Source: an uncultured Desulfovibrio sp. (GTDB lineage Bacteria > Desulfobacterota > Desulfovibrionia > Desulfovibrionales > Desulfovibrionaceae). Taken from it: DNA of 61,484 nucleotides. A program made the position numbers and the translations under genes. The notes beneath the pieces are model-generated. The model was given only the letters and a program-made list of their open reading frames with translations, was not told the DNA's origin and did not search any database. The stretch lies in the NCBI RefSeq assembly GCF_944324935.1, contig NZ_CALUYG010000011.1, positions 1 to 61,484 of the forward strand. Direction: 5' to 3'. Shown piece by piece: positions 1-61,484 of the stretch. Each line of letters begins with the position of its first letter. Position 1 is the first letter of the stretch.

Positions 1-470
1 TTTGTTTGCAAAACAACTGTCATGGGGCTTTCGTTTTTTGGCAAGCCCTCTGTTAACTTTCAATTTACAATCTGCCGGCGTGCCCCTCTACACCCCCTGC
101 GACCCCCTACACCCCCTTGTCCGTGTGGCGTCGGGCGTCACTGTCGCCTGTTGTATACCTTGTCCGCCGCTCGCCGCAGGGGGCAGGTCGGCGCGCATCT
201 TCCCGCTTCGCGGGTGATATGCGCGCCTGCTGCGGCGCTCCCGCGTTGCGGGGATCGCCTCCGCGCCCCGGCTCGCTGTGCCGGCGTTTTTTCTCCAGAC
301 TGTGCTCTGACCGACGGGGAGCATTTCCCCCCGGATGGAGCGTATTCCCCGGTGCGGGGTATCGCCTGACGGGGGGCTTTTTCTGCATGGGGCATTTCCC
401 CAGTCTGCAAATTCTCTTTTGACGGGAAGGTTTTTTATTTTTCTGCCGCTGGCTTGCGGCTGCTGCCCGG
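1..470. other. No supported gene
   Basis: Several overlapping GC-rich reading frames exist on both strands but none gives recognisable protein sequence, a good ribosome binding site or a plausible domain. A C-rich stretch near 84-118 repeats a CCCCCT-type motif and would be G-rich on the minus strand. I see nothing else that can be named here; it is probably intergenic or decayed sequence. Confidence 0.4.
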
Positions 471-478
471 CATGGGGC

Positions 479-522
479 GTGCCCGTCAGGCGACGCAGGA
501 ACCTTACGGGCATCGACAGCAG
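479..522 (+). repeat. Dispersed repeat family B, copy 1
   Basis: A 44-base element also found at 15894-15937 (opposite orientation) and 51365-51408. All copies contain the core AGGCGACGC and end in GGCATCGACAGCAG. The GCCCGT and ACGGGC arms can pair, so each copy can form a small hairpin. Copies differ at only a few positions and all lie in intergenic DNA. Confidence 0.75.
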
Positions 523-680
523 GGATGCGGCAGGGGGCAAATTTGCTTCCGGCTCGCTGGTGAGGCGGGATGTTTCTCGGTCTGTGCGTTGGGCAGCGGG
601 GAGCACCGTCCCGGCAGGAACGTTCCCGCATGACTGGCGGGGTGCGTATTTTCTTTTCCTCATCTTGCCGGGGGACGGGC

Positions 681-810
681 AGGCGAAGGGGCGGCTTTTG
701 TGTGGCGTAGTTTTTTCATCCTCCCTGATGAAGCGCGTTTGGGGAGGGATGGGGGGATGGGGGGGAAGGGGACCCCTTTACGCGCGAGCTAAAGGGGTCC
801 CCTTCCCCCC
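681..810 (+). repeat. Dispersed palindromic repeat family A, copy 1
   Basis: A leader (GCGAAGGGGCGG, then CATCCTCC, then AAGCGCG and a G-rich run) is followed by a perfect 21-base inverted repeat, arms 760-780 and 790-810, with the loop CGCGCGAGC. The same leader and palindrome recur at 17831-17963. Related palindromes lie at 38367-38453, 51279-51434 and 55245-55292. There is no T-tract, so it is not a typical intrinsic terminator. Confidence 0.8.
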
Positions 811-814
811 GGAC

Positions 815-854
815 AAAAAAAAATCAGCCCGCAACGCTGTGAGCGTTACGGGCT
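815..854 (-). terminator. Intrinsic terminator of gdhA
   Basis: On the minus strand, 13-base arms (842-854 and 826-838) form a hairpin with a 3-base loop and one mismatch, followed by a T-tract (A-run at 815-823 on the plus strand). It lies about 60 bases past the gdhA stop. Confidence 0.85.
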
Positions 855-915
855 GGAAAGCGGGGGAGGGGGCGCCCTCCCCGCACGATAGGAAGCGTGT
901 GCCGGCGCCGGACGT

Positions 916-2356
<1,441 letters not shown>

Positions 2357-2447
2357 TGGCTGATCCAGGCCGGCATCGGCAAAATCATCCCTGCCGCCGG
2401 CAGAGGGCGCTTTGCCGGCAAACGGACGGGGGAGGCGTTTTCTTCCC

Positions 2448-2476
2448 TTGACAGGCCTGTGCCATGACCTTATATA
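2448..2476 (+). promoter_or_regulatory. Sigma-70-type promoter of the DUF134 operon
   Basis: A perfect TTGACA (2448-2453), a 17-base spacer and TATATA (2471-2476). It lies directly upstream of a palindromic operator and 31 bases before the start of the DUF134 gene. Confidence 0.7.
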
Positions 2477-2490
2477 TGAAATATATTTCA
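2477..2490. promoter_or_regulatory. Palindromic operator, site 1
   Basis: Perfect 14-base palindrome TGAAATATATTTCA placed immediately after the -10 element, where bound protein would block initiation. A near-identical palindrome (one change) lies at 3689-3702 before the His-rich gene, so both units probably answer to the same regulator. The DUF134 protein encoded here is the obvious candidate; that link is inference. Confidence 0.6.
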
Positions 2491-2507
2491 AAACAGGAGG
2501 GCCGGAC

Positions 2508-2957
2508 ATGCGGCCGCAGAAGACCCGACATATCGAATATCCCCCGCTGTGGGAGCGCTATTTGCCGGAAGGGCGGCGGCAGGCGGCCGAGGTGACGCTG
2601 GGGCTGGACATGTACGAGGCCCTGCGCCTTGTGGATGCGGAAGGGCTGCCGCAGGATGCGGCGGCCGAACGTATGGGCGTTTCCACGCCGACGCTCTGCC
2701 GTCTGCTGGGTGAGGCCCGCCGGCGGGTGGCCACGGCCCTGCGTGACGGCTGGGCCCTGCGCTGCGAGGGCGGCAATGTGAAGGTGGGCCCAGGCGGCAG
2801 GCATGGTCAGGGGGGCCCGTGGCGTCATGGACGGCAGGCGGGCCCTGAACGCCGTGCCGAGGACTTGCGGACGGAAGGACCGGCCGCCGGCTGCGGACGA
2901 CATGCCCGTGGCACGGGCCCTTGCCGTCAGGATAGGGAGGAAAGCGGATCATGCTGA
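2508..2957 (+). CDS. DUF134 (UPF0251) family DNA-binding protein
   Basis: 149 aa. The N-terminal 85 residues match the DUF134/UPF0251 family: a conserved PPLWERY segment, then a sigma-region-4-like helix-turn-helix around GLPQDAAAERMGVSTPTL. Such proteins are predicted regulators found near metal-related genes. The C-terminal 60 residues are Gly/Arg-rich and look disordered. The start at 2508 is set by AGGAGG about 9 bases upstream; an in-frame ATG at 2412 would lie upstream of the promoter. The gene overlaps the next by 7 bases. The palindrome at 2477-2490 suggests autoregulation. Confidence 0.82.
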   Translation: MRPQKTRHIEYPPLWERYLPEGRRQAAEVTLGLDMYEALRLVDAEGLPQDAAAERMGVSTPTLCRLLGEARRRVATALRDGWALRCEGGNVKVGPGGRHGQGGPWRHGRQAGPERRAEDLRTEGPAAGCGRHARGTGPCRQDREESGSC

Positions 2958-3631
2958 GCAGGATGGGGCTGGTCATGCTGGCAGGCAAGGGCCTCCTGGG
3001 GACGCGGACTGGCCGCGCGCTCGTCGGGAGACTTGGCCGCCGCCTTGCGCGGACCGCGCTTGCCGGGATGGGCAGGACGGTTGCCGGAACGGACGGGGCG
3101 GAAGGGCCGCAGCCGGGCAGGCGGGAGGAACACCGCCGGGACGGGCAGGGCGGCCCGGGGAACGGGCGGGCCGGCGGCCACGGCGGAGGGCAGCGGCGGG
3201 GCGGACTTGCTGACGTGGCGCGGGCCCTGCTGTCAGCGACGGATGGGGCGGCAACCCGGCCCGTGCCTGTGCCGCCGGGCGATGCGGCCGCCGTATCAGC
3301 GGGTGAGGACACGACCGCCGGCATGAGGGCGGAGAGCGCCGCGGACTGGCGTCGGGCGGCCGCGCTGGAGGCGCTGGAGGCGCATATGGTCAGCTTCATC
3401 AATGGGCGGGCCCGTCTGCGCCATCCCGCCTTGCGGCTGGCGGCGGTGCATGCGCCCCTGAGGGACGCGCTCGCGCAGGCGGGATGCTTTACGGCGCTCA
3501 TCTTTTCCGCCCGCACGGGGTCGCTCCTGCTGGAGTATGACGGCAGCCAGCTGTCCCGCGCGGATTTTTGCGCCGCGGCCTTGCCGCTGGGCTGGTTCCT
3601 GGCGCGGTGCGATGCGGCCAGCCGCGCGTAG
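2951..3631 (+). CDS. HMA2-like domain protein
   Basis: 226 aa. The N-terminus (residues 1-110) is low-complexity, rich in Gly, Arg and Ala. The C-terminal half carries VSFINGRARLRHPAL followed by an alternating strand/helix pattern, resembling HMA_2 domains (heavy-metal-associated fold without the CxxC pair). Location and partner are unknown. It starts inside the end of the DUF134 gene, so the two are probably translationally coupled. A role in metal handling or sensing is inferred from the domain and neighbours. A terminator follows 20 bases after the stop. Confidence 0.65.
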   Translation: MLSRMGLVMLAGKGLLGTRTGRALVGRLGRRLARTALAGMGRTVAGTDGAEGPQPGRREEHRRDGQGGPGNGRAGGHGGGQRRGGLADVARALLSATDGAATRPVPVPPGDAAAVSAGEDTTAGMRAESAADWRRAAALEALEAHMVSFINGRARLRHPALRLAAVHAPLRDALAQAGCFTALIFSARTGSLLLEYDGSQLSRADFCAAALPLGWFLARCDAASRA

Positions 3632-3650
3632 ACATCGGCGTTTGTGGAGC

Positions 3651-3676
3651 ATGCCGGACCGGGGTCCGGCATTTTT
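3651..3676 (+). terminator. Intrinsic terminator after the HMA2-like gene
   Basis: Perfect 10-base arms (3651-3660 and 3663-3672) with a two-base loop, followed by TTTTT. It separates the DUF134/HMA2 pair from the His-rich gene. Confidence 0.85.
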
Positions 3677-3688
3677 CGGAACTTGTAA

Positions 3689-3702
3689 TGAAATATGTTT
3701 CA
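3689..3702. promoter_or_regulatory. Palindromic operator, site 2
   Basis: TGAAATATGTTTCA, one base away from the perfect palindrome at 2477-2490. It sits 15 bases before the start of the His-rich gene, between a terminator and the ribosome binding site. A weaker relative (12 of 14) is found at 42057-42070 upstream of hsdM. Confidence 0.6.
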
Positions 3703-3716
3703 AAAAGGAGCACATC

Positions 3717-3971
3717 ATGGAAACGTTGCACACTGAACAAATGGCAGACGGACAGGAGCATCCGCAGCAGGAATGCGGTCGCGGCGAAGCGGAAAAGCGG
3801 GGACGGGGCGGAGAGGAAAAGCGGCATCGGCACGGCCAGTGCCACGGCAGGAGGAGGCAGGGCGGCTGCGGCGGCCATGCCGCGGCGGCTGCGTGTGCCG
3901 GACGGGCGGAGGATGCGCGGCAGGGGCATGGGCACGGCCACGGTCGCGGACAGGGCGGCCACGGCCTCTAG
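3717..3971 (+). CDS. Small His/Gly-rich protein, probable metal binder
   Basis: 84 aa. The start is fixed by AAGGAG six bases upstream. Charged N-terminus; the C-terminal half is rich in His, Gly and Arg and ends in an HGHGHGRGQGGHG run, with two Cys residues in the middle. There is no signal peptide. Such His-rich tails typically chelate Ni, Co, Zn or Fe. It has its own copy of the palindrome found before the DUF134 gene, so it probably belongs to that regulon. The metal is unknown. Confidence 0.65.
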   Translation: METLHTEQMADGQEHPQQECGRGEAEKRGRGGEEKRHRHGQCHGRRRQGGCGGHAAAAACAGRAEDARQGHGHGHGRGQGGHGL

Positions 3972-4662
3972 GTGTTGGGTTTCGACAGGCTGTTCACCCT
4001 TTCCTCCTCCGTCAAGCTGGAAGCTGCGCACAAACCCACGATCCAGCAAGGAGAGGGGTGAACAGCCATAAAAATGCCTAACTTGCGGCCAGAGGCCGAG
4101 AGGAAATGGGTAAGCGGCGGACAGCCCGCGGCGGACAGGCGCAGCAGCAGGCGAAGGCATTCCGCTCATCCCCCCTGCGTGCAGGAGGGATGAGCGCCAT
4201 CAGGGGGGGGGCGTTTTCCGGGAGTGGCGGGGCCGTCTCCGTCGGCATGCGGTTCACAGGCGTTTCCTCCGTCATATTTTTCAGCGGGTCGCAGGCATCT
4301 GCCAGCACGATGCCGGCACTGCCGGCCGCATGCGTATGACCCGTCCGCCTGTCCCCTCTCTGCCGCGGGATGTCCTGCCGGCGGGGGAGGGGGCCTTGTC
4401 CGTGACGGAAATCGCACGCCGCGGCGGCAAAGAAGGATGGACAATCCTCACAAGATGTGGGAAAGAGGCAAAGGTATCCCTGTTGCCGCGTGACCGTGAT
4501 ACAGGTGAACCGCTTCAACTGTAACAAATTGTTTCCAATCGCGTCACGACGACGGCGATCGGGAACAGGTGGGGAAACAGCATCGTCCGTCATGTGCGGC
4601 GTTCTCTGGACCGTTTTGGACGGAGGCATGGCGCCATGATGTGTTTTGAAAGGGGAGATGCC
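3972..4662. other. Gene-free gap with an inverted repeat
   Basis: No convincing gene in either strand over about 690 bases. The visible structure is a 12-base perfect inverted repeat, GGCTGTTCACCC (3988-3999) and its complement (4056-4067), enclosing a smaller pair TGGGTTT/AAACCCA. It has no T-tract, so it could be an RNA structure, a repeat or a mobile-element remnant. The promoter of the downstream polymer locus is presumably in the second half; I could not choose one. Confidence 0.4.
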
Positions 4663-6138
4663 TTGCGCGCCAATATCCTTTGCGCCGGTCTGGGGACGCG
4701 TCTGCGTCCGTTTACCTATATAAAGCCCAAGCCGCTGCTGAGCATCGGCGGCTACCCGCTGGTGGAGCGCACCATCCGCCAGCTCCGCGCCGACGGGGTG
4801 GACGACATCGCGCTGGTGGTGGGCTACAAGCGGGAGTGCTTTGAATACCTGCGGGAGCGCTACGGCGTGCGGCTCATCGTGTCCGAATGCTACGACACGG
4901 CCAACAACTTCTCGTCGCTGGAGCTGGTGGCGGACAGGCTGGGAGACAGCCTCGTCATCGACGGGGATCTCTACATCCGGCGGCCGCTGGTGCCGCTGGT
5001 GCGCCCCGGGGTCTCGCAGTTCATTACCCAGAAGACGGAACGCGGCAGGGAGTGGGAGCTCATCACCGACGCGACGGATCGTGTGGTGGCGGTGAAGAAG
5101 GATTCGCCCGACGGCTATGCCATGTCCGGCGTTTCGTACTGGACGGAGGAGGCCGCCGGCCTGCTGCGGCAGGAACTGGCCCGCAGCGGCCCGGACGATT
5201 ACTGGGAGGACGCCGCCATCCGCATCCTGGACCGCGTGCCGGTGTACGCCACCCGGACGAAGCTGCTGCAATGCGAGATCGACAGTCTGGACGATGTGCT
5301 GTCGCTGGGCCTGCTTTCGGCCGACGAACTGGCCGACCAGTGCTCGGAAACAAGCATGGCCGAAAAGCTCAAGGGGTTGACCAACGATACCTACCGTATC
5401 CGGCTGCACGGCAAGGGCGTCGTGCTGCGCATCCCCGGCAGAGGCACGGATCAGATCATCGACCGCACGCTGGAATCGGCCATGCTGGGCCTGCTCGACG
5501 GCATGGACATCACGCCGCGCTGCAGCTTCTACTCCGGCGGCATCAAGACCACGGACTTCCTGGAAGAGTATGCGGTGCTGACCCCGGAAAGTCTGGACGC
5601 GTCCACCATCGCCGGCGTGGCCGGCATCATGCGGCGGCTGCACGCCATCGCCCTGCCGCAGGGCTTCAGGGAGCAGTACGGCCCCAATGCGGCCCTGTCG
5701 GTGCTCAATGAAGTCAAGCTCTACGAGCGCCAGAGCGGCATCAACCTGCTGGCCGATGAGGAACGCCGCCAGATCTACGATTTCGCCCGCGAGATGGACA
5801 GGGACGAAAAGCGTTTCTGCCACCGGGACTTCGTGCTGGAGAACATCCTTCGCCGCGGCGACCGCATGCAGCTCATCGATTTCGAGTACGCCTGTTTCTG
5901 CTCGCCGTACTGGGATTACGCCAGCTTCGTCACGGAGACGCGCCTTGCCGGGGAACGGCTGGAGACCTTCGTACGCCGCTGCGGCATGGACCGGCGGCGT
6001 CTGCTCAAGGCCATGATCATCGTGGACTACATCTGGGGTCTGTGGGGCTTCTACCGGGAGTGCATCGACTACGGCCGCGGCCGCATCGCGGAGATGGACA
6101 GGAATCTGCGCCTGTTGCAGGCGGGGGGCACGCTGTGA
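4663..6138 (+). CDS. Fused LicC-like cytidylyltransferase and LicA-like choline kinase
   Basis: 491 aa. Residues 1-225 are a nucleotidyltransferase with LCAGLGTRLRPFTYIKPKPL at the very N-terminus, as in LicC (CTP:phosphocholine cytidylyltransferase). Residues 230-490 are a LicA/choline-kinase-type fold: GLTNDTYR loop, catalytic HRDFVLEN (H387) and metal-binding LIDFEYA (D406). One chain would thus phosphorylate choline (or ethanolamine) and activate it to the CDP form. I chose TTG at 4663: AGGGGAG lies at the right distance and the nucleotide-binding loop then begins at residue 5, as in the family; ATG 4636 is the alternative. It overlaps the next gene by 4 bases. Confidence 0.85.
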   Translation: MRANILCAGLGTRLRPFTYIKPKPLLSIGGYPLVERTIRQLRADGVDDIALVVGYKRECFEYLRERYGVRLIVSECYDTANNFSSLELVADRLGDSLVIDGDLYIRRPLVPLVRPGVSQFITQKTERGREWELITDATDRVVAVKKDSPDGYAMSGVSYWTEEAAGLLRQELARSGPDDYWEDAAIRILDRVPVYATRTKLLQCEIDSLDDVLSLGLLSADELADQCSETSMAEKLKGLTNDTYRIRLHGKGVVLRIPGRGTDQIIDRTLESAMLGLLDGMDITPRCSFYSGGIKTTDFLEEYAVLTPESLDASTIAGVAGIMRRLHAIALPQGFREQYGPNAALSVLNEVKLYERQSGINLLADEERRQIYDFAREMDRDEKRFCHRDFVLENILRRGDRMQLIDFEYACFCSPYWDYASFVTETRLAGERLETFVRRCGMDRRRLLKAMIIVDYIWGLWGFYRECIDYGRGRIAEMDRNLRLLQAGGTL

Positions 6139-7559
6139 AGGCTTCGTCCGTTCCGCCGGCGCTGCGCTATCTCGGCCTGTTGGCCCTGCTGGAGGCGGCC
6201 TTCCCCGCGCCCGCGCAGGCCTACCTTGATCCCGGCACGGGCAACATCCTCGTGTATGTGGCCATCAGTCTGGTGGGAACCCTCCTCTATTTCCTGAAAA
6301 ATCTGGTCTATGCGGTCATGGGCCGGGCCCGGGGCGAGCGGCCCGGCCGGCAGGAATTGCACCATGAACGCATCCTGCTTTTTTCCGAAGGGCGGACGTA
6401 TTATTATACGTTCAAGCCCATCATCGAAGCCCTCCTGCGGCGGGGCATCCCCTTTTCCTATATCACGATGGATCTGGAGGATCCGGCCCTGACCATCGAG
6501 GACGACCTCATGGACTCCCGCTACATCGGCAACGGCGCGGCGGCCTACGCACGGGCGGCGGGCCGCCGGGCGGACGTCATGCTGTCCACCACGCCCAACA
6601 TCGGCACGCCGGGCTTCCCCATGCCCCGGCCGCGCCGGGTGCGCTGCCTGGCCCATGTCTGCCACGGCGTGGGCGACATCGCCATGTATCAGAAAGGTTC
6701 TCTCGACCATTACGACGCCGTGCTCATGGTGGGGGACTTCATGCTGCCGGGCATACGCCGGCTGGAGGAGCTGCGCGGGCTGCCCGCCAAGGAATGCGTC
6801 TCCCTCGGTCTGCCCTATCTGGACGAGCTGGCGCGCAAGGCGAAGCCGAAGCAGGGGCAAAGCACGCCGCCCGTGGTGCTGGTGGCCCCGTCCTGGGGCA
6901 ACAAGGGCTGTCTTTCGGTCTGCGGACCGCAATTCCTGGTGGATCTGGCCCGGGCGGGCCATGAGGTCATCTTCCGGCCCCATCCGCAGTCGCTCAAGGT
7001 GGAGACGGACATGCTGACCGCCATCCATGAACTGTTGCGCGATTTCCCCAACGTGCGGTTCGATACGGACATGGACGCCACGGCATCCATGAGCCGGGCC
7101 GACGTTATGATCTCCGACAAGTCCTGCGTGCGCTTCGACTTCGCTTTCCTCTACGAAAAGCCGGTTATCACGCTGGATATCCCGGTACGCAATCCCGAAC
7201 TCTACGAAGTGGCGGACCTGGGCGTGATCTGGGAGGATACCGTGGCCGCCCGGCTGGGCGAGGTCGTCGCCCCGGATCAGTTCGACCGCATCCTGCCCGC
7301 CGTGGAGCGGGCCCTGGGCATGCCGTCCGCGGCTCTGGCGGCCTTTCGCGATCAGTGCGTGGCCTGCCGGGGCTGGAGCGGCGAAGCCATCGTGGACTGG
7401 ACGCTGGATGTGCTGCGGCGTCACGACGCCCGCGAGGACGAGCGGACGACGGATGCCCCGCGGCAGGACGGCACGCCCGGCGGCCAGCCAGGGACGACGG
7501 CCGGAACGACGCCCGAGACGACATCGGGAGCGGCGTGCCCGGGACAGGCTTCCGCATGA
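6135..7559 (+). CDS. CDP-glycerol glycerophosphotransferase-like (TagF family) protein
   Basis: 474 aa. The GTG start overlaps the upstream stop as GTGA, indicating coupling. A signal-like hydrophobic N-terminus ending in PAQA precedes a membrane helix (about residues 33-55). The remainder matches poly(glycerophosphate) glycerophosphotransferases: CHGVGD, SWGNKG, FRPHPQS and a late SDKSCVRFDFAF segment. The family transfers phospho-polyol units from CDP-activated donors onto surface polymers. The last 50 residues are low-complexity (Asp, Thr, Gly). The substrate cannot be read from sequence; with the CDP-choline-type gene next door, a phospho-substituted polymer is likely. Confidence 0.8.
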   Translation: MKASSVPPALRYLGLLALLEAAFPAPAQAYLDPGTGNILVYVAISLVGTLLYFLKNLVYAVMGRARGERPGRQELHHERILLFSEGRTYYYTFKPIIEALLRRGIPFSYITMDLEDPALTIEDDLMDSRYIGNGAAAYARAAGRRADVMLSTTPNIGTPGFPMPRPRRVRCLAHVCHGVGDIAMYQKGSLDHYDAVLMVGDFMLPGIRRLEELRGLPAKECVSLGLPYLDELARKAKPKQGQSTPPVVLVAPSWGNKGCLSVCGPQFLVDLARAGHEVIFRPHPQSLKVETDMLTAIHELLRDFPNVRFDTDMDATASMSRADVMISDKSCVRFDFAFLYEKPVITLDIPVRNPELYEVADLGVIWEDTVAARLGEVVAPDQFDRILPAVERALGMPSAALAAFRDQCVACRGWSGEAIVDWTLDVLRRHDAREDERTTDAPRQDGTPGGQPGTTAGTTPETTSGAACPGQASA

Positions 7560-7711
7560 GTGCCCCGCCCGGGCGAAGCCGTCCGAGGACCGCCGATCCT
7601 TCTGAGCCCGCCGCAACATGTTCATTGCCCCGGCCATCCCGCCGTCAGGCGGGATGACGCCGTACAGCCCGACGGCGACAAGCGCCGCGGGCCTGTGGAG
7701 AAAAGACATCC

Positions 7712-10252
7712 ATGCTGTCATTGCTTTACGAGATATTCATCCTGCCCATTGAGATCATCTACCGCGCCATCTATCTTGGCAGCGTGCAGCTCACCGGCAA
7801 TTACGGCCTGAGCATCCTTGTGCTCTCGGCCGTGAGCGCCGTGGCCTTCATCCCGCTGGGGCGGCTGGCCGTGGGCATGCAGGCCGGAGAAAAGAAGGTG
7901 CAACAGATCATGGCTCCCCAGATCGCCCGCATCCGCAGCGAGTCCAGGGGGGCGGAACGCCAGCGCCGCATCAACCGGCTGTATCGCCGCTATGCCTATC
8001 ATCCGCTGCTGGCCATCCGCTCGGCCTTCGGCGTGGCCCTGCAGATCCCCTTTCTGACGGGCGCGTACTACATGATCCTGAGCCTCGACCAGCTGCGGGG
8101 GCAATCCTTCCTCTGCATCGCCGACCTTTCGCAGCCGGACGGTCTGCTCTGGGGCGTGAATTTCCTGCCTGTCCTCATGACCGTGGTGAACATCATCGCC
8201 ACCTTCACCACCCCGGGCCTGAGCCGCAAGGACAGGCTCCAGGCCGTGCTCATCGCCTTTTTCTTCCTCCTGCTGCTCTATGGCGCGGCCTCGGCCCTGC
8301 TCATCTTCTGGACCATGAACAACGTCTTCTTCCTGCTCCAGAACCTGCGTCTGCCGGTGAAGCTGCCGCGCTTCCGCAAGCCCGTCTTTGTCCAGGGCGC
8401 CATGAGCACGGCCTCGGTCTCGCTGCTGCGCAGCGTGTACGGCCTGTCCTGCGCCGGGCTGGCCGCGCTGCTCTTCCTCTATGTGCCGTTCCAGACCTAC
8501 GCCTCCGATCCGGCCTTCTTCGCCAGCGGGCCGCTGGACGTGCTGCTGGGCATGGTGCGCTATCTGTCGCTGACCTTCTTCATCGTCTTCGTGCTCTGGT
8601 TGTGGTTCCCCGCCCGGGGCAAGACCATCCCGGCCTTTGTGGCCTTCTGGGCCCTGTGTCTGGCCTTTGTGAACGTCTTCGTGCTGACCGGCGATTTCGG
8701 CGCGCTGGACGGCACCCGCTTCCTGGACGAGGCCCGCATCGGCCGGCCCATGCGGCTCTTTGCCGACGCCCTGCTGCCCGTGTTCGTGGCGCTGGCGGCG
8801 GCGGTCGCCGCCTTTGTCCCGGCGCGGGCGCGCCGGGCGCTGCCGGCCGCATTGTCCGTCGCGCTCTTTTCCCTGCTGGCCCTGACGGGCTATGCCGGCC
8901 TTTCCGCGCTGGGCGCGGTGGAGGAGGATACGGCCTTCACGCCGCCGCCCTACGCGCAGAGCATGCAGGCCTATTCCCGCGACGGGGAAAACGTCATCGT
9001 GGTCATCATGGACATGTTCACGGGCGGTCATATCGAAAAGATGCTGGACGATCCGTGGTTCGAGGACTTCCGGGCCGGCATGGACGGCTTCGTCTGGTAT
9101 CCCGACACGGTGTCCATGGCCGACGCCACGGTGCTGAGCCTGCCCAGCATCTACGGCGGCCACGGCTACAGCCCGGCGGCCGTCAACGGGCGGCGCTCCC
9201 TGACGCTGGAGGAGAACATCAACAAGGCCTTCGCCCTCATGCCCCGCAACTTCGCGGCGCATGACTTCGACGTGTCCGTCATCAACGGTCTGGAATACTT
9301 CAATGAAGAACTCTACGCCCGGCACGGGGGCAAGGCGGACAACATCCTCACCGTGCCGCGCGTGCGCCGGACGTTTTTGCGCAAGTACTACGACGACGTG
9401 AGTCTGCGCGACTTCAGCGGTTTCTTCGCCATGCTGGGCCTTTTCCAGGCCTCGCCGGACATGCTCAAGCAGAAGCTCTACGACGACGGCAACTGGAAGA
9501 ACGCCGGAGACGGCATCCTGGCCGCCAGCATGGATTTCTACAAGGAAGAGGACGCCTACTTCCGCTATGTGTTCACGTCCGGCATCACGGCGGACGCGCC
9601 GCGCAGCACGGCCAAGATCTTTTATACCATGCTCTCGCATTACATGTGGCATTACGCGCCCGACCTCGTGGACGGCACGCCGCGCATCGTGGCCGATCCC
9701 TGCCCGGAGACGGAAGGGCAGCTCCTGCACAAGGGCGGCGTCCTGCCGGAGCACTACTACGCGGAACGCCACCTCATGCGCTATCTTATGATCTTTTTCG
9801 CGCAGCTCAAGGAGGCGGGCGTCTACGACAACTCGCGTATCATCCTGGTCTCCGACCACGGCGAGCGGGACAGCCAGATGGTGGCCCGCGCCTACAACGA
9901 CGGCAGGGAATTCGCCGACGGCGTCCCCTACGGCAGCGGACGCTACGCCCCCGGCCGGCCCCACGCCCTGCTCATGGTCAAGGAGCCCGGCCGGCGCGGG
10001 CCGCTGCGCATCAACGAGGCCTTCATGTCCAGCGCCGACGTGCCGCTGCTGGCCCTGAAAGGCATTGGCACATGCGACGAGTTCTCCCTGTATGACCCGG
10101 CCCGCGTGCCGGCGCCGCGTGTGCTGACCCACGCCCGCGGCGGCGCGCGCTGGAGCGAGCATAAGCGCAAGGCCTACATCTACGAACAGCACCGGCTGGA
10201 AGGGACCCTCTTCGACCCGGCCCGCAATACCTACGACGGGGACTATGAGTAG
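7712..10252 (+). CDS. YidC/Oxa1-like membrane domain fused to a phosphotransferase (alkaline-phosphatase fold)
   Basis: 846 aa. Residues 1-215 resemble the YidC/Oxa1 core: NYGLSILVLS helix, basic cytosolic loop, HPLLAIRSAF and QIPFLTGAY. About four further membrane helices follow (215-410). From residue 430 there is an alkaline-phosphatase-superfamily domain as in LtaS and EptA: metal-site VVIMDMF (D434), probable nucleophile Thr473 in ADATVLSLPS, which lines up with the EptA/MCR catalytic Thr, and VSDHGERD (D715, H716). The Arg that lines the YidC groove is Ala43 here, so insertase activity is doubtful. Probable role: transfer of a phospho-group onto an exported polymer or lipid. No Cys nucleophile, so not a sulfatase. 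Confidence 0.85.
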   Translation: MLSLLYEIFILPIEIIYRAIYLGSVQLTGNYGLSILVLSAVSAVAFIPLGRLAVGMQAGEKKVQQIMAPQIARIRSESRGAERQRRINRLYRRYAYHPLLAIRSAFGVALQIPFLTGAYYMILSLDQLRGQSFLCIADLSQPDGLLWGVNFLPVLMTVVNIIATFTTPGLSRKDRLQAVLIAFFFLLLLYGAASALLIFWTMNNVFFLLQNLRLPVKLPRFRKPVFVQGAMSTASVSLLRSVYGLSCAGLAALLFLYVPFQTYASDPAFFASGPLDVLLGMVRYLSLTFFIVFVLWLWFPARGKTIPAFVAFWALCLAFVNVFVLTGDFGALDGTRFLDEARIGRPMRLFADALLPVFVALAAAVAAFVPARARRALPAALSVALFSLLALTGYAGLSALGAVEEDTAFTPPPYAQSMQAYSRDGENVIVVIMDMFTGGHIEKMLDDPWFEDFRAGMDGFVWYPDTVSMADATVLSLPSIYGGHGYSPAAVNGRRSLTLEENINKAFALMPRNFAAHDFDVSVINGLEYFNEELYARHGGKADNILTVPRVRRTFLRKYYDDVSLRDFSGFFAMLGLFQASPDMLKQKLYDDGNWKNAGDGILAASMDFYKEEDAYFRYVFTSGITADAPRSTAKIFYTMLSHYMWHYAPDLVDGTPRIVADPCPETEGQLLHKGGVLPEHYYAERHLMRYLMIFFAQLKEAGVYDNSRIILVSDHGERDSQMVARAYNDGREFADGVPYGSGRYAPGRPHALLMVKEPGRRGPLRINEAFMSSADVPLLALKGIGTCDEFSLYDPARVPAPRVLTHARGGARWSEHKRKAYIYEQHRLEGTLFDPARNTYDGDYE

Positions 10253-10345
10253 GGGAAACGGCACGACAGGAGATCGGGACAACAGCCCCGCGAGGGGAAC
10301 GGCGCGGACGGCGGCGTCCGCCGGCATCGAGAAGGAAAAAACGAT

Positions 10346-11443
10346 ATGAGCACACAGGCATCACGGGTGGCGGACATCCCCAGCCCGGCGGCAGCGGCGG
10401 CGCGCAGGATACTCTTCCGGCGCTATCGTACATACGGCATAGCGGTAGCCGTGCTTTCCGGCATGTCCTATGGTCTGTATTCGGCCTTTATGACGCTGGG
10501 CATGAGTCTTGGCGTCTGGAGCGGCTGGTATGAAGGGGATTCCGGCCTGTCCCCCGTGGCGACGCTCTTTCTGCTCAGCGCGCTGGGAGCGGCCGTGACG
10601 GACTGTTTCAGCGCGCTCTGGGCGCTTGCGCTGGCCGCCGTCAAGGGCAAGCTCGGCGACGTGCCCCGCAGCTGGCGGACGCGCCCGGGGGCCATTATGA
10701 CCCTGGCCGCCTTCATCGGCGGGCCGCTGGCCAGCACCTGTTATGTGCTGGGCCTGCAGAACGCCGGCTCGGTGGTCGTGCCGCTGAGCGCCCTGTGCCC
10801 GGCCATCGGGGCCATCCTGGGGCGGGCGATCTTCGGCCAGACGCTCAATGTGCGGATCATGGCGGGCATTCTCATCTGTTTTGCCGCCAGTTTTATGATC
10901 GGCAGCACCGGATTGACGGACGACGCCCCCGCCCACCTCTTCCTGGGGCTGGCCTTCGGCCTGCTGGCCGCGCTGGGCTGGGGCATCGAGGGATGCGTCT
11001 GCGGTTACGGCACGGCGCTCATCGATCCCGAGGTGGGCATCACCATCCGGCAGATCACCTCCGGTCTGTCCAATCTCCTGCTGCTGGTGCCGCTGTTCGG
11101 CTGGCTCGGCGGGGCGGATGCGGCGGGCATGGTCGCCGCCGCCTTTACGGACGGGCAGTCGGTGGGCTGGTTTGTGGTGGCCGGCCTCTGCGCCTATTTT
11201 GCCTTCATGCTCTGGTATCAGGGCAACGCCATGTGCGGGGCCGCCCTGGGCATGGCCTGCAACGGGGCCTTTTCCTTCTGGGGGCCGTTCTTCATCTGGC
11301 TCGTGCTGGGGGTCTGCCATGGCATGGAGGGCAAGAACATGCCGCCCATCGCCTGGCTGGCCTCGCTGGTCATGGTCGGCGGCATCTTCCTTATCGCCGT
11401 CGATCCGCTTGAACTATTCCGGCGCGGCCGGCAGGGGAGGTAG
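10346..11443 (+). CDS. DMT/EamA-type permease, LicB-like
   Basis: 365 aa, with about ten hydrophobic helices in two similar halves, as in the drug/metabolite transporter superfamily. Gly-rich helix motifs such as GGPLASTCYVLGLQNAG match the EamA pattern. The start has AAGGA in front. LicB choline permeases belong to this superfamily, and the gene sits downstream of a licC-licA-like fusion, so choline or ethanolamine uptake is a reasonable guess. Other substrates (sugars, amino acids) remain possible; the sequence does not decide. Confidence 0.75.
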   Translation: MSTQASRVADIPSPAAAAARRILFRRYRTYGIAVAVLSGMSYGLYSAFMTLGMSLGVWSGWYEGDSGLSPVATLFLLSALGAAVTDCFSALWALALAAVKGKLGDVPRSWRTRPGAIMTLAAFIGGPLASTCYVLGLQNAGSVVVPLSALCPAIGAILGRAIFGQTLNVRIMAGILICFAASFMIGSTGLTDDAPAHLFLGLAFGLLAALGWGIEGCVCGYGTALIDPEVGITIRQITSGLSNLLLLVPLFGWLGGADAAGMVAAAFTDGQSVGWFVVAGLCAYFAFMLWYQGNAMCGAALGMACNGAFSFWGPFFIWLVLGVCHGMEGKNMPPIAWLASLVMVGGIFLIAVDPLELFRRGRQGR

Positions 11444-11446
11444 GGG

Positions 11447-11728
11447 ATGAAGCCGCTCAACTTTGCCATCCTGGATTACATGACCACAGTTCCCGAAGCC
11501 TGCGCCGAGGATGTGGTGGAGGCGCTTGCGCCCAGGTACGGGAGATTCCGCGCCCTGACGGTGGAGTCCGTGCGTACGGCGCTTTTGACGGCCGCGGTCA
11601 ACGGCCTGCTGGAAGAAAGCCGGTGCGAGCTGGACGACGACCGCGACCTGCGTCTGTATTTTCGGGCGCATCCCGAGGGGGCGGCCACCATCATCAAATA
11701 CACCGGCGGCCCGCAGTCCCGCGACTGA
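11447..11728 (+). CDS. Small hypothetical protein, winged-helix-like
   Basis: 93 aa, soluble, no signal peptide. It begins 3 bases after the permease stop with GGGAGGTAGGGG before the ATG, so it is co-transcribed. The predicted helix-helix-helix-wing pattern (LDYMTTVPEACAEDVVEAL, then SVRTALLTAAVNGLLEES) resembles a small winged helix, but I do not recognise a family. It may regulate the locus or be an unrelated passenger. Confidence 0.6.
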   Translation: MKPLNFAILDYMTTVPEACAEDVVEALAPRYGRFRALTVESVRTALLTAAVNGLLEESRCELDDDRDLRLYFRAHPEGAATIIKYTGGPQSRD

Positions 11729-11735
11729 GAGAAAA

Positions 11736-13400
11736 ATGAGGCGGATCACAAGAAATCGCGGAAGCGACAAAAGGCTGCGGCGCGGGGCGGGGCTTGCGCT
11801 ATGGGGCCTGCTTGCGCTGGGGATGGCGGACGGCCCGGCGCGGGCCGGCGAAGCGGCGGCGCAGGGCGGAGAACTGCGCATCCTGCACACCAACGACACG
11901 CACGCCTTTCTGGCCGGTCTGGACGACCGGGGGCAGGCCTGCTCCACGGATGCGGCCTGCCGGGGCGGCATGAGCCGCATCGCCGCCGCCATCGATGCCG
12001 CCCGGCGGGAGCGGGACAACGTGCTGGCCCTGGATGCGGGGGATCAGTTCCAGGGCACGCTTTTCTATGCCGTGGAAAAATGGCCCGTGCTGGCCGAATT
12101 CGACCGCCGCATGCCCTATGACGCCATGACGCTGGGCAATCATGAATTTGACGAGGGCTGCGGCGGGCTCCGGCACTTCCTGGACGCGCAGCCCATCCCC
12201 GTGGTGGCGGCCAATCTTGTGCCGGAACGGGGCTGCCCGCTGTTCGGCAGCCGCATCCGGCCCTTCCTGGTTCGGGAGGTGGAGGGCGAAGCCGTGGGCA
12301 TCGTGGGGCTGGCCAATGACCGTGTGACGGCGCAGGCCCAGGCCTGTCCGCACACGACGTTCCGTGATGCCGCGCAAAGCCTGCGGCAGGCCGTGGCGGC
12401 GCTGGAGGCGCAGGGGGTGCGGCGCATCGTGGCGCTGTCCCATCTGGGCCTGCCCGCCGACCGTGCGCTGGCCCGGCAGGTGGATGGGGTGGACATCATC
12501 GTGGGCGGGCATACCCATACCTATCTGGGGCCGGGATCGACGGAGGGACCGTACCCCCTTGTGGAACGCTCGCCCTCCGGCCAGCCGGTACTGGTGGTGA
12601 CGGCCGCCCGGGCCACGCGCTATATCGGCGATCTTTTTGTGACCTTTGATGCGCGGGGCATCCCCGTGCAGTGGCGGGGCGGGCCGCGCGAACTGCTGCC
12701 GGAGGCTCCGCGCCGGGAGGACCTCTCCGCGCTGACGGCGAGGCATGCCGCCGGGCTGGAACGCTATCAGGCGCAAAAGGTGGGCCGCCATGCCGTGATC
12801 ATGCCCGACGGCATGGAGGCCTGTCGTTCAGGGGAATGCTTCAGCGGTCTGCTGCTGGCCGATGCTCTGCTGGATGTCGCGCGTCCGCAGGGAGCGCACA
12901 TGGCGCTGGTCAACGCCGGCAGCATCCGTGCGGCCATCCCGCCCGGCGAGGTGAGCCGGGGCCTGCTGCTCACGGCCATCCCCTTCGGCAATGCCGTGGT
13001 GCTGCGTGAATATACGGGCAGACAGATCCTCCGGGCGCTGGAGCACGGCGTGGCCGGAGAGGGGGGGCGGGGCCCGGCCCTGCTCCAGCCGGCCGGTCTG
13101 CGCTACGCCGTGGACGCCTCCCGTCCCGCCGGCAGCCGCATCGTTGCCGCGGCCCTGCTCTCTCCTGACGGCAAGGCTGTGCCGCTGGAGGAGGAAAAGC
13201 GCTACCGTGTGGCGCTGCCCGCCTATCTGGCACGCGGCGGCGACGGTTACGCCATGCTGCGGGAGGGCAGCCCCCTGCCCCTGAAGGCCATGAAGGATGT
13301 GGAGGCCGTGGAGATCCACCTTGCGGCGCATTCGCCGCTGGAACGGATGTGCGGGGGACGCATCCGCCGGGCGACGGCGGAAAAACAGGTGGAGAAATGA
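11736..13400 (+). CDS. 5'-nucleotidase / UDP-sugar hydrolase family, exported
   Basis: 554 aa. A basic N-terminus and hydrophobic stretch ending near PARAGEA suggests Sec export. Metallophosphatase motifs are complete: ILHTNDTH, ALDAGDQFQGT, LGNHEFDEG, LSHLG and GGHTHTY. The C-terminal 5'-nucleotidase domain has NAGSIRAAI and the RGGDGYAML segment. Such enzymes hydrolyse nucleotides or UDP-sugars in the periplasm for salvage. It starts 7 bases after the preceding gene, so may be co-transcribed with the polymer locus. The precise substrate is not determined. Confidence 0.92.
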   Translation: MRRITRNRGSDKRLRRGAGLALWGLLALGMADGPARAGEAAAQGGELRILHTNDTHAFLAGLDDRGQACSTDAACRGGMSRIAAAIDAARRERDNVLALDAGDQFQGTLFYAVEKWPVLAEFDRRMPYDAMTLGNHEFDEGCGGLRHFLDAQPIPVVAANLVPERGCPLFGSRIRPFLVREVEGEAVGIVGLANDRVTAQAQACPHTTFRDAAQSLRQAVAALEAQGVRRIVALSHLGLPADRALARQVDGVDIIVGGHTHTYLGPGSTEGPYPLVERSPSGQPVLVVTAARATRYIGDLFVTFDARGIPVQWRGGPRELLPEAPRREDLSALTARHAAGLERYQAQKVGRHAVIMPDGMEACRSGECFSGLLLADALLDVARPQGAHMALVNAGSIRAAIPPGEVSRGLLLTAIPFGNAVVLREYTGRQILRALEHGVAGEGGRGPALLQPAGLRYAVDASRPAGSRIVAAALLSPDGKAVPLEEEKRYRVALPAYLARGGDGYAMLREGSPLPLKAMKDVEAVEIHLAAHSPLERMCGGRIRRATAEKQVEK

Positions 13401-13576
13401 GGGGGGGAGCCTGCTGTCCCCGTCCCTGCCGCCGCGCCGAGCGGCGCAAACAGCGCCATTATCGGCAAGACGAAGCAGCAGTAAAAAACGCTTGCTATTT
13501 GGTCTGATTTAACATATTGAATTCGTGTCTGTTTTTTCACAGACTCTGTGCAGGGCCCAAGATAGCCCATCACATT

Positions 13577-13671
13577 GCAGAGACCGGGCCTCAAGCCCGT
13601 TCAAAAATTGCCGGAAGCGGAGTGGTGTTATCCCGGGGGGGAAGATACGCTGCTCTGCTTCCGGCATTTTT
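13577..13671 (+). ncRNA. Strong hairpin with T-tract, terminator or structured RNA
   Basis: A small CGGGC/GCCCG stem (13585-13599) is followed by a long hairpin: arms 13609-13622 and 13653-13666 pair almost fully, an inner GTTATC/GATAC pair extends it, then TTTTT (13667-13671). It lies 180-270 bases past the nucleotidase stop and before the dapF promoter. A plausible upstream promoter, TTGCTA (13492-13497) with 17-base spacing to TATTGA, would make it a short transcript. It may simply be the terminator of the preceding operon. No known RNA family recognised. Confidence 0.45.
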
Positions 13672-13708
13672 GCATGCCGGCGGGGCCGGGCGGCAACGCG
13701 GGACTTCC

Positions 13709-13737
13709 TTTACTTTTTTCGGGGCAATGCCTATACT
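13709..13737 (+). promoter_or_regulatory. Promoter of dapF-dapL
   Basis: TTTACT (13709-13714), 17-base spacer, TATACT (13732-13737). Transcription would begin near 13744, about 60 bases before the dapF start. Confidence 0.65.
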
Positions 13738-13803
13738 TTTATACTTCTGGAAGAGTCGAGCGCCGTCTGACGGCAGGGGGCGCAAGCTGCCAAAGGAAAA
13801 AAA

Positions 13804-14658
13804 ATGAAAGGCATAAAATTTACCAAAATGCATGGGCTGGGTAACGATTATGTGTACATCAACGGGTTCACGTCACATGTGACCGACCCCGGCGCGCTGT
13901 CCAAACGGGTGAGCGACCGTCATTTCGGCATCGGCTCGGACGGACTGGTGCTTATCCTGCCGTCCAACAAGGCCGATGTGCGCATGCGTATGTTCAATCC
14001 CGACGGCAGCGAAGCGGAGATGTGCGGCAACGCCATCCGCTGCGTGGGCAAGTTCGTCTTTGACAACGGGCTGTGCACCAAGGACACCATACAGGTGGAG
14101 ACGGCGGCCGGCATCCGCATCGTGCGTCTGCTCAAGGACGGCGGCATCGTGACCGGGGCCACCGTGGATATGGGCGCGCCCATCCTCGTCCCGGCGGACA
14201 TCCCCGCCATCCTGCCCGACGGCGTGGACAAGACCCAGTTCGTGGACTGCCCGGTCACGGTGGACGGCACGGTCTACCGTGTGACGGCCGTGTCCATGGG
14301 CAATCCGCATGCCGTCATCTTCCTGCAGGGCATCGACGACCTGGATCTGCCGGCGATCGGCCCCAAATTCGAGCATCATCCCCTCTTCCCGCAGCGGACC
14401 AACACCGAATTCGTGAAGGTGCTCTCTTCCAGCCGGGTGCGCATGCGCGTATGGGAACGCGGCACCGGCGAGACGCTGGCCTGCGGCACGGGCGCGTGCG
14501 CCGTGGCGGTTGCCTGTGTGCTCAATGAACAGACCGGCCGCACCGTGGACGTGGAACTGCGCGGCGGCGTGCTGCACATCGTCTGGGACAAAGCGGACAA
14601 TCATGTCTACATGAGCGGCCCGGCCGTCACCGTGTTTGACGGCGAGCTGCCGGCGTAG
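13804..14658 (+). CDS. dapF: Diaminopimelate epimerase
   Basis: 284 aa. Interconverts LL- and meso-diaminopimelate for lysine and peptidoglycan synthesis, in the cytosol, without cofactor. Both active-site cysteines are present: SEAEMCGNAIR and ETLACGTGACA. The N-terminus KFTKMHGLGNDYVYI is the family signature. Ten bases separate it from dapL, so the two form a dedicated LL-DAP-to-meso-DAP operon. Confidence 0.97.
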   Translation: MKGIKFTKMHGLGNDYVYINGFTSHVTDPGALSKRVSDRHFGIGSDGLVLILPSNKADVRMRMFNPDGSEAEMCGNAIRCVGKFVFDNGLCTKDTIQVETAAGIRIVRLLKDGGIVTGATVDMGAPILVPADIPAILPDGVDKTQFVDCPVTVDGTVYRVTAVSMGNPHAVIFLQGIDDLDLPAIGPKFEHHPLFPQRTNTEFVKVLSSSRVRMRVWERGTGETLACGTGACAVAVACVLNEQTGRTVDVELRGGVLHIVWDKADNHVYMSGPAVTVFDGELPA

Positions 14659-14667
14659 GGGGGGGAT

Positions 14668-15891
14668 ATGCTGCGCATCAATCCGAATTTCTGTCGTCTG
14701 GAAAGTCAGTATCTTTTTGCCGACATCGCCCGCAAGGTCGCCGCCTTCCGGGAGGAGCATCCCGAACGGCGCGTCATCAGCCTCGGCATCGGCGACGTGA
14801 GCCGTCCGCTCATGCCGTCCGTCATCACGGCCCTGCACAAGGCCGTGGACGAGATGGGCACGGCCGCGGGCTTCCACGGCTACGGACCGGAGCAGGGCTA
14901 TGCCTTCCTGCGCGAGGCCATCGTGGCGCAGGACTACGCCACGCGCGGCGTGAGCCTCCAGCCGGACGAGATCTTCATCAGCGACGGCGCCAAATGTGAT
15001 GTGGGCAACTTCCAGGAGCTCTTTGCCCAGGACTGCGTGGTGGCGGTGATGGATCCGGTCTATCCGGTCTATGTGGACTCCAACGTCATGGCGGGCCGGG
15101 CCGGCGAGCTGACGGAGAGAGGCTGGAACAGCCTCGTCTATCTGCCCTGCACGCGGGATAACGACTTCGTGCCCGATTTCCCGGCCACGCGGCCGGACAT
15201 CATCTATCTGTGCTACCCCAACAATCCCACGGGGACGGTGCTGCGGCGCGATGCGCTGACCGCCTGGGTGGACTACGCCCGGCGCGAAGGCTGCCTCATC
15301 CTTTATGATTCGGCGTATGAGGCCTTCATCCGTGAGGCTGACGTGCCCCACAGCATCTACGAGATCGACGGCGCGCGGGAAGTGGCCGTGGAATTCCGCA
15401 GTTACTCCAAGACCGCCGGCTTCACCGGCCTGCGCTGCGCCTACACCGTCGTGCCGCATGCCGTGCGCATCAGCAACGGCAAGGGCGGTACGGTGAGCCT
15501 CAATGCCTTCTGGAACCGCCGCCAGTGCACCAAGTACAACGGCTGCCCCTACATCGTGCAGCGGGCCGCCGAAGCCGTGCACAGCGAACAGGGCAGGCGG
15601 GAAGCGCAGGAGATCGTCGACGGCTATCTGGCCAACGGCGCCCGCATCGCCAATGCCGTACGCGGCATGGGGCTTGAGGTCTACGGCGGCAAAAACGCCC
15701 CCTACCTCTGGGTGCGCGTGCCCGCCGACACCACGTCCTGGGGCTTCTTCGACAGGCTGCTCCACAAGGCTGCCCTCGTCTGCACCCCCGGCGTGGGCTT
15801 CGGCCTCAGCGGAGAAGGCTATGTGCGCCTGACCGCCTTCGGTTCGCCGGAAGACACCACCGAAGCCATCGAACGCCTGCGCTCCCTCTAG
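14668..15891 (+). CDS. dapL: LL-diaminopimelate aminotransferase
   Basis: 407 aa, PLP-dependent class I/II aminotransferase converting tetrahydrodipicolinate directly to LL-diaminopimelate, bypassing the acylated DapD/C/E route. Family marks: [15 protein letters not shown]-terminus, [27 protein letters not shown] and the PLP lysine in [12 protein letters not shown]. The length is typical for DapL. It follows dapF closely behind a G-rich ribosome binding site. Its presence predicts that the aminotransferase pathway is used. Confidence 0.96.
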
Positions 15892-15893
15892 CT

Positions 15894-15937
15894 CTGCTGT
15901 CGATGCCTGTAAGGCTCCTGCGTCGCCTGACGGGCAC
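15894..15937 (-). repeat. Dispersed repeat family B, copy 2
   Basis: Reverse-strand copy of the 44-base element at 479-522, starting three bases after the dapL stop. The GCCTGACGGGC and GCCTGTAAGGC segments can pair. Confidence 0.75.
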
Positions 15938-15967
15938 GGCCTGCGCTCGCCATTTGGTCGTTCATTA

Positions 15968-16014
15968 GCGCGAAAGGGGGTTCCCCCTCCCAACGCGCCT
16001 TATTCTGGAAGATG
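15968..16014 (-). repeat. Partial family A repeat
   Basis: On the minus strand it reads GAATAAGGCGCGTTGGGAG, then GGGGGAACCCCC and TTTCGCGC. This is the leader and first arm of family A without the second arm; family B follows directly. It looks like the left half of the composite seen at 51279-51434. Confidence 0.6.
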
Positions 16015-16086
16015 CACAGGGAGCGAGACGCGCAATTCGTCTCTTGCCTGATGGTCTCCCGGAGGGAGGAGGAAAGGTGGGGAGGG

Positions 16087-17172
16087 TCAGACAAAGCTTT
16101 CGTAGCGTTTGGGGCAGCGGAGGCAGGGGGGCGGAGGCACGTCGTGGCTCAGATCGCCACGAAAGTCGACGAATTCCGGCCGCCGCCAGACCTCCAGCGG
16201 ATCGTCGTGCGGAAGTCGGCCGAATACCCACGGGGACGCCGTGGCCGAGGGCTGAGCGCAGGGCACATTGACGTAGATACAGGGGGAGATGTTGCCGTCG
16301 GCATCCACATAACAGCTTTTGTCGATGTCTTCGCGGCAGGCGTGGATGGGATGGGCTTGCGGCAGGCCGTAGCGGATGCGGCGGCCGTCGGCGGCGGCGC
16401 GGGCGGCCGCCGCATCCAGCAGGGCGCGTGCGGCGGCGATCTTTTCGCCTTCCTCCGGGGCAAAGGCCAGCCGGCGGTGTTCCGGCAGCACGGGCATGTC
16501 CAGCGTGCTCACCACGCAGACGGGCACGTCCCACTCCCGCATGAGTTCGGGCAGGCGGCGGGCGCTCTCCTCATTGCCCGCCAGCAGCAGATAGGCCAGA
16601 TGGATGTGCGGCGTGTCCCGGCGCAGGCGTCGTTTGGCCGTCCGCACACAGGCCACGGCCTGCGCCACGCGGGCAAAGGGCACATGCCGCCGGGCCGCGT
16701 TGCCTGCCTCGTCCGTGCCGGCAAGCGAAAAGGCGAGGATGTCCATGCCGCCGCGCACGATGTCCCCGGCCAGCGCCTCGTCCATCCGCAGGCCGCAGGT
16801 GGTGCTGGAAACGGCGCAGCCCGCATCCCGCGCCAGCGCCACATAGTCCAGGAAACGCGGATGCAGGAGAGGTTCCCCCCAGCCCTGCAAATGGACACGG
16901 CGGCTGCGGCGCATGAGCGGCCAGAGCGCCGCAAAGGTGCTGTCGGCCATGTGCCGTGCCCGCCAGGTGTCGGCATGGACGGCGCGCGGGCAGTAACAGC
17001 AGGCCCCCGGGCAATGGGAGGTCACTTCCACCTGGATATGCTGCAGCGGACGGTCGTCCGTCCAGCGTTCCCGCAGCCGCCGCCACCAGCCCGGACGCTG
17101 GCGGGCGGCTTCGGCCAGCGGGTCGGGGGCTTGCGTCGTCGGCGTCCGTTGCGGCGAAGGGGGAGGGAACAT
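16087..17172 (-). CDS. Radical SAM protein with C-terminal cysteine region
   Basis: 361 aa. The CxxxCxxC iron-sulfur motif lies in SHCPGACCYCPRAV (about residues 50-60), followed by a TIM-barrel-like segment with LQGWGEPLLHPRF. A C-terminal SPASM-like region has spaced cysteines (CREDIDKSCYVDADGNISPC, then CLRCPKRY). The substrate is unknown; peptide or cofactor modification is possible for this architecture. Start ATG 17172 has GGAGG at the right distance; longer in-frame sequence upstream overlaps the acetyltransferase gene antisensewise in another frame and is spurious. Probably one operon with the GNAT gene 34 bases upstream. Confidence 0.85.
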   Translation of the reverse strand: MFPPPSPQRTPTTQAPDPLAEAARQRPGWWRRLRERWTDDRPLQHIQVEVTSHCPGACCYCPRAVHADTWRARHMADSTFAALWPLMRRSRRVHLQGWGEPLLHPRFLDYVALARDAGCAVSSTTCGLRMDEALAGDIVRGGMDILAFSLAGTDEAGNAARRHVPFARVAQAVACVRTAKRRLRRDTPHIHLAYLLLAGNEESARRLPELMREWDVPVCVVSTLDMPVLPEHRRLAFAPEEGEKIAAARALLDAAAARAAADGRRIRYGLPQAHPIHACREDIDKSCYVDADGNISPCIYVNVPCAQPSATASPWVFGRLPHDDPLEVWRRPEFVDFRGDLSHDVPPPPCLRCPKRYESFV

Positions 17173-17206
17173 GGCATACCTCCGGGAGAGCGGCGGGGCG
17201 CGCCGG

Positions 17207-17731
17207 TCATTCCATGATCTTTTCAAAAAGAAAATACTTTTCCGTTCCGGGCTGATGCGTGTCGTCGTGCGGCAAGTCCGGGTCGATGTGATGGGGATTG
17301 AAGAACTCGACGATGCGAAACCCGCACTTGTTGACGTAAAAATGGATGTTTCGTTCCTCAAAATACGGGGTGATGGTTCGCCAGACGCGTGTATCGGGAT
17401 AGGCGGCCTCAATGGCGAGCCATGCGGCATGGCCGATGCCGCGACTGTGGTGCTCCGGCGAAATGAAAAAGAGCTCAAGGACGTTGCAGCGCGTTTTTTC
17501 GTCAATGGCAAGGACGGCCCCGCCCACGCGCTGCTCGTCCAGCACGATATGACACGTTTCCGTCCCCGCCTTGCCGACCGTTTTCCGTATATCGTCATCC
17601 GCAGGGACGACATCATTTCCGCCGAATTTTTCCCTGACGGCAAGGGAAAAGGCCTCCTGCAACTTCCTGATGAATCGCGGAAGTTCCTCCGGCGCAACCT
17701 TTTCCAATCGCATATGCGCATATCCCGTCAT
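17207..17731 (-). CDS. GNAT family N-acetyltransferase
   Basis: 174 aa. The acetyl-CoA-binding motif is visible in LELFFISPEHHSRGIGHAAW and the closing segment in NIHFYVNKCGFRIVEFF. The start follows an AGGAGAAAAGGG stretch. Substrate unknown. Likely first gene of a two-gene unit with the radical SAM protein. Confidence 0.88.
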   Translation of the reverse strand: MTGYAHMRLEKVAPEELPRFIRKLQEAFSLAVREKFGGNDVVPADDDIRKTVGKAGTETCHIVLDEQRVGGAVLAIDEKTRCNVLELFFISPEHHSRGIGHAAWLAIEAAYPDTRVWRTITPYFEERNIHFYVNKCGFRIVEFFNPHHIDPDLPHDDTHQPGTEKYFLFEKIME

Positions 17732-17830
17732 ATGATATCCCTTTTCTCCTGTGGTGACGATTGTTAAAAATACTATTAAATTTTAACATGTTACATTATT
17801 CATCTTTCTCCATCCCGCCGGGAGACCAGC

Positions 17831-17963
17831 GAGCGAAGGGCCGGTTTTCGTGTTGCCCTGCCCTTGCATCCTCCTGAATAAAGCGCGCTGGGGAAGGGAT
17901 GGGGGGACTGGGGGGAAGGGGACCCCCTCACGCGCGAGCTGAGGGGTTCCTCTTCCCCCCAGT
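17831..17963 (+). repeat. Dispersed palindromic repeat family A, copy 2
   Basis: Same leader as copy 1 (GCGAAGGGCCGG, CATCCTCC, AATAAAGCGCGC, G-run), then inverted arms 17907-17930 and 17940-17963 around the loop CGCGCGAGC, with two mismatches. It fills most of the gap between the divergent GNAT promoter region and the end of the next minus-strand gene. Confidence 0.8.
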
Positions 17964-17992
17964 CGGGCCGCCGCGAGCGTCAGTCGGGCCGC

Positions 17993-18892
17993 TTACCGAT
18001 CGCCGCGCAGGAAGGCGAGCAGGCGCGCCAGGATGGGGGGGCGGCTGGGGGCGGCGATGTCCCAGGCGCATTCCACGAGGGGCAGCCAGGGTTGTGCCTG
18101 CCATTTGCGTTTGAAGAAGCGGATGCCGTCGTGGATGCCGAGCCCCAGATTGCAGCGGCGCTGGCCGCGTCGGGCGGCCTCTTCCAGCAGGGCGAGGAGG
18201 AGGGCGTCCGCCGTGCCGGGGGGCGCGTCGGGACTGCGGAAGGCGAAGAGGTAAAAGGCGGTGGCGTAGGCGGCGTGGTCGGCCACGGCCAGTGCGCAGA
18301 GGCTGCCGTCGGACAGGCGTCGGGCCGAGTAGCAGCGGGCCGCCGGGCCTGCGGCGCGCAGATAGTGCCCGATGCGGGTAAAGAGCAGGGCGGAGGCGTC
18401 GGAAAGGGTGCGTTCGCCGGGCTGGGCCAGCAGACGGCGGCTGGCCTTCAGCACGAGGTCCTCATGCTCGCCCGTCCAGCCTTCGGCGCCGTGCTGGTCG
18501 ATGCGGATCTCCCGCAGGGCGCGGCGGATCTGATTGCCCAGTTTGCCGTGCGGCGGGGCCACGGGCAGGGAGACGCTCCAGCAGGCGTCCTCGTGGCAAT
18601 GGGCCGAGGGGGGCGCGCAGCGGGGCCGGAAGGGGGCCAGCACCACCAGATGTCGTACCCAGGGCAGGGAGGCGGCAAGGGCGGCGGCCTCCTCAACGGA
18701 TGCGCGCTCAGTCGGGCCGAAGGGCGGCTCCGTGAGCGGGAAGGCGGCCAGCACGAGATGGTCGTCCTGCCGCCAGCCGAGGCAGGAGCCCGCACGCAGG
18801 GGCTGCATGCCGCTCATGCCGCGCACATAGTGGACAAGTTGCTCGGGGATGAGCGCCCCCAGGCTGAACGTGCGCCAGTCGTCATCAGTCAT
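17993..18892 (-). CDS. Acyltransferase-like (GNAT/FemAB-type) protein
   Basis: About 299 aa. The C-terminal part has the pattern FAFRSPDAP...CNLGLGIHDGIRFFKRKW, typical of GNAT-like acyltransferases of the BioF2/FemAB kind. It is clearly paralogous to residues 50-310 of the next protein, which has LGLGVNAGISRFKRKW at the same place. Start: GGGAGG is too close to ATG 18898 but ideal for ATG 18892. It overlaps the end of the upstream gene, so the two are co-translated. Function not known; membrane lipid or wall modification is possible. Confidence 0.7.
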   Translation of the reverse strand: MTDDDWRTFSLGALIPEQLVHYVRGMSGMQPLRAGSCLGWRQDDHLVLAAFPLTEPPFGPTERASVEEAAALAASLPWVRHLVVLAPFRPRCAPPSAHCHEDACWSVSLPVAPPHGKLGNQIRRALREIRIDQHGAEGWTGEHEDLVLKASRRLLAQPGERTLSDASALLFTRIGHYLRAAGPAARCYSARRLSDGSLCALAVADHAAYATAFYLFAFRSPDAPPGTADALLLALLEEAARRGQRRCNLGLGIHDGIRFFKRKWQAQPWLPLVECAWDIAAPSRPPILARLLAFLRGDR

Positions 18893-20741
18893 CGTCATCC
18901 TCCCGCAGGCCGCGCCATTTTCGCCGCAGCCGGAAGAACAGGCCCCGGCCAGCGGGGGTGACGGTAAAGCCGTCTTCGCGCAGCATGTGCCGCAGATTGA
19001 GCAGATGGGCCGAGCCCACCAGCGCGCAGCAGCCGCCGCGCTCCAGATAGGGGCGCATGCGCTCGCGAAAACGCTGATCCCGTTCCGCGATTACCTGCCC
19101 CGTACGGGTGGGGAACTCCGTGCTGGTCCCCATCATGCCCAGGAGGTCTCCGGCCAGATAGGTACGCACATTGGCCCGCAGGTAGGCGGCCCATTGTCCG
19201 CAGGCCCGAAAATGCGCCACGGCCCGTGCGGGGGGGACGCTTTCCAGCGCGGCGATCTGTTCCGCGAGGTCCTCCATGGCCAGCACGCGTTTGCCCATGC
19301 CGTGGGCCGTGCGCCAGGCTTCCAGGTCCACGGAATACCGCCAGCCGCGCCGTTCCAGATAGGCGCACCAGAGGGAAAAGAAGGCGTACCACGGGCGCGT
19401 CCGGCGCAGGAACCAGTCCACATCGGCCTTGTTCTCCGCTTCCATGTTGAGGGCCCGCCAGAAGGGGCCCTCCGGCCCGCGGACCACCCGGGCCAGCGCG
19501 GCCCGTTCGGACGGCGTCAGCAGATCGTAGAGGCAGGCGTCCGGCGCGGGCGGGCGCTTGCCGGCCCGGGCGACCGTCTCCAGGCTGTCCTCGTCCAGAT
19601 GGCCTTCAAAGAGGACGGTATCCACCTCACGGAACAGGCGCTTGAAGGCATTTTCAAAGGAATAGGGAAAAAAGTGAGCCGTGCCGCCCAGCCAGGAGAT
19701 GCGGCCGTCCTTTTCCACCTTCCAGAGCATGCGGTAGGGGCGCTGCACCTGGGCGTGTTCCATCTCTCGCCGGGCTTCGTGCCAGGCGGCGTCAGGGGCG
19801 GTATGCATGCTCGCCAGCAGGGCCAGCATGAAAGCTTCGTCCCGTTTGGGCTCCTCCCAGTCGGCGCGCACATAGCGCAGGGCGGGGCGGCCGCCCCATT
19901 TGCGTTTGAAGCGGCTGATGCCCGCATTGACGCCCAGCCCCAGATGGATGAAACGCTTGCCGCGCTGCCGGGCCCGCTCCAGCATGAGGGCAAAGAGGGC
20001 GTCCGTGGCGTAGGGCGTTGCGTGTTCCCGCGAGTGCGCGCCCAGCAGATAGGTGTCGAAATGCGCCGGAGCCTCGTCCATGACGAGACAGGCGGCCAGA
20101 TGCCCGTCGGCGTCGAAAGCATTGAGCAGACGGACGCGGCAGCGGGCGTCCCGCAGCAGATCTTCCACCCGGCCGTACAGCGCGCGTACGGACGGCGGCA
20201 GGGCGGCACGGCCCAGGAATTCCCCCCAGAGGCGGCGGTGGGCGGACGTGAACTCCCGCCCGGCCTCCAGCCGCAGCGCGGCCCGCGCGCGGGCCAGGGG
20301 CGTCCGCAGGCGCGCGGGCACGGGGGCCAGCGCCGACAGCACATAGTAGCGATCCGTTTCCGTCGTATGGCCGCGCAGAGAGGCAGGCAGGCGCGGCGCC
20401 ATGAGATGGAAGATCCGCGCGCCGGTGCGGCGTTTCGCCTCCCGGAAGGCGGCCTCGAAGGCGGCGGGGGAGGATCCCCCCGTGAGGGCATAGCCGATGC
20501 CGATGAGCCGCTCCCCGGCATGGAGGAACAGATAATCTCCCACCCGTAGCGGCGTGCCGCCAGAGGCGACGGCCATGAGCGCCGGGGAATGCTCGGGGAT
20601 GCGGGCCGGAAAAGCGGTGGGGGACAGATCCGGCGCAGACGTATCCGCTTCGTCGGGATGTCCGCCGGACAGGATGTCGGGCGCGCCCTCATCGTGCGGC
20701 GGAGCGGCAAAAACAGATGACGTGACGGAGGTTGTCGGCAT
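18885..20741 (-). CDS. Fusion of GNAT-like acyltransferase and TraB/GumN domain
   Basis: 618 aa. Residues 1-50 are disordered; 50-310 are a GNAT-like domain (LGLGVNAGISRFKRKW) paralogous to the downstream protein. From 345 there is a TraB/PrgY/GumN-type domain: WLGGTAHFF (W350-H356), DTVLFEGHLDED and, near the end, CALVGSAHLLNLRHMLREDGF, the paired GxxH signatures of this putative metalloprotease/Tiki-like fold. No signal peptide is evident. AGGAG precedes ATG 20741; in-frame sequence further upstream is antisense to nothing real and lies in the fliI gap. Combination is unusual. Confidence 0.75.
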   Translation of the reverse strand: MPTTSVTSSVFAAPPHDEGAPDILSGGHPDEADTSAPDLSPTAFPARIPEHSPALMAVASGGTPLRVGDYLFLHAGERLIGIGYALTGGSSPAAFEAAFREAKRRTGARIFHLMAPRLPASLRGHTTETDRYYVLSALAPVPARLRTPLARARAALRLEAGREFTSAHRRLWGEFLGRAALPPSVRALYGRVEDLLRDARCRVRLLNAFDADGHLAACLVMDEAPAHFDTYLLGAHSREHATPYATDALFALMLERARQRGKRFIHLGLGVNAGISRFKRKWGGRPALRYVRADWEEPKRDEAFMLALLASMHTAPDAAWHEARREMEHAQVQRPYRMLWKVEKDGRISWLGGTAHFFPYSFENAFKRLFREVDTVLFEGHLDEDSLETVARAGKRPPAPDACLYDLLTPSERAALARVVRGPEGPFWRALNMEAENKADVDWFLRRTRPWYAFFSLWCAYLERRGWRYSVDLEAWRTAHGMGKRVLAMEDLAEQIAALESVPPARAVAHFRACGQWAAYLRANVRTYLAGDLLGMMGTSTEFPTRTGQVIAERDQRFRERMRPYLERGGCCALVGSAHLLNLRHMLREDGFTVTPAGRGLFFRLRRKWRGLREDDDD

Positions 20742-20944
20742 GGCGGTACTCCTGCGGCCTGCCTTCAGCATAGCCGCCAATGCCGCCCTGCGCCAAGGGA
20801 AAAATGGGCGGTGGCCGGCGCATCGTTTTCCTGCCTGGGCATTGAGGGGGATGCTGGCCGGAGGAGGACGGAACCCCTCCCGCAGCGGCGCGGGACGTTT
20901 TTTCTTCAGGAACGCCCCCCCGGCAAAACGTTTTTCGCGTCGTT

Positions 20945-22462
20945 TCAGCCGCGGGAGGGCATGGTGATGGGCATCCCCGGCTGGACGGGCGGTTTGCCGG
21001 GCATCCCCGGCTGTGGCGACGCGGGCTGGCCGGAGGCGGCAAGGTCGCGCAGTTTCTGCATGCAGCTGTCGAGGAATTCGGGATCGGCCACATCCTGCCG
21101 CAAAAAGGCGTTGATGGCCGGCATCTTGGCGATGGCCTCGTCGATCTCGGGATTGCTGCCGCGGGCGTAGGCACCGATATTGATCATGTCCTCCACGCGG
21201 CGGTAGGTGCTCATATGGCGCGTCACCACGCGGCCGGCCAGCACATCCTCCCGGGTACAGATGTCCGAACGCAGACGGCTGATGGAGCGCAGTACGTCGA
21301 TGGCCGGGAAATGGCCCTGGTCGGCCAGCTCGCGCGTCAGCACGATGTGGCCGTCGAGGATGGAGCGCACCGCGTCGGCAATGGGCTCGTTGAAGTCGTC
21401 GCCGTCCACCAGTACGGTATAAATGCCGGTGATGGTCCCGGTGGACGACCGTCCGGCGCGTTCCAGCAGCTTGGGGAGCTGGGCGAAGACGGTGGGGGTG
21501 TACCCCTTGGTGGTCGGCGGTTCGCCCACGGCCAGGCCCACTTCGCGCGCGGCCATGGCGAAACGGGTCACGGAGTCCATCATAAGCAGGACGTCCATGC
21601 CCTTGTCGCGGAAATATTCGGCCACGGCCGTAGCGGAATAGGCGGCGCGCATACGCACCAGCGGCGACTGGTCGGACGTGGCGATGACGAGCACCGAGCG
21701 GGCCATGCCCTCGGGACCGAGGTCGCGCTCCATGAATTCCACCACTTCGCGGCCGCGTTCGCCGATAAGGGCGATAACGTTGACGTCGGCCTTGGTGTAA
21801 CGGGCCATCATGCCCATGAGCGTGGATTTGCCCACCCCGGAACCGGCCATGATGCCCACACGCTGTCCCTTGCCCAGGGTGATGAGGCTGTTGATGGCCC
21901 GCACGCCCACATCGAGGATGTCGGTGATGCGGGGCCGCATGAGGGGGCTCGGCGGATCGGCATAGATGGGGGCAAGCTCCGACTGCCATTTGGCGCGCGC
22001 TTCCGCGAGCCAGGCGGGCTTGAAGGGGGCCTGCGCGGCCATCTGGGACTCAAAGTCGGCCCTGCCGCCATCGGCGGTGCCGAGGGGCGACTCGCACAGT
22101 TCGGTGCTGACCGGCGGCCCGGAGTCCAGCGGCGTGCCGAAGGCGTCAAAGGCGCGGCCCAGGGAGTCCGGGCCCACGGGGAAGACGGGCGGCAGGCTGG
22201 TATTGCGGATGCGGCTGCCCGGGCGGATGCCGCGCATGTCGCCATAGGGCATGAAGAGCAGGTTCCCTTCGCGGAAGCCGACGACTTCGGCGGCGATGCC
22301 GTGGGCATCGTCATCGGGCAGCATGTGACAGACGGCGCCCAGCGGCGCGCGTATCCCGCTGCCTTCGGCCACGAGACCGACCACCTTGGTCACCTTGCCG
22401 TAGGAACGGACGGGATTGCTGGCCCGCAGCAGGCGGGAGCAGGCCTGGGGATCAAGCAGCAT
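20945..22462 (-). CDS. fliI: Flagellar export ATPase
   Basis: 505 aa. F1-beta-like ATPase that energises the flagellar type III export apparatus. Walker A is GSGVGKSTL and Walker B VLLMMDSVTRFA; GERGREVVEF and GYTPTVFAQLPKLLERAG are family signatures. It is about 50 residues longer than usual because of an insert rich in Ala, Lys and Glu between the N-terminal barrel and the catalytic core (around residues 125-165) and a Pro/Gly-rich tail. Last gene of the fliF-fliG-fliH-fliI block, 6 bases after fliH. Confidence 0.95.
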   Translation of the reverse strand: MLLDPQACSRLLRASNPVRSYGKVTKVVGLVAEGSGIRAPLGAVCHMLPDDDAHGIAAEVVGFREGNLLFMPYGDMRGIRPGSRIRNTSLPPVFPVGPDSLGRAFDAFGTPLDSGPPVSTELCESPLGTADGGRADFESQMAAQAPFKPAWLAEARAKWQSELAPIYADPPSPLMRPRITDILDVGVRAINSLITLGKGQRVGIMAGSGVGKSTLMGMMARYTKADVNVIALIGERGREVVEFMERDLGPEGMARSVLVIATSDQSPLVRMRAAYSATAVAEYFRDKGMDVLLMMDSVTRFAMAAREVGLAVGEPPTTKGYTPTVFAQLPKLLERAGRSSTGTITGIYTVLVDGDDFNEPIADAVRSILDGHIVLTRELADQGHFPAIDVLRSISRLRSDICTREDVLAGRVVTRHMSTYRRVEDMINIGAYARGSNPEIDEAIAKMPAINAFLRQDVADPEFLDSCMQKLRDLAASGQPASPQPGMPGKPPVQPGMPITMPSRG

Positions 22463-22468
22463 GGCGGG

Positions 22469-23944
22469 CTACCCCTTCTTTTCGCCGTCCGGCGCAAGGA
22501 AGCCCCCCCGCAGCAGGGCTTCGTCCATATCGTCTTCCAGCGGGAAAAGTTCCTCTTCCAGTTCCTCGAGCGTGGGATCCGCCTTCTTGCTGCGGGCGAT
22601 GGTGGGAGGTGGGGGCGTCCGCCCGCCGTCATCCTCGCCCAGCGGCGGCAGATAGGCTTCGGGAACGATCTCCTGCGCTCCGGCAGCCGGGGCGGGCGCG
22701 CCCTTGCCGCTCGTCACGGGCGGCTGGCCGTCATCGTCAAGATCGGCGGGCAGGCTGTCGATCTCGTCATCATCGGGCAGGAGCGCTATGTCGTCCTCTT
22801 CAGCGGGAACGGGCAGTTCCCGCGCCGTTTCGTCAGGGGCCGGCGGCAGCGCCTCTTCCTCGGGCGCGGCTTCCGCCGTGTCTTCGGCCCCGGCCGGGGG
22901 CAGCGCTTCTTCAGTCCGGGCGGCCTCGGCAGGCGTCGCCTCCTCCGGCGTCGCGGCATCAGCCGCGGCCTCGGCGGCCGGCGCGCTTTCTTCCGCCTTC
23001 ACCGGTTCGGGTCCGAGCTGGCGCGCCCGCTCCAGCAGCGTGTCCAGCAGCCGGGCTTCCTTCTCTTCATTGGCGCGATCCTCGTCCGTGGTTGGCAGGC
23101 CAAGATGAACCAGGATATTTTCCACCAGTTCCCGGAAATGTTCCCGGCGACAGTCCACGCTGCCGCTGCAACTTTCGGCCACAAAGCCGCCGGGCTCCAT
23201 CGTGTCGTCCGTATTGACGATCCATTGCTGGAGTTCGGGCACGCGCTCCTTGGCCGCGGCGAACATGTCGGTGACGGCTTCCTCGTCTTCGGGATGCACG
23301 CGCACGGTGATGGTGGTGCGATCCTCCAGCTGCCGGACGGCGGTCAGCATGAGCGTACGCAGCACGTCTTCATGCTGGCTGCTGAGCACATAGCCCGTGC
23401 CCGCGCTGACGGCGGCCCTGGTCAGTTCCACCAGCGACTCGCGCCACTGGCGGCAGATGTCGTGCGTCTGGATCTGCACGGCCTGCATCATCCAGCCCAC
23501 ATACTGCGCCAGCTCGAAGCGGATCTGCTGCAGATCGCCGGCCACCTGATCCATGCCGTCCTTGTAGCCCTCGTCATGGGCGGCGGCGCGGATGCGCTCG
23601 GCCTCGGCCAGTTCCTTGCTGGTCTTGCCGCGCTCAAGCTGCATGGCCTCGTAGCCGTCACGCGTGGACTGCCGGATGCTCTCGGCTTCGGAGATGATGC
23701 GCTGGTAGCTGGCCTGCGCGTCCCGCTTGGCTTCTTCCAGCACGCGCTGGCGCTCGGCATAGGCTTCGCCGAGGATCTGGCGGGCACGCTCCACGGCGCG
23801 CGCCTTGACGCGCTCCATGTAGTCTTCCTGGTTCTGCTGCCGCTCCTGTTCCCTGCGGATGGGCTCCTGCATGGCTTCCAGCTGTGCCATCGAAGCCTCG
23901 CGATCGCCCATGAAGATGGTGCCCCATTTTTTTCGCAGATCCAT
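22469..23944 (-). CDS. fliH: Flagellar assembly protein FliH with a long acidic tail
   Basis: 491 aa. FliH/YscL regulates FliI and tethers it to the C-ring. The first 300 residues fit: long charged helix (MERVKARAVERARQILGEAY), GYKDGMDQVAGDLQQIR, then the VHPEDEEAVTDMF domain. The last 190 residues are Glu/Ala/Pro-rich with repeated EEA, APAA and DDDEIDSLP segments, absent from typical FliH (about 230-260 aa). ATG 23944 is favoured over 23950 because GGAG is seven bases before it. Operon context confirms the assignment. Confidence 0.88.
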   Translation of the reverse strand: MDLRKKWGTIFMGDREASMAQLEAMQEPIRREQERQQNQEDYMERVKARAVERARQILGEAYAERQRVLEEAKRDAQASYQRIISEAESIRQSTRDGYEAMQLERGKTSKELAEAERIRAAAHDEGYKDGMDQVAGDLQQIRFELAQYVGWMMQAVQIQTHDICRQWRESLVELTRAAVSAGTGYVLSSQHEDVLRTLMLTAVRQLEDRTTITVRVHPEDEEAVTDMFAAAKERVPELQQWIVNTDDTMEPGGFVAESCSGSVDCRREHFRELVENILVHLGLPTTDEDRANEEKEARLLDTLLERARQLGPEPVKAEESAPAAEAAADAATPEEATPAEAARTEEALPPAGAEDTAEAAPEEEALPPAPDETARELPVPAEEDDIALLPDDDEIDSLPADLDDDGQPPVTSGKGAPAPAAGAQEIVPEAYLPPLGEDDGGRTPPPPTIARSKKADPTLEELEEELFPLEDDMDEALLRGGFLAPDGEKKG

Positions 23945-23978
23945 AGACATGCTCCGTCACCCGCCCTGCCGTTTTCAG

Positions 23979-24974
23979 CTAGACAAAGATGTCCCCGCCG
24001 CCGCGGCTGACTACAAGCTTGTTTTCGGCCTCCAGACGACGCACGATCTTGACGATGTTCTGCTGGGCGGCTTCCACGTCCGACAGCTTGGTCGGCCCCA
24101 TGTATTCCAGTTCCTCGCGGATCATGTTGCCCGCGCGTTCGGACATGTTGCGGAAGAACTTTTCCTTGAGCTCGTCGCTGGCCCCGCGCAGGGCAAGGGT
24201 GAGGTCCTCGTTGGAAATCTCCTTGAGCATCTCGCGCACGCCGCGGTCGTCGATATTCTTGCAGTCCTCGAAGACGAACATGAGGTTGCGGATATCTTCG
24301 GCCATCTGGGCGGAATCCTCTTCGATCTCGGAGAGCACTTCCTCTTCGGTGGCGCGGTCCACGGCATTGAGGATCTCGGCCACGGACTGGACGCCGCCCA
24401 CCTTCTTGCCTTCCTTGCCGCCCATGGCGATGAGCTGGCTCGTGAGCACCTTGTCCACTTCCATGAGCATGTCCTCGGGCACGGATTCCAGGCGGGCCAG
24501 GCGCATGAGCACTTCGGCGCGCACGCCGGCGGGCAGGCTCGTCAAAAGATTGGCGGCCTGATCGGGATTGAGATGCCCCATGATGAGGGCCAGCGTCTGC
24601 GGGTGTTCGTTGCGCAGGATCTGCGAGAGCAGGCGCGGGCTGACCGATTCCAGCTCGCGGAAGGGCGCCGGGCCGGTATCCAGGTTCAGGGCATCCATGA
24701 TGTACTTGGCCGTCTCGGGATCAAGGTTCTTGACCAGGAGGCGCTTCAGGATGTCGCTGCCGCCGGAGATCATGTCCACGCCTTCCACAAGGGACTCGTG
24801 GAACTCGCGCAACACTTCCTCCACGGTTTCCTTGGGCACGGAGGGCAGCTCCACGATGGCTTTGGAAATATCGGCGATCTCCTGCCGCTCCATACGCTTG
24901 AAAACATCCGCCGTGAATTTGTCGCCCATGGCGAGCAGCAGTACGGCTATGCGCTGTTGACCTGTCAGAACCAT
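23979..24974 (-). CDS. fliG: Flagellar motor switch protein FliG
   Basis: 331 aa, usual length. Rotor protein joining FliF to the C-ring and engaging the stator. N-terminal LTGQQRIAVLLLAMGD, middle EHPQTLALIMGHL and C-terminal FVFEDCKNIDDRGVREML and EELEYMGP segments match FliG. AAGGAG precedes the start. It is separated from the small gene upstream by 139 bases. Confidence 0.97.
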   Translation of the reverse strand: MVLTGQQRIAVLLLAMGDKFTADVFKRMERQEIADISKAIVELPSVPKETVEEVLREFHESLVEGVDMISGGSDILKRLLVKNLDPETAKYIMDALNLDTGPAPFRELESVSPRLLSQILRNEHPQTLALIMGHLNPDQAANLLTSLPAGVRAEVLMRLARLESVPEDMLMEVDKVLTSQLIAMGGKEGKKVGGVQSVAEILNAVDRATEEEVLSEIEEDSAQMAEDIRNLMFVFEDCKNIDDRGVREMLKEISNEDLTLALRGASDELKEKFFRNMSERAGNMIREELEYMGPTKLSDVEAAQQNIVKIVRRLEAENKLVVSRGGGDIFV

Positions 24975-25113
24975 CCCGGACGTCTCCTTGGAACAATTTC
25001 AGCCTGAATCTGTAATGCACTTGCGCGCTGCTGTCCAGCCCGCCGAAGCGGCGGCGGGGACCCCGGCCACCCCCAGCGCAGCGAATGACGGGCTTTTCCG
25101 TCACTTTTTCCGT

Positions 25114-25335
25114 CTAGCGTTTTTTTGTCTTGCCGGGATCGGCGTCCATCCAGCGCTTGATGATCCGGATGGCCTGATCCATGTGCTGCTCCGTCATGCG
25201 GAACAGCCGTAACCGCAATTCCTCCACGCGCCGGTTGGTTTCCTTCTGGGCGTGGCGATAGGCCCGCAACTCCGCCAGCGAGGGCACATGGCCCTCGCCG
25301 GCGGCAGGCTCCATATTAGGCTGCTTTGGCTTCAT
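25114..25335 (-). CDS. Small protein resembling the FliF C-terminal tail
   Basis: 73 aa, charged and mostly helical. Residues 48-63, TEQHMDQAIRIIKRWM, match the last residues of the FliF encoded upstream (SDQHMEQVVTLVRGWM): 6 of 16 identical and most others conservative. That part of FliF is what FliG binds. The gene overlaps the 3' end of fliF by 20 bases and precedes fliG, so it is made with both. It may be a FliG-binding regulator or chaperone, or a tail duplicated from fliF. I do not recognise a named family. Confidence 0.7.
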   Translation of the reverse strand: MKPKQPNMEPAAGEGHVPSLAELRAYRHAQKETNRRVEELRLRLFRMTEQHMDQAIRIIKRWMDADPGKTKKR

Positions 25336-26965
25336 TCTTCATCCACCCGCGCACAAGGGTCACCACCTGTTCCATATGCTGATCGGACAGGGAGAAGATG
25401 TGCGCCTTGAGAGCTTCGATATCCTTGAACACCAGTTCATCATCCTCGTCGCCGGCTTCGATGGCCTTTTCCTCGCCCTTGGCCGCTTCTTCCAGCGCCT
25501 CATAGAGAGCGAGCTGTTCTTCGGCGGCGGGCAGGCCTTCCAGGCCTTCCACCATTTCGCCGGCTTCCACCTTGGGCCGGATAAGGGCCAGCACCACGGG
25601 CCGGACGACCAGCATGAGGAAGAGGAAGGCCAGAAGGGCATTGAGCAGGGGCTTGCCCAGACGTTCGGCGTAGTCGGAGAGCAGGTCGCCGAAGTTGGGT
25701 TCCGCCGGCGGCTCGGAGCCGGAGAAGGGGATGGAGCTCACTTCCAGGGAGTCGCCGCGGGTGTTGTCCAGCCCCACGGCGTTGGACACCAGCTGCCGGA
25801 CCTGCGCCAGTTCTTCCTCGGTGCGCGGCACGAAGGACCAGGCGCCGTCCACCTTCTGGTAGGTCCCGTCGATGATGACGGCCACGGTCAGGCGGCGCAG
25901 ATCGCCCACGTTGGACACGATCTGATGTTCTTCCTTGTTGATCTCGTAGTTGGTGGTGCGGGTCTCGCGGCTGCCGTTCTGATTGGACACGGAACCGGTG
26001 ATGCCGTCCCCGCGGAAGTTGGTGTCCGGCGCGCCGGCTTCCAGGTTGGCCTGGCCCTGCTGGGCTTCTTCGCTGCGCTGTTCGCTGCGGACGGCCGTCT
26101 TTTCCGGGTCATAGAGTTCGCGGCGGATGGTCTTCTGGCTGAAGTCCATATCCGCATTGACCTTGGCGATGACGCGGCCGGGCCCGAAGAGCGGCTGCAA
26201 CATCTCCTCGATGCGGCGTTCAAGGTTGCGCTGCACCTGGAGGCGGTGTTCCATCTGGGTGCTGGACGCGCCGGCGAGGCTGTCCTCCTCGGGCTGATAG
26301 AGCACCTTGCCGCCGTTGTCCGTGATGGACACATGCTGCTTGTCCAGCCCTTCCACGGACATGATCATCATGTTGAGGATGGCGGTGATCTCCTTCTGGT
26401 CGGGCTTGGCGCTGGGGCTGTTCAGCTTGAGGACGACAGAGGCCGAGGGTTCCTCGCGCTCTTCCACAAAGAGGCTGCGCTTGGGGATGACCAGATGCAC
26501 GCGGGCGCTCTCCACGCTGGGGAACTCGCTGATGGTGCGGGCCAGTTCGCCCTGGAGCGCGCGGGTGTAGTTGATCTTCTGCACGAAGTCGGTCTGGCCT
26601 ACCTTGACCTTGTCGAAGATCTCGAAGCCGATGCCCTGCCCCACCAGGCCGCCTTCGCCGGCGATCTTGATGCGCTGGTCGTAGACCACTTCCTGCGGCA
26701 CCATGATGGTGGTGCCGTTGTCGGCAAGTTTGTACGGGATCTTGTCCGCCTGCAGCATCTTGACGACGCGGTTGGCGTCCTCGCCGCTCAGATTGGAGTA
26801 CAGGACGCGGTAGTCGGGGCGTGTGGCGTAGATGGACAGGCCAATGATGGCCGCCAGCAGCAGTACGGCGCCGCCGGCGGAAAGCACGCGCTGCGCTGTG
26901 CTCATGCTGGACCACGAGTCCCGGAAACGATTCACGGCATTGTTAAGAGGGGCTGGCATCGGCAT
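25316..26965 (-). CDS. fliF: Flagellar MS-ring protein FliF
   Basis: 549 aa, normal length. Inner-membrane ring that seeds flagellum assembly. N-terminal membrane helix (about 25-45), YscJ-type ring domains (RVLYSNLSGEDANRVVKML and SARVHLVIPKRSLFVEER), a second helix (LLNALLAFLFLMLVVRPVV) and an acidic cytosolic tail with the FliG-binding SDQHMEQVV motif. First gene of the operon, with a sigma-54 promoter 55 bases upstream. Confidence 0.96.
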   Translation of the reverse strand: MPMPAPLNNAVNRFRDSWSSMSTAQRVLSAGGAVLLLAAIIGLSIYATRPDYRVLYSNLSGEDANRVVKMLQADKIPYKLADNGTTIMVPQEVVYDQRIKIAGEGGLVGQGIGFEIFDKVKVGQTDFVQKINYTRALQGELARTISEFPSVESARVHLVIPKRSLFVEEREEPSASVVLKLNSPSAKPDQKEITAILNMMIMSVEGLDKQHVSITDNGGKVLYQPEEDSLAGASSTQMEHRLQVQRNLERRIEEMLQPLFGPGRVIAKVNADMDFSQKTIRRELYDPEKTAVRSEQRSEEAQQGQANLEAGAPDTNFRGDGITGSVSNQNGSRETRTTNYEINKEEHQIVSNVGDLRRLTVAVIIDGTYQKVDGAWSFVPRTEEELAQVRQLVSNAVGLDNTRGDSLEVSSIPFSGSEPPAEPNFGDLLSDYAERLGKPLLNALLAFLFLMLVVRPVVLALIRPKVEAGEMVEGLEGLPAAEEQLALYEALEEAAKGEEKAIEAGDEDDELVFKDIEALKAHIFSLSDQHMEQVVTLVRGWMKNEAKAA

Positions 26966-27020
26966 AACGAACTTCCTTACTCCTGCGTTAGGCGGTCACG
27001 GACCGCGGACGGCCTTATTT

Positions 27021-27038
27021 TTGCAATTCGTATGCCAA
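27021..27038 (-). promoter_or_regulatory. Sigma-54 promoter of the fliF operon
   Basis: On the minus strand TTGGCATACGAATTGCAA contains TGGCAT-N5-TTGCA: the -24 GG and -12 GC are exactly spaced and only one consensus base differs. Transcription should start near 27010, about 45 bases before fliF. Sigma-54 control is common for middle flagellar genes; an enhancer-binding regulator would be needed, and none is in this window. Confidence 0.75.
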
Positions 27039-27242
27039 TTTTTTAATATACTGAAATCAAATGATTATTTTTAAAATTTTTGGCTATCCCCTTGTCGGCG
27101 TTCATATTTTGACGCCCAGGCCCGCCGGCCCGGTCGCGAAAAAACGCCCGCCGGCACGTCCCCGCCGGCCGGCGTGCGGCGACGCCGCCGGATCGAGGCC
27201 CGACGGCGTCGCAAGGAGCCGAAAAAGAAGGAAAAGCGCGGG

Positions 27243-27283
27243 GGAAACCCGGTTTCCGCCCTTCCCGTGCTTTTCGGGAAGGG
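27243..27283 (-). terminator. Double hairpin after the alcohol dehydrogenase gene
   Basis: Starting two bases after the stop, a 9-base stem (27259-27267 with 27275-27283) is followed by a second (GGAAACC/GGTTTCC, 27243-27257). A mixed T-rich stretch follows beyond 27240. A further 9-base inverted repeat lies at 27179-27212. Confidence 0.6.
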
Positions 27284-27284
27284 G

Positions 27285-28340
27285 TTACAGCGTCACCACC
27301 GGCTTGATGAGGTCGCGCGGCTTGTCCTTCATAAGGAGGAGAGCCTCCTCGATATGCTCGAAGCCCTGGAAGCGGTGGGTCAGCAGGGGGGCCACATCCA
27401 GCCGGCCGGCCGTGATGACGGCGGCCAGCTTTTCCATGCGCAGCCGGCCGCCGGGCATGAGGCCGCAGGCGATGACCTTGTGGCTCATGCCGCAGCCCCA
27501 TTCCACGCGCGGCACCAGCACATTGTCGCCGGAGCCCAGATAATTGACGTTGCCGATACGGCCGCCGGGCTTGAGCATCTTGATCACTTCGCCGATGGTG
27601 CTCACGTCGCCCCCGGCGATGATGGCCTTGTCCACGCCCTTGCCGCGCGTCAGTTCCCTGACCTGTTCTCCGATGTCGCCATCCCGGTAATTGATGATCT
27701 CCGTTGCGCCGTAGCCGCGGGCGGCCTCGGCGCAGACCGTGCGCGAGCCCACGGCAAAGATGCGGCCCGCCCCGCGCAGGGCGGCCCCGGCCACGCCCAT
27801 GAGACCCACCGGGCCGATGCCGATCACCAGCACGTCGTCGCCGTACTGGATGTCGGCCAGTTCCGCGCCATGAAAGCCGGTGGGGACCATGTCGCAGAGC
27901 ATGACGGCCTCGGCCGCGTCAAGCCCGGCCGGCAGGTGCGCCAGATTGCCGTCGGCATCGTTGACATGGAAGAACTCGCCGAACACCCCGTCCTTGAAAT
28001 TGGAGAATTTCCAGCCGGCCAGCATGCCGCCGGAATGCATGGCAAACCCTTTCTGCGCTTCCAGCGAATTCCAGTCCGGCGTGATGGCCGGCACGATGAC
28101 CTTGTCGCCGGGCTTGAAATCCCTGACCAGCGGTCCCACTTCCGCCACCTCGCCCACGGCCTCGTGCCCGAGGATCATGTTCGTGCGCTCGCCCAGCGCG
28201 CCCTCCCAGACGGTGTGCACATCCGATGTGCAGGGGGACAGGGCAATGGGGCGCACCAGCGCGTCAAGCGGGCCGCAGGCAGGCTTTTCCTTTTCGATCC
28301 AGCCGACCTTGCTGATGCCGAGCATGGCAAATCCCTTCAT
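27285..28340 (-). CDS. NADP-dependent secondary alcohol dehydrogenase
   Basis: 351 aa, zinc-dependent medium-chain dehydrogenase. It closely resembles the Clostridium beijerinckii and Thermoanaerobacter secondary alcohol dehydrogenases in length and local sequence (KGFAMLGISKVGWIEKEKP at the start, RVEWGCGMSHK late). Catalytic zinc ligands Cys37, His59, Glu60 and Asp150 are all present. The cofactor motif GIGPVG is followed by Gly198-Ser199-Arg200, the NADP-selecting triplet. Probably interconverts ketones and secondary alcohols (acetone/2-propanol). AGGAGG precedes the start; monocistronic. Confidence 0.9.
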   Translation of the reverse strand: MKGFAMLGISKVGWIEKEKPACGPLDALVRPIALSPCTSDVHTVWEGALGERTNMILGHEAVGEVAEVGPLVRDFKPGDKVIVPAITPDWNSLEAQKGFAMHSGGMLAGWKFSNFKDGVFGEFFHVNDADGNLAHLPAGLDAAEAVMLCDMVPTGFHGAELADIQYGDDVLVIGIGPVGLMGVAGAALRGAGRIFAVGSRTVCAEAARGYGATEIINYRDGDIGEQVRELTRGKGVDKAIIAGGDVSTIGEVIKMLKPGGRIGNVNYLGSGDNVLVPRVEWGCGMSHKVIACGLMPGGRLRMEKLAAVITAGRLDVAPLLTHRFQGFEHIEEALLLMKDKPRDLIKPVVTL

Positions 28341-28859
28341 GGCTATCCTCCTTTGAGGTAAAAAGAGTTTATCAATGCCTACACTACGGAAAGAAAACTT
28401 TTTTGTACAGTAAAAAATTGTTTATTGTTATTGTTGTAACGCAACTGCTTGCAACATCCTTCACAATGCGGGGAACTTCATATTTTTGGCGCTTGTAATG
28501 GAAAAATACACAAAATGCCTTTCTTTTTCTCATGTGATGCCGTAAAAAAAGGAGGACGGAAGCAAAAAACGAGGGGACCGAGATATTTTCCGCCGGGGCC
28601 GCCTGTCCGCGGCCGCCGCGCCGCATCCGGTAACGCGCCGCGCTGCCGCGTTTGCGTGCCATGACGGCCGCCATCCGCGTTCCGGCGTCGGAAACAGGAA
28701 AACAGAGGGGCCCCGTATGGACGAACGGTCTGCCGAAAAAGACGCCGGCCGGAGCGATCGGCTCACGGGCGGCATCCCCCCGTCGCGGGACGCCGCTTTT
28801 CTGGCCGCCGCTCGATGCGGCATCCGCCCTGTCCGCTTCCACACCGAACAGGAGGACGT
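28341..28859. other. Intergenic region, AT-rich near the dehydrogenase
   Basis: No gene supported. Bases 28375-28440 are AT-rich and contain short TTATTG-type repeats, probably the promoter region of the minus-strand dehydrogenase. The remainder is GC-rich with only spurious frames. Confidence 0.4.
28449..28466. promoter_or_regulatory. Possible CRP/FNR-type operator
   Basis: TTGCAACATCCTTCACAA fits the TTGTGA-N6-TCACAA pattern in one half exactly and in four of six positions in the other. It lies about 110 bases upstream of the dehydrogenase start. CRP/FNR-family regulators such as HcpR use such sites in Desulfovibrio; assignment here is tentative. Confidence 0.3.
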
Positions 28860-29138
28860 ATGGCCGCCGTGTACCGGCATTTCAAGGGCAAATACTATCA
28901 GGTGGTGGGCGAGGGACTGGATACCCGCGACGATTCGCCCATCGTCATTTATCGGACGCTCTATCCGTCGGAGCACGCGCTCTTTTCGCGACCGAGGGCG
29001 GAATTCCTGGGCATGGCCCGCCTGCCGGACGGCCGGGAGGTGCGGCGTTTCACGCCGGTAAAAGTGGACGACCTGCCGGAAGAGGCCCGCGCCCGCCTGT
29101 GCGCGAGCTTGCCCGTGGCGGACGAGCCGCTGGCGTAG
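28860..29138 (+). CDS. DUF1653 domain protein
   Basis: 92 aa. The compact fold begins YRHFKGKYYQVVGEG and includes PIVIYRTLY and the closing FTPV, as in DUF1653. Function unknown in the family. Start 28860 is set by GGAGG five bases before it; the in-frame upstream ATG at 28815 has no ribosome binding site. It stands alone between adh and mcrB. Confidence 0.82.
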   Translation: MAAVYRHFKGKYYQVVGEGLDTRDDSPIVIYRTLYPSEHALFSRPRAEFLGMARLPDGREVRRFTPVKVDDLPEEARARLCASLPVADEPLA

Positions 29139-29229
29139 GGGAGTGAGCGCGGGCTTTTTGAAGAGACATCCTGCCCGGCGAGGCGAACGAAAATCCGTTG
29201 TGCGGCCGGAGAGCGAAAGGGGGAACTGT

Positions 29230-30990
29230 ATGGAACTTCACAAGCAGGACATGGCCGCCTCCCGGCCGGGGAACGTGGAACAGACAGCCGGAGCAGAGGA
29301 AGAGTTCGCTTGGACTGTGTTTTATACGGCGATAGCCGACAAGCTCCTGACTTTTCGGAAAAGGCGCGGGGAACTGATCGAGGGCATCCACGCGATCGCA
29401 TCTGATGTCGATTGCCTTTCCATCCTGCAGGACAAGCTGGCGGATGGGACGTCCGTCCCCTTGCGGGACATTTGTCCCTTCACGACGATCGGTATTTTCA
29501 ATCGAGGCATAACATCGGCTAATCGACGTCTTCTGGCGGGACGGCTTGCCCGTTTGCTGGGCGTTTCAGAGGATGTCCCGCAAAGCTTCAACGGGGTTCC
29601 GTGTCTCAGCAATCAGAGGTCGTGGTTCTTTGCCTACAGCAAGAAGCGCGGGGAGGACGACATAGACGTGCTGTGGGACGTGTTCGCCAAGGCCATCGCC
29701 CTTGCCGACTTCGGCGAGGAAGCGGCGAGGGCGGACTTTTGCGCTGCCTATGATGAGGCGATCTCCCGGCCCTATGTCAAGTGGAACCTCAGCATCGGGC
29801 TGTACTGGACGCGCCCCTGGTTCTTTCCGCCTCTAGATAGTTCGTCCCGGGACTATATCGAAAAATACTGTGGCATCCACATAGAATATCCTTCCTCGGG
29901 GTGCTGCAACGCGGAAAAATATTTGGAAGTGCGGAACAAGCTTGCGGAGCAATTCCATAAACCGGACTCCTCCATCAATTCCTTTCCGGCCTTGTCATTT
30001 GCCGCTTATGACGGGGCGCAGGCGATCCCCACTCAGAAAGCGGCCCCGGTAGTTCCGGATACGCAGCCTGCCGTCTCCGCCATGCCGGCGGCGGATGCGT
30101 CCGGCCGGTATGACGTGGAGCGCATCCTGAAGGAGGGGTGCTTTGTTCCGCGGGAAAAACTGGAGATGATGCTTGCCCGCTGGCGCAACAAGAAAAACCT
30201 GATCTTGCAGGGGCCTCCCGGCACGGGGAAAACCTGGCTGGCCCGGCGGCTGGCCTATGCCCTGATGGGAGAGCGCGACGCCGACCGCCTGCGTGCCGTA
30301 CAGTTTCATCCGAACCTTTCCTACGAGGATTTTATCCGCGGCTGGCGTCCGGCGGGCGAGGGCAGGCTCACATTGTGTGACGGGCCGTTCCTCGAGATGG
30401 CGGACATGGCCGGGAAGTCCCCCGACAAGGTGCATGTCGTCCTGATCGAAGAGATCAACCGCGGCAATCCGGCCCAGATATTCGGGGAGATGCTGACCCT
30501 GCTGGAAGCGGACAAGCGGACGCCCGATGCGGCGCTGGAGCTTGCGTACCGCCGCACGGACGGTGAGCGTGTCTACCTTCCTCCGAATCTCTACATCATC
30601 GGGACCATGAACATCGCGGATCGTTCCCTTGCGCTGGTGGATCTGGCGTTGCGCCGCCGTTTTGCCTTCATGGAGCTTGAGCCGGTCTTTTCGGATGCAT
30701 GGCGGGACTGGGTCCATGCGCATTGCGGCGTGCCGAAGGATGAACTCGATAGGATAGGTCAAAATCTTAAGACGCTGAATGACAAGATAGCCCTTGAGGC
30801 TGGCCTTGGGCCGCAATACCGGGTGGGGCACAGTTATGTCACGCCACCTGCCGACAGCAAGATCGAAAATGTCGGGGAGTGGTTTCGTCAAATCGTGGCA
30901 ACGGAGATCGGTTCGTTGCTTGACGAATATTGGTTCGATGCGCCGGACAAGGCCGACGAGGCCAAAAAATTGCTGTTGAAAGGATATTGA
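29230..30990 (+). CDS. mcrB: McrB-like AAA+ NTPase of a type IV restriction system
   Basis: 586 aa. Motor subunit of McrBC, which cuts modified (methylated) DNA. Walker A is GPPGTGKTW (from residue 328) and Walker B VVLIEEINRGN (about 406-416); TMNIADRSLALVDLALRRRF is the sensor/arginine-finger region of the McrB clade. The first 270 residues form an uncharacterised DNA-recognition-type domain unlike the E. coli methylcytosine-binding domain, so the modification recognised is unknown. ATG 29230 has AAAGGGGG in front; the longer frame is unsupported. mcrC follows one base later. Confidence 0.92.
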   Translation: MELHKQDMAASRPGNVEQTAGAEEEFAWTVFYTAIADKLLTFRKRRGELIEGIHAIASDVDCLSILQDKLADGTSVPLRDICPFTTIGIFNRGITSANRRLLAGRLARLLGVSEDVPQSFNGVPCLSNQRSWFFAYSKKRGEDDIDVLWDVFAKAIALADFGEEAARADFCAAYDEAISRPYVKWNLSIGLYWTRPWFFPPLDSSSRDYIEKYCGIHIEYPSSGCCNAEKYLEVRNKLAEQFHKPDSSINSFPALSFAAYDGAQAIPTQKAAPVVPDTQPAVSAMPAADASGRYDVERILKEGCFVPREKLEMMLARWRNKKNLILQGPPGTGKTWLARRLAYALMGERDADRLRAVQFHPNLSYEDFIRGWRPAGEGRLTLCDGPFLEMADMAGKSPDKVHVVLIEEINRGNPAQIFGEMLTLLEADKRTPDAALELAYRRTDGERVYLPPNLYIIGTMNIADRSLALVDLALRRRFAFMELEPVFSDAWRDWVHAHCGVPKDELDRIGQNLKTLNDKIALEAGLGPQYRVGHSYVTPPADSKIENVGEWFRQIVATEIGSLLDEYWFDAPDKADEAKKLLLKGY

Positions 30991-30991
30991 T

Positions 30992-32137
30992 ATGCAGTCC
31001 TCGGGCAGACGGGAGGTCATCCCTGGCGAATGCGAGAAAATCGGCGCCATTCCTGTACGCAATCTCTGGCTGCTCATGCTCTACGCCTCGCCGCTGTTCC
31101 GGGAACTCGACAGCGCCCATGTGGCAGTGGAGGACATGCCCGATGAGCTCCCGGACATATTGGCGGAACTGCTGTGCCGCCGTGTGGAAAAGCGCATCCG
31201 GCACAGTCTGCGTCCGGGCTATCGGCATCGCGAAGAGGTGCTGTGCCGTCTGCGGGGACGCGTCGATCTGCTGCGGACGGAGCGAAAGCATCTGTTGGAG
31301 CGCGGCAAGGTGGCCTGCCGCTATGACGAGCTGACCGTGGACACGGTGCGCAACCGTTTTGTGCTGGCAGCTTTGGAAAAAGCCGCCGGGCTTGTCCGCA
31401 GGGAAGAGCTGGCGTGTCGCTGCCGTTCACTGGGCCGCGCGTTGCGGCACATGGGCGTACGCGGGGAACGGCCGACACGTCAGGAGGTATCCCGTGAGCG
31501 TATCGGCCGGCATGACGCGGAAGATGGCGCCATGCTTGCGGCGGCGCGCCTGATCTTCGACTTTGCCCTGCCGTCGGAATCGGCGGGAGATGTCCTCCTT
31601 TCCCGCCCGGACAGGGAGAATATGCACTGGCTACGAAAGCTGTTTGAAACGGGCGTGGCGGGATTTTATGATGTGGCGCTTTCCCCTGACGGCTGGCGGA
31701 TCGATCCCAATAAGCCGCTGGAATGGCAGCAGCGGTCGGACCTCTGCGAGGGGATGAACGAAATATTTCCCGGTATGCGTGCCGACATCATCCTGACGCA
31801 TCGAGGCAAGGGGAGGCGTATCGTGGTCGATACCAAGTTCACGGTCATGTTGGAGGACGGCCATTATCGGGAAAAGACGCTGCGCAGCAGCCATATTTAT
31901 CAGATGTACGTCTACTTGCGCTCTCAGGAGGGAGGGGAGGAAACGCTTGCCGATACCGCCACCGGGGTGCTCCTCTATCCGTCAGTGGGGGAGCGGAGAC
32001 AGGGAGCCGTCGTCATCCAGGGACACGAACTCCGCTTTGCCGCGGTGGATTTGGCGGCATCGGCACGCGAGATACGGGAACAGCTCCTGCAGGCCGTGGG
32101 CGAAACTTTCCACTTCCTTGCCGCCTGCGCCCCATAG
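30992..32137 (+). CDS. mcrC: McrC-like nuclease subunit
   Basis: 381 aa. Partner of McrB. An N-terminal segment (IPVRNLWLLMLYASPLF) docks to the motor; the C-terminal PD-(D/E)xK nuclease core has Asp265 in RADIILTHRG and Asp280-Thr-Lys282 in VVDTKFTVM. Length and order (mcrB then mcrC, one base apart) are typical. A palindrome begins directly after the stop. Confidence 0.92.
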   Translation: MQSSGRREVIPGECEKIGAIPVRNLWLLMLYASPLFRELDSAHVAVEDMPDELPDILAELLCRRVEKRIRHSLRPGYRHREEVLCRLRGRVDLLRTERKHLLERGKVACRYDELTVDTVRNRFVLAALEKAAGLVRREELACRCRSLGRALRHMGVRGERPTRQEVSRERIGRHDAEDGAMLAAARLIFDFALPSESAGDVLLSRPDRENMHWLRKLFETGVAGFYDVALSPDGWRIDPNKPLEWQQRSDLCEGMNEIFPGMRADIILTHRGKGRRIVVDTKFTVMLEDGHYREKTLRSSHIYQMYVYLRSQEGGEETLADTATGVLLYPSVGERRQGAVVIQGHELRFAAVDLAASAREIREQLLQAVGETFHFLAACAP

Positions 32138-32138
32138 A

Positions 32139-32181
32139 GCATTTCCCGTTTGAAACGCAAAGTGTGTCAAACGGAAAATGC
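32139..32181. repeat. Inverted repeat at the mcrC 3' end
   Basis: Arms 32139-32153 (GCATTTCCCGTTTGA) and 32167-32181 pair at 14 of 15 positions around a 13-base loop. No T-tract follows. It may be a dispersed palindromic repeat or the end of an acquired module. Confidence 0.6.
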
Positions 32182-32253
32182 CCTAAACAGAGGGGCCGTG
32201 TTGCGGCAGAGGCCGTTCCGCCGGGCGGGCATATCGCCTCCGCAGGTCTGCAT

Positions 32254-32293
32254 GAAAAAAAGCCCTCGCGGGGATACCGCAAGGGCTGTTTTT
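32254..32293. terminator. Bidirectional terminator between mcrC and tRNA-Lys
   Basis: Arms 32261-32271 and 32277-32287 pair with one mismatch. A T-tract follows on the plus strand (TTTTT from 32289) and an A-run precedes (32254-32260), giving a T-tract on the minus strand. It can end both the mcrBC and the tRNA-Lys transcripts. Confidence 0.8.
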
Positions 32294-32296
32294 CTC

Positions 32297-32372
<76 letters not shown>

Positions 32373-32601
32373 GCTGCGCGTGAGATGTCTTCTACGCGCA
32401 GGGGCGCTGCATGTCAACGCTTTTTTGGGTGAGGAAAAAATTTTTTTTTTGTGGTAGGGAGGGGCAATGTCTGGAGGATGGCGCGAAGCCCTGCCGCACG
32501 GCATGCCGGATACCGGCGGCTCGCGGGGGGCGGGAAAGACGGCGAGCGCCGCGTCGCGTCCGGGACAGAGAGGAGAGGGGGAGCATATCCCTGGGAAAAA
32601 T

Positions 32602-34611
32602 ATGAAGAAAAATTCGTTTATCCGGCAGATGCGGTTGACGCCGCTGCTGCTTGTCCTTCTGCTGCTGGGGCTGGTCGTCCCCGTCCGCGCACAGGAAATC
32701 GGCGTGCGGGTGGAGACGGCGCAGGACGGCGGCAGGCGACTGCTCGTCATCAGCCTGACTGTGCCGCCCGGTTATCATGCCTATGCCCACAGGGCCGGGG
32801 ATGCGGGACGTCCCACCACGCTGCGGCTGTCGGTCGATGGCGGCGGTCCGCTGCCGGTGTGGTATCCCGAAGGGGCCATGCAGCGCGATATTTACGATCC
32901 CGAGGCCACGGTCTTCGTCTATGAGGATACGGTGCGGCTCTTTGCCGAACTCCCCGCCGAGGACGGCGGGACGGCCACGGGAGAGAGCGTCGCCCTTCCG
33001 GCGGGGACGGCGATGCCGCTCCCCGGCAAGGTTTCCCCGCCGTCGGCGCGGGCCGGGCAAGAGGCCGCCCCCGGCGGGGAAGGACGGCTACCCTATACGC
33101 TGGACATCAGCCTGCTGCTGTGCTCGTCACGGCATTGCGTGCCCGTCGATCACGACATGCGCGGCGAACTGCCGCCCCTTCCCTGGCCGGAGGCCGCGCA
33201 GCAGCCGTGGTACGGGCAGTGGCAGGACCTTTCCCGCCGGCAGCCCGCGGAGGCGGACGCCGTGTACGAGGGTGGACCGCGCTTTTCGGCCACCGGGGGC
33301 GATTCCATGGCCCAGTCGGTGGAGGCCTTCCTTGGCCGCAAGCGGCAGGCGGACGCGCTGCCCGCGCCGGCGGACTTCGACTTCGTCCTTGAGCCGCGCT
33401 ACGAGGCCGAGACCTTCGAGATCTCCGGTTTCGGCACGGCCGTGCTGGTGGGCCTGCTGGCCGGTCTGCTGCTCAATGCCATGCCCTGCGTGCTGCCGGT
33501 GCTGACCTTCAAGGTCAGCGGCCTGCTGCTCATGGGCGGATCGGCGGACAAGGAGGGCCTGCGGCGCTTCCGGGAACACAACCTGCTTTTTTCCGCCGGG
33601 GTGCTGACCCTGTTCACCGTGCTGGGCCTGCTTTTCGGCGCGGCGGACATGATGTGGGGGCAGCTCTATCAGCATGAAAGCATCCTGCTCGTCATGCTGG
33701 TGCTGGTCTTTCTCATGGGGCTTTCCATGCTGGGGGTGTTCACGCTGCCCGTCATCGACCTGAAAACCGGGGAGAACAGCCGCAACCCCCGCCTGCAATC
33801 CTATCTGACCGGGCTGGTCTCCACCTTTCTGGCCACGCCGTGCAGCGGCCCCATGCTGGGCGGCGTGCTGGGCTGGGCCTTCACCCAGTCGCTCGTGGTG
33901 CTGGTCATCATTTTCTGGTCCGTGGGCGTGGGCATGGCGCTGCCTTACCTCATCTTCAGCATCTGGCCGCAGTTTGCGCGCGTCCTGCCGCGCCCCGGCG
34001 CGTGGATGAAGGTGTTTGAGCGCTTCCTCGGCTTCTGTCTGCTGGGCACGGCGCTCTACCTCCTCTCCATCCTGCCGGTGGCCAGGCACATGCAAGTGCT
34101 CATGGTGCTTCTGCTGGTCTCGCTGGGGGCCTGGCTCTGGGGGCAGTTCTGCGGGCCGGCGGCTCCTGTTTTGCGGCGGCGGATCATGGGCATGCTGTGT
34201 CTGGGCATCCTTGTCGGCGCGGTGGTCTGGGTGCTGCGGCCCGTGGCCCCGCTGCCGCACTGGCGGGACTTCTCGTCCGAGGCCTTCCTGGCGGAACTGG
34301 GCGAAAAGCCGTTGCTGCTGGAATTCACGGCGGATTACTGCCCCAACTGCAAATTCGTGGAAGCGACCGTCCTGACCGACGAACGCCTGCGCGATCTGCG
34401 CGCCCGCTACGGCATGGAGCTCATCCGCGTCGACCTGACCAGCCCCGACGCCTTCGCCATGCGTCTGCTGGACGCTCTCGGCAGCCGCAGCATCCCGCTC
34501 ACCGCCCTTTTCCCCGCCGGTGAAGCCGCCCGGCAGCCCGTGGTCCTGCGGGATGTCTATACCGCCGGCCAGCTTGAGGACGCCGCGGAACGGGCCTTTG
34601 CCGGTTCCTGA
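32602..34611 (+). CDS. dsbD: Thiol:disulfide interchange protein DsbD
   Basis: 669 aa. Carries electrons from cytosolic thioredoxin across the inner membrane to periplasmic substrates. Signal peptide (to about residue 30), periplasmic alpha domain with a Cys pair in LLLCSSRHCVP, eight-helix membrane core with NAMPCVLPVLT and TPCSGPMLGG, and a C-terminal thioredoxin-like gamma domain with FTADYCPNCKFVE. All six functional cysteines appear present. ATG 32602 begins a good signal sequence; an in-frame ATG at 32467 would add an unsupported 45-residue leader. Confidence 0.93.
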   Translation: MKKNSFIRQMRLTPLLLVLLLLGLVVPVRAQEIGVRVETAQDGGRRLLVISLTVPPGYHAYAHRAGDAGRPTTLRLSVDGGGPLPVWYPEGAMQRDIYDPEATVFVYEDTVRLFAELPAEDGGTATGESVALPAGTAMPLPGKVSPPSARAGQEAAPGGEGRLPYTLDISLLLCSSRHCVPVDHDMRGELPPLPWPEAAQQPWYGQWQDLSRRQPAEADAVYEGGPRFSATGGDSMAQSVEAFLGRKRQADALPAPADFDFVLEPRYEAETFEISGFGTAVLVGLLAGLLLNAMPCVLPVLTFKVSGLLLMGGSADKEGLRRFREHNLLFSAGVLTLFTVLGLLFGAADMMWGQLYQHESILLVMLVLVFLMGLSMLGVFTLPVIDLKTGENSRNPRLQSYLTGLVSTFLATPCSGPMLGGVLGWAFTQSLVVLVIIFWSVGVGMALPYLIFSIWPQFARVLPRPGAWMKVFERFLGFCLLGTALYLLSILPVARHMQVLMVLLLVSLGAWLWGQFCGPAAPVLRRRIMGMLCLGILVGAVVWVLRPVAPLPHWRDFSSEAFLAELGEKPLLLEFTADYCPNCKFVEATVLTDERLRDLRARYGMELIRVDLTSPDAFAMRLLDALGSRSIPLTALFPAGEAARQPVVLRDVYTAGQLEDAAERAFAGS

Positions 34612-34796
34612 CGCGCGGGCGCGGCGTTGGGGGAGGGCGGGCGCTTCCATGAGCGCGCCTTTCCTGGCGCAGCGGGGCTCCCGCGGCCGCCATTCGGCGG
34701 CCCGCCGGGAGGCGACCACGCCCGGATGCCGGGCAAAAGCCGTCAGCCAGCGACGGAAAAGAAAACAGGAAGAAGACCGCCCCCGTTTCCCGCCGC

Positions 34797-34825
34797 TTGA
34801 CGCTGCCGGGCATATCGGGTAAGAG
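34797..34825 (+). promoter_or_regulatory. Promoter of the tRNA-Val/tRNA-Asp operon
   Basis: TTGACG (34797-34802), 17-base spacer, TAAGAG (34820-34825), with the first tRNA beginning 13 bases later. Confidence 0.5.
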
Positions 34826-34837
34826 TACGCGAGTCAT

Positions 34838-34913
34838 GGGCAGTTAGCTCAGTTGGTTGAGCACCGCCCTTACAAGGCGGGGGCCACAGGTTCAAGTCCT
34901 GTACTGCCCACCA
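34838..34913 (+). tRNA. tRNA-Val (TAC)
   Basis: 76 nt, CCA encoded. Acceptor GGGCAGT pairs with ACTGCCC; anticodon stem CCGCC/GGCGG surrounds CTTACAA, anticodon TAC. Confidence 0.95.
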
Positions 34914-34916
34914 GCC

Positions 34917-34993
<77 letters not shown>

Positions 34994-35002
34994 GAACGCA
35001 AG

Positions 35003-35036
35003 ACGCACTATGGGGATGCCCATAGTGCGTTTTTTT
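35003..35036 (+). terminator. Terminator of the tRNA-Val/tRNA-Asp operon
   Basis: Perfect 12-base arms (35003-35014 and 35019-35030) with a 4-base loop, followed by seven T. Confidence 0.92.
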
Positions 35037-35181
35037 CGCTTCCCGCCAGTCTCCCGGGACGCGGAAAGAAAGCCGCCCACGGGTGCGGGGGACGGTCCGT
35101 CGCAGGCAAGCTCTTCTTTCCGGCTGGCTGAGGCTGTCCCGGCCACCGCAGCGCCGGCGCAAAGTCGGGCTGGCCGGCGGC

Positions 35182-38100
35182 TCAGGCGGCATCCCGAAAG
35201 CGCATGAAGACGTATTCGTAGATCCTGTCGCGGTAGGCCGGGATGCTTTCGTCCGGGAAGCTTTCCGGCAGGCTTTTCCACAGCACGTCCCGGATGAGGT
35301 TGCCCAAGGCGTCACGGGTCGCCTGCTTTTGCGTCCAGTGATCCATTTCGGCGATCTTTTCCCTAATCCTGGCCAGCAGGTCCCGGGCCACGGCCTTGAT
35401 GGTCCTGATGTCCTGCGGGGACAGGTCCTCCGAAAAGAGCATATCGTAGACGCTCAGTTCTTCCACGCTGCTGAAGCCCTCGCGGATGTAGCGGGTGCTT
35501 TCCTCGTCCATGTCGGCGGCCAGCCGCATCAGTTCCATGAAGGTCTGTTCGATGCCGGCCCTGTCCTGTTCCCTGTTGTAGGCTTCGATGATCTTCTGGT
35601 AGCGCTCGTAATAGTCGATGCGGCGGGGATCGGCCTGGAGCATGGCGTCGAGCCGCTGCCGCATGATGTCTTCCATATCCTTCAGGATGAGATGCCGGCG
35701 TCTGGAGCGGGCGAATTCCCTCTGGAGCAGGGCAAAGTCGATCCTGCTGATGTCGAACCGGGCGCTGTCGTGCGCGGATGCCGGCTCCACGGCGACGTAC
35801 TCGCTGATGATGGCATTGATCTGGGCTTTCAGGGGCTCGTTGTCCGCGGGCTTGCGGCGTGCCTGCACGATGCCGAGTATGGCCTCCAGAGCGTCGCGCC
35901 GGGCGCGGACATCTTCCGTCACGTCGTCACGATCGACATATTTGCACAGGCGGAGCAGTTCGCCCACGCGGGACTGGAAGGCCTTTTTCGTCTCCTCGTC
36001 GCCGCAGACGGCGTTCGCCGCCTGCTGGAGCAGATCGAGCCTGGCGAAATGACGGGCGTCGACGATGTCCGCCAGCACGATGCCCGGGCCGGCCAGGAGG
36101 CGCTCCGCGGCGTCGATGTCCTCCCGCAGGCGGTCCAGCAGCTTCGCCTTGTCCACCGCCGGGCAGTTGCCGCCGCTGCCGCCGTCGCGGGCCGTGTAGT
36201 CGGCAAGAGCCTTGCGGAGCGCCTTGACGATGCCCACATAGTCGATGATGAGGCCGTTGCTCTTGCCTTCGGCAACGCGGTTGGCGCGGGCGATGGTCTG
36301 CATCAGGGTGTGAGCCTTGAGGGGCTTGTCCAGATACAGACAGGACAGGCTCGGCACGTCGAAACCGGTGAGCCACATGGCGCAGACGAAGACCACCCGC
36401 AGCGGATGGGCGACATCCTTGAACTCCTTGTCCAGCTCGCGTTTTTCCATCTTTTCGCGGTGGGGGGCGATGTCCAGCCCCCAGGCGCGAAAGGTCTGTA
36501 TTTCGTTCTGCTCCTGACTGATGACCACGGCCATCTCGGTTTCTTCCATCCATGCCAGCTTGCGGGCAAGCTCCTGGGCTTCCTGCTGTCCGGCCTGAGC
36601 CGCCCGCCGGGCAAGCGCTTCCTTCTCCTCCTGCCAGAAGCGGACCGCAAGTTCGTACATGCGTACGCAGGTGACCTTGTTCAGACAAACGAACATGGCC
36701 TTGCCGCTGGTCCACAGATCGGAATAATGCCGCACGAAGTCGCGGGCCACGGCTTCCAGGCGGGGCGTCGCGGTGAGGAGATGGATCTCCCGGGCGAATT
36801 CACGCTCCAGCCGCTCCTGTCGACTGGGGTCGAGGTCGGCCTGTTCGATGGCCTCAAGGATCCTGTCGCTGATGTCGGGGGCGGGGATGTCCTTCAGGCG
36901 CTCGCCCCGGTTCTCATAATAGAGCGGGACGGTGGCGTGGTCGTCCACGGCGCGCTGGAAATCGTAAATGGAGATGTAGCCGCCGAAGGTGCGCTCGGTG
37001 ATGTTGTCGTCGGCAAACAGAGGCGTGCCGGTGAAGCCGATGCGCGAGGCCGTGGGCAGCAGGCGGCACATGTTCTCGGCGAACAGGCCGTATTGCGAGC
37101 GGTGCGCCTCGTCCGACATGATGATGATGTCGTGGGCCGGCGTGATGGGCGGATCGTCCGGCTGGTTGAATTTCTGGATCAGCGTGAAGATGAAGCCGGG
37201 ATTGCCCCGCAGCTTGCGTACAAGGTCGCTGCCGCTGGTGGCGACGCACTGTTCGGCCTTGAGGCCGTCGCCCAGCGCATCGCAGTTCTCGAAGGTCTCG
37301 CTGATCTGGCGGTTGAGCTCCTCGCGGTCGGTGAGGATGACGAAGGTCGGCGAGCCGGGGAACTTGCGGCGGATCTTCCGGGCCAGGAAAAGCATGGAAT
37401 AGCTCTTGCCGCTGCCCTGCGTATGCCAGAAGACCCCCAGTTTGCCGTGGCGCAGCTTGCGGCCGGCATAGGCTTTGACGGCCTCGTTGACGCCCAGATA
37501 CTGATGGTTGCGGGCAAGGATCTTGACCAGCCTGCCGCCGCTGCGGTCGAACAGGAGGAAATTCTCCAGCAGGTCGAGGAAGTTCTCCTTGCGGCAGATG
37601 CCGCGTAACATGGTCTCCAGCGCCACGCTGCCCGCGTCGCTTTCCGCAAGGCGTTTCCATTCATGGAAAAAGGCGTACTTGCCGCCCAGCGTCCCCACTC
37701 TGGCCTCCGTCCCGTTGGAGAGGATGATGAAGGCATTGAAGTGGAAAAGCTGGGGGATGGTGTCCAGATAGTCGGTGTAATTGTCGGTATAGGCGTTTTC
37801 CACCGCCACGGAGGGCTTTTTCAGCTCCACGAAAAGCAGCGGTATGCCGTTGACGAACCCCACGATGTCCGTGCGGCGGCGGTACAGACTGCCGTGGATC
37901 TTCATCTCCCTGATGGCCAGAAAGTGATCGTTCTCCGGCTTGTCGAAGTCGATGACGCGGGCGCGGCGCTCCTCGCTCCCGCCGTCCGGCAGCCGGACGC
38001 TGACCGGTATGCCGTTGCGGATGAGCGCGTATTTCTCCTTGTTGATCTGAAGCAGGGACGACGTGACAAGGCAGCTCCTGAGCCTGCTCTCGGCCTCGTC

Positions 38101-38316
38101 CATCTGGGCCGCCGTAAGCCAGGGATTGAGCCGCGCCAGGGCCGCGCGGAAATACCGGCTGAGCAGAGCGTCCGAATACGCCGTGCGCCCGAACGTCCCC
38201 TCAGGCCCCAGCACCTCGCGGTCGTGGGCAAAGGCCACCTCCCAGCCCAGCTCCCGCTGAAGCAGCTCGCCCGCGCTTTCCTGCACCAGTATGTTTTCGG
38301 AGTAGTCATAGCTCAA
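35182..38316 (-). CDS. hsdR: Type I restriction enzyme, R subunit
   Basis: 1044 aa. Endonuclease-translocase subunit. Nuclease motif D...VELKK near residues 150-165, Walker A in HTQGSGKSYSM (about 305), DEAH box in MSDEAHRSQ (about 400), helicase motif GFTGTPLF and late motifs TGFDVPSL and ARANR. The start is TTG 38316: GGAGG lies seven bases upstream and no nearby ATG exists; the frame remains open through repeat A to 38427, but that part is spurious. It lies downstream of hsdS with an unusual 260-base AT-rich/repeat gap, so it may have its own promoter. Confidence 0.93.
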   Translation of the reverse strand: MSYDYSENILVQESAGELLQRELGWEVAFAHDREVLGPEGTFGRTAYSDALLSRYFRAALARLNPWLTAAQMDEAESRLRSCLVTSSLLQINKEKYALIRNGIPVSVRLPDGGSEERRARVIDFDKPENDHFLAIREMKIHGSLYRRRTDIVGFVNGIPLLFVELKKPSVAVENAYTDNYTDYLDTIPQLFHFNAFIILSNGTEARVGTLGGKYAFFHEWKRLAESDAGSVALETMLRGICRKENFLDLLENFLLFDRSGGRLVKILARNHQYLGVNEAVKAYAGRKLRHGKLGVFWHTQGSGKSYSMLFLARKIRRKFPGSPTFVILTDREELNRQISETFENCDALGDGLKAEQCVATSGSDLVRKLRGNPGFIFTLIQKFNQPDDPPITPAHDIIIMSDEAHRSQYGLFAENMCRLLPTASRIGFTGTPLFADDNITERTFGGYISIYDFQRAVDDHATVPLYYENRGERLKDIPAPDISDRILEAIEQADLDPSRQERLEREFAREIHLLTATPRLEAVARDFVRHYSDLWTSGKAMFVCLNKVTCVRMYELAVRFWQEEKEALARRAAQAGQQEAQELARKLAWMEETEMAVVISQEQNEIQTFRAWGLDIAPHREKMEKRELDKEFKDVAHPLRVVFVCAMWLTGFDVPSLSCLYLDKPLKAHTLMQTIARANRVAEGKSNGLIIDYVGIVKALRKALADYTARDGGSGGNCPAVDKAKLLDRLREDIDAAERLLAGPGIVLADIVDARHFARLDLLQQAANAVCGDEETKKAFQSRVGELLRLCKYVDRDDVTEDVRARRDALEAILGIVQARRKPADNEPLKAQINAIISEYVAVEPASAHDSARFDISRIDFALLQREFARSRRRHLILKDMEDIMRQRLDAMLQADPRRIDYYERYQKIIEAYNREQDRAGIEQTFMELMRLAADMDEESTRYIREGFSSVEELSVYDMLFSEDLSPQDIRTIKAVARDLLARIREKIAEMDHWTQKQATRDALGNLIRDVLWKSLPESFPDESIPAYRDRIYEYVFMRFRDAA

Positions 38317-38366
38317 GGGATGGCCTCCCTTTTTTATAGCGTGTGCGCACAAGCACAAGTCCATTT

Positions 38367-38453
38367 CTGGGGGAAGGGGAACCCCTCCGCCAGCGCGGGA
38401 GGGGTTCCCCTTCCCCCAGGCCCCCATCCTCTCCCCAGCGCGCTTTTATCAGG
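38367..38453 (-). repeat. Dispersed palindromic repeat family A, copy 3
   Basis: Perfect 22-base arms (38367-38388 and 38398-38419) with loop GCCAGCGCG, then the family leader on the reverse strand (CCCAGCGCGCTTTTATC). It sits between hsdS and hsdR. Confidence 0.8.
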
Positions 38454-38576
38454 GGCAAATACCGTTGCCTTTCATACGGGAAAAGAGGTGGAATGCTATA
38501 AAAATTTCGCTAAGTTTACGTCGCGAGATTGCAAATACGATTTATCCATCATAAGATATGTGTATTGCTTATTAGT

Positions 38577-39764
38577 TTATTTATGGGATATGAGTTTGGG
38601 AAGTAATATTTTTTTTGTTTTTTCAATATGTCTTATTGCATTTTTAGTGACTTCTATTTTTTTTATAAAGGGAAAAATAATGCTATAAAATTTGTATAGT
38701 GTGTCCATGTCTGGCTCGATAATTTCAAAATTTTTAAATGTGCTTTTGCTGATTTCTAAAAAAGTTGACCCTTTCGATTTGCCTATGATTTCTTCTTTCC
38801 TCGATATGAGATTATATAGTAAATAAAATGTCATATATTTTTTGTGAGGTATGCATGATATAAACCCTTGATTTGTACAGAGTTCTTTCTCACAAACTGC
38901 AAAAAAACCAATACTGGCTCTACTTGTCATAAGGATAGTGTACGGGGGCAATATTTTTGCGGCACAGCTGCGGAGTCCTTGCTGAGTTATTTTTTTCTCA
39001 GTATCTAGGAGAACAATATCTTTATTTTTTGTTATATCTGTTGGTGTTGCCCATAGGATGTTTCCGCCTTCATAGTTTTCTTTTATCTTTGTCGAAGGTG
39101 TTGCTCCGCCAACAATATTACATATGTCATCTATTTTTCTTCTTTCCCACCCCTCAGGCACGCCATCCACGATCCGCGTGGTTTCGTGGCCGGGGAAGCG
39201 CAGGTCAACGAACCATTCCTTGTACAAACGCTGCGCGGCCTCTTCCAGAAGCTGTATCTGCTTCTGGTTGTTTTCGATGAGGTCATCATAGGCGGAAAGG
39301 ATACCGGCTATTTTTTGCTGTGCTGAATAGGACGGCAAGCTTATATGTAAATTTCTGATATCGGGAAGATTGACATGCGGAACGGTAGCTCCACTAGCAA
39401 ATTTTAATAAATTGTGCTGCTGTTGCGGAGCAAGCATATAATAAACAAGAAAATCAGGAAAAACTTTTGTTCTATCGGGGCGAATCAAAACAGTCCGCTG
39501 GCCAAGGCAAACTTTTGCTCCGTTTTTGATGATGGCAATATTGCCCGCAGGTGCTTCACGGGCGAAAATCAGGTCATCATCTTGTGGGACGGCGCGAGAC
39601 GTTCTGGCATGATATACTTTTTCAGAAACTTTGTGGACATTCTCCAGTATCAAGCGTCCTTTGCCGATATTAGGCGTTCTGATAAGAGGGAATCCTGTCC
39701 CTTCATCAGGTGAGGTCGAGTGGGGGCAATCGACAATGAATTCACAGACATCAATTAACCGCAT
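38577..39764 (-). CDS. hsdS: Type I restriction enzyme, S (specificity) subunit
   Basis: 395 aa. Two target-recognition domains separated by helical spacers: first TRD residues 1-155, spacer with LSAYDDLIENNQKQIQLLEEAAQRLY, second TRD 205-360 and a final helix. Determines the sequence recognised by both methylation and cleavage. The second TRD is markedly AT-rich compared with the spacer and flanking genes, so it has probably been exchanged by recombination. ATG 39764 lacks a strong ribosome binding site and lies 3 bases after the small gene, so translation is likely coupled. Confidence 0.92.
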   Translation of the reverse strand: MRLIDVCEFIVDCPHSTSPDEGTGFPLIRTPNIGKGRLILENVHKVSEKVYHARTSRAVPQDDDLIFAREAPAGNIAIIKNGAKVCLGQRTVLIRPDRTKVFPDFLVYYMLAPQQQHNLLKFASGATVPHVNLPDIRNLHISLPSYSAQQKIAGILSAYDDLIENNQKQIQLLEEAAQRLYKEWFVDLRFPGHETTRIVDGVPEGWERRKIDDICNIVGGATPSTKIKENYEGGNILWATPTDITKNKDIVLLDTEKKITQQGLRSCAAKILPPYTILMTSRASIGFFAVCEKELCTNQGFISCIPHKKYMTFYLLYNLISRKEEIIGKSKGSTFLEISKSTFKNFEIIEPDMDTLYKFYSIIFPFIKKIEVTKNAIRHIEKTKKILLPKLISHK

Positions 39765-39767
39765 CAG

Positions 39768-39971
39768 CTATCTCGCAACGCTTATGATATTGTTTTTCAA
39801 GGCTTTTGAAGGTGTTTTGCAAATGCAGTCAATGGATGCAAAAGCGAAAATATTGGGTATGCCATTACTACCGCAGATGTCAGGGGTATTTGCTCTGCAA
39901 CAATAGGTCTGGCTTTCTGTATCTCTTTTTTGAAGGGGAGCATTGAAAGCGATTTTTAGCTCTTTATTCAT
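39768..39971 (-). CDS. Unrecognised 67-aa Cys-rich protein inside the hsd operon
   Basis: 67 aa, soluble, basic. Its ATG overlaps the hsdM stop (ATGA) and its own stop is 3 bases before hsdS, the layout of a translated operon gene. The centre reads TYCCRANTPDICGSNGIP and continues to DCICKTPS, so five Cys lie within about 25 residues. There is no signal peptide. I know no named family. It might be a modulator of the methylase/restriction complex, a toxin-antitoxin part or a zinc-binding adaptor; none is shown by the sequence. Base composition is AT-rich like the hsdS second half. Confidence 0.6.
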   Translation of the reverse strand: MNKELKIAFNAPLQKRDTESQTYCCRANTPDICGSNGIPNIFAFASIDCICKTPSKALKNNIISVAR

Positions 39972-41902
39972 AGCCCCATCTCCTGCCAGTTTCGGGAAAT
40001 GGTCTCCATGAGCGCGTTGCTTTCGGCCTGGAGGCGCACGAGCTCCGCGTGTATCTCGTTCATGCGCCGGGCAAAGTCCACGCCGTCGTCTTCCGCCGGG
40101 GGCACGCCCACATACGCGCCCGGGGTGAGGGAAAAGTTCTTTTCCTCTATCTCCTTGCGTCCGGCCACGCGGCACAGGCCGGGGATGTCGGCATACACGC
40201 CGTCCCCGAATCGTGCGTAGAGCCACTGGGCCTCCCGCGCGGCAAGGAGGGCGTTCTCCACCTCGGCAAGGCGTTCCTCCCAGAGGGCGGCGGCCTGTTT
40301 CTTTTCCGCGCGTTTGGCGGCGGCCGCCGCCGCGCGGGACTGCTCCCGCTGCTCCTCAAGGAAGGACTGGAGCGCTTCGAGACAGCTTTGGAAGGAGGCG
40401 TCAGGCGGCAGGGAGAAGGTCACGTCCTTCGGGCGGGAGGCAGCGGCCAGGGGCAGGGGCAGGCTGGCCCCCTTGTCGGAGAGACGCCGTTTCCCCGTGA
40501 TCCAGACGCAGACGGACAGCGTTTGCCGGTAGGCGGCCAGCAGGTCGCGGTACGGCTGCGTCTCGCCGCGGTAGAGCCGGACGATGGCGGTCAGGTTCTG
40601 GAGCTGCCACTCGTTCCACTCGTTGAGGGTGCGGTCCACCACGGTGTAGTAGTTGCGGGCGTCGATGAAGAGCACCGAGTCCCGCAGGCGGTCGGGCTTG
40701 CCCTTGTCGAAGAACCAGAGGGTACAGGGCAGGCTCTTGGTGTAGAAGAAGTTATTGCCCACGCTGATCATCACGTCCACATGGCCGGTTTCCACAAGCT
40801 GTCTGCGGATGTCCCTGTCCTTGTTCTGGCTGTCGGTGGCGGAGGAGGCCATGACGAAGCCCGCCCGGCCCCGTTCGTTCAGATAGGCGTAGAAATAGGA
40901 TATCCACAGATAGTTGGCGTTGCTCACCTCCTTGTTCTTGTTGACGGCGGGCAGGCCGAAGGGCAGCCGCCCGGCGCTGAGGGCGGACTCGGCCTTGACC
41001 TTGTCCACATTGAAGGGCGGGTTGGCCATCACATAGTCGCAGCGGCCCGCGAGAGAGTGGGCATCCTGATAAAAGCTGTTGGCCTCGTCGCCGGAGACGA
41101 TGGAGGCGGTCAGGCCGTGTACGGCCATGTTCATCAGACAAAGACGGGCGTTGTATTCCACCTTTTCCTGGCCGTAAAAGGTCATGGCGTTGTTGGCGGC
41201 CATGCCCGCCGCGTGGACGAAATCCCCCGTCTGCACGAACATGCCGCCGCTGCCGCAGGCCGGGTCAAGCAGGATGCCCCGCTCCGGCTCAAGGATGTTG
41301 ACGATCATCTTCACCAGTGATTTGGGCGTGAAGAACACGCCGTCGTCCGCGGCGATGTTCTTGGCGAACTTGTTGAGGAAATATTCATAGATGCGGCCGA
41401 TGACGTCGCCATCCACGGCATCGAGGGCGTCGTCGTTGAAGATGCGGAGGAGGGTGCTCAGAAGTTCCGAAGAGAACTTGCCGTATTCCCGGGGCAGGAC
41501 GCCGGAAAGCTGGTCGTTCTGGGCCTCGATGAGCTCCACGGCGTTGTTCACCACCTCGCCGAGGCTGTTCAGCGGCTGGCCGCCCACACCGTGCAGACCG
41601 GCCGAGGGGATGTCGGCGGGCAGCCCCACCAGAAAGGGGTAGCGCGCCATTTCCGGGAGATAGAGGGCGCTCTTGGCGCTGAAGTCCGAGGCCGTCACGG
41701 GCAGCGCGCGCCCCTTGCGCACGGGGCGGTGCTTGAGGATCTCGGCCTCCACCAGCGTGAAGCGGCTGTAAGCGTAGCGCAGGAAGATCAGGCCGAGCAC
41801 CGGCATGCAATATTCATTGGAGGTCAGCTTGGAATCGGCGCGGAGCGTGTCGGCGGATTCCCATAATCTGGCTTCCAGCTTTTTCAGGCTTTTGTTGTCC
41901 AT
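39968..41902 (-). CDS. hsdM: Type I restriction enzyme, M (methylase) subunit
   Basis: 644 aa. N6-adenine methylase. N-terminal HsdM helical domain (SLKKLEARLWESADTL, NEYCMPVLGLIFLRYAY), SAM-binding LLDPACGSGGMF near residue 213 and catalytic NPPF (in VMANPPFNV). The C-terminal part has a long coiled coil (EEQREQSRAAAAAAKRAEKK) that contacts HsdS. ATG 41902 has AAGGA six bases before it; the frame extends upstream without support. First gene of the operon. Confidence 0.95.
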   Translation of the reverse strand: MDNKSLKKLEARLWESADTLRADSKLTSNEYCMPVLGLIFLRYAYSRFTLVEAEILKHRPVRKGRALPVTASDFSAKSALYLPEMARYPFLVGLPADIPSAGLHGVGGQPLNSLGEVVNNAVELIEAQNDQLSGVLPREYGKFSSELLSTLLRIFNDDALDAVDGDVIGRIYEYFLNKFAKNIAADDGVFFTPKSLVKMIVNILEPERGILLDPACGSGGMFVQTGDFVHAAGMAANNAMTFYGQEKVEYNARLCLMNMAVHGLTASIVSGDEANSFYQDAHSLAGRCDYVMANPPFNVDKVKAESALSAGRLPFGLPAVNKNKEVSNANYLWISYFYAYLNERGRAGFVMASSATDSQNKDRDIRRQLVETGHVDVMISVGNNFFYTKSLPCTLWFFDKGKPDRLRDSVLFIDARNYYTVVDRTLNEWNEWQLQNLTAIVRLYRGETQPYRDLLAAYRQTLSVCVWITGKRRLSDKGASLPLPLAAASRPKDVTFSLPPDASFQSCLEALQSFLEEQREQSRAAAAAAKRAEKKQAAALWEERLAEVENALLAAREAQWLYARFGDGVYADIPGLCRVAGRKEIEEKNFSLTPGAYVGVPPAEDDGVDFARRMNEIHAELVRLQAESNALMETISRNWQEMGL

Positions 41903-42276
41903 GCAGCATCCTTGTATGCTCTCGTGCGGGCACGCGGGGGGCGGCACACGGCCTGATGATAGCCTTTTTCCCGCCGGCGGAGAAGGGGGAGGGCAGGCGC
42001 TCCCCTGCCGGCGGCAGGCCGGGCGGCGGCTTCACGATAACGTATTTAAAATATGTAAAAATATGTTTCACTTGCCGCGCATGCTCCGGCGCGAGGCGGG
42101 GATCGTCCCGCACGCGACGCTGGCGAAACGTGTCTGTACGGCGGGACGGGCCGCCTGCCGTCCGCCGTCGCACGATATGGACACACGGGCAGCGCGACCA
42201 TGCCGCGGGAGGAGCGGCCCTGCCGCCGCAACGAAAAGCCGGCCGGACAGCGGGCGCATCAAGGCATGGCGGCATA
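41903..42276. other. hsdM upstream region, no gene
   Basis: The stretch 42030-42070 is AT-rich and probably holds the hsdM promoter. It contains AAATATGTTTCA (42059-42070), matching 12 of 14 bases of the palindrome before the DUF134 and His-rich genes. The rest has only spurious frames. Confidence 0.4.
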
Positions 42277-42308
42277 ACAAAAAAGGGTCACGGAATCTCC
42301 GTGACCCT
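42277..42308 (-). terminator. Terminator of tRNA-Leu copy 1
   Basis: On the minus strand, hairpin arms GGGTCACGG and its complement (42285-42293, 42299-42307), followed by a T-tract (A-run 42277-42284). Confidence 0.88.
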
Positions 42309-42319
42309 TGCTTGCGGAC

Positions 42320-42404
42320 TGGTGCCGAGGGCGGGACTCGAACCCGCACAGCTATTGCCACTACCCCCTCAAGATAGCGTGTCTACCAGTTCCACCACCT
42401 CGGC
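42320..42404 (-). tRNA. tRNA-Leu (GAG), copy 1
   Basis: 85 nt with long variable arm and encoded CCA. Acceptor GCCGAGG/CCTCGGC; anticodon loop TTGAGGG gives GAG. Identical in mature sequence to copy 2 at 44197-44281. Confidence 0.95.
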
Positions 42405-42415
42405 GGCAGAAAGAG

Positions 42416-42444
42416 TTTATACGCGAAGCCGCGGCGCTTGGCAA
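42416..42444 (-). promoter_or_regulatory. Promoter of tRNA-Leu copy 1
   Basis: On the minus strand TTGCCA (42444-42439), 17-base spacer, TATAAA (42421-42416), 12 bases before the tRNA. Confidence 0.75.
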
Positions 42445-42550
42445 GTCTTTTTTCAGTGCCTTTTTTCCGGGCCGCTTGTCCGCCTGCGGTCGTCCGTGTG
42501 CCGCTTTTCCTGTGGGACAGGCGGAGAAGGGCACGCCGGGCCCGGCCATG

Positions 42551-44017
42551 TCATTCCTTCGATTTCAGATGCCATGACGGCGGGTTGATGCCCTTGACCG
42601 TACAGGCGAGGAAGCGATCCCAGGGGAAGGACTGTCCGTCTTCCCCCTGGGCAAGCTCGCCGTAAAAGCAGCGGCCGTCGGGGCTCATGACGGCGTCCAG
42701 AATATCTCCCTTCGCGGGGATGACGAGGCCGAAGGCCTCCAGATAGTCCCTGAGCGGCATGGCCCGGGGCCACGGCCCGTAGGGATGGAAATCCTCATCC
42801 CAGATCCACATTTCCCGGCCTTTCGTGTACAGGGCGATTTTGCCGTTGTCGCTGATATCGCCAAAGTCGGGGGAGCCGTAGGTGACGCTTTTGTTGTCGT
42901 CGATGGGGACGGCCTTCCCGGTGTCGTCCAGTCGTGCCAGCAGGGTCAGCTCATCGGAGATCCGCCTCCCGGACGGGTGGATCTCATTCAGTCTGACGCT
43001 GCACAGGACATGGCGGGCATCAAAATCGGGCGTACAGTAGGCGATGTCCCTGACGTACCAGTTCCTGAACAGCGGACTGCGCCGATCCGCCTTTTTCAGC
43101 TCCACATCCGTCAGCACCCGACTGGGCCCGGCAATGGCTATCCCCCAGCGGTGCAGGGGATTGTCCGGGTCGCCGGCCCGCAGGATCTTCGTGTTGTCGT
43201 CGGGCATGCCGGTGGCCGCGGCGCCGCCGAAGAGCAGCTCGCGTTCCTTGCCGGTGGCGAGATCGCGCACATGGGTGGTGGGCGACATGGTACGCAGAAT
43301 CTTTTTGCCGTCACGGCTCAGGATGCGTTTGGGCGCCGCGCTTTCATGCGCGAAGGCATCCAGCTCCCTGTAGTTCCCTCCCTTCATCCAGAACCAGAGC
43401 GGCCGGTTCTGGATGTAGCCCCGGCTCATGGCCTCCTTGCCCTGCGGCGTTTGGGCGAAGCGCTCGAGCTCCTCCCCGGACGCATCAGGCCCGGGCGCGC
43501 CGGGAACCGGCTCCATGCCCTTGCCGGCGGCCACCGTGCCGTCGGCCGACAGACCGCGCCATGTCACGTCAACAAGTCCGTGCTGGGGCATGAGGAGCAG
43601 CTCCTTGTCGTACTGCCAGAAAAAGCCGAGGCTGGCCCATGTCTGTCCGTAGCCGGGCGGGGCGCCTTCATCGCGGTGCCGGATGAAGCCGATCACGGTG
43701 CGTCCATCATCGCTCAGGGCTTCCCCCATGCCGTAATACTCGGATGGCGGCGTCAGGAGGATCGAATCGAAATCCCGATTCCAGATAAAAGGGCGGCCGT
43801 CGACGATGCCGGTGAGCGCGCGACAGTCCGGCGCTATGGCCAGGATGCGTCCGTTTTCGCCGAGCAGCGGCGACATGTCCTTGATGAAGCCTTGCGAGGG
43901 CGGCGCTTCCGGGGCGGCACTGTGCCCCGTGGCGGGCAACAGCAGCAGGGGGAGCGCCGGGAGCATCGCTGCCGCGCGACGTGCCCAGCGGCTGCCGAAT
44001 CGGAAAAGGTGTTTCAT
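42551..44017 (-). CDS. Secreted protein with repeated beta-blade-like motifs
   Basis: 488 aa. Signal peptide: basic start, hydrophobic core, then cleavage near GHSAAP. The mature part carries repeated short motifs of the type LSDDGRTVIGF, LSADGTVAAGK, ISDNGKIALYT and MSPDGRCFYGE, spaced as in HAF-repeat or beta-propeller proteins. No catalytic motif is visible, so the role (periplasmic or surface) is unknown. Upstream of tRNA-Leu copy 1. A paralogue, truncated, lies at 44395-44853, so gene plus tRNA have been duplicated. Confidence 0.75.
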   Translation of the reverse strand: MKHLFRFGSRWARRAAAMLPALPLLLLPATGHSAAPEAPPSQGFIKDMSPLLGENGRILAIAPDCRALTGIVDGRPFIWNRDFDSILLTPPSEYYGMGEALSDDGRTVIGFIRHRDEGAPPGYGQTWASLGFFWQYDKELLLMPQHGLVDVTWRGLSADGTVAAGKGMEPVPGAPGPDASGEELERFAQTPQGKEAMSRGYIQNRPLWFWMKGGNYRELDAFAHESAAPKRILSRDGKKILRTMSPTTHVRDLATGKERELLFGGAAATGMPDDNTKILRAGDPDNPLHRWGIAIAGPSRVLTDVELKKADRRSPLFRNWYVRDIAYCTPDFDARHVLCSVRLNEIHPSGRRISDELTLLARLDDTGKAVPIDDNKSVTYGSPDFGDISDNGKIALYTKGREMWIWDEDFHPYGPWPRAMPLRDYLEAFGLVIPAKGDILDAVMSPDGRCFYGELAQGEDGQSFPWDRFLACTVKGINPPSWHLKSKE

Positions 44018-44153
44018 GCTGTCCTCCTTGCGTAGATCGAGAGGGGGTAAGAGGCCGGTGCGACAGAATATATTCGGGAAGGGAGAAAAGGGTCAATGCC
44101 GCGCGCCCAGCGGGACAGGGGCGAGGCCGGAGCAGGGGGGCGGCGCACAACGC

Positions 44154-44185
44154 AAAAAGGGTCGCAGTATCCATACTGCGACCCT
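44154..44185 (-). terminator. Terminator of tRNA-Leu copy 2
   Basis: Arms 44158-44170 and 44173-44185 pair perfectly with a two-base loop; the A-run at 44154-44158 gives the T-tract on the minus strand. The stem sequence differs from that of copy 1. Confidence 0.88.
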
Positions 44186-44196
44186 TGCTTGCGGAC

Positions 44197-44281
44197 TGGT
44201 GCCGAGGGCGGGACTCGAACCCGCACAGCTATTGCCACTACCCCCTCAAGATAGCGTGTCTACCAGTTCCACCACCTCGGC
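44197..44281 (-). tRNA. tRNA-Leu (GAG), copy 2
   Basis: Identical in sequence to the tRNA at 42320-42404: same acceptor, variable arm and GAG anticodon. Confidence 0.95.
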
Positions 44282-44292
44282 GGCGAAGAGAA

Positions 44293-44321
44293 TCTTTACC
44301 TTTTTTCCGCGCGGCTGGCAA
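44293..44321 (-). promoter_or_regulatory. Promoter of tRNA-Leu copy 2
   Basis: On the minus strand TTGCCA (44321-44316), 17-base spacer, TAAAGA (44298-44293). The -35 and the adjoining AAAAGACT sequence match copy 1; the -10 is weaker. Confidence 0.65.
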
Positions 44322-44394
44322 GTCTTTTTTCAGGGCTTTTCCTGTTTCCGCCGCGCCTTTTCCGCCCTTGCGCGGGCCCTGCGGGAGCCGTGCC

Positions 44395-44853
44395 TTACGG
44401 GCGCGTGTTTTTCGGGGGTTTCCTCAGGGTCCAGTGCGGCGGCTCGATGCCCTCGCCCGTGCAGGCGAGAAATTCCCGGTAAGGGAACTGCTTTTCATCC
44501 TCTTCGGCGGCGAGCCGGCCGTAAAAGCAGCGTCCGTCCGGGCTCATAAGGGCGTCCGCGATCCTGCGTCCCGGAGGGAGGGCAAGACCGAACGAGGCCA
44601 GATAGTCCCGGAGCGTCCATGCGTTGGCATACCGGTCGGGAGTCGGTATGTCCTCATTCCAGACGTACATGTCACGCTTCTGCTCGTAAAGGACGATCTT
44701 TCCGTTGTCGCTGATGTCCCACAGCACGCCCAGCGGACCCGCTGCAAAGTCGTCATCGTCAGCGATGGGGGTGACGCCGCCCTTGTCGTCCAGTCGGGCC
44801 AGCAGGCTGAAGCCGCCCGGCAGCGGCCTGTCGGGGCTTGCGCTGGGCGGGGC
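44395..44853 (-). pseudogene. 5'-truncated paralogue of the 42551-44017 protein
   Basis: The frame is open from 44853 (after an in-frame TAA at 44854-44856) to its stop, but no ribosome binding site or signal peptide remains. It reads LLARLDDKGGVTPI, ISDNGKIVLYEQ, ALMSPDGRCFYG and FLACTGEGIEPPHW, matching the last third of the complete protein in order. An internal start near 44727 would give 110 aa. The missing 5' two-thirds has been replaced by the start region of the plus-strand DUF1786 gene. Confidence 0.8.
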
Positions 44854-44888
44854 TTACGCGTACACCAAGACGACGTGAGGTATGTACT

Positions 44889-45950
44889 ATGGATGCCCAG
44901 ATCCAGGAATTCCTGCGCCGGTCAGGGCCGGTGCTCTGTGTGGATATCGGCAGCGGCACACAGGATGCGCTGCTGGTCCGGCCCGGCCTTGAGCCGCACA
45001 ACTGGCCGCGTTTCGTCTTGCCGTCTCCGGCGCGCATGGTGGCGCAGCGCATCCGGGAGATGACGTTGCTCAAGCGTGACGTCTGGCTGTACGGCGGCAA
45101 TATGGGGGGCGGCTTTGGTCAGGCGGTGCGGGAACACATCGCCGCGGGCCTGAAGATAAGCGCCACGGCGGCTGCCTCGCGCGCCCTGCACGACAGGGAA
45201 GATGTGGTCTGCGGCATGGGCGTGCACCTGGCCGAGGACTGCCCGGCGGGGCATGTGCCGCTGTTTCTGACGGATTATTCGCCGGAATTCTGGGCTTCGC
45301 TCCTGCGTCATGCGGGCCTGCCGCAGCCGCATCTTGTCCTTGCGGCCGCGCAGGATCATGGCGAGCACGGGCAGGGCAACCGGGCGGGGCGCATGCGGAT
45401 CTGGCAGGACCTGCTGCAAAAGTCCGCCAGCCCGGAGGAATGGATACATACGACGGTGCCGCCCCTGCTGACCCGCCTGCGCGCCCTGCGGGAAAAGACG
45501 GGCGGCCCGGTGGCGGATACGGGCGTGAGCATCCTGCTGGGGGCGCTGAGCGAGCCGGAGGTCATGGAGCGCAGCTTCCGCGAGGGCATCACCATCGTCA
45601 ACGTGGGCAACGGCCATACGGTGGCCGCGCTGGTCTACAAGGGCATCGTGCGCGGGATGTATGAGCACCATACCGGCATGCGCTCCCTGCCGGAGATCCT
45701 GTCGGATCTGGAGCAGTTCCGCAAAACGTGGCTGCCGGCAGAGGAAGTGCAGGCCAGCGGCGGGCACGGCACGGCCTTCGGCCCGTATTGCGAGGAGGCG
45801 GGAGGCTATGCCCCCACCTTCATCCTGGGGCCGCGCCGGGATATGCTGGCGGGGCAGGGGAAATTTTTGTCCCCGCACGGGGACATGATGCAGGCGGGCA
45901 GTTTCGGCCTGCTCTGGGGCTGGGCCCGGCGGCAGGCAGGCCGGAACTGA
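44889..45950 (+). CDS. DUF1786 family protein
   Basis: 353 aa. The N-terminus has an actin/ASKHA-like phosphate-binding segment, LCVDIGSGTQDALLV, and a second, VNVGNGHTVAALV, as in DUF1786. Such proteins have been labelled as pyruvate-formate-lyase activator-like by annotation transfer, with no firm evidence. ATG 44889 is preceded by GAGGT; the longer frame reaches into the truncated neighbour. Possibly one unit with paaK 43 bases downstream. Confidence 0.8.
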   Translation: MDAQIQEFLRRSGPVLCVDIGSGTQDALLVRPGLEPHNWPRFVLPSPARMVAQRIREMTLLKRDVWLYGGNMGGGFGQAVREHIAAGLKISATAAASRALHDREDVVCGMGVHLAEDCPAGHVPLFLTDYSPEFWASLLRHAGLPQPHLVLAAAQDHGEHGQGNRAGRMRIWQDLLQKSASPEEWIHTTVPPLLTRLRALREKTGGPVADTGVSILLGALSEPEVMERSFREGITIVNVGNGHTVAALVYKGIVRGMYEHHTGMRSLPEILSDLEQFRKTWLPAEEVQASGGHGTAFGPYCEEAGGYAPTFILGPRRDMLAGQGKFLSPHGDMMQAGSFGLLWGWARRQAGRN

Positions 45951-45993
45951 GCCCGAAGGATTTTTTTGTGCAGCGTGCCTGTGAAGGAGAGCA

Positions 45994-47295
45994 ATGATGG
46001 ACGTTTTTGATCCGGCGGAACTGTGGAGCCGCGACCAGATTGAACACACGCAGCTTACGCGGCTGCGCGCCACGGTGGCGCAGGCCCGCAAATGCGAATT
46101 CTACCGTCGCCGCCTCGATGAGGCGGGCGTGACGCCTGAGAGCATCCGCAGCCTGGACGACGTGCGCCGCATCCCCTTCACCACCAAGCAGGACCTGCGC
46201 GACCAGTATCCCACGGGCATGCTCTGCGTGCCGCAGTCGGAGATCGTGCGCATGCACTGCTCCAGCGGCACCACCGGCAGCCCGGTGGCCATCTGCCATA
46301 CCCAGAACGACATCAACTCCTGGGCGGACCTCGTGGCCCGCAGCTTTTATATGGTTGGCGTGCGCAAGGAGGACGTCTTCCAGAACATGTCCGGTTACGG
46401 CCTGTTCACCGGCGGCCTCGGCATCCACTTCGGGGCCGAACGCATCGGCTGCATGACCATCCCCGCCGGGCCGGGCAACTCCCGCCGCCAGATCAAGCTG
46501 GCCAAGGACTTCAAGACCACGGTGGCCCACATCCTGCCGTCGTACGCGCTCATCCTGGGCGAGCATCTGCGCGGCATGGGCGAGGACCCGCGGGAATTCC
46601 CCCTGCGCATCGCCGTGGTGGGCGCGGAGCCATATACCGAGGAATTCCGTCGCCGTATCGAGGACCTGTTCAATATGAAGGCCTACAATTCCTACGGCCT
46701 CTCGGAGATGAACGGGCCGGGCGTGGCCTTTGAATGTCTGCAACAGCACGGCATGCACGTCTGGGAGGACTGCTACATCCCGGAGATCATCGATCCCGAA
46801 ACGGGCGAGCCCGTGCCGGACGGTCAGACGGGCGAACTGGTTATGACCTGTCTGTGCCGGCAGGGCATGCCCATCCTGCGGTACCGCACCCGCGACCTGA
46901 CCCGCTTCCTGCCCGGCGAATGCGCCTGCGGCCGCAAGCATCGCCGTCTTGACCGCATCGTGGGCCGCTCGGACGACATGTTCATCATCAAGGGCGTCAA
47001 CGTCTATCCCATGCAGATCGAACAGGTGGTTATGAGCTTCCCGCAGGTGGGCCAGAATTACCTCATCCTGCTGGAGAACGACGGTTTCGGGGACGTGATG
47101 CGCGTGCAGGTGGAGATCCGCGACGAGTATTTCGTGGAAGATATGCGTACCCTGCAGGGCCTGCAGAAGACCATAGCCAACCGCCTGCGCGACGAGATCC
47201 TCATCACGCCGCGTGTGGAGCTCGTGCAGAGCAACAGCCTGCCCTCCTCGGAAGGAAAGGCCGTGCGCGTGCAGGATACGCGTCTCAAGAAATAG
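45994..47295 (+). CDS. paaK: Phenylacetate-CoA ligase-like
   Basis: 433 aa, adenylate-forming enzyme that activates an aryl acid to its CoA thioester. AMP-binding motifs: CSSGTTGSPV, YNSYGLSEMNG and the late RTRDLTRF...DRIVGRSDDMFIIKGVNVYP. Length is typical of PaaK. AAGGAG precedes the double ATG. No aerobic phenylacetate genes are nearby; in anaerobes such ligases often act on aromatic acids from amino-acid oxidation. Substrate is an inference. Confidence 0.9.
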   Translation: MMDVFDPAELWSRDQIEHTQLTRLRATVAQARKCEFYRRRLDEAGVTPESIRSLDDVRRIPFTTKQDLRDQYPTGMLCVPQSEIVRMHCSSGTTGSPVAICHTQNDINSWADLVARSFYMVGVRKEDVFQNMSGYGLFTGGLGIHFGAERIGCMTIPAGPGNSRRQIKLAKDFKTTVAHILPSYALILGEHLRGMGEDPREFPLRIAVVGAEPYTEEFRRRIEDLFNMKAYNSYGLSEMNGPGVAFECLQQHGMHVWEDCYIPEIIDPETGEPVPDGQTGELVMTCLCRQGMPILRYRTRDLTRFLPGECACGRKHRRLDRIVGRSDDMFIIKGVNVYPMQIEQVVMSFPQVGQNYLILLENDGFGDVMRVQVEIRDEYFVEDMRTLQGLQKTIANRLRDEILITPRVELVQSNSLPSSEGKAVRVQDTRLKK

Positions 47296-47303
47296 GCCAG
47301 GGC

Positions 47304-47927
47304 ATGGAAGGACTGCTGCACGTTTTTTCCTTCGGGATGGCGTACTTTTTCGTGGTGCTGCTGGCCCTTGTCCTCCTGCTCAACATCCCCGGGCTGCCGG
47401 CCAACTGGCTGGTGCTCGTGTTGGTGGGCATCTGGCAGTTCGTGCATCCGCAGCCGGGCGATCTGGATGCCTGGTACTGGATCATGGCCGTCGGCCTGGC
47501 CGTGCTGGGCGAAGTGCTGGAGACAGGCGTGCAGATCATCAAGGGCCGCCGTCACGGGTCGAGCAAAACGGGGACTTTCGCCGGCATGGTGGGGGCCTTC
47601 GTGGGGGCCATCGTCTTTGCGCCCTTCCTGCTGGGCATCGGCGCGCTGCTCGGCGCGCTGTTCGGAGCCTGGCTGGGCTGCCTGCTGGTGGAACTGATGC
47701 GCGGCCGTCCTCTCCAGCAAAGCCTGGATGCGGCCTTCGGCACCATGATGGGGCGCTTTCTGGGGACCGTCTGCAAATGCGGGGTGGGCGGGGCCATCGT
47801 GGCCCTCACCGCCCGGCGCATCTGGCCGGAGATGTCGCCCGTCGTGCTGCCGCTGCCGGATATGCCGCCCGCCCCGCCCGCGGAGCCGGGACAGGTGGTC
47901 CTCTGGCTGGGACATCTTTTCTGCTGA
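47304..47927 (+). CDS. DUF456 family membrane protein
   Basis: 207 aa with about five membrane helices and Gly-rich segments (GAFVGAIVFAPFLLGIGALLG, shortened here as GAFVGAIVFA and GALFGAWLG) typical of DUF456. Role unknown. Starts 8 bases after paaK, so co-transcribed. Confidence 0.82.
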   Translation: MEGLLHVFSFGMAYFFVVLLALVLLLNIPGLPANWLVLVLVGIWQFVHPQPGDLDAWYWIMAVGLAVLGEVLETGVQIIKGRRHGSSKTGTFAGMVGAFVGAIVFAPFLLGIGALLGALFGAWLGCLLVELMRGRPLQQSLDAAFGTMMGRFLGTVCKCGVGGAIVALTARRIWPEMSPVVLPLPDMPPAPPAEPGQVVLWLGHLFC

Positions 47928-47964
47928 GGGACGGGGCAGGCCGCCCCGTCTGCAAGGAGCCGGC

Positions 47965-48795
47965 ATGGAACATCCGCTGCACGGGCTGGACGTGGTGCTC
48001 GTCCAGACCCGCTTCCCCGAAAATATCGGCATGGCGGCGCGGGCCTGCGTCAACATGGGCTGCGGGCACATCTCGCTGGTGGAACCGGAGCGCTGGTTGC
48101 GCGACAAGGCCTCGCCCCTGGCCACGCCCAAGGGACAGGCCCTGTTGGACGGCATAACCGTCCATGACAGCCTTGCCGACGCCGTGGCCGACAGCGCGCT
48201 GGTCATCGGCACGACGGCCCGTCGCGGCGGCTGGCGGCAGGCCATGCTTTCGCCGGAGCGCTGCGCCGCCGAGGTCGCGGCCTGTCTGCGACAGGGCGGC
48301 CGGGTGAGTCTGGTGTTCGGGCCCGAAGACAGGGGGCTGGACAATGCCGCCATTACGCACTGTCACCGTCTGGTGTGCATCCCCACGGACCCGGCGGCCA
48401 GCTCGCTCAATCTGGCGCAGGCCGTGCTGATCGTGCTCTATGCCTGCGCCGCGGCCATGCGGGAGGCGGACAGGCCGGAGGCCGGCGCGGCCGCCGGCGG
48501 GGAGCCCCACGGCCCCCGGAACGTGCCGCAGCCGGAAGCCGTCGAGCCCGCGTCCCTTGCCGGGAAGGCGGACGCCCCCGGCCCGCTGGCCTCGGCGGCG
48601 GATCAGGAACGCCTCATGGCCGCCCTGCGGGACATGCTGCTGCGTATCGACTACCTCCACGGCGACAATCCCGATTACTTCCTCATGCCGTGGCGGCGGC
48701 TGTTCGGCCGGGCCCGGCTGCGGCGACACGAATATGACGCCCTCATGGGCATGTGCCGGCAGGTGCGGCGGGCGCTGGAACGGAAAGAAGGATGA
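47965..48795 (+). CDS. trmJ: tRNA 2'-O-methyltransferase, TrmJ-like
   Basis: 276 aa, SPOUT superfamily with the trefoil knot: N-terminal VLVQTRFPENIGMAARAC, middle LVFGPEDRGLDN and C-terminal SLNLAQAVLI. TrmJ methylates the ribose at position 32 of several tRNAs. A Pro/Ala-rich insert (residues 165-205) separates the knot from the C-terminal helices. AAGGAG is five bases before the start. A bidirectional hairpin follows the stop. Confidence 0.88.
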   Translation: MEHPLHGLDVVLVQTRFPENIGMAARACVNMGCGHISLVEPERWLRDKASPLATPKGQALLDGITVHDSLADAVADSALVIGTTARRGGWRQAMLSPERCAAEVAACLRQGGRVSLVFGPEDRGLDNAAITHCHRLVCIPTDPAASSLNLAQAVLIVLYACAAAMREADRPEAGAAAGGEPHGPRNVPQPEAVEPASLAGKADAPGPLASAADQERLMAALRDMLLRIDYLHGDNPDYFLMPWRRLFGRARLRRHEYDALMGMCRQVRRALERKEG

Positions 48796-50110
48796 GTGGG
48801 GGTATCGCACGGGCGGCAACGCCGTGTGCACGGAACACATCTTGCTGAAAAAAGGGGGGCGATATGCCCTCCTTTTCTGTTTTGGACAGCTTCCCCTTCA
48901 CCGGCGGGATCAGCGCGTGTCGCGGGCGGTCCATCGCCGCCCCGGATGTCGATCGGCGTCGATGCCCGCCGTCTGCCAGCCGCAGCCGGAAGGGCCGAAC
49001 AGCGGCGTTTCGCAGTGACCGGTCGGGCCGCGTTCTGTCCCTGTCCCAGGGCGTCCTGATAAATGATCCTGGTCTCCCGGGGCAGGCGGTAATAGGCCAT
49101 GATCCAGGGTTCGATATAATCTCTGCCATCGTAAGGCATACATTCCGCGTAGTTCTTGTCGGGGAGCCTGTAGAAGACGACCTCCGCCGGCGGTGGCGTC
49201 TGCCGGCCGGCGGCACGCGGATTGCGGTCGTTGGCAAGGATGGTCGGATAATTGCGATAGTGGCCGCGAATGACGGCTATCCCGTGGTGGGACAGGGCGA
49301 AGATCAGCAGGATCCCGGCCAGAAAATGTCTGGCGCGGAGCGAAAGCGAGCAATTTTCCAGTGCCAGGGTCCAGATGCCGGTAAAGACGATGGTGAGCAG
49401 GTAACTGGCGGGAAAAAAGAAGCGTGCGCGCCGAAACGACGCTTTATGACGTAAAATATGCCCACGGACAGCAGGCTGCCGATCAGAAAGGGCAGGAAGC
49501 GGCGGAGGGACGTCCGTGGCAGATTTGAACAGCCAGAAGCCGAGAAGAGGGATCAGGCCGACGGTGACGACCGCCACCTGCTCCTGGGAGGCGGCTGCGA
49601 GGAAAAAGGAGACAGGCACGGCCACGCATACGGGCAGAGGCAGTCTGTCGCGCTGTCGCGTGGCCAGCAGGAGGTACACGCCAAGCGTCAGCGGGCAGAA
49701 TGACCAGACGTAGAGGACGGAAGCCGTGGCCCAGAACAGACCTCCCCGGTAGATGCCCTCATTGTAGAGAAGGAAGGTGGACAGCAGCAGGGACAGGACG
49801 AGCCAGGAGTCCTGTTCCTTTCCAAGCAGCAGGGTGGCGGCCAGCACCAGCGCCTGAGCAAGGAAGAAGCAGGACATGCCGCCCTGCATGAGCAGAAGCT
49901 CAAAAAAGAAAAAGACGACCCTGCCCCCCCATTCCATGTAATGCCGCGTGAGGTAGTCGATGATGTTCGGCAGCGTCCTTTCCGCGTAGTGGGCATCAAC
50001 GGCGCAGGTAAGCGATCCGTAGCCATAATCATCATGGTAAAAGCCAATATATTTGTTCTGGAGATAGGTGATGCAGAGGATGACGGCGAAGATCGCGATA
50101 TTTTTTTCAT
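48675..50110 (-). pseudogene. Polytopic membrane protein with a poly-A frameshift after the start
   Basis: The protein frame begins NIAIFAVILCITYLQNKY and has about eight membrane helices (GLFWATASVLYVWSFCP), resembling large membrane proteins of the DUF6056 or oligosaccharide-modification type. The only good start, ATG 50110, is followed by seven A and then reads out of frame; eight A would restore MKKNIAIF. In the right frame there is no nearby start. The frame runs to 48675, overlapping trmJ antisensewise by 121 bases, so the real C-terminus is uncertain. Either a sequencing error, a slippery phase-variable tract or decay. Confidence 0.5.
48848..48880. terminator. Bidirectional terminator after trmJ
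   Basis: Arms 48854-48860 and 48866-48872 form a 7-base stem with loop GATAT. The plus strand has TTTTCTGTTTT after it and the minus strand a T-tract (A-run 48848-48853). Confidence 0.7.
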
Positions 50111-50214
50111 GGGTGGAATGTCCCTTTTGGTGTGAGATCCTCGGGCAAAAAGAAGAAAAAGAGCTCCCCGCCATGCGGCAGGGGGCTCGATCAACGAGTG
50201 GGGCGCGTGCGCGC

Positions 50215-51111
50215 CTACCGTTTCCACTGTTTGCCGCAGGCCCGCGCCAGCGTGCGGACAAGACTTTGCGTGCCGTCCTTGCCGCCGCCCAGGGCCTGCA
50301 CCATGCGGTAACATTCCTCGGCGCGCTCCGTGCCGGGCAGGACAAGGCCCATGCGGCGGCATTCCTCAAGGCAGAGGCCGAGGTCCTTCACAAAGTGCTC
50401 CACAAAGAAGCCCGGGGCGAAGTCCCCCTTGAGGATGCGGCGGCCCAGCGTGTTCATGGCCGTGCTGCCGCCCGCGCCGGGAACGACCAGCTCCAGCCAT
50501 GCGTCCACATCCAGCCCGGCCTCCTGCGCGTAGAGCAGGGACTCGCAGACGCTGAACATGACGCCGGCCACGGCGATCTGATTGGCCAGCTTGGCCTGCT
50601 GGCCGCTGCCTGCCGCGCCGCAGTGCATGAGCGACGTGCCCATGACCTCGAGACAGGGACGGACACGCTGGTACGCGTCGGCTTCGCCGCCCACGAAGAT
50701 GGAGAGGCGGGCCTCGCGCGCGCCGATGTCGCCGCCGGTCACCGGAGCATCCAGTGCGGCGCAGCCGCGGGCGGCGGCCTCGTGCGCGATGCGGGCGGCA
50801 AGGGCGGGGCTTGAGGTGGTCATGTCGCAGAGGATGCCTCCCCGCGCCAGGCCGGACAGTGCCCCGTCCGGGCCGAGCATGACGGCTTCCACATCGGCGG
50901 GGTAGCCCACGATGGAAAAGACCACGTCGCTGTGTTGGGCCACCTCGGCCGGGCTGTCGGCCCAGCGCGCGCCCTTGTCCAGCAGGGGCTGTGATTTGGA
51001 ACGGGTGCGGCTGCAGACCGTCAGCGGGAAGCCGGCTTTCAGGATGTGCCCGGCCATGGAAAGCCCCATGACGCCGGTGCCGATCCAGCCGACACGCAAG
51101 CTAGTGTTCAT
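50215..51111 (-). CDS. 3-hydroxyisobutyrate dehydrogenase-like (2-hydroxy-3-oxopropionate reductase family)
   Basis: 298 aa NAD(P)-binding beta-hydroxyacid dehydrogenase. N-terminal Rossmann WIGTGVMGLSMAGHI, then DAPVTGGDIGAREARL (substrate loop), and catalytic Lys in GQQAKLANQIAVAG. C-terminal helical domain completes the fold. Substrate (hydroxyisobutyrate, tartronate semialdehyde or a short semialdehyde) cannot be told from sequence. The start has GGAG at proper spacing; monocistronic. Confidence 0.9.
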   Translation of the reverse strand: MNTSLRVGWIGTGVMGLSMAGHILKAGFPLTVCSRTRSKSQPLLDKGARWADSPAEVAQHSDVVFSIVGYPADVEAVMLGPDGALSGLARGGILCDMTTSSPALAARIAHEAAARGCAALDAPVTGGDIGAREARLSIFVGGEADAYQRVRPCLEVMGTSLMHCGAAGSGQQAKLANQIAVAGVMFSVCESLLYAQEAGLDVDAWLELVVPGAGGSTAMNTLGRRILKGDFAPGFFVEHFVKDLGLCLEECRRMGLVLPGTERAEECYRMVQALGGGKDGTQSLVRTLARACGKQWKR

Positions 51112-51278
51112 AACGACGCTCCTTTGTTGAGGTCAGGGATGGATGCCCCGTCACGGACGGGGCGGGCCAGGGTATATCGCCACAAATCTTGCAGATCATC
51201 ACGATGGATAAGGTCGGTCAGCTGCATACGCTCCGCTTGCCATTGGAAGGCGCCTCGTATCCCCGTCTCTTCCCCGGA

Positions 51279-51434
51279 TAAAAGCGCGCTGGGGAAGGGA
51301 TGGGGCCTGGGGGAAGGGGAACACCTCCCGCGCCGGCGGCGACCGAAAGGCGGCCCGCAGGGCCGCGCCCGTTAGGCGACGCGGGAGCCTTACGGGCATC
51401 GACAGCAGAGCGCGAGGGGTTCTCCTTCCCCCCC
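51279..51434 (+). repeat. Family A repeat interrupted by family B
   Basis: Leader (AAAGCGCGCTGGGGAAGGGA) and first arm (GGGGAAGGGGAACACCTCC, 51310-51328) of family A are separated from the second arm (GAGGGGTTCTCCTTCCCC, 51414-51431) by the family B element. The loop of A thus holds B, the reverse-strand composite of 15894-16014. It fills the gap between the dehydrogenase and FGE-like genes. Confidence 0.7.
51365..51408 (+). repeat. Dispersed repeat family B, copy 3
   Basis: 44 bases, same core as copies at 479-522 and 15894-15937; here inserted between the two arms of a family A palindrome. Confidence 0.75.
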
Positions 51435-51463
51435 AAACAGGTAACGAATAGTGTTGACAGCCC

Positions 51464-53179
51464 CTATTTGGCAAGGATCTGCTGCAGGATGCGGCGGCGG
51501 TCAAGGGCCTTGCCGCGCCGGGCCTCCTGTGTCTGCCGGGTGAAGATGTCCATATTGCGGCGCATGTTTTTGTTGAAGACGTCGCTGCCCGGAAAGTCCT
51601 TGCCGAGCTGCTCCATGCTGTCCGCAAAGAGGGCGGCATCCATCCTGCCCGCTTCCTCAAGCTTGCCGAGATAGAAGGACAATGTGCGCTCGATGCCCGT
51701 GCCGTACTGCTTGCGGGCCTCGGTGGACTGGGTGATGAGCTTTTGCAGGCGCTGCTTTACTTCGCCCCTTGCGACCTTCACATCCTTCTTCATCAGCACA
51801 AGCTGGCTGTCCAGCGACTGCTGGCGGCTGGCATAATTGCGGATGGTCTCGATGAGGTAGAGGCCGGTACGCAGCAGGGACTGAGCCTCCAGCTGCTTTT
51901 GCCGCTCCCGCATGATGTTGTTTTCCTTGAGGGTGGTACGCAGGGACAGCAGGTTTTTCCTGACGCCCTCATTGGGGGCGGAGGCCAGGAGCCGATCCAG
52001 CTCTTCCAGCGGATCGCGGCCGGCCTGCTGATCCTGCGCGGACAGGGGAGAGCTCGCCTCCCCGGCCCGGTCCCATTCGGCCACGAGTGTTTCCGGCCGG
52101 TTGCCGCCGGGCGTGTTGATGCCGGAAATGACGGGCCGGAAACCAAGGTCGCGTGCATGGGCCGGTCCGTCCTGCAAAAAGAAGGGCGTCTCCTCGCGGC
52201 GGCCGGGCATGATCTCGGCCTCGCCGGACAGGAAGGAGCCCCCCTTGCGTACCATGCCGCCGGCCGAACCGTGCAGGCGTCCGGCCACGGAAAAGCGGAA
52301 GGGGTCCAGCGTCATCTCCGCGGCATTGCCCGCCGTATCGTAGAGGCCCAGCGGATTGGGCCTGCGCGAACCGATACGGTTGACGTCCTCCTCTATACGG
52401 CCTGCCCCTTCAGGGCGATAGACGGCATAATCAGCGTAATTCGTGCCGTCGGCCATGACGAAGAAATCTTCCTGCATGAGCTGCTGTGTGCCCGCGAACT
52501 GGCCGCCGCGGGCCGCGTATTCCCATTCGGTCTCGGTGGGCAGGCGAACAAAGCCCACGTTACGGCTGTCGCCGGCAAAATGCGGCAGGCTGTCCGGCGC
52601 ATTCTGCAACAGCCATTGCGTGTAGCGCCGGGTAAAGTCCACGGCATCGTACCAGCTTATGTCCGTAACGGGCCGGGCCGCATCGGGCGCAAGGCTGGCG
52701 GTATCGGGCGGCGTGGCCTGCATGACGGCGTCATATTGCAGGCGGCTCACCTCGTACTTGGCCACCAGATAGAAATAATGCGATCCCTTGGGGGCCGCCT
52801 TGCGCCAGTCGGCGGGCAGATCTTCGAGGCTGAAGGGCGCGGCCAGCGCGGCGGCGTAGCGACGATCGTAAAAGGCCCGCTCGTTGTTGGACGCATCGTC
52901 GCGGCCGGGACGCAGGGGCATGTCCCAGAGCAGCCCCTTGGCCGGTACGGCCACCAGACGGAAGGCCATCGTCAGGCCGCCGGGCATGGGCAGGAGGATG
53001 TCGTCCGCTGCGGGCTGCGGATTGGTGGCCGCCTCCACGGAAACGCTTTCTTTGGCCCGCAGAGCGGCTCCGGCCTCGTGGACAAGGCCGGGGGGGCACA
53101 GGCTCGCCAGCGTCAGCAGGGCGGCAAAAAGGAACTTCCGGCAACGGGGAACACGGCGGCATGAGACGTCAGATTTCAC
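51464..53179 (-). CDS. Secreted FGE-sulfatase (SUMF1-like) domain protein
   Basis: 571 aa. The GTG start is inside the end of the permease gene, six bases after GGAGG. Signal peptide (FLFAALLTLASLCPPG). Residues 60-330 are a formylglycine-generating-enzyme fold: DISWYDAVDFTRRY, RLPTETEWEYAARGG, YDTAGNAAEMT and KGGSFLSG...LGFRPVIS. The paired active-site cysteines are not evident, so it is probably a binding or scaffold version, as in many bacterial FGE-like proteins. The C-terminal 230 residues are helical coiled coil. Coupled to the ABC transporter genes. Confidence 0.82.
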   Translation of the reverse strand: MKSDVSCRRVPRCRKFLFAALLTLASLCPPGLVHEAGAALRAKESVSVEAATNPQPAADDILLPMPGGLTMAFRLVAVPAKGLLWDMPLRPGRDDASNNERAFYDRRYAAALAAPFSLEDLPADWRKAAPKGSHYFYLVAKYEVSRLQYDAVMQATPPDTASLAPDAARPVTDISWYDAVDFTRRYTQWLLQNAPDSLPHFAGDSRNVGFVRLPTETEWEYAARGGQFAGTQQLMQEDFFVMADGTNYADYAVYRPEGAGRIEEDVNRIGSRRPNPLGLYDTAGNAAEMTLDPFRFSVAGRLHGSAGGMVRKGGSFLSGEAEIMPGRREETPFFLQDGPAHARDLGFRPVISGINTPGGNRPETLVAEWDRAGEASSPLSAQDQQAGRDPLEELDRLLASAPNEGVRKNLLSLRTTLKENNIMRERQKQLEAQSLLRTGLYLIETIRNYASRQQSLDSQLVLMKKDVKVARGEVKQRLQKLITQSTEARKQYGTGIERTLSFYLGKLEEAGRMDAALFADSMEQLGKDFPGSDVFNKNMRRNMDIFTRQTQEARRGKALDRRRILQQILAK

Positions 53180-54446
53180 GGATGACCTCCGAAGGTTCGA
53201 TGCGCCCGGCCCGCAGGGCGGGGCCAAGGGCGGCCAGCAGAGAAAGTCCGGCCACGATGAGCAGGGTGGCCGCATAATGCGCCGGCAGCAGGCGGCAGAC
53301 ACTCTCGATCCCGCTGAGCGAGGCCGCAAAGAGATGGTTGACCACCTGGGCGGCCAGCAGATACAGCCCGCACGCAAGGCCCGTGCCCAGGAAGGCGGTC
53401 AGCAGGCTCTGGGCCAGCGGAAAGAGCAGCAGCGAGGCCGTGCTGAAGCCCATGAGCCGCAGCAGGCCGAGCAGCCGCTCCTTGCGGGCCACCGCGGCCA
53501 GCATGCTGCTGGCCGTGGACGTGAGGAAGCCTACCCCCGCCGCCAGGCCAATAAGGGAGAAGATCAGATCCAGAGAGGCGGAAAGCTGCCGGATCTGCGC
53601 GATGGCCTCGGCCTGCGTATAGACCTCAAGGCCCCGTGCGGCAAAGGCGTCCCGCAGGATCATCACGTCGTCCAGGCTGCGGGCATGCAGCCGGAAGCCC
53701 GCATAGGCGCGCGGGCCATCGGGACGGGGCTCGCCCGTCCAGCCGCGATCCGCGCCGAAAAGCGGCACGGCCCGCCCGTCGCGGAAGTCCTCCGCGGCGT
53801 CCACCACTTCCAGCGGGGCAAAGACCAGATTTTTTTGCTCCGCTGCCAGCGGCAGAATGGCCGTGACCCGCAGCGACAGCCGGGACCGCTGGACGGCTCC
53901 CCGATAGCGCCGCTCGAAGCGGCCCTCCAGTTCGTCGCCTACGCCCACCCCCAGTTTTTCCGCCACCGGAGCCGAGAGGGCGACGCCGCTCCAGAGGATG
54001 CGGCGGGACGTGTCGGGCGCCGCGCCGTGCAGGCCGCTGTCCAGCATGAGGGCCGGGATGGCGGCTCCATGCCGTTGCAGCAGGGGGTCCCCCGCCGCGG
54101 TGGGCTCCAGTGAGGCCGTGAGGCGTGCGCCATCTTTGGCGACCAGGTCGATGGTGGCCGCAATGGCGCGCGTGCGCGGCAACACGAAGGCCACGGAGGG
54201 ATGCTGCCGCAACTGCGCCAGATAGTCCGGCGTAAAACGGCCACTGCCCACAGGGCTGATCTCCAGCGTGCGCGGATCATTCTGCAGGCGGTCGGTCAGG
54301 GTCTGCACCACGCCGAACTTGACGCCGTACAGGATGAGCAGCGGCGTCAGCACCGCTGCCAGCGTCAGGACGGCACACAGAGACAGTAGCCGCTCATGGC
54401 AATAATCGGCGGCGGCCAGCCGCAGGCTTTGCAGGGCAAGGCGCAT
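53169..54446 (-). CDS. ABC transporter permease, FtsX/MacB type
   Basis: 425 aa. One N-terminal helix (LLSLCAVLTLAAVLTPLLILYG), a large extracytoplasmic domain and three C-terminal helices (VGFLTSTASSMLAA, LLLFPLAQSLLTAF, AALGPALRAG region), the layout of MacB/LolC-type permeases that move lipoproteins or transmit mechanical signals. Its start overlaps the ATPase stop as TGATG. Confidence 0.87.
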   Translation of the reverse strand: MRLALQSLRLAAADYCHERLLSLCAVLTLAAVLTPLLILYGVKFGVVQTLTDRLQNDPRTLEISPVGSGRFTPDYLAQLRQHPSVAFVLPRTRAIAATIDLVAKDGARLTASLEPTAAGDPLLQRHGAAIPALMLDSGLHGAAPDTSRRILWSGVALSAPVAEKLGVGVGDELEGRFERRYRGAVQRSRLSLRVTAILPLAAEQKNLVFAPLEVVDAAEDFRDGRAVPLFGADRGWTGEPRPDGPRAYAGFRLHARSLDDVMILRDAFAARGLEVYTQAEAIAQIRQLSASLDLIFSLIGLAAGVGFLTSTASSMLAAVARKERLLGLLRLMGFSTASLLLFPLAQSLLTAFLGTGLACGLYLLAAQVVNHLFAASLSGIESVCRLLPAHYAATLLIVAGLSLLAALGPALRAGRIEPSEVIREI

Positions 54447-55201
54447 CAGTCAGCCTCCTCCTGGACGGCGTGCCGGATGCGCGAAAGAGGCGCGCCGTTC
54501 CCGTCCTGCATCGTCGTTACCTGCACCAGCCGGAAGCCCGCCTCCACGGCCATGTCCGGCGCGTGCGTCACCATGACCACCGTCACCCCGCGCTCTTCGG
54601 CCAGCTCCGCCAGCAGCCCCAGCACCAGCCGGGCATGCGGCGGATCAAGGGCCGCCGTGGGCTCGTCGGCCAGCAGGATGGACGGACCGTGCGCCAGCGC
54701 GCGGGCGATGGCCACCCGCTGTCGCTCGCCCACCGAGAGCGTGGCCGGCATCTGCCGCAGCAGGCGGTCGATATGCAGGCGCTCGCACAGCTCCCGCACG
54801 CTCTCCCTCTGAGCGGCCAGGTTCCCCAGCGCCCGGCAGGGCAACAAGATGTTCTCCCCCGCACTGAGGAACGGCAGCAGCCCCCCCACCTGGAGGACAT
54901 AACCCAAATGACGCAGTCGCGCCACCGCCAGCCTGTCCTCACGGCTCCGCCGCCAGAGCTCCAGCATGTCCAGCGCCGGAGCCTCCGCCTGCGGCGCAAA
55001 AAGGAAACGCTCCCCCGCGTCGGGCCGCAGCACCCCCGCCAGCAGATCCAGCGCCGTGCTCTTGCCGCAGCCCGATGGCCCCACCAGCGCCAGCCTGTCA
55101 CCCCGCAGCACGTCCAGCGACTCCAGCTCAAGGCAAAAGCCCTCATTGCCCGGCCGTCGCTTCATGACCCGCCTGAGCGAAAAAAGCTTGTCCGATCCCA
55201 T
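54446..55201 (-). CDS. ABC transporter ATP-binding protein
   Basis: About 251 aa. Walker A GPSGCGKST, signature LSVGERQRVAIARAL, Walker B ILLADEPTAAL and H-loop VTHA are all present, LolD/MacB-like. I chose ATG 55201: AAGGA lies five bases upstream; ATG 55219 is possible but has a weak site. Partner of the FtsX-type permease. Family A repeat copy 5 lies just upstream. Confidence 0.93.
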   Translation of the reverse strand: MGSDKLFSLRRVMKRRPGNEGFCLELESLDVLRGDRLALVGPSGCGKSTALDLLAGVLRPDAGERFLFAPQAEAPALDMLELWRRSREDRLAVARLRHLGYVLQVGGLLPFLSAGENILLPCRALGNLAAQRESVRELCERLHIDRLLRQMPATLSVGERQRVAIARALAHGPSILLADEPTAALDPPHARLVLGLLAELAEERGVTVVMVTHAPDMAVEAGFRLVQVTTMQDGNGAPLSRIRHAVQEEAD

Positions 55202-55244
55202 GCTCATCCTTGCGTCCATGCTCTGGAACGTTTGTTGTTTTGGA

Positions 55245-55292
55245 GGAAAGGGGAACCCCCCTGGCTAGCGCGCAAGGGAGTTCCCCTTTCCC
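55245..55292 (+). repeat. Dispersed palindromic repeat family A, copy 5 (diverged)
   Basis: GGAAAGGGGAACCCCC and its partner AAGGGAGTTCCCCTTTCC flank a loop with the family's TAGCGCGC. Arms have a few mismatches, and the leader is missing. Confidence 0.6.
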
Positions 55293-55348
55293 CAGTCGCG
55301 CCGTACCCGCAACGCCATAGGTGGTACGGGTACGCGCCCACGGCATGC

Positions 55349-57304
55349 TCAGGGGAGCATGTTGAGGGGGACGCGATAGACCCAGTCGCCGGCGTTGGGC
55401 TGTCCGAAGCTTTCCCAGTTGGCGCGGTCGCGGTCGTATTCTTCGTAGCGGGCCAGCCGGGACTTGAGGCGGTTGATGAAGGCGGTCTGTTCGCCGATGC
55501 TCATGCGGTACCAGTCCTCTTCGCGCAGCAGCATGATGTCGCTCTTGTAGGGCAGGCCTTCCAGGAATTCGGCAAGGACGCCCAGTTCGGCGAGGCTTTT
55601 GCCCTGGGTGGGCAGGTTGGGGTCGCGGGCCATCTGGGCGGAGGCGGAGAGGATGCCCCGGAAGAAGTCGCGCGAGTCGGTCTTTTTGGTGCGTTCGGCG
55701 TTGTCGATGATGGTCTTGAGCTGGGTGCTCAGGTCGTTGAGCTGGTTTTTGGTCAGCAGCACGGCCACGTCCACGGTGGGGGTCTGGTTGCCCCGGGCCA
55801 GTTTGGCGAGATCCATGTCCGCCATCCAGGAGTTGACGACGCTGGGGGCCTGATTCTGCCGGCGTGCGCCGAGGTACTGCAACTGCATGGCGTAGCCGAG
55901 GGTGGCGGCGAGCTGGCGCGCCTGGTCTTCGGGGGTCTGCGCCGGGGCTTCGTCCTTGGGGCGGGTCATTATCTTGCCGGCGGCGGTATTCTTGACCATG
56001 CTGACCATGCCCTGCGCCAGCGTGGCGGCCACGGCGCCGAACTGGCGTGCGCCGGTGGCGGCATCCGGGGCATTGATGACCTGATAATTGCTGCGATCGC
56101 CGGAGAGGCGGCTCAGGGTGCGGTAGCTCTGCTCGGCGTAGGCATGGTTTGTGGAGCCGCCGGGGCTCTTGATGTGCAGGACGGTGATCCATATGCCTTT
56201 CTGGCGGGCGAGGTCGTTCATCTCCGCCGGGCCGAGCAGGACGGAGGCGTACGGGTCGCCGCCGCGCAGGGGGCCGGCATCGCTGATGAGCAGGATGAGG
56301 CGGGAGGAGTAGTTGCCCCAGCTCAGTTTTTCCACGGCGTCATAAACGCCGGCAAGGGAGTCCTCGTTGAAGTCGTGACTGGAGACGGAAGCCTGCTGCA
56401 CGGCGGCCAGACGGCTTTCCAGCGCGGCCCGATCCTTTGCCGTGGCAAAGTCGCTGACCACGGTGCTCGTGTACTCCAGCCCGGGGGTGGCGGCGGTGCT
56501 GCTGCGGAAGGCCACCACGGCAAAGCCCACGTTGTCGGTCATCTTTTCCTTTTCGAGCTGATCGTAGATGCGGCGCACCACGTCGCGGCTCTGGTCGATG
56601 TAGGGCTTCATGGAGATGGAGGTATCCATCACCAGGGCTATGCCGGTCTTGGGCGGCCCGTCGGGGGCCTGCGCCGTGCCGGAACCGGGATCGATGGAGG
56701 CCACATTGAGGAATTTCACGTCGTCAAAGGGCTCGCTCATGCCGAGGATGGGCATGAGGTAAAAGCGCTTCTCGTCCACCGCGCCCTGGGCTTCGGCGGG
56801 CTCGCTGGCCAGCACGGGGGAGCTTTCGTCCATCTTGCCGGCTGCCGCCCGCGTCAGCAGGCTTGCGAGCTGCTTTTCCATGTCGTTGGCGGAGCAGAGG
56901 GTCTTGAGGGCGTTTTCCGTCTTGAAGAAAAGGACGGGATCACGGCCGGCGCGCGGCGCGAAGAGCAGGGTAAGGGACTGGTTCCAGGCGGTGGATCTGG
57001 CCTCTTCCAGCCAGCCTTGCGGTTCGGCGAGCCCCGTGCCCACGCGCAGCCAGCCGTTGGCGCGCTCGTAGACGTAGAAGACCGTAAAGGGGACGACCTT
57101 GTCCGTGACCACGGCGGAGGCGGCGTCGGCGCTCTGGCGCAGCACTGCGCCGGGATGGCTGATGACGCGCTGGTAAAGGCTTTTCTTGCCTTCCTGCAGC
57201 AAGGGGGCGGCTTCGCCCGGCAGGGGGCTGGTCAGACAGCACAGCAGGGCGGCCAGGAGCAGCATGCCTCGCAGCAGGCATGGCCGAAGGGGACGGGAAA
57301 ACAT
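55349..57304 (-). CDS. Secreted vWA-domain protein with an SH3-like N-terminus
   Basis: 651 aa. Signal peptide to about residue 32. Residues 45-100 look like a bacterial SH3 domain (AVLRQSADAAS...WLRVGTGLAEPQGWL). The vWA domain starts near 220 with the complete MIDAS motif MDTSISM, then a T and a D later, typical for metal-dependent protein binding. The C-terminal part is helical. It resembles the extracytoplasmic vWA part of PpkA-type proteins without a kinase domain. AGGAGG is six bases before the start. Eleven bases after the Sel1-type gene. Confidence 0.8.
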   Translation of the reverse strand: MFSRPLRPCLLRGMLLLAALLCCLTSPLPGEAAPLLQEGKKSLYQRVISHPGAVLRQSADAASAVVTDKVVPFTVFYVYERANGWLRVGTGLAEPQGWLEEARSTAWNQSLTLLFAPRAGRDPVLFFKTENALKTLCSANDMEKQLASLLTRAAAGKMDESSPVLASEPAEAQGAVDEKRFYLMPILGMSEPFDDVKFLNVASIDPGSGTAQAPDGPPKTGIALVMDTSISMKPYIDQSRDVVRRIYDQLEKEKMTDNVGFAVVAFRSSTAATPGLEYTSTVVSDFATAKDRAALESRLAAVQQASVSSHDFNEDSLAGVYDAVEKLSWGNYSSRLILLISDAGPLRGGDPYASVLLGPAEMNDLARQKGIWITVLHIKSPGGSTNHAYAEQSYRTLSRLSGDRSNYQVINAPDAATGARQFGAVAATLAQGMVSMVKNTAAGKIMTRPKDEAPAQTPEDQARQLAATLGYAMQLQYLGARRQNQAPSVVNSWMADMDLAKLARGNQTPTVDVAVLLTKNQLNDLSTQLKTIIDNAERTKKTDSRDFFRGILSASAQMARDPNLPTQGKSLAELGVLAEFLEGLPYKSDIMLLREEDWYRMSIGEQTAFINRLKSRLARYEEYDRDRANWESFGQPNAGDWVYRVPLNMLP

Positions 57305-57314
57305 GACGGACCTC

Positions 57315-58358
57315 CTATTTCCAGCTCTGGAGCAGCATCCTGGCTTCCATATCGCCCTTGCCGGCCTCGGCTTCCACATGGGCGCGCAGGGTCTTCAGGG
57401 ACGCGTCGGCCTGGGCCACGCCCGCGGCTTTCGCCTTCTCGTACCATTGACGGGCCAGGGACATGTCCACGGGGATGCTGCCGCGCGGCAGGCCGGCGGT
57501 GGGATCATAGAACTGTCCCACCAGCCACATGGCCTCGGCATTGCCTTTCTGGGCGGCATCCTCCAGCAGGAGGAAGGCCGCGTCCGAATCTTCCGGGCTG
57601 GCCTCGGGCGTACGCAGGGGTTTGGCCAGGGCCAGACTGCCCGCCGGATCCGCCGCGCCGCGCAGATGCTTTCGGGCGGTCTCCAGGGCGGTCGGCGCGG
57701 GAGCCGCCCGCGGAACCGGGGCGCTTTCCGTTTGGGCGGGTACGGGCGGGACAGGCGCGGCCGGGCGCTGATGCACGAGGAAATACCATGCCGCCGCGCC
57801 CGCGACGGCCAGCAGGAGCAGCAGCAGAAGGAGGACGGGCAGCAGGCGGCTTTTGGGTTCTGGCGGTATCTCCTGCACGGGGAGGGGCTGCGGATCGGTT
57901 TCGGGCGCGGGCTGCGGCGCGGGCTCAGGTGCGGGGAGGGGATCGGGCTCGGGGGCCGGGGCGGGGGCCGGTTCCGGTTCGGGGGCCGGCGCGCTGACGG
58001 GAGGAGAGGGGGGCATGCCCGGCATGGCGCCGCCGTTCTCGTGCTCGCGACTGTAGACGAGCTGCTGTATCTCCAGACCGAAGCGCTGGCCGTCCACGCC
58101 GATCTGGTAGGCGGACAGGGCATCGAGCTGATCGACCACGGCCGGGCCGACGCGCAGGCGCGCGCAGCCGTTGGCGCTGTCCACGGCATCGGGCGCAAGG
58201 GGGTATTCGCTTTCCTGCCAGCCTGAGGCGGCAAGGTATTTCATGTCGCTGCCGCGCCGCAGGGTAAAGGCGGTGCCGTTCACGGCGGGGCAGCCTTCCA
58301 GCAGGATGCAGGCATGGCCCGGGCCACGCTGCGGATCAGGGGAGATGACGGCTTTCAT
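57315..58358 (-). CDS. Membrane protein with Pro-rich linker and Sel1-like repeat
   Basis: 347 aa. N-terminal 100 residues (ILLEGCPAVNGTAFTLRRG) form a beta-rich cytosolic domain; a Pro/Ala/Glu linker (115-170), one membrane helix (LLPVLLLLLLLLAVAGAAAW), then a C-terminal Sel1/TPR-type repeat (NAEAMWLVGQFYDPTAG, ARQWYEKAKAAGV). It probably spans the inner membrane and connects cytosolic and periplasmic partners. Ribosome binding site at ATG 58358 is weak. Same operon as vWA and SrfC genes. Confidence 0.72.
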   Translation of the reverse strand: MKAVISPDPQRGPGHACILLEGCPAVNGTAFTLRRGSDMKYLAASGWQESEYPLAPDAVDSANGCARLRVGPAVVDQLDALSAYQIGVDGQRFGLEIQQLVYSREHENGGAMPGMPPSPPVSAPAPEPEPAPAPAPEPDPLPAPEPAPQPAPETDPQPLPVQEIPPEPKSRLLPVLLLLLLLLAVAGAAAWYFLVHQRPAAPVPPVPAQTESAPVPRAAPAPTALETARKHLRGAADPAGSLALAKPLRTPEASPEDSDAAFLLLEDAAQKGNAEAMWLVGQFYDPTAGLPRGSIPVDMSLARQWYEKAKAAGVAQADASLKTLRAHVEAEAGKGDMEARMLLQSWK

Positions 58359-58492
58359 GCGTATTTCCGTGCAAAGGAGGTTGTTGCTGCCGGTCGGACG
58401 ACCGTCCGGCGCTGCCGGGGCGCGGCGGCGGGGCGGAGTTTTCCGGCAACAGGAATGGCGGGAAACGAGCGGCCTGTCTGCGGCATGACGGT

Positions 58493-61117
58493 CTACCGGA
58501 AGGCGGCCAGGATGTCGCGCAGACGGTCGTTTTGCCGCGGATCGCGTACCTGCTGGCCGTCAAAGTCCACATTGGCGACCACGCTCCAGGCCAGGGCCCG
58601 CATCCAGTCCGTATACCACTGCCGGTCATAGGGCGCTTCCTGTTCGCCGATGACCGGTTCCGCCGGGGGCTCGGCGGGCGGCGTGAAGAGCTCCGAGCTC
58701 TTGCCGCTGAAAAGGATGGTGCGCCCGGCGGCGTCCTTTTTGCGCGGGTCGAAGCCGAGCCAGTCCACAAAGGCGTTGATGGCGTCCGCCGCCAGACTGA
58801 CCTGTCGCCAGATGAGGCGCTCGCGGGACATGTTGGCGTAGGCCCCGCAGCGGCGCAGCTCCTGTTCCAGCGCGTCACGCAGGCCGAGACGCTGGGCCGC
58901 CAGCAAAAGTTCGCTGATGAGCTGTTCGAACCCGCGTGAGGGCAGGCCGCCGAAATGATTGCGGGCCTCGGCGCTGCCCGCCAGATTGTGGAGCTGCTCG
59001 ATCCAGTAGTCAAAGACCATGTCCGTGAGCGCTCCGGCGGCATCGCGGGGGAGGGGAGGTTCGTCGGCTGCGGCGGCCGGGGCGGGGGGGGCGGCCTCGT
59101 CCCCGAAGATGTCGGAAAAGATGTCGTCGGCGGACACGTCGTCGGCCACGCTGACGGCCACGCCGGCTTCCGGCGTCCGGGAGGCGGCCTGCCGCTGCCG
59201 CAGCCAGAGGTCATAGAGGTCGTGGTCCCTGACCTGGAGGCGGCAGAGCAGTTCGCCGAAGAGGTGACGCCGGGTGACGCCGGTCACCAGCATGACCAGC
59301 TCGCGGGAAAGCAGCTCCTTTTGTCGGCGCAGTTCCTCGCGGTCGTCCGTCTGGTAGAAGGGTTCCAGGCGGGTGCGGACCTGTTCGCGCTTTTCGCCGG
59401 CGATGACTTCGATCTGCTGCCGCTTGAGTTCGGGATTGCAGAGGGGGCGCAGGCTTTCCCGCAGCAGGGCCACGCCGCCGTCGTTGAGGGTCATGGCGGC
59501 ATTCCAGACGGCGTCGGGCCGGGCCACATGGCGCAGCACCAGTTCCGAGTTCAGGAAGGCCTGGCGGACCTCTTCCACATAGGCCGCCTGTTCGGGGCGT
59601 ACTCCGGTCTCCCGCCCGTTTGCGTCAAAGTTGAAGATGGCGTCACAGCGGAAATTGGGATTGCGCAGCAGGTAGATATTGTTGAAGGGATGCGTGCCGT
59701 CCCAGTTGACGGGCCAGTCGTGCTGCTTGCCGAAGAAGTCGAGGAGCGAGGATTGCAGGCGCGTGTCCCAGCGTTTTTCCACCGAGGGCGTGCCCGCCTT
59801 CTTCTCGAATTCCATGTCCATCTTGGAGAGGACGAAGAAAAGGGAGGTGGGCTTGCCCGCGCGGGAGCGCGGGTCCTCGCCGTGGGTGGAGCAGATCCAT
59901 TCGTAGACGGCGCGCGGCAGGTCCTGCACTTCCTGATTGCTGGGGCCGATGCACAGCAGCATGCTGGTAAGTTCGCGCTCTTCGCAATAGCGCTCGAACA
60001 GATAGGCCACCTTGCCGCGCAGGAAAAGATTTTCCAGCGTGCCGGGGCGGTCCAGCTCGCCCTCCAGATTTTCCAGCTTGAGGCGCGAGCGGTAGCCCGG
60101 AAAGTCCAGCAGGTCCGTATGATCGAAGAGAGGGTCCGGCTTCTCCCGCATGTAGATACTGATCTCGGCCGTGAGCGCGGCCACCACCGCACGCGGCAGA
60201 TTGGCGCTTTTGCCGTCCCTGCCCCGGATGGTGAGGCGGTCGGCCTGAGCGTCTCCGGTGAGCCCCCGCAGCACGGCCACGTCGATGATGCTCGTCTCGC
60301 GCGGGATGAGTCCGTCCAGCGGGCAGTCGGCCTCGGCGGGATTGCCGAGGGCCTGCAAGGCGCCGCACAGGGTGAGGTAGAGATGCCGGAAGGCCGGCAC
60401 GCCATTCCAGATAAGGCTGAAAAGCGCGGCGCGTCCCTCAAGGTCAAGACGCGGGGCAAGCTCCATCGCCTTGTTCCAGTAGCCTTTTTGCAGCATCTGC
60501 ACGCGCGGCCGGGAAAGGAAGTTCTTGTTGACGTAGTCGCGCAGCTCTTCCACATCATCGCTGCTGACGGCGGACGGGGCGCTGCCGCCGGCCTTCTCCA
60601 GCTCGGCCAGCGCGGCCAGCAGCGGCTCCATCTCCGGGGCTTCCTTGTGTTCGCAGTCGGCATAATAGGTATTGGCCAGCACGCGCGCCACGTCCATTTC
60701 CGTCAGAAGGCGCAGACGGATGGGATGTTCTTGCGTCAACCCCTGCGGCGGCGTGGTGGTGAAGCGGGTGACGAGCCCCGTGGATTCCTTGCCGCCCTCA
60801 GGATTGATCTCGGTAAGGAAATCCCGCTGATCGCCGCAGAAGTCGGCCAGCAGACTGCCGGAAGCATCCCGCGCCAGCGCGGAGATGAGATAGGACTTGC
60901 CCGACTGGCTGGGCCCGAAAACACCGGCGCACATCTTGCGCCGGGCGGCATGCTCGCATCTGGCGAAAAAGCGCGCCGCGTGCCGCATGTCCTTTTGCAG
61001 ACTGTTGCTCTCGTTGCCCACCAGTTCCGCATTGTCGGCGATCCATGCGCCCGCCTTGCGGCATTCCTCCGCCAGCGCGCGGCAGCGTTGCGCCAGTTCC
61101 AGATCCTGCTCTTGCAT
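58493..61117 (-). CDS. SrfC-like putative GTPase
   Basis: 874 aa. Matches the virulence factor SrfC family: a long helical N-terminus and central GTPase-like core. G1/P-loop GPSQSGKS spans residues 68-75, a G3-type DFPG lies near 337 and a G4-type SKMD near 431, so it should bind nucleotide, probably GTP. The last 350 residues are helical with an Ala/Pro-rich acidic loop. SrfC is usually next to srfA and srfB; the genes downstream here are a Sel1/vWA/ABC set. GAGG precedes the start. Confidence 0.78.
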   Translation of the reverse strand: MQEQDLELAQRCRALAEECRKAGAWIADNAELVGNESNSLQKDMRHAARFFARCEHAARRKMCAGVFGPSQSGKSYLISALARDASGSLLADFCGDQRDFLTEINPEGGKESTGLVTRFTTTPPQGLTQEHPIRLRLLTEMDVARVLANTYYADCEHKEAPEMEPLLAALAELEKAGGSAPSAVSSDDVEELRDYVNKNFLSRPRVQMLQKGYWNKAMELAPRLDLEGRAALFSLIWNGVPAFRHLYLTLCGALQALGNPAEADCPLDGLIPRETSIIDVAVLRGLTGDAQADRLTIRGRDGKSANLPRAVVAALTAEISIYMREKPDPLFDHTDLLDFPGYRSRLKLENLEGELDRPGTLENLFLRGKVAYLFERYCEERELTSMLLCIGPSNQEVQDLPRAVYEWICSTHGEDPRSRAGKPTSLFFVLSKMDMEFEKKAGTPSVEKRWDTRLQSSLLDFFGKQHDWPVNWDGTHPFNNIYLLRNPNFRCDAIFNFDANGRETGVRPEQAAYVEEVRQAFLNSELVLRHVARPDAVWNAAMTLNDGGVALLRESLRPLCNPELKRQQIEVIAGEKREQVRTRLEPFYQTDDREELRRQKELLSRELVMLVTGVTRRHLFGELLCRLQVRDHDLYDLWLRQRQAASRTPEAGVAVSVADDVSADDIFSDIFGDEAAPPAPAAAADEPPLPRDAAGALTDMVFDYWIEQLHNLAGSAEARNHFGGLPSRGFEQLISELLLAAQRLGLRDALEQELRRCGAYANMSRERLIWRQVSLAADAINAFVDWLGFDPRKKDAAGRTILFSGKSSELFTPPAEPPAEPVIGEQEAPYDRQWYTDWMRALAWSVVANVDFDGQQVRDPRQNDRLRDILAAFR

Positions 61118-61252
61118 AGTCGTCCTCGTGAAAAAACGCCGGGACGCCTCCGGCCCCTCCGGCAGTTACGGCGAACCCTTCAAGCATGCCAGACTTGCGC
61201 CCGGAGGTCGAGCGGAAATGCTTCTCCGACCCGACGCCGCTGTCCATGCCGT

Positions 61253-61276
61253 CATGCCACGGCATTGCGTGGCATG
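61253..61276. repeat. Inverted repeat upstream of the SrfC-like gene
   Basis: Arms CATGCCACG (61253-61261) and its complement (61268-61276) with a 6-base loop. It may be a terminator for the gene at the window edge or a regulatory site for the SrfC operon. Confidence 0.45.
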
Positions 61277-61395
61277 GCGCGACGGGGGGAAGGGCGTTAC
61301 GCTCCCTCCTCAAAAAACGTAATGCGTTCCGTCCCTGACGATAGCCTTGACGCCATCTGGTCGGCAACGCTGGCCGCGCGGACAGCGAGCCGTCA

Positions 61396-61484
61396 TCACT
61401 TCAGATGCTTTCGTATGTATTGATCAGCCATTTTTTCGGTAGCATTGATGAAGCCAGCGGGTTCGCCGTGGAAATAGTAGCTGA
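61396..61484 (-). CDS. Partial CDS at the window edge, C-terminus only
   Basis: The minus-strand frame reads YYFHGEPAGFINATEKMAD...YIRKHLK then TGA; 28 residues are visible and look protein-like, unlike the other two frames. The family cannot be named from this. It would lie upstream of the SrfC-like gene, possibly in the same operon. Confidence 0.5.
   Translation of the reverse strand, partial: SYYFHGEPAGFINATEKMADQYIRKHLK

Follow-up and report, generated by a model that had tools for sequence, protein, structure and literature searches.

A conserved fusion of a YidC-like and an alkaline-phosphatase-type domain in Desulfovibrio, encoded beside choline-activation and TagF-like genes

The locus and its fusion gene

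The window analysed here, the whole 61,484-nucleotide stretch of DNA, belongs to a 2.7 Mb assembly that is 99.8% complete, and all features described below lie on its forward strand. At its centre of interest is a gene for a YidC-like/alkaline-phosphatase-type fusion protein (positions 7712..10252). Upstream lies a gene for a LicC-LicA fusion, which combines a CTP:phosphocholine cytidylyltransferase with a choline kinase (4636..6138, predicted start, with a longer start possible at 4594). The LicC part matches the CTP:phosphocholine cytidylyltransferase of PDB entry 1jyk by phmmer over residues 10–223 (E 1.3e-32), the LicA part matches the choline kinase 4r77 over residues 232–481 (E 7.5e-21), and the Pfam families Choline_kinase and NTP_transf_3 both score above cut-off. 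Overlapping this gene by 4 nt is the gene for a TagF-like transferase, which carries an N-terminal membrane hairpin with the motif YLDPGTG (6135..7559, predicted start).

Downstream of the fusion, a transporter of the EamA/DMT type occupies a LicB-like position (10367..11443, predicted start). It scores 28.8 bits against an EamA cut-off of 28.2, has no match in the PDB and belongs to a gene cluster (c4) that is present in five genomes of the genus and absent from the D. piger loci. The small conserved ORF that follows (93 aa, 11447..11728; cluster c5) is shared by these five genomes (one of them has two of the six loci), has no Pfam match and no family, and may or may not be part of the system. 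A search of the window genome for LicD (PF04991) gave no match, and the same search was positive in two of 14 control genomes.

The fusion gene is an intact ORF of 846 codons, encoding 846 aa. Scanning genome contigs recovers seven related loci, all labelled Desulfovibrio: four at 91–94% identity and two from D. piger at 74% identity are full length, and the seventh is truncated by a contig edge. Because these six homologues within the genus are full length at 74–94% identity, the ORF is not a chance frame. The original prediction, that a YidC/Oxa1-like core and an alkaline-phosphatase-type domain are joined in this single 846-aa chain, is borne out by Pfam, profile matches and conserved residues, and the fusion is a real, conserved architecture. 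It is undescribed within the literature searched: a search by title, covering mostly papers outside subscription, returned none on such a fusion among the matches listed, and literature on Desulfovibrio phosphocholine or lipopolysaccharide contributed no relevant title among the matches listed. AlphaFold models based on the window protein and six homologues have a mean pLDDT of 33.6 for the full chain and 34.5 for the C-terminal domain, too low to lend support to either predicted fold.

The YidC-like and phosphatase-fold domains

The YidC/Oxa1-like domain spans residues 1–212 (7712..8347). Residues 31–212 match the Pfam family 60KD_IMP (PF02096; E 4e-17, 63 bits against a cut-off of 35), solved YidC structures are matched by phmmer (E 5e-10), and the family profile matches E. 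coli YidC (E 3e-15). In YidC, an arginine within a groove helix is conserved and sits at the midplane of the bilayer, according to the available text of PMC8675477. The corresponding residue of the window protein is Ala43 (7838..7840), which the phmmer alignment pairs with the groove Arg of E. coli YidC, the position being counted by hand. This substitution had been predicted from the window protein alone and is confirmed by comparison, since a basic residue is present in none of 18 fusions (N 11, A 4, and one each of S, T and F), whereas all 14 housekeeping YidCs of the family carry Lys. The contrast set represents 14 of 16 housekeeping-type YidC loci, omitting L026 and L031, the latter a short form of 302 aa, and the 18-row alignments omit the partial fusions L047 and L052; genome G042 is represented in the YidC alignment and not in the C-terminal alignment, which leaves out its unalignable C-terminal half, and G294 is treated in the reverse manner.

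In addition, the fusions share residues of their own. Arg103 (8018..8020), at the start of the QIPF-motif helix, is a new invariant charge, present in 18/18 fusions at a position that is Gly (12) or Ser (2) in the 14 housekeeping YidCs, and would be located within the membrane. E60, T157, N160, T201 and an inserted N150 are likewise invariant only in the fusions (18 fusions compared with 14 YidCs). T157, N160 and T201 are predicted to be spread through membrane helices and, by analogy with the helix order of YidC, the fusion-specific residues would line the groove. These invariant residues set the YidC-like domain apart as a subfamily under constraints of its own.

The core motifs Q111–P113, W200, N203 and N204 are common to the fusions and housekeeping YidC, as would be expected if the domain still acted as an insertase or chaperone in cis, either for the attached enzyme or for the TagF-like hairpin protein. 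Indeed, short membrane hairpin proteins are the kind of client that YidC handles, and the partner has such a hairpin. We nevertheless regard an insertase role as improbable: the basic groove residue is missing in every one of the 18 fusions, a second, ordinary YidC is encoded on another contig of the window genome, and the domain would hardly be able to insert its own chain. Rather, the loss of the basic residue, the housekeeping YidC and the neighbouring head-group activation and TagF-like genes favour recruitment away from ordinary insertion, as had been suggested for this domain.

Residues 237–398 (8420..8905) form about five transmembrane helices, as judged from hydropathy and from the Lys/Arg content of the loops. 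The loops taken as inside contain 5/24, 2/9 and 3/13 Lys or Arg residues and those taken as outside 0/19, 3/20 and 1/32. Because the loops assigned to the inside are richer in Lys and Arg, the C-terminal domain is placed in the periplasm; the catalytic domains of LtaS and EptA are likewise found outside the membrane. In many relatives the membrane region is longer.

The C-terminal domain (residues 408–846, 8933..10249) resembles phosphotransferases of the alkaline phosphatase superfamily, by the family profile and by its invariant residues. Pfam Sulfatase (PF00884) scores 17.3 bits on this half of the window protein, under the cut-off of 25, and one longer relative exceeds the cut-off with 34 bits. 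D434, T473, H643, E685, D715 and H716 are identical in all 18 aligned C-terminal domains, in agreement with the original designation of D434, T473 and D715–H716 as catalytic-type residues. The proposed nucleophile Thr473 (9128..9130) lies in a T-x-x-S-x-P motif (T 18/18, S476 15/18, P478 14/18); its role, and the roles of D434, D715 and H716 as metal ligands, are assumed by analogy with EptA and LtaS. The label of an EptA/LtaS-type enzyme that had been given to the domain holds at the level of these motifs, and the comparison with other members of the group is weak. Alignment with E. coli OpgB by hhalign is confined to the surroundings of one His and an SDH motif (probability 3% in A4 and 85% in A1), and profile comparison with E. 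coli EptC yields no useful alignment; in neither comparison is anything aligned at the position of T473. The string T-x-x-S/T-x-P is found in neither OpgB nor EptC, and the fusion has a second copy of it at residue 262, so the argument from the T473 motif draws on conservation within the family and on analogy with EptA and LtaS.

Among solved structures, the family profile best matches a choline-sulfatase (1e-4), followed by LtaS of S. aureus (3e-4); phosphonate monoester hydrolases (E-values from 0.02 to 0.2) and phosphoethanolamine transferases (0.36 and above) match more weakly. The first of these matches, together with the weaker ones to the phosphonate monoester hydrolases, would be consistent with hydrolysis rather than transfer, the domain trimming or terminating what the TagF-like enzyme makes, and a choline head group would suit a choline-ester hydrolase. 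Sulfatases and phosphonate monoester hydrolases, however, use a formylglycine derived from Cys or Ser as nucleophile. The proposed nucleophile here is Thr in 18/18 domains, and the five-helix anchor is like that of transferases, both of which make a hydrolase improbable.

The TagF-like partner and the distribution of the fusion

The TagF-like protein scores 21.7 bits with Pfam Glyphos_transf, just below the cut-off of 22.1, and a family profile of its catalytic part matches the structures of Cps3D (2e-4), TarL (3e-4) and TagF (2e-3). Near its start, the YLDPGTG motif is followed by a second hydrophobic stretch in all 16 aligned rows, with the motif variants YMDPGTG in G042 and YLDPGSG in G086; the motif was not found printed in the literature searched.

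A full-length profile of the fusion (E 1e-25) matches 27 of 348 genomes of the class, all from one family. Two of these are incomplete matches: G311 retains the N-terminal part only, at a contig edge, and G042 combines the YidC part and a TagF-like neighbour with a C-terminal half of no detectable family. A profile of the C-terminal domain alone gives strong matches in 25 of the 348 genomes, all of them fusion carriers. Within a phylum sample of 395 genomes, G600 from another family encodes a full fusion in an open frame of 1009 aa, and the other matches outside the family, among those listed, cover the YidC region only. Plasmid and phage collections yielded no fusion match, and among viral contigs scanned with both domain profiles no matching stretch encoded a relative.

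The fusion and its partner have nearly the same distribution, with 27 of the 348 class genomes carrying the fusion, 27 the partner and 26 both. The TagF-like gene directly adjoins the fusion in 25 of the 28 fusion genomes (27 from the class plus G600). Gene calls by codon scoring missed some genes (for example at L039, L044, L051, L145 and L146), so neighbouring genes were verified with a profile search. The fusion lies roughly 300 nt (G264) or 21 nt (G049) from a contig end in two genomes, too close for a neighbour to be judged. G111 has two fusion genes, one of which runs off the end of its contig; the second lies between a short upstream fragment that belongs to no family and a downstream gene of EptA type, with no TagF-like neighbour in view, and the TagF-like gene of this genome follows a TagD-like gene at the end of a third contig. 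The partner may precede or follow the fusion, and this variable order argues against adjacency being simply inherited as a single gene string. A TagF-like homologue is also encoded without the fusion in G327, directly beside a PEP mutase-cytidylyltransferase gene.

Weak matches to the C-terminal domain (E 6e-15 or worse) identify unfused relatives in G065, G136, G103 (contig 79) and G346, and profile searching of the stretches fetched around them revealed no YidC-like gene, so this type of enzyme can work without one. The hairpin of the partner occurs as a separate small protein close to two of these relatives, with 68 aa near that of G065 and 64 aa adjoining that of G136, which indicates that the hairpin is tied to phosphatase-fold enzymes independently. 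The counter-example of G111 and this standalone hairpin pull in opposite directions and leave the balance between the explanations unchanged.

These observations bear on the possibility that the YidC-like domain serves only as an anchor or positioning device, which would hold on to the acceptor glycan or the TagF-like protein without moving lipid, with the phosphatase-fold domain using an ordinary phospholipid of the outer leaflet in the manner of LtaS and EptA. Enzymes of the LtaS/EptA type are not known to require a dedicated flippase. The YidC part of G042 keeps its TagF-like gene despite a different C-terminal half, and the unfused relatives without a YidC-like neighbour in the fetched stretches would also fit an anchor. 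In contrast, the invariant T157, N160 and T201 within predicted membrane helices, probably at the groove, exceed what docking of a cytosolic hairpin would need, and we consider the anchor unlikely, preferring a domain that passes lipid.

The group to be transferred appears to vary among the loci. An NTP transferase alone is the activator in G086 and G042, and a TagD-like cytidylyltransferase is present in seven loci as well as in G111. Of these seven loci, four encode a permease, best matched in NCBIfam by PhnU2, together with a binding protein, best matched by PhnS2; a PhnT2-like ATPase is encoded in three. One protein of each kind was tested and all scored below the NCBI cut-offs, so 2-aminoethylphosphonate is a lead for the head group and not an assignment. 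In G600, a PEP mutase-cytidylyltransferase fusion and a phosphonopyruvate decarboxylase, above cut-off, lie on the opposite strand beside the pair, and G276 carries an NTP transferase-aminotransferase fusion (a PntC-like activator). G276 and G278 have different activators although their YidC domains are almost the same (on branches of length 0.015 and 0.046), and G008 has two loci, one with LicC-LicA and one with a TagD-like gene.

A possible route for surface decoration and its relation to known systems

The pathway context of the fusion is well supported. We tentatively propose, at a confidence just short of even, that the fusion constitutes the membrane and periplasmic end of a surface-tailoring system of the lic/pnt type with a lipid-passing YidC-like domain. 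In the first step, which is strongly indicated by homology, LicC-LicA would make CDP-choline, with a TagD-type or phosphonate (AEP-like) group taking its place in relatives. Anchored at the inner face through its hairpin, the TagF-like enzyme may then move the phospho- or phosphono-head group from CDP or CMP to a lipid carrier, and the YidC-like domain, freed from insertion, may scramble this lipid or pass it along its polar groove into the outer leaflet. There, as the motifs support, T473 at a putative metal site composed of D434, D715 and H716 would attack the donor, and phosphocholine or phosphonate would be moved to a periplasmic glycan. Together, the TagF-like enzyme and the fusion would replace LicD.

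That the YidC-like domain has given up protein insertion and become a dedicated scramblase for lipid head groups, feeding the periplasmic phosphotransferase, is a possibility to which we attach somewhat less than even weight. The lipid-scrambling reading derives from the reported in vitro scrambling of lipids by E. coli YidC and by Oxa1 and Get1 of yeast, and from simulations in which nine members of the Oxa1 family did the same, as given in the available text of PMC10491306. Since scrambling is reported in that text as general to insertases (PMC10491306), it is by itself no proof of the dedicated role proposed here.

If true, an Oxa1-superfamily scramblase would represent the phospho(no)-group counterpart of the acyl carriers of AT3-SGNH proteins. 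The fusion family would also make the physiological meaning of lipid scrambling by insertases directly testable, because the domain is joined to an enzyme that probably uses lipid, lacks the basic groove residue and is almost always accompanied by one partner, itself from a pathway for lipids or polymers. The fusion would, moreover, be a candidate for the transferase that decorates sulfate reducers, among them D. piger from the gut, with phosphocholine or phosphonate. The joining of the YidC-like domain to a likely surface-decorating enzyme, and the recurrence of one and the same neighbouring gene in almost all genomes seen, suggest that a fold for protein insertion was put to a new use, carrying a lipid-borne surface decoration over the membrane.

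By sequence, the YidC-like domain belongs to the same core family as the YidC/Oxa1/Alb3 insertases (PF02096), with Q111, P113, W200, N203 and N204 in common, but it is distinguished by the absence of the basic groove residue, by its own invariant residues and by the attached enzyme. LtaS, EptA and OpgB likewise have about five transmembrane helices followed by a periplasmic domain with a pattern of Asp, Thr, His and Asp-His; the fusion is very divergent from them in sequence, bears a YidC-like domain and is paired with a TagF-like gene. The first metal position, which is Glu in LtaS and EptA, is Asp in the fusion. A similar plan of carrier plus transferase is seen in the AT3-SGNH acyltransferases, where a membrane carrier is fused to a periplasmic transferase, although the folds and the group that is moved differ from those of the YidC-phosphotransferase fusion. 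Acylation outside the cytoplasm requires that the activated group is carried across the membrane, as stated in the available text of PMC9558356.

With the lic locus (LicA-LicB-LicC-LicD), the window shares LicC and LicA, here fused, and a DMT transporter in the position of LicB; in place of LicD, for which the window genome has no match, it encodes the TagF-like protein and the YidC-phosphotransferase fusion. The pnt clusters for phosphonyl tailoring (Ppm, PntC) are echoed in two relatives by the PEP mutase-cytidylyltransferase and NTP transferase-aminotransferase fusions beside the pair, whereas the main text of PMC6697681, which describes these clusters, as available, mentions neither YidC, nor sulfatase, nor Desulfovibrio. 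A link between choline decoration and the transport of a lipid-linked precursor is also made by TacF, a flippase that checks the phosphocholine of teichoic acid, according to the available text of PMC13385700. TacF differs from the fusion in belonging to the MOP superfamily, not to the Oxa1 superfamily, and in that, by the same text, it monitors the phosphocholine content of teichoic acid during transport (PMC13385700).

Unlike activator genes beside near-identical fusions

The YidC domains of the fusion proteins in two relatives' genomes, G276 and G278 (L114 and L115), are almost identical, whereas the neighbouring genes predicted to activate the head group are unlike, being an NTP transferase-aminotransferase in G276 and LicC-LicA in G278. 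This contrast looks as if a head-group cassette had been swapped.

Variant and duplicated fusion genes

Tandem duplicated fusion genes are found in G070 (L049:7150-12622) and G294 (L116:1-4775). The YidC domains of the two G070 copies hardly differ, their branch lengths being 0.02 and 0.0095, but the proteins are of unequal size, with 879 and 939 aa. The variant gene of G042 (L044:8240-10699) retains the YidC-like domain and also its TagF-like neighbour. Its C-terminal half has no match in Pfam or PDB, but a T and a DHG motif are visible by eye, and this half is perhaps another phosphatase-fold family.

The TagF-like hairpin and small stand-alone proteins

The genome G327 lacks the fusion and encodes a 382-aa TagF-like homologue without the YLDPGTG hairpin (L171:8003-10706), adjoined by a PEP mutase-cytidylyltransferase gene. 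A 70-aa ORF immediately upstream gives a weak hit with the TagF-like family profile (E 1e-4) and may represent the hairpin as a separate protein. Stand-alone proteins of 68 aa (G065, L144:9271-9477), matching through its YLDPGTGS start, and 64 aa (G136, L145:3866-4060) also match this profile, and each is encoded close to an unfused relative of the fusion's C-terminal domain.

Other neighbouring genes

In the window, the DMT transporter is followed by a 93-aa ORF (11447-11728) that belongs to no Pfam family and is conserved at this position in five genomes of the genus. Upstream of the fusion and TagF-like pair of G600, from another family, two long genes with similar hydrophobic starts lie on the opposite strand (L113:3-6121). 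One fusion gene of G111 has directly downstream an ordinary EptA-type phosphoethanolamine transferase gene (L046:6790-8484; Sulfatase and EptA_B_N above cut-off).
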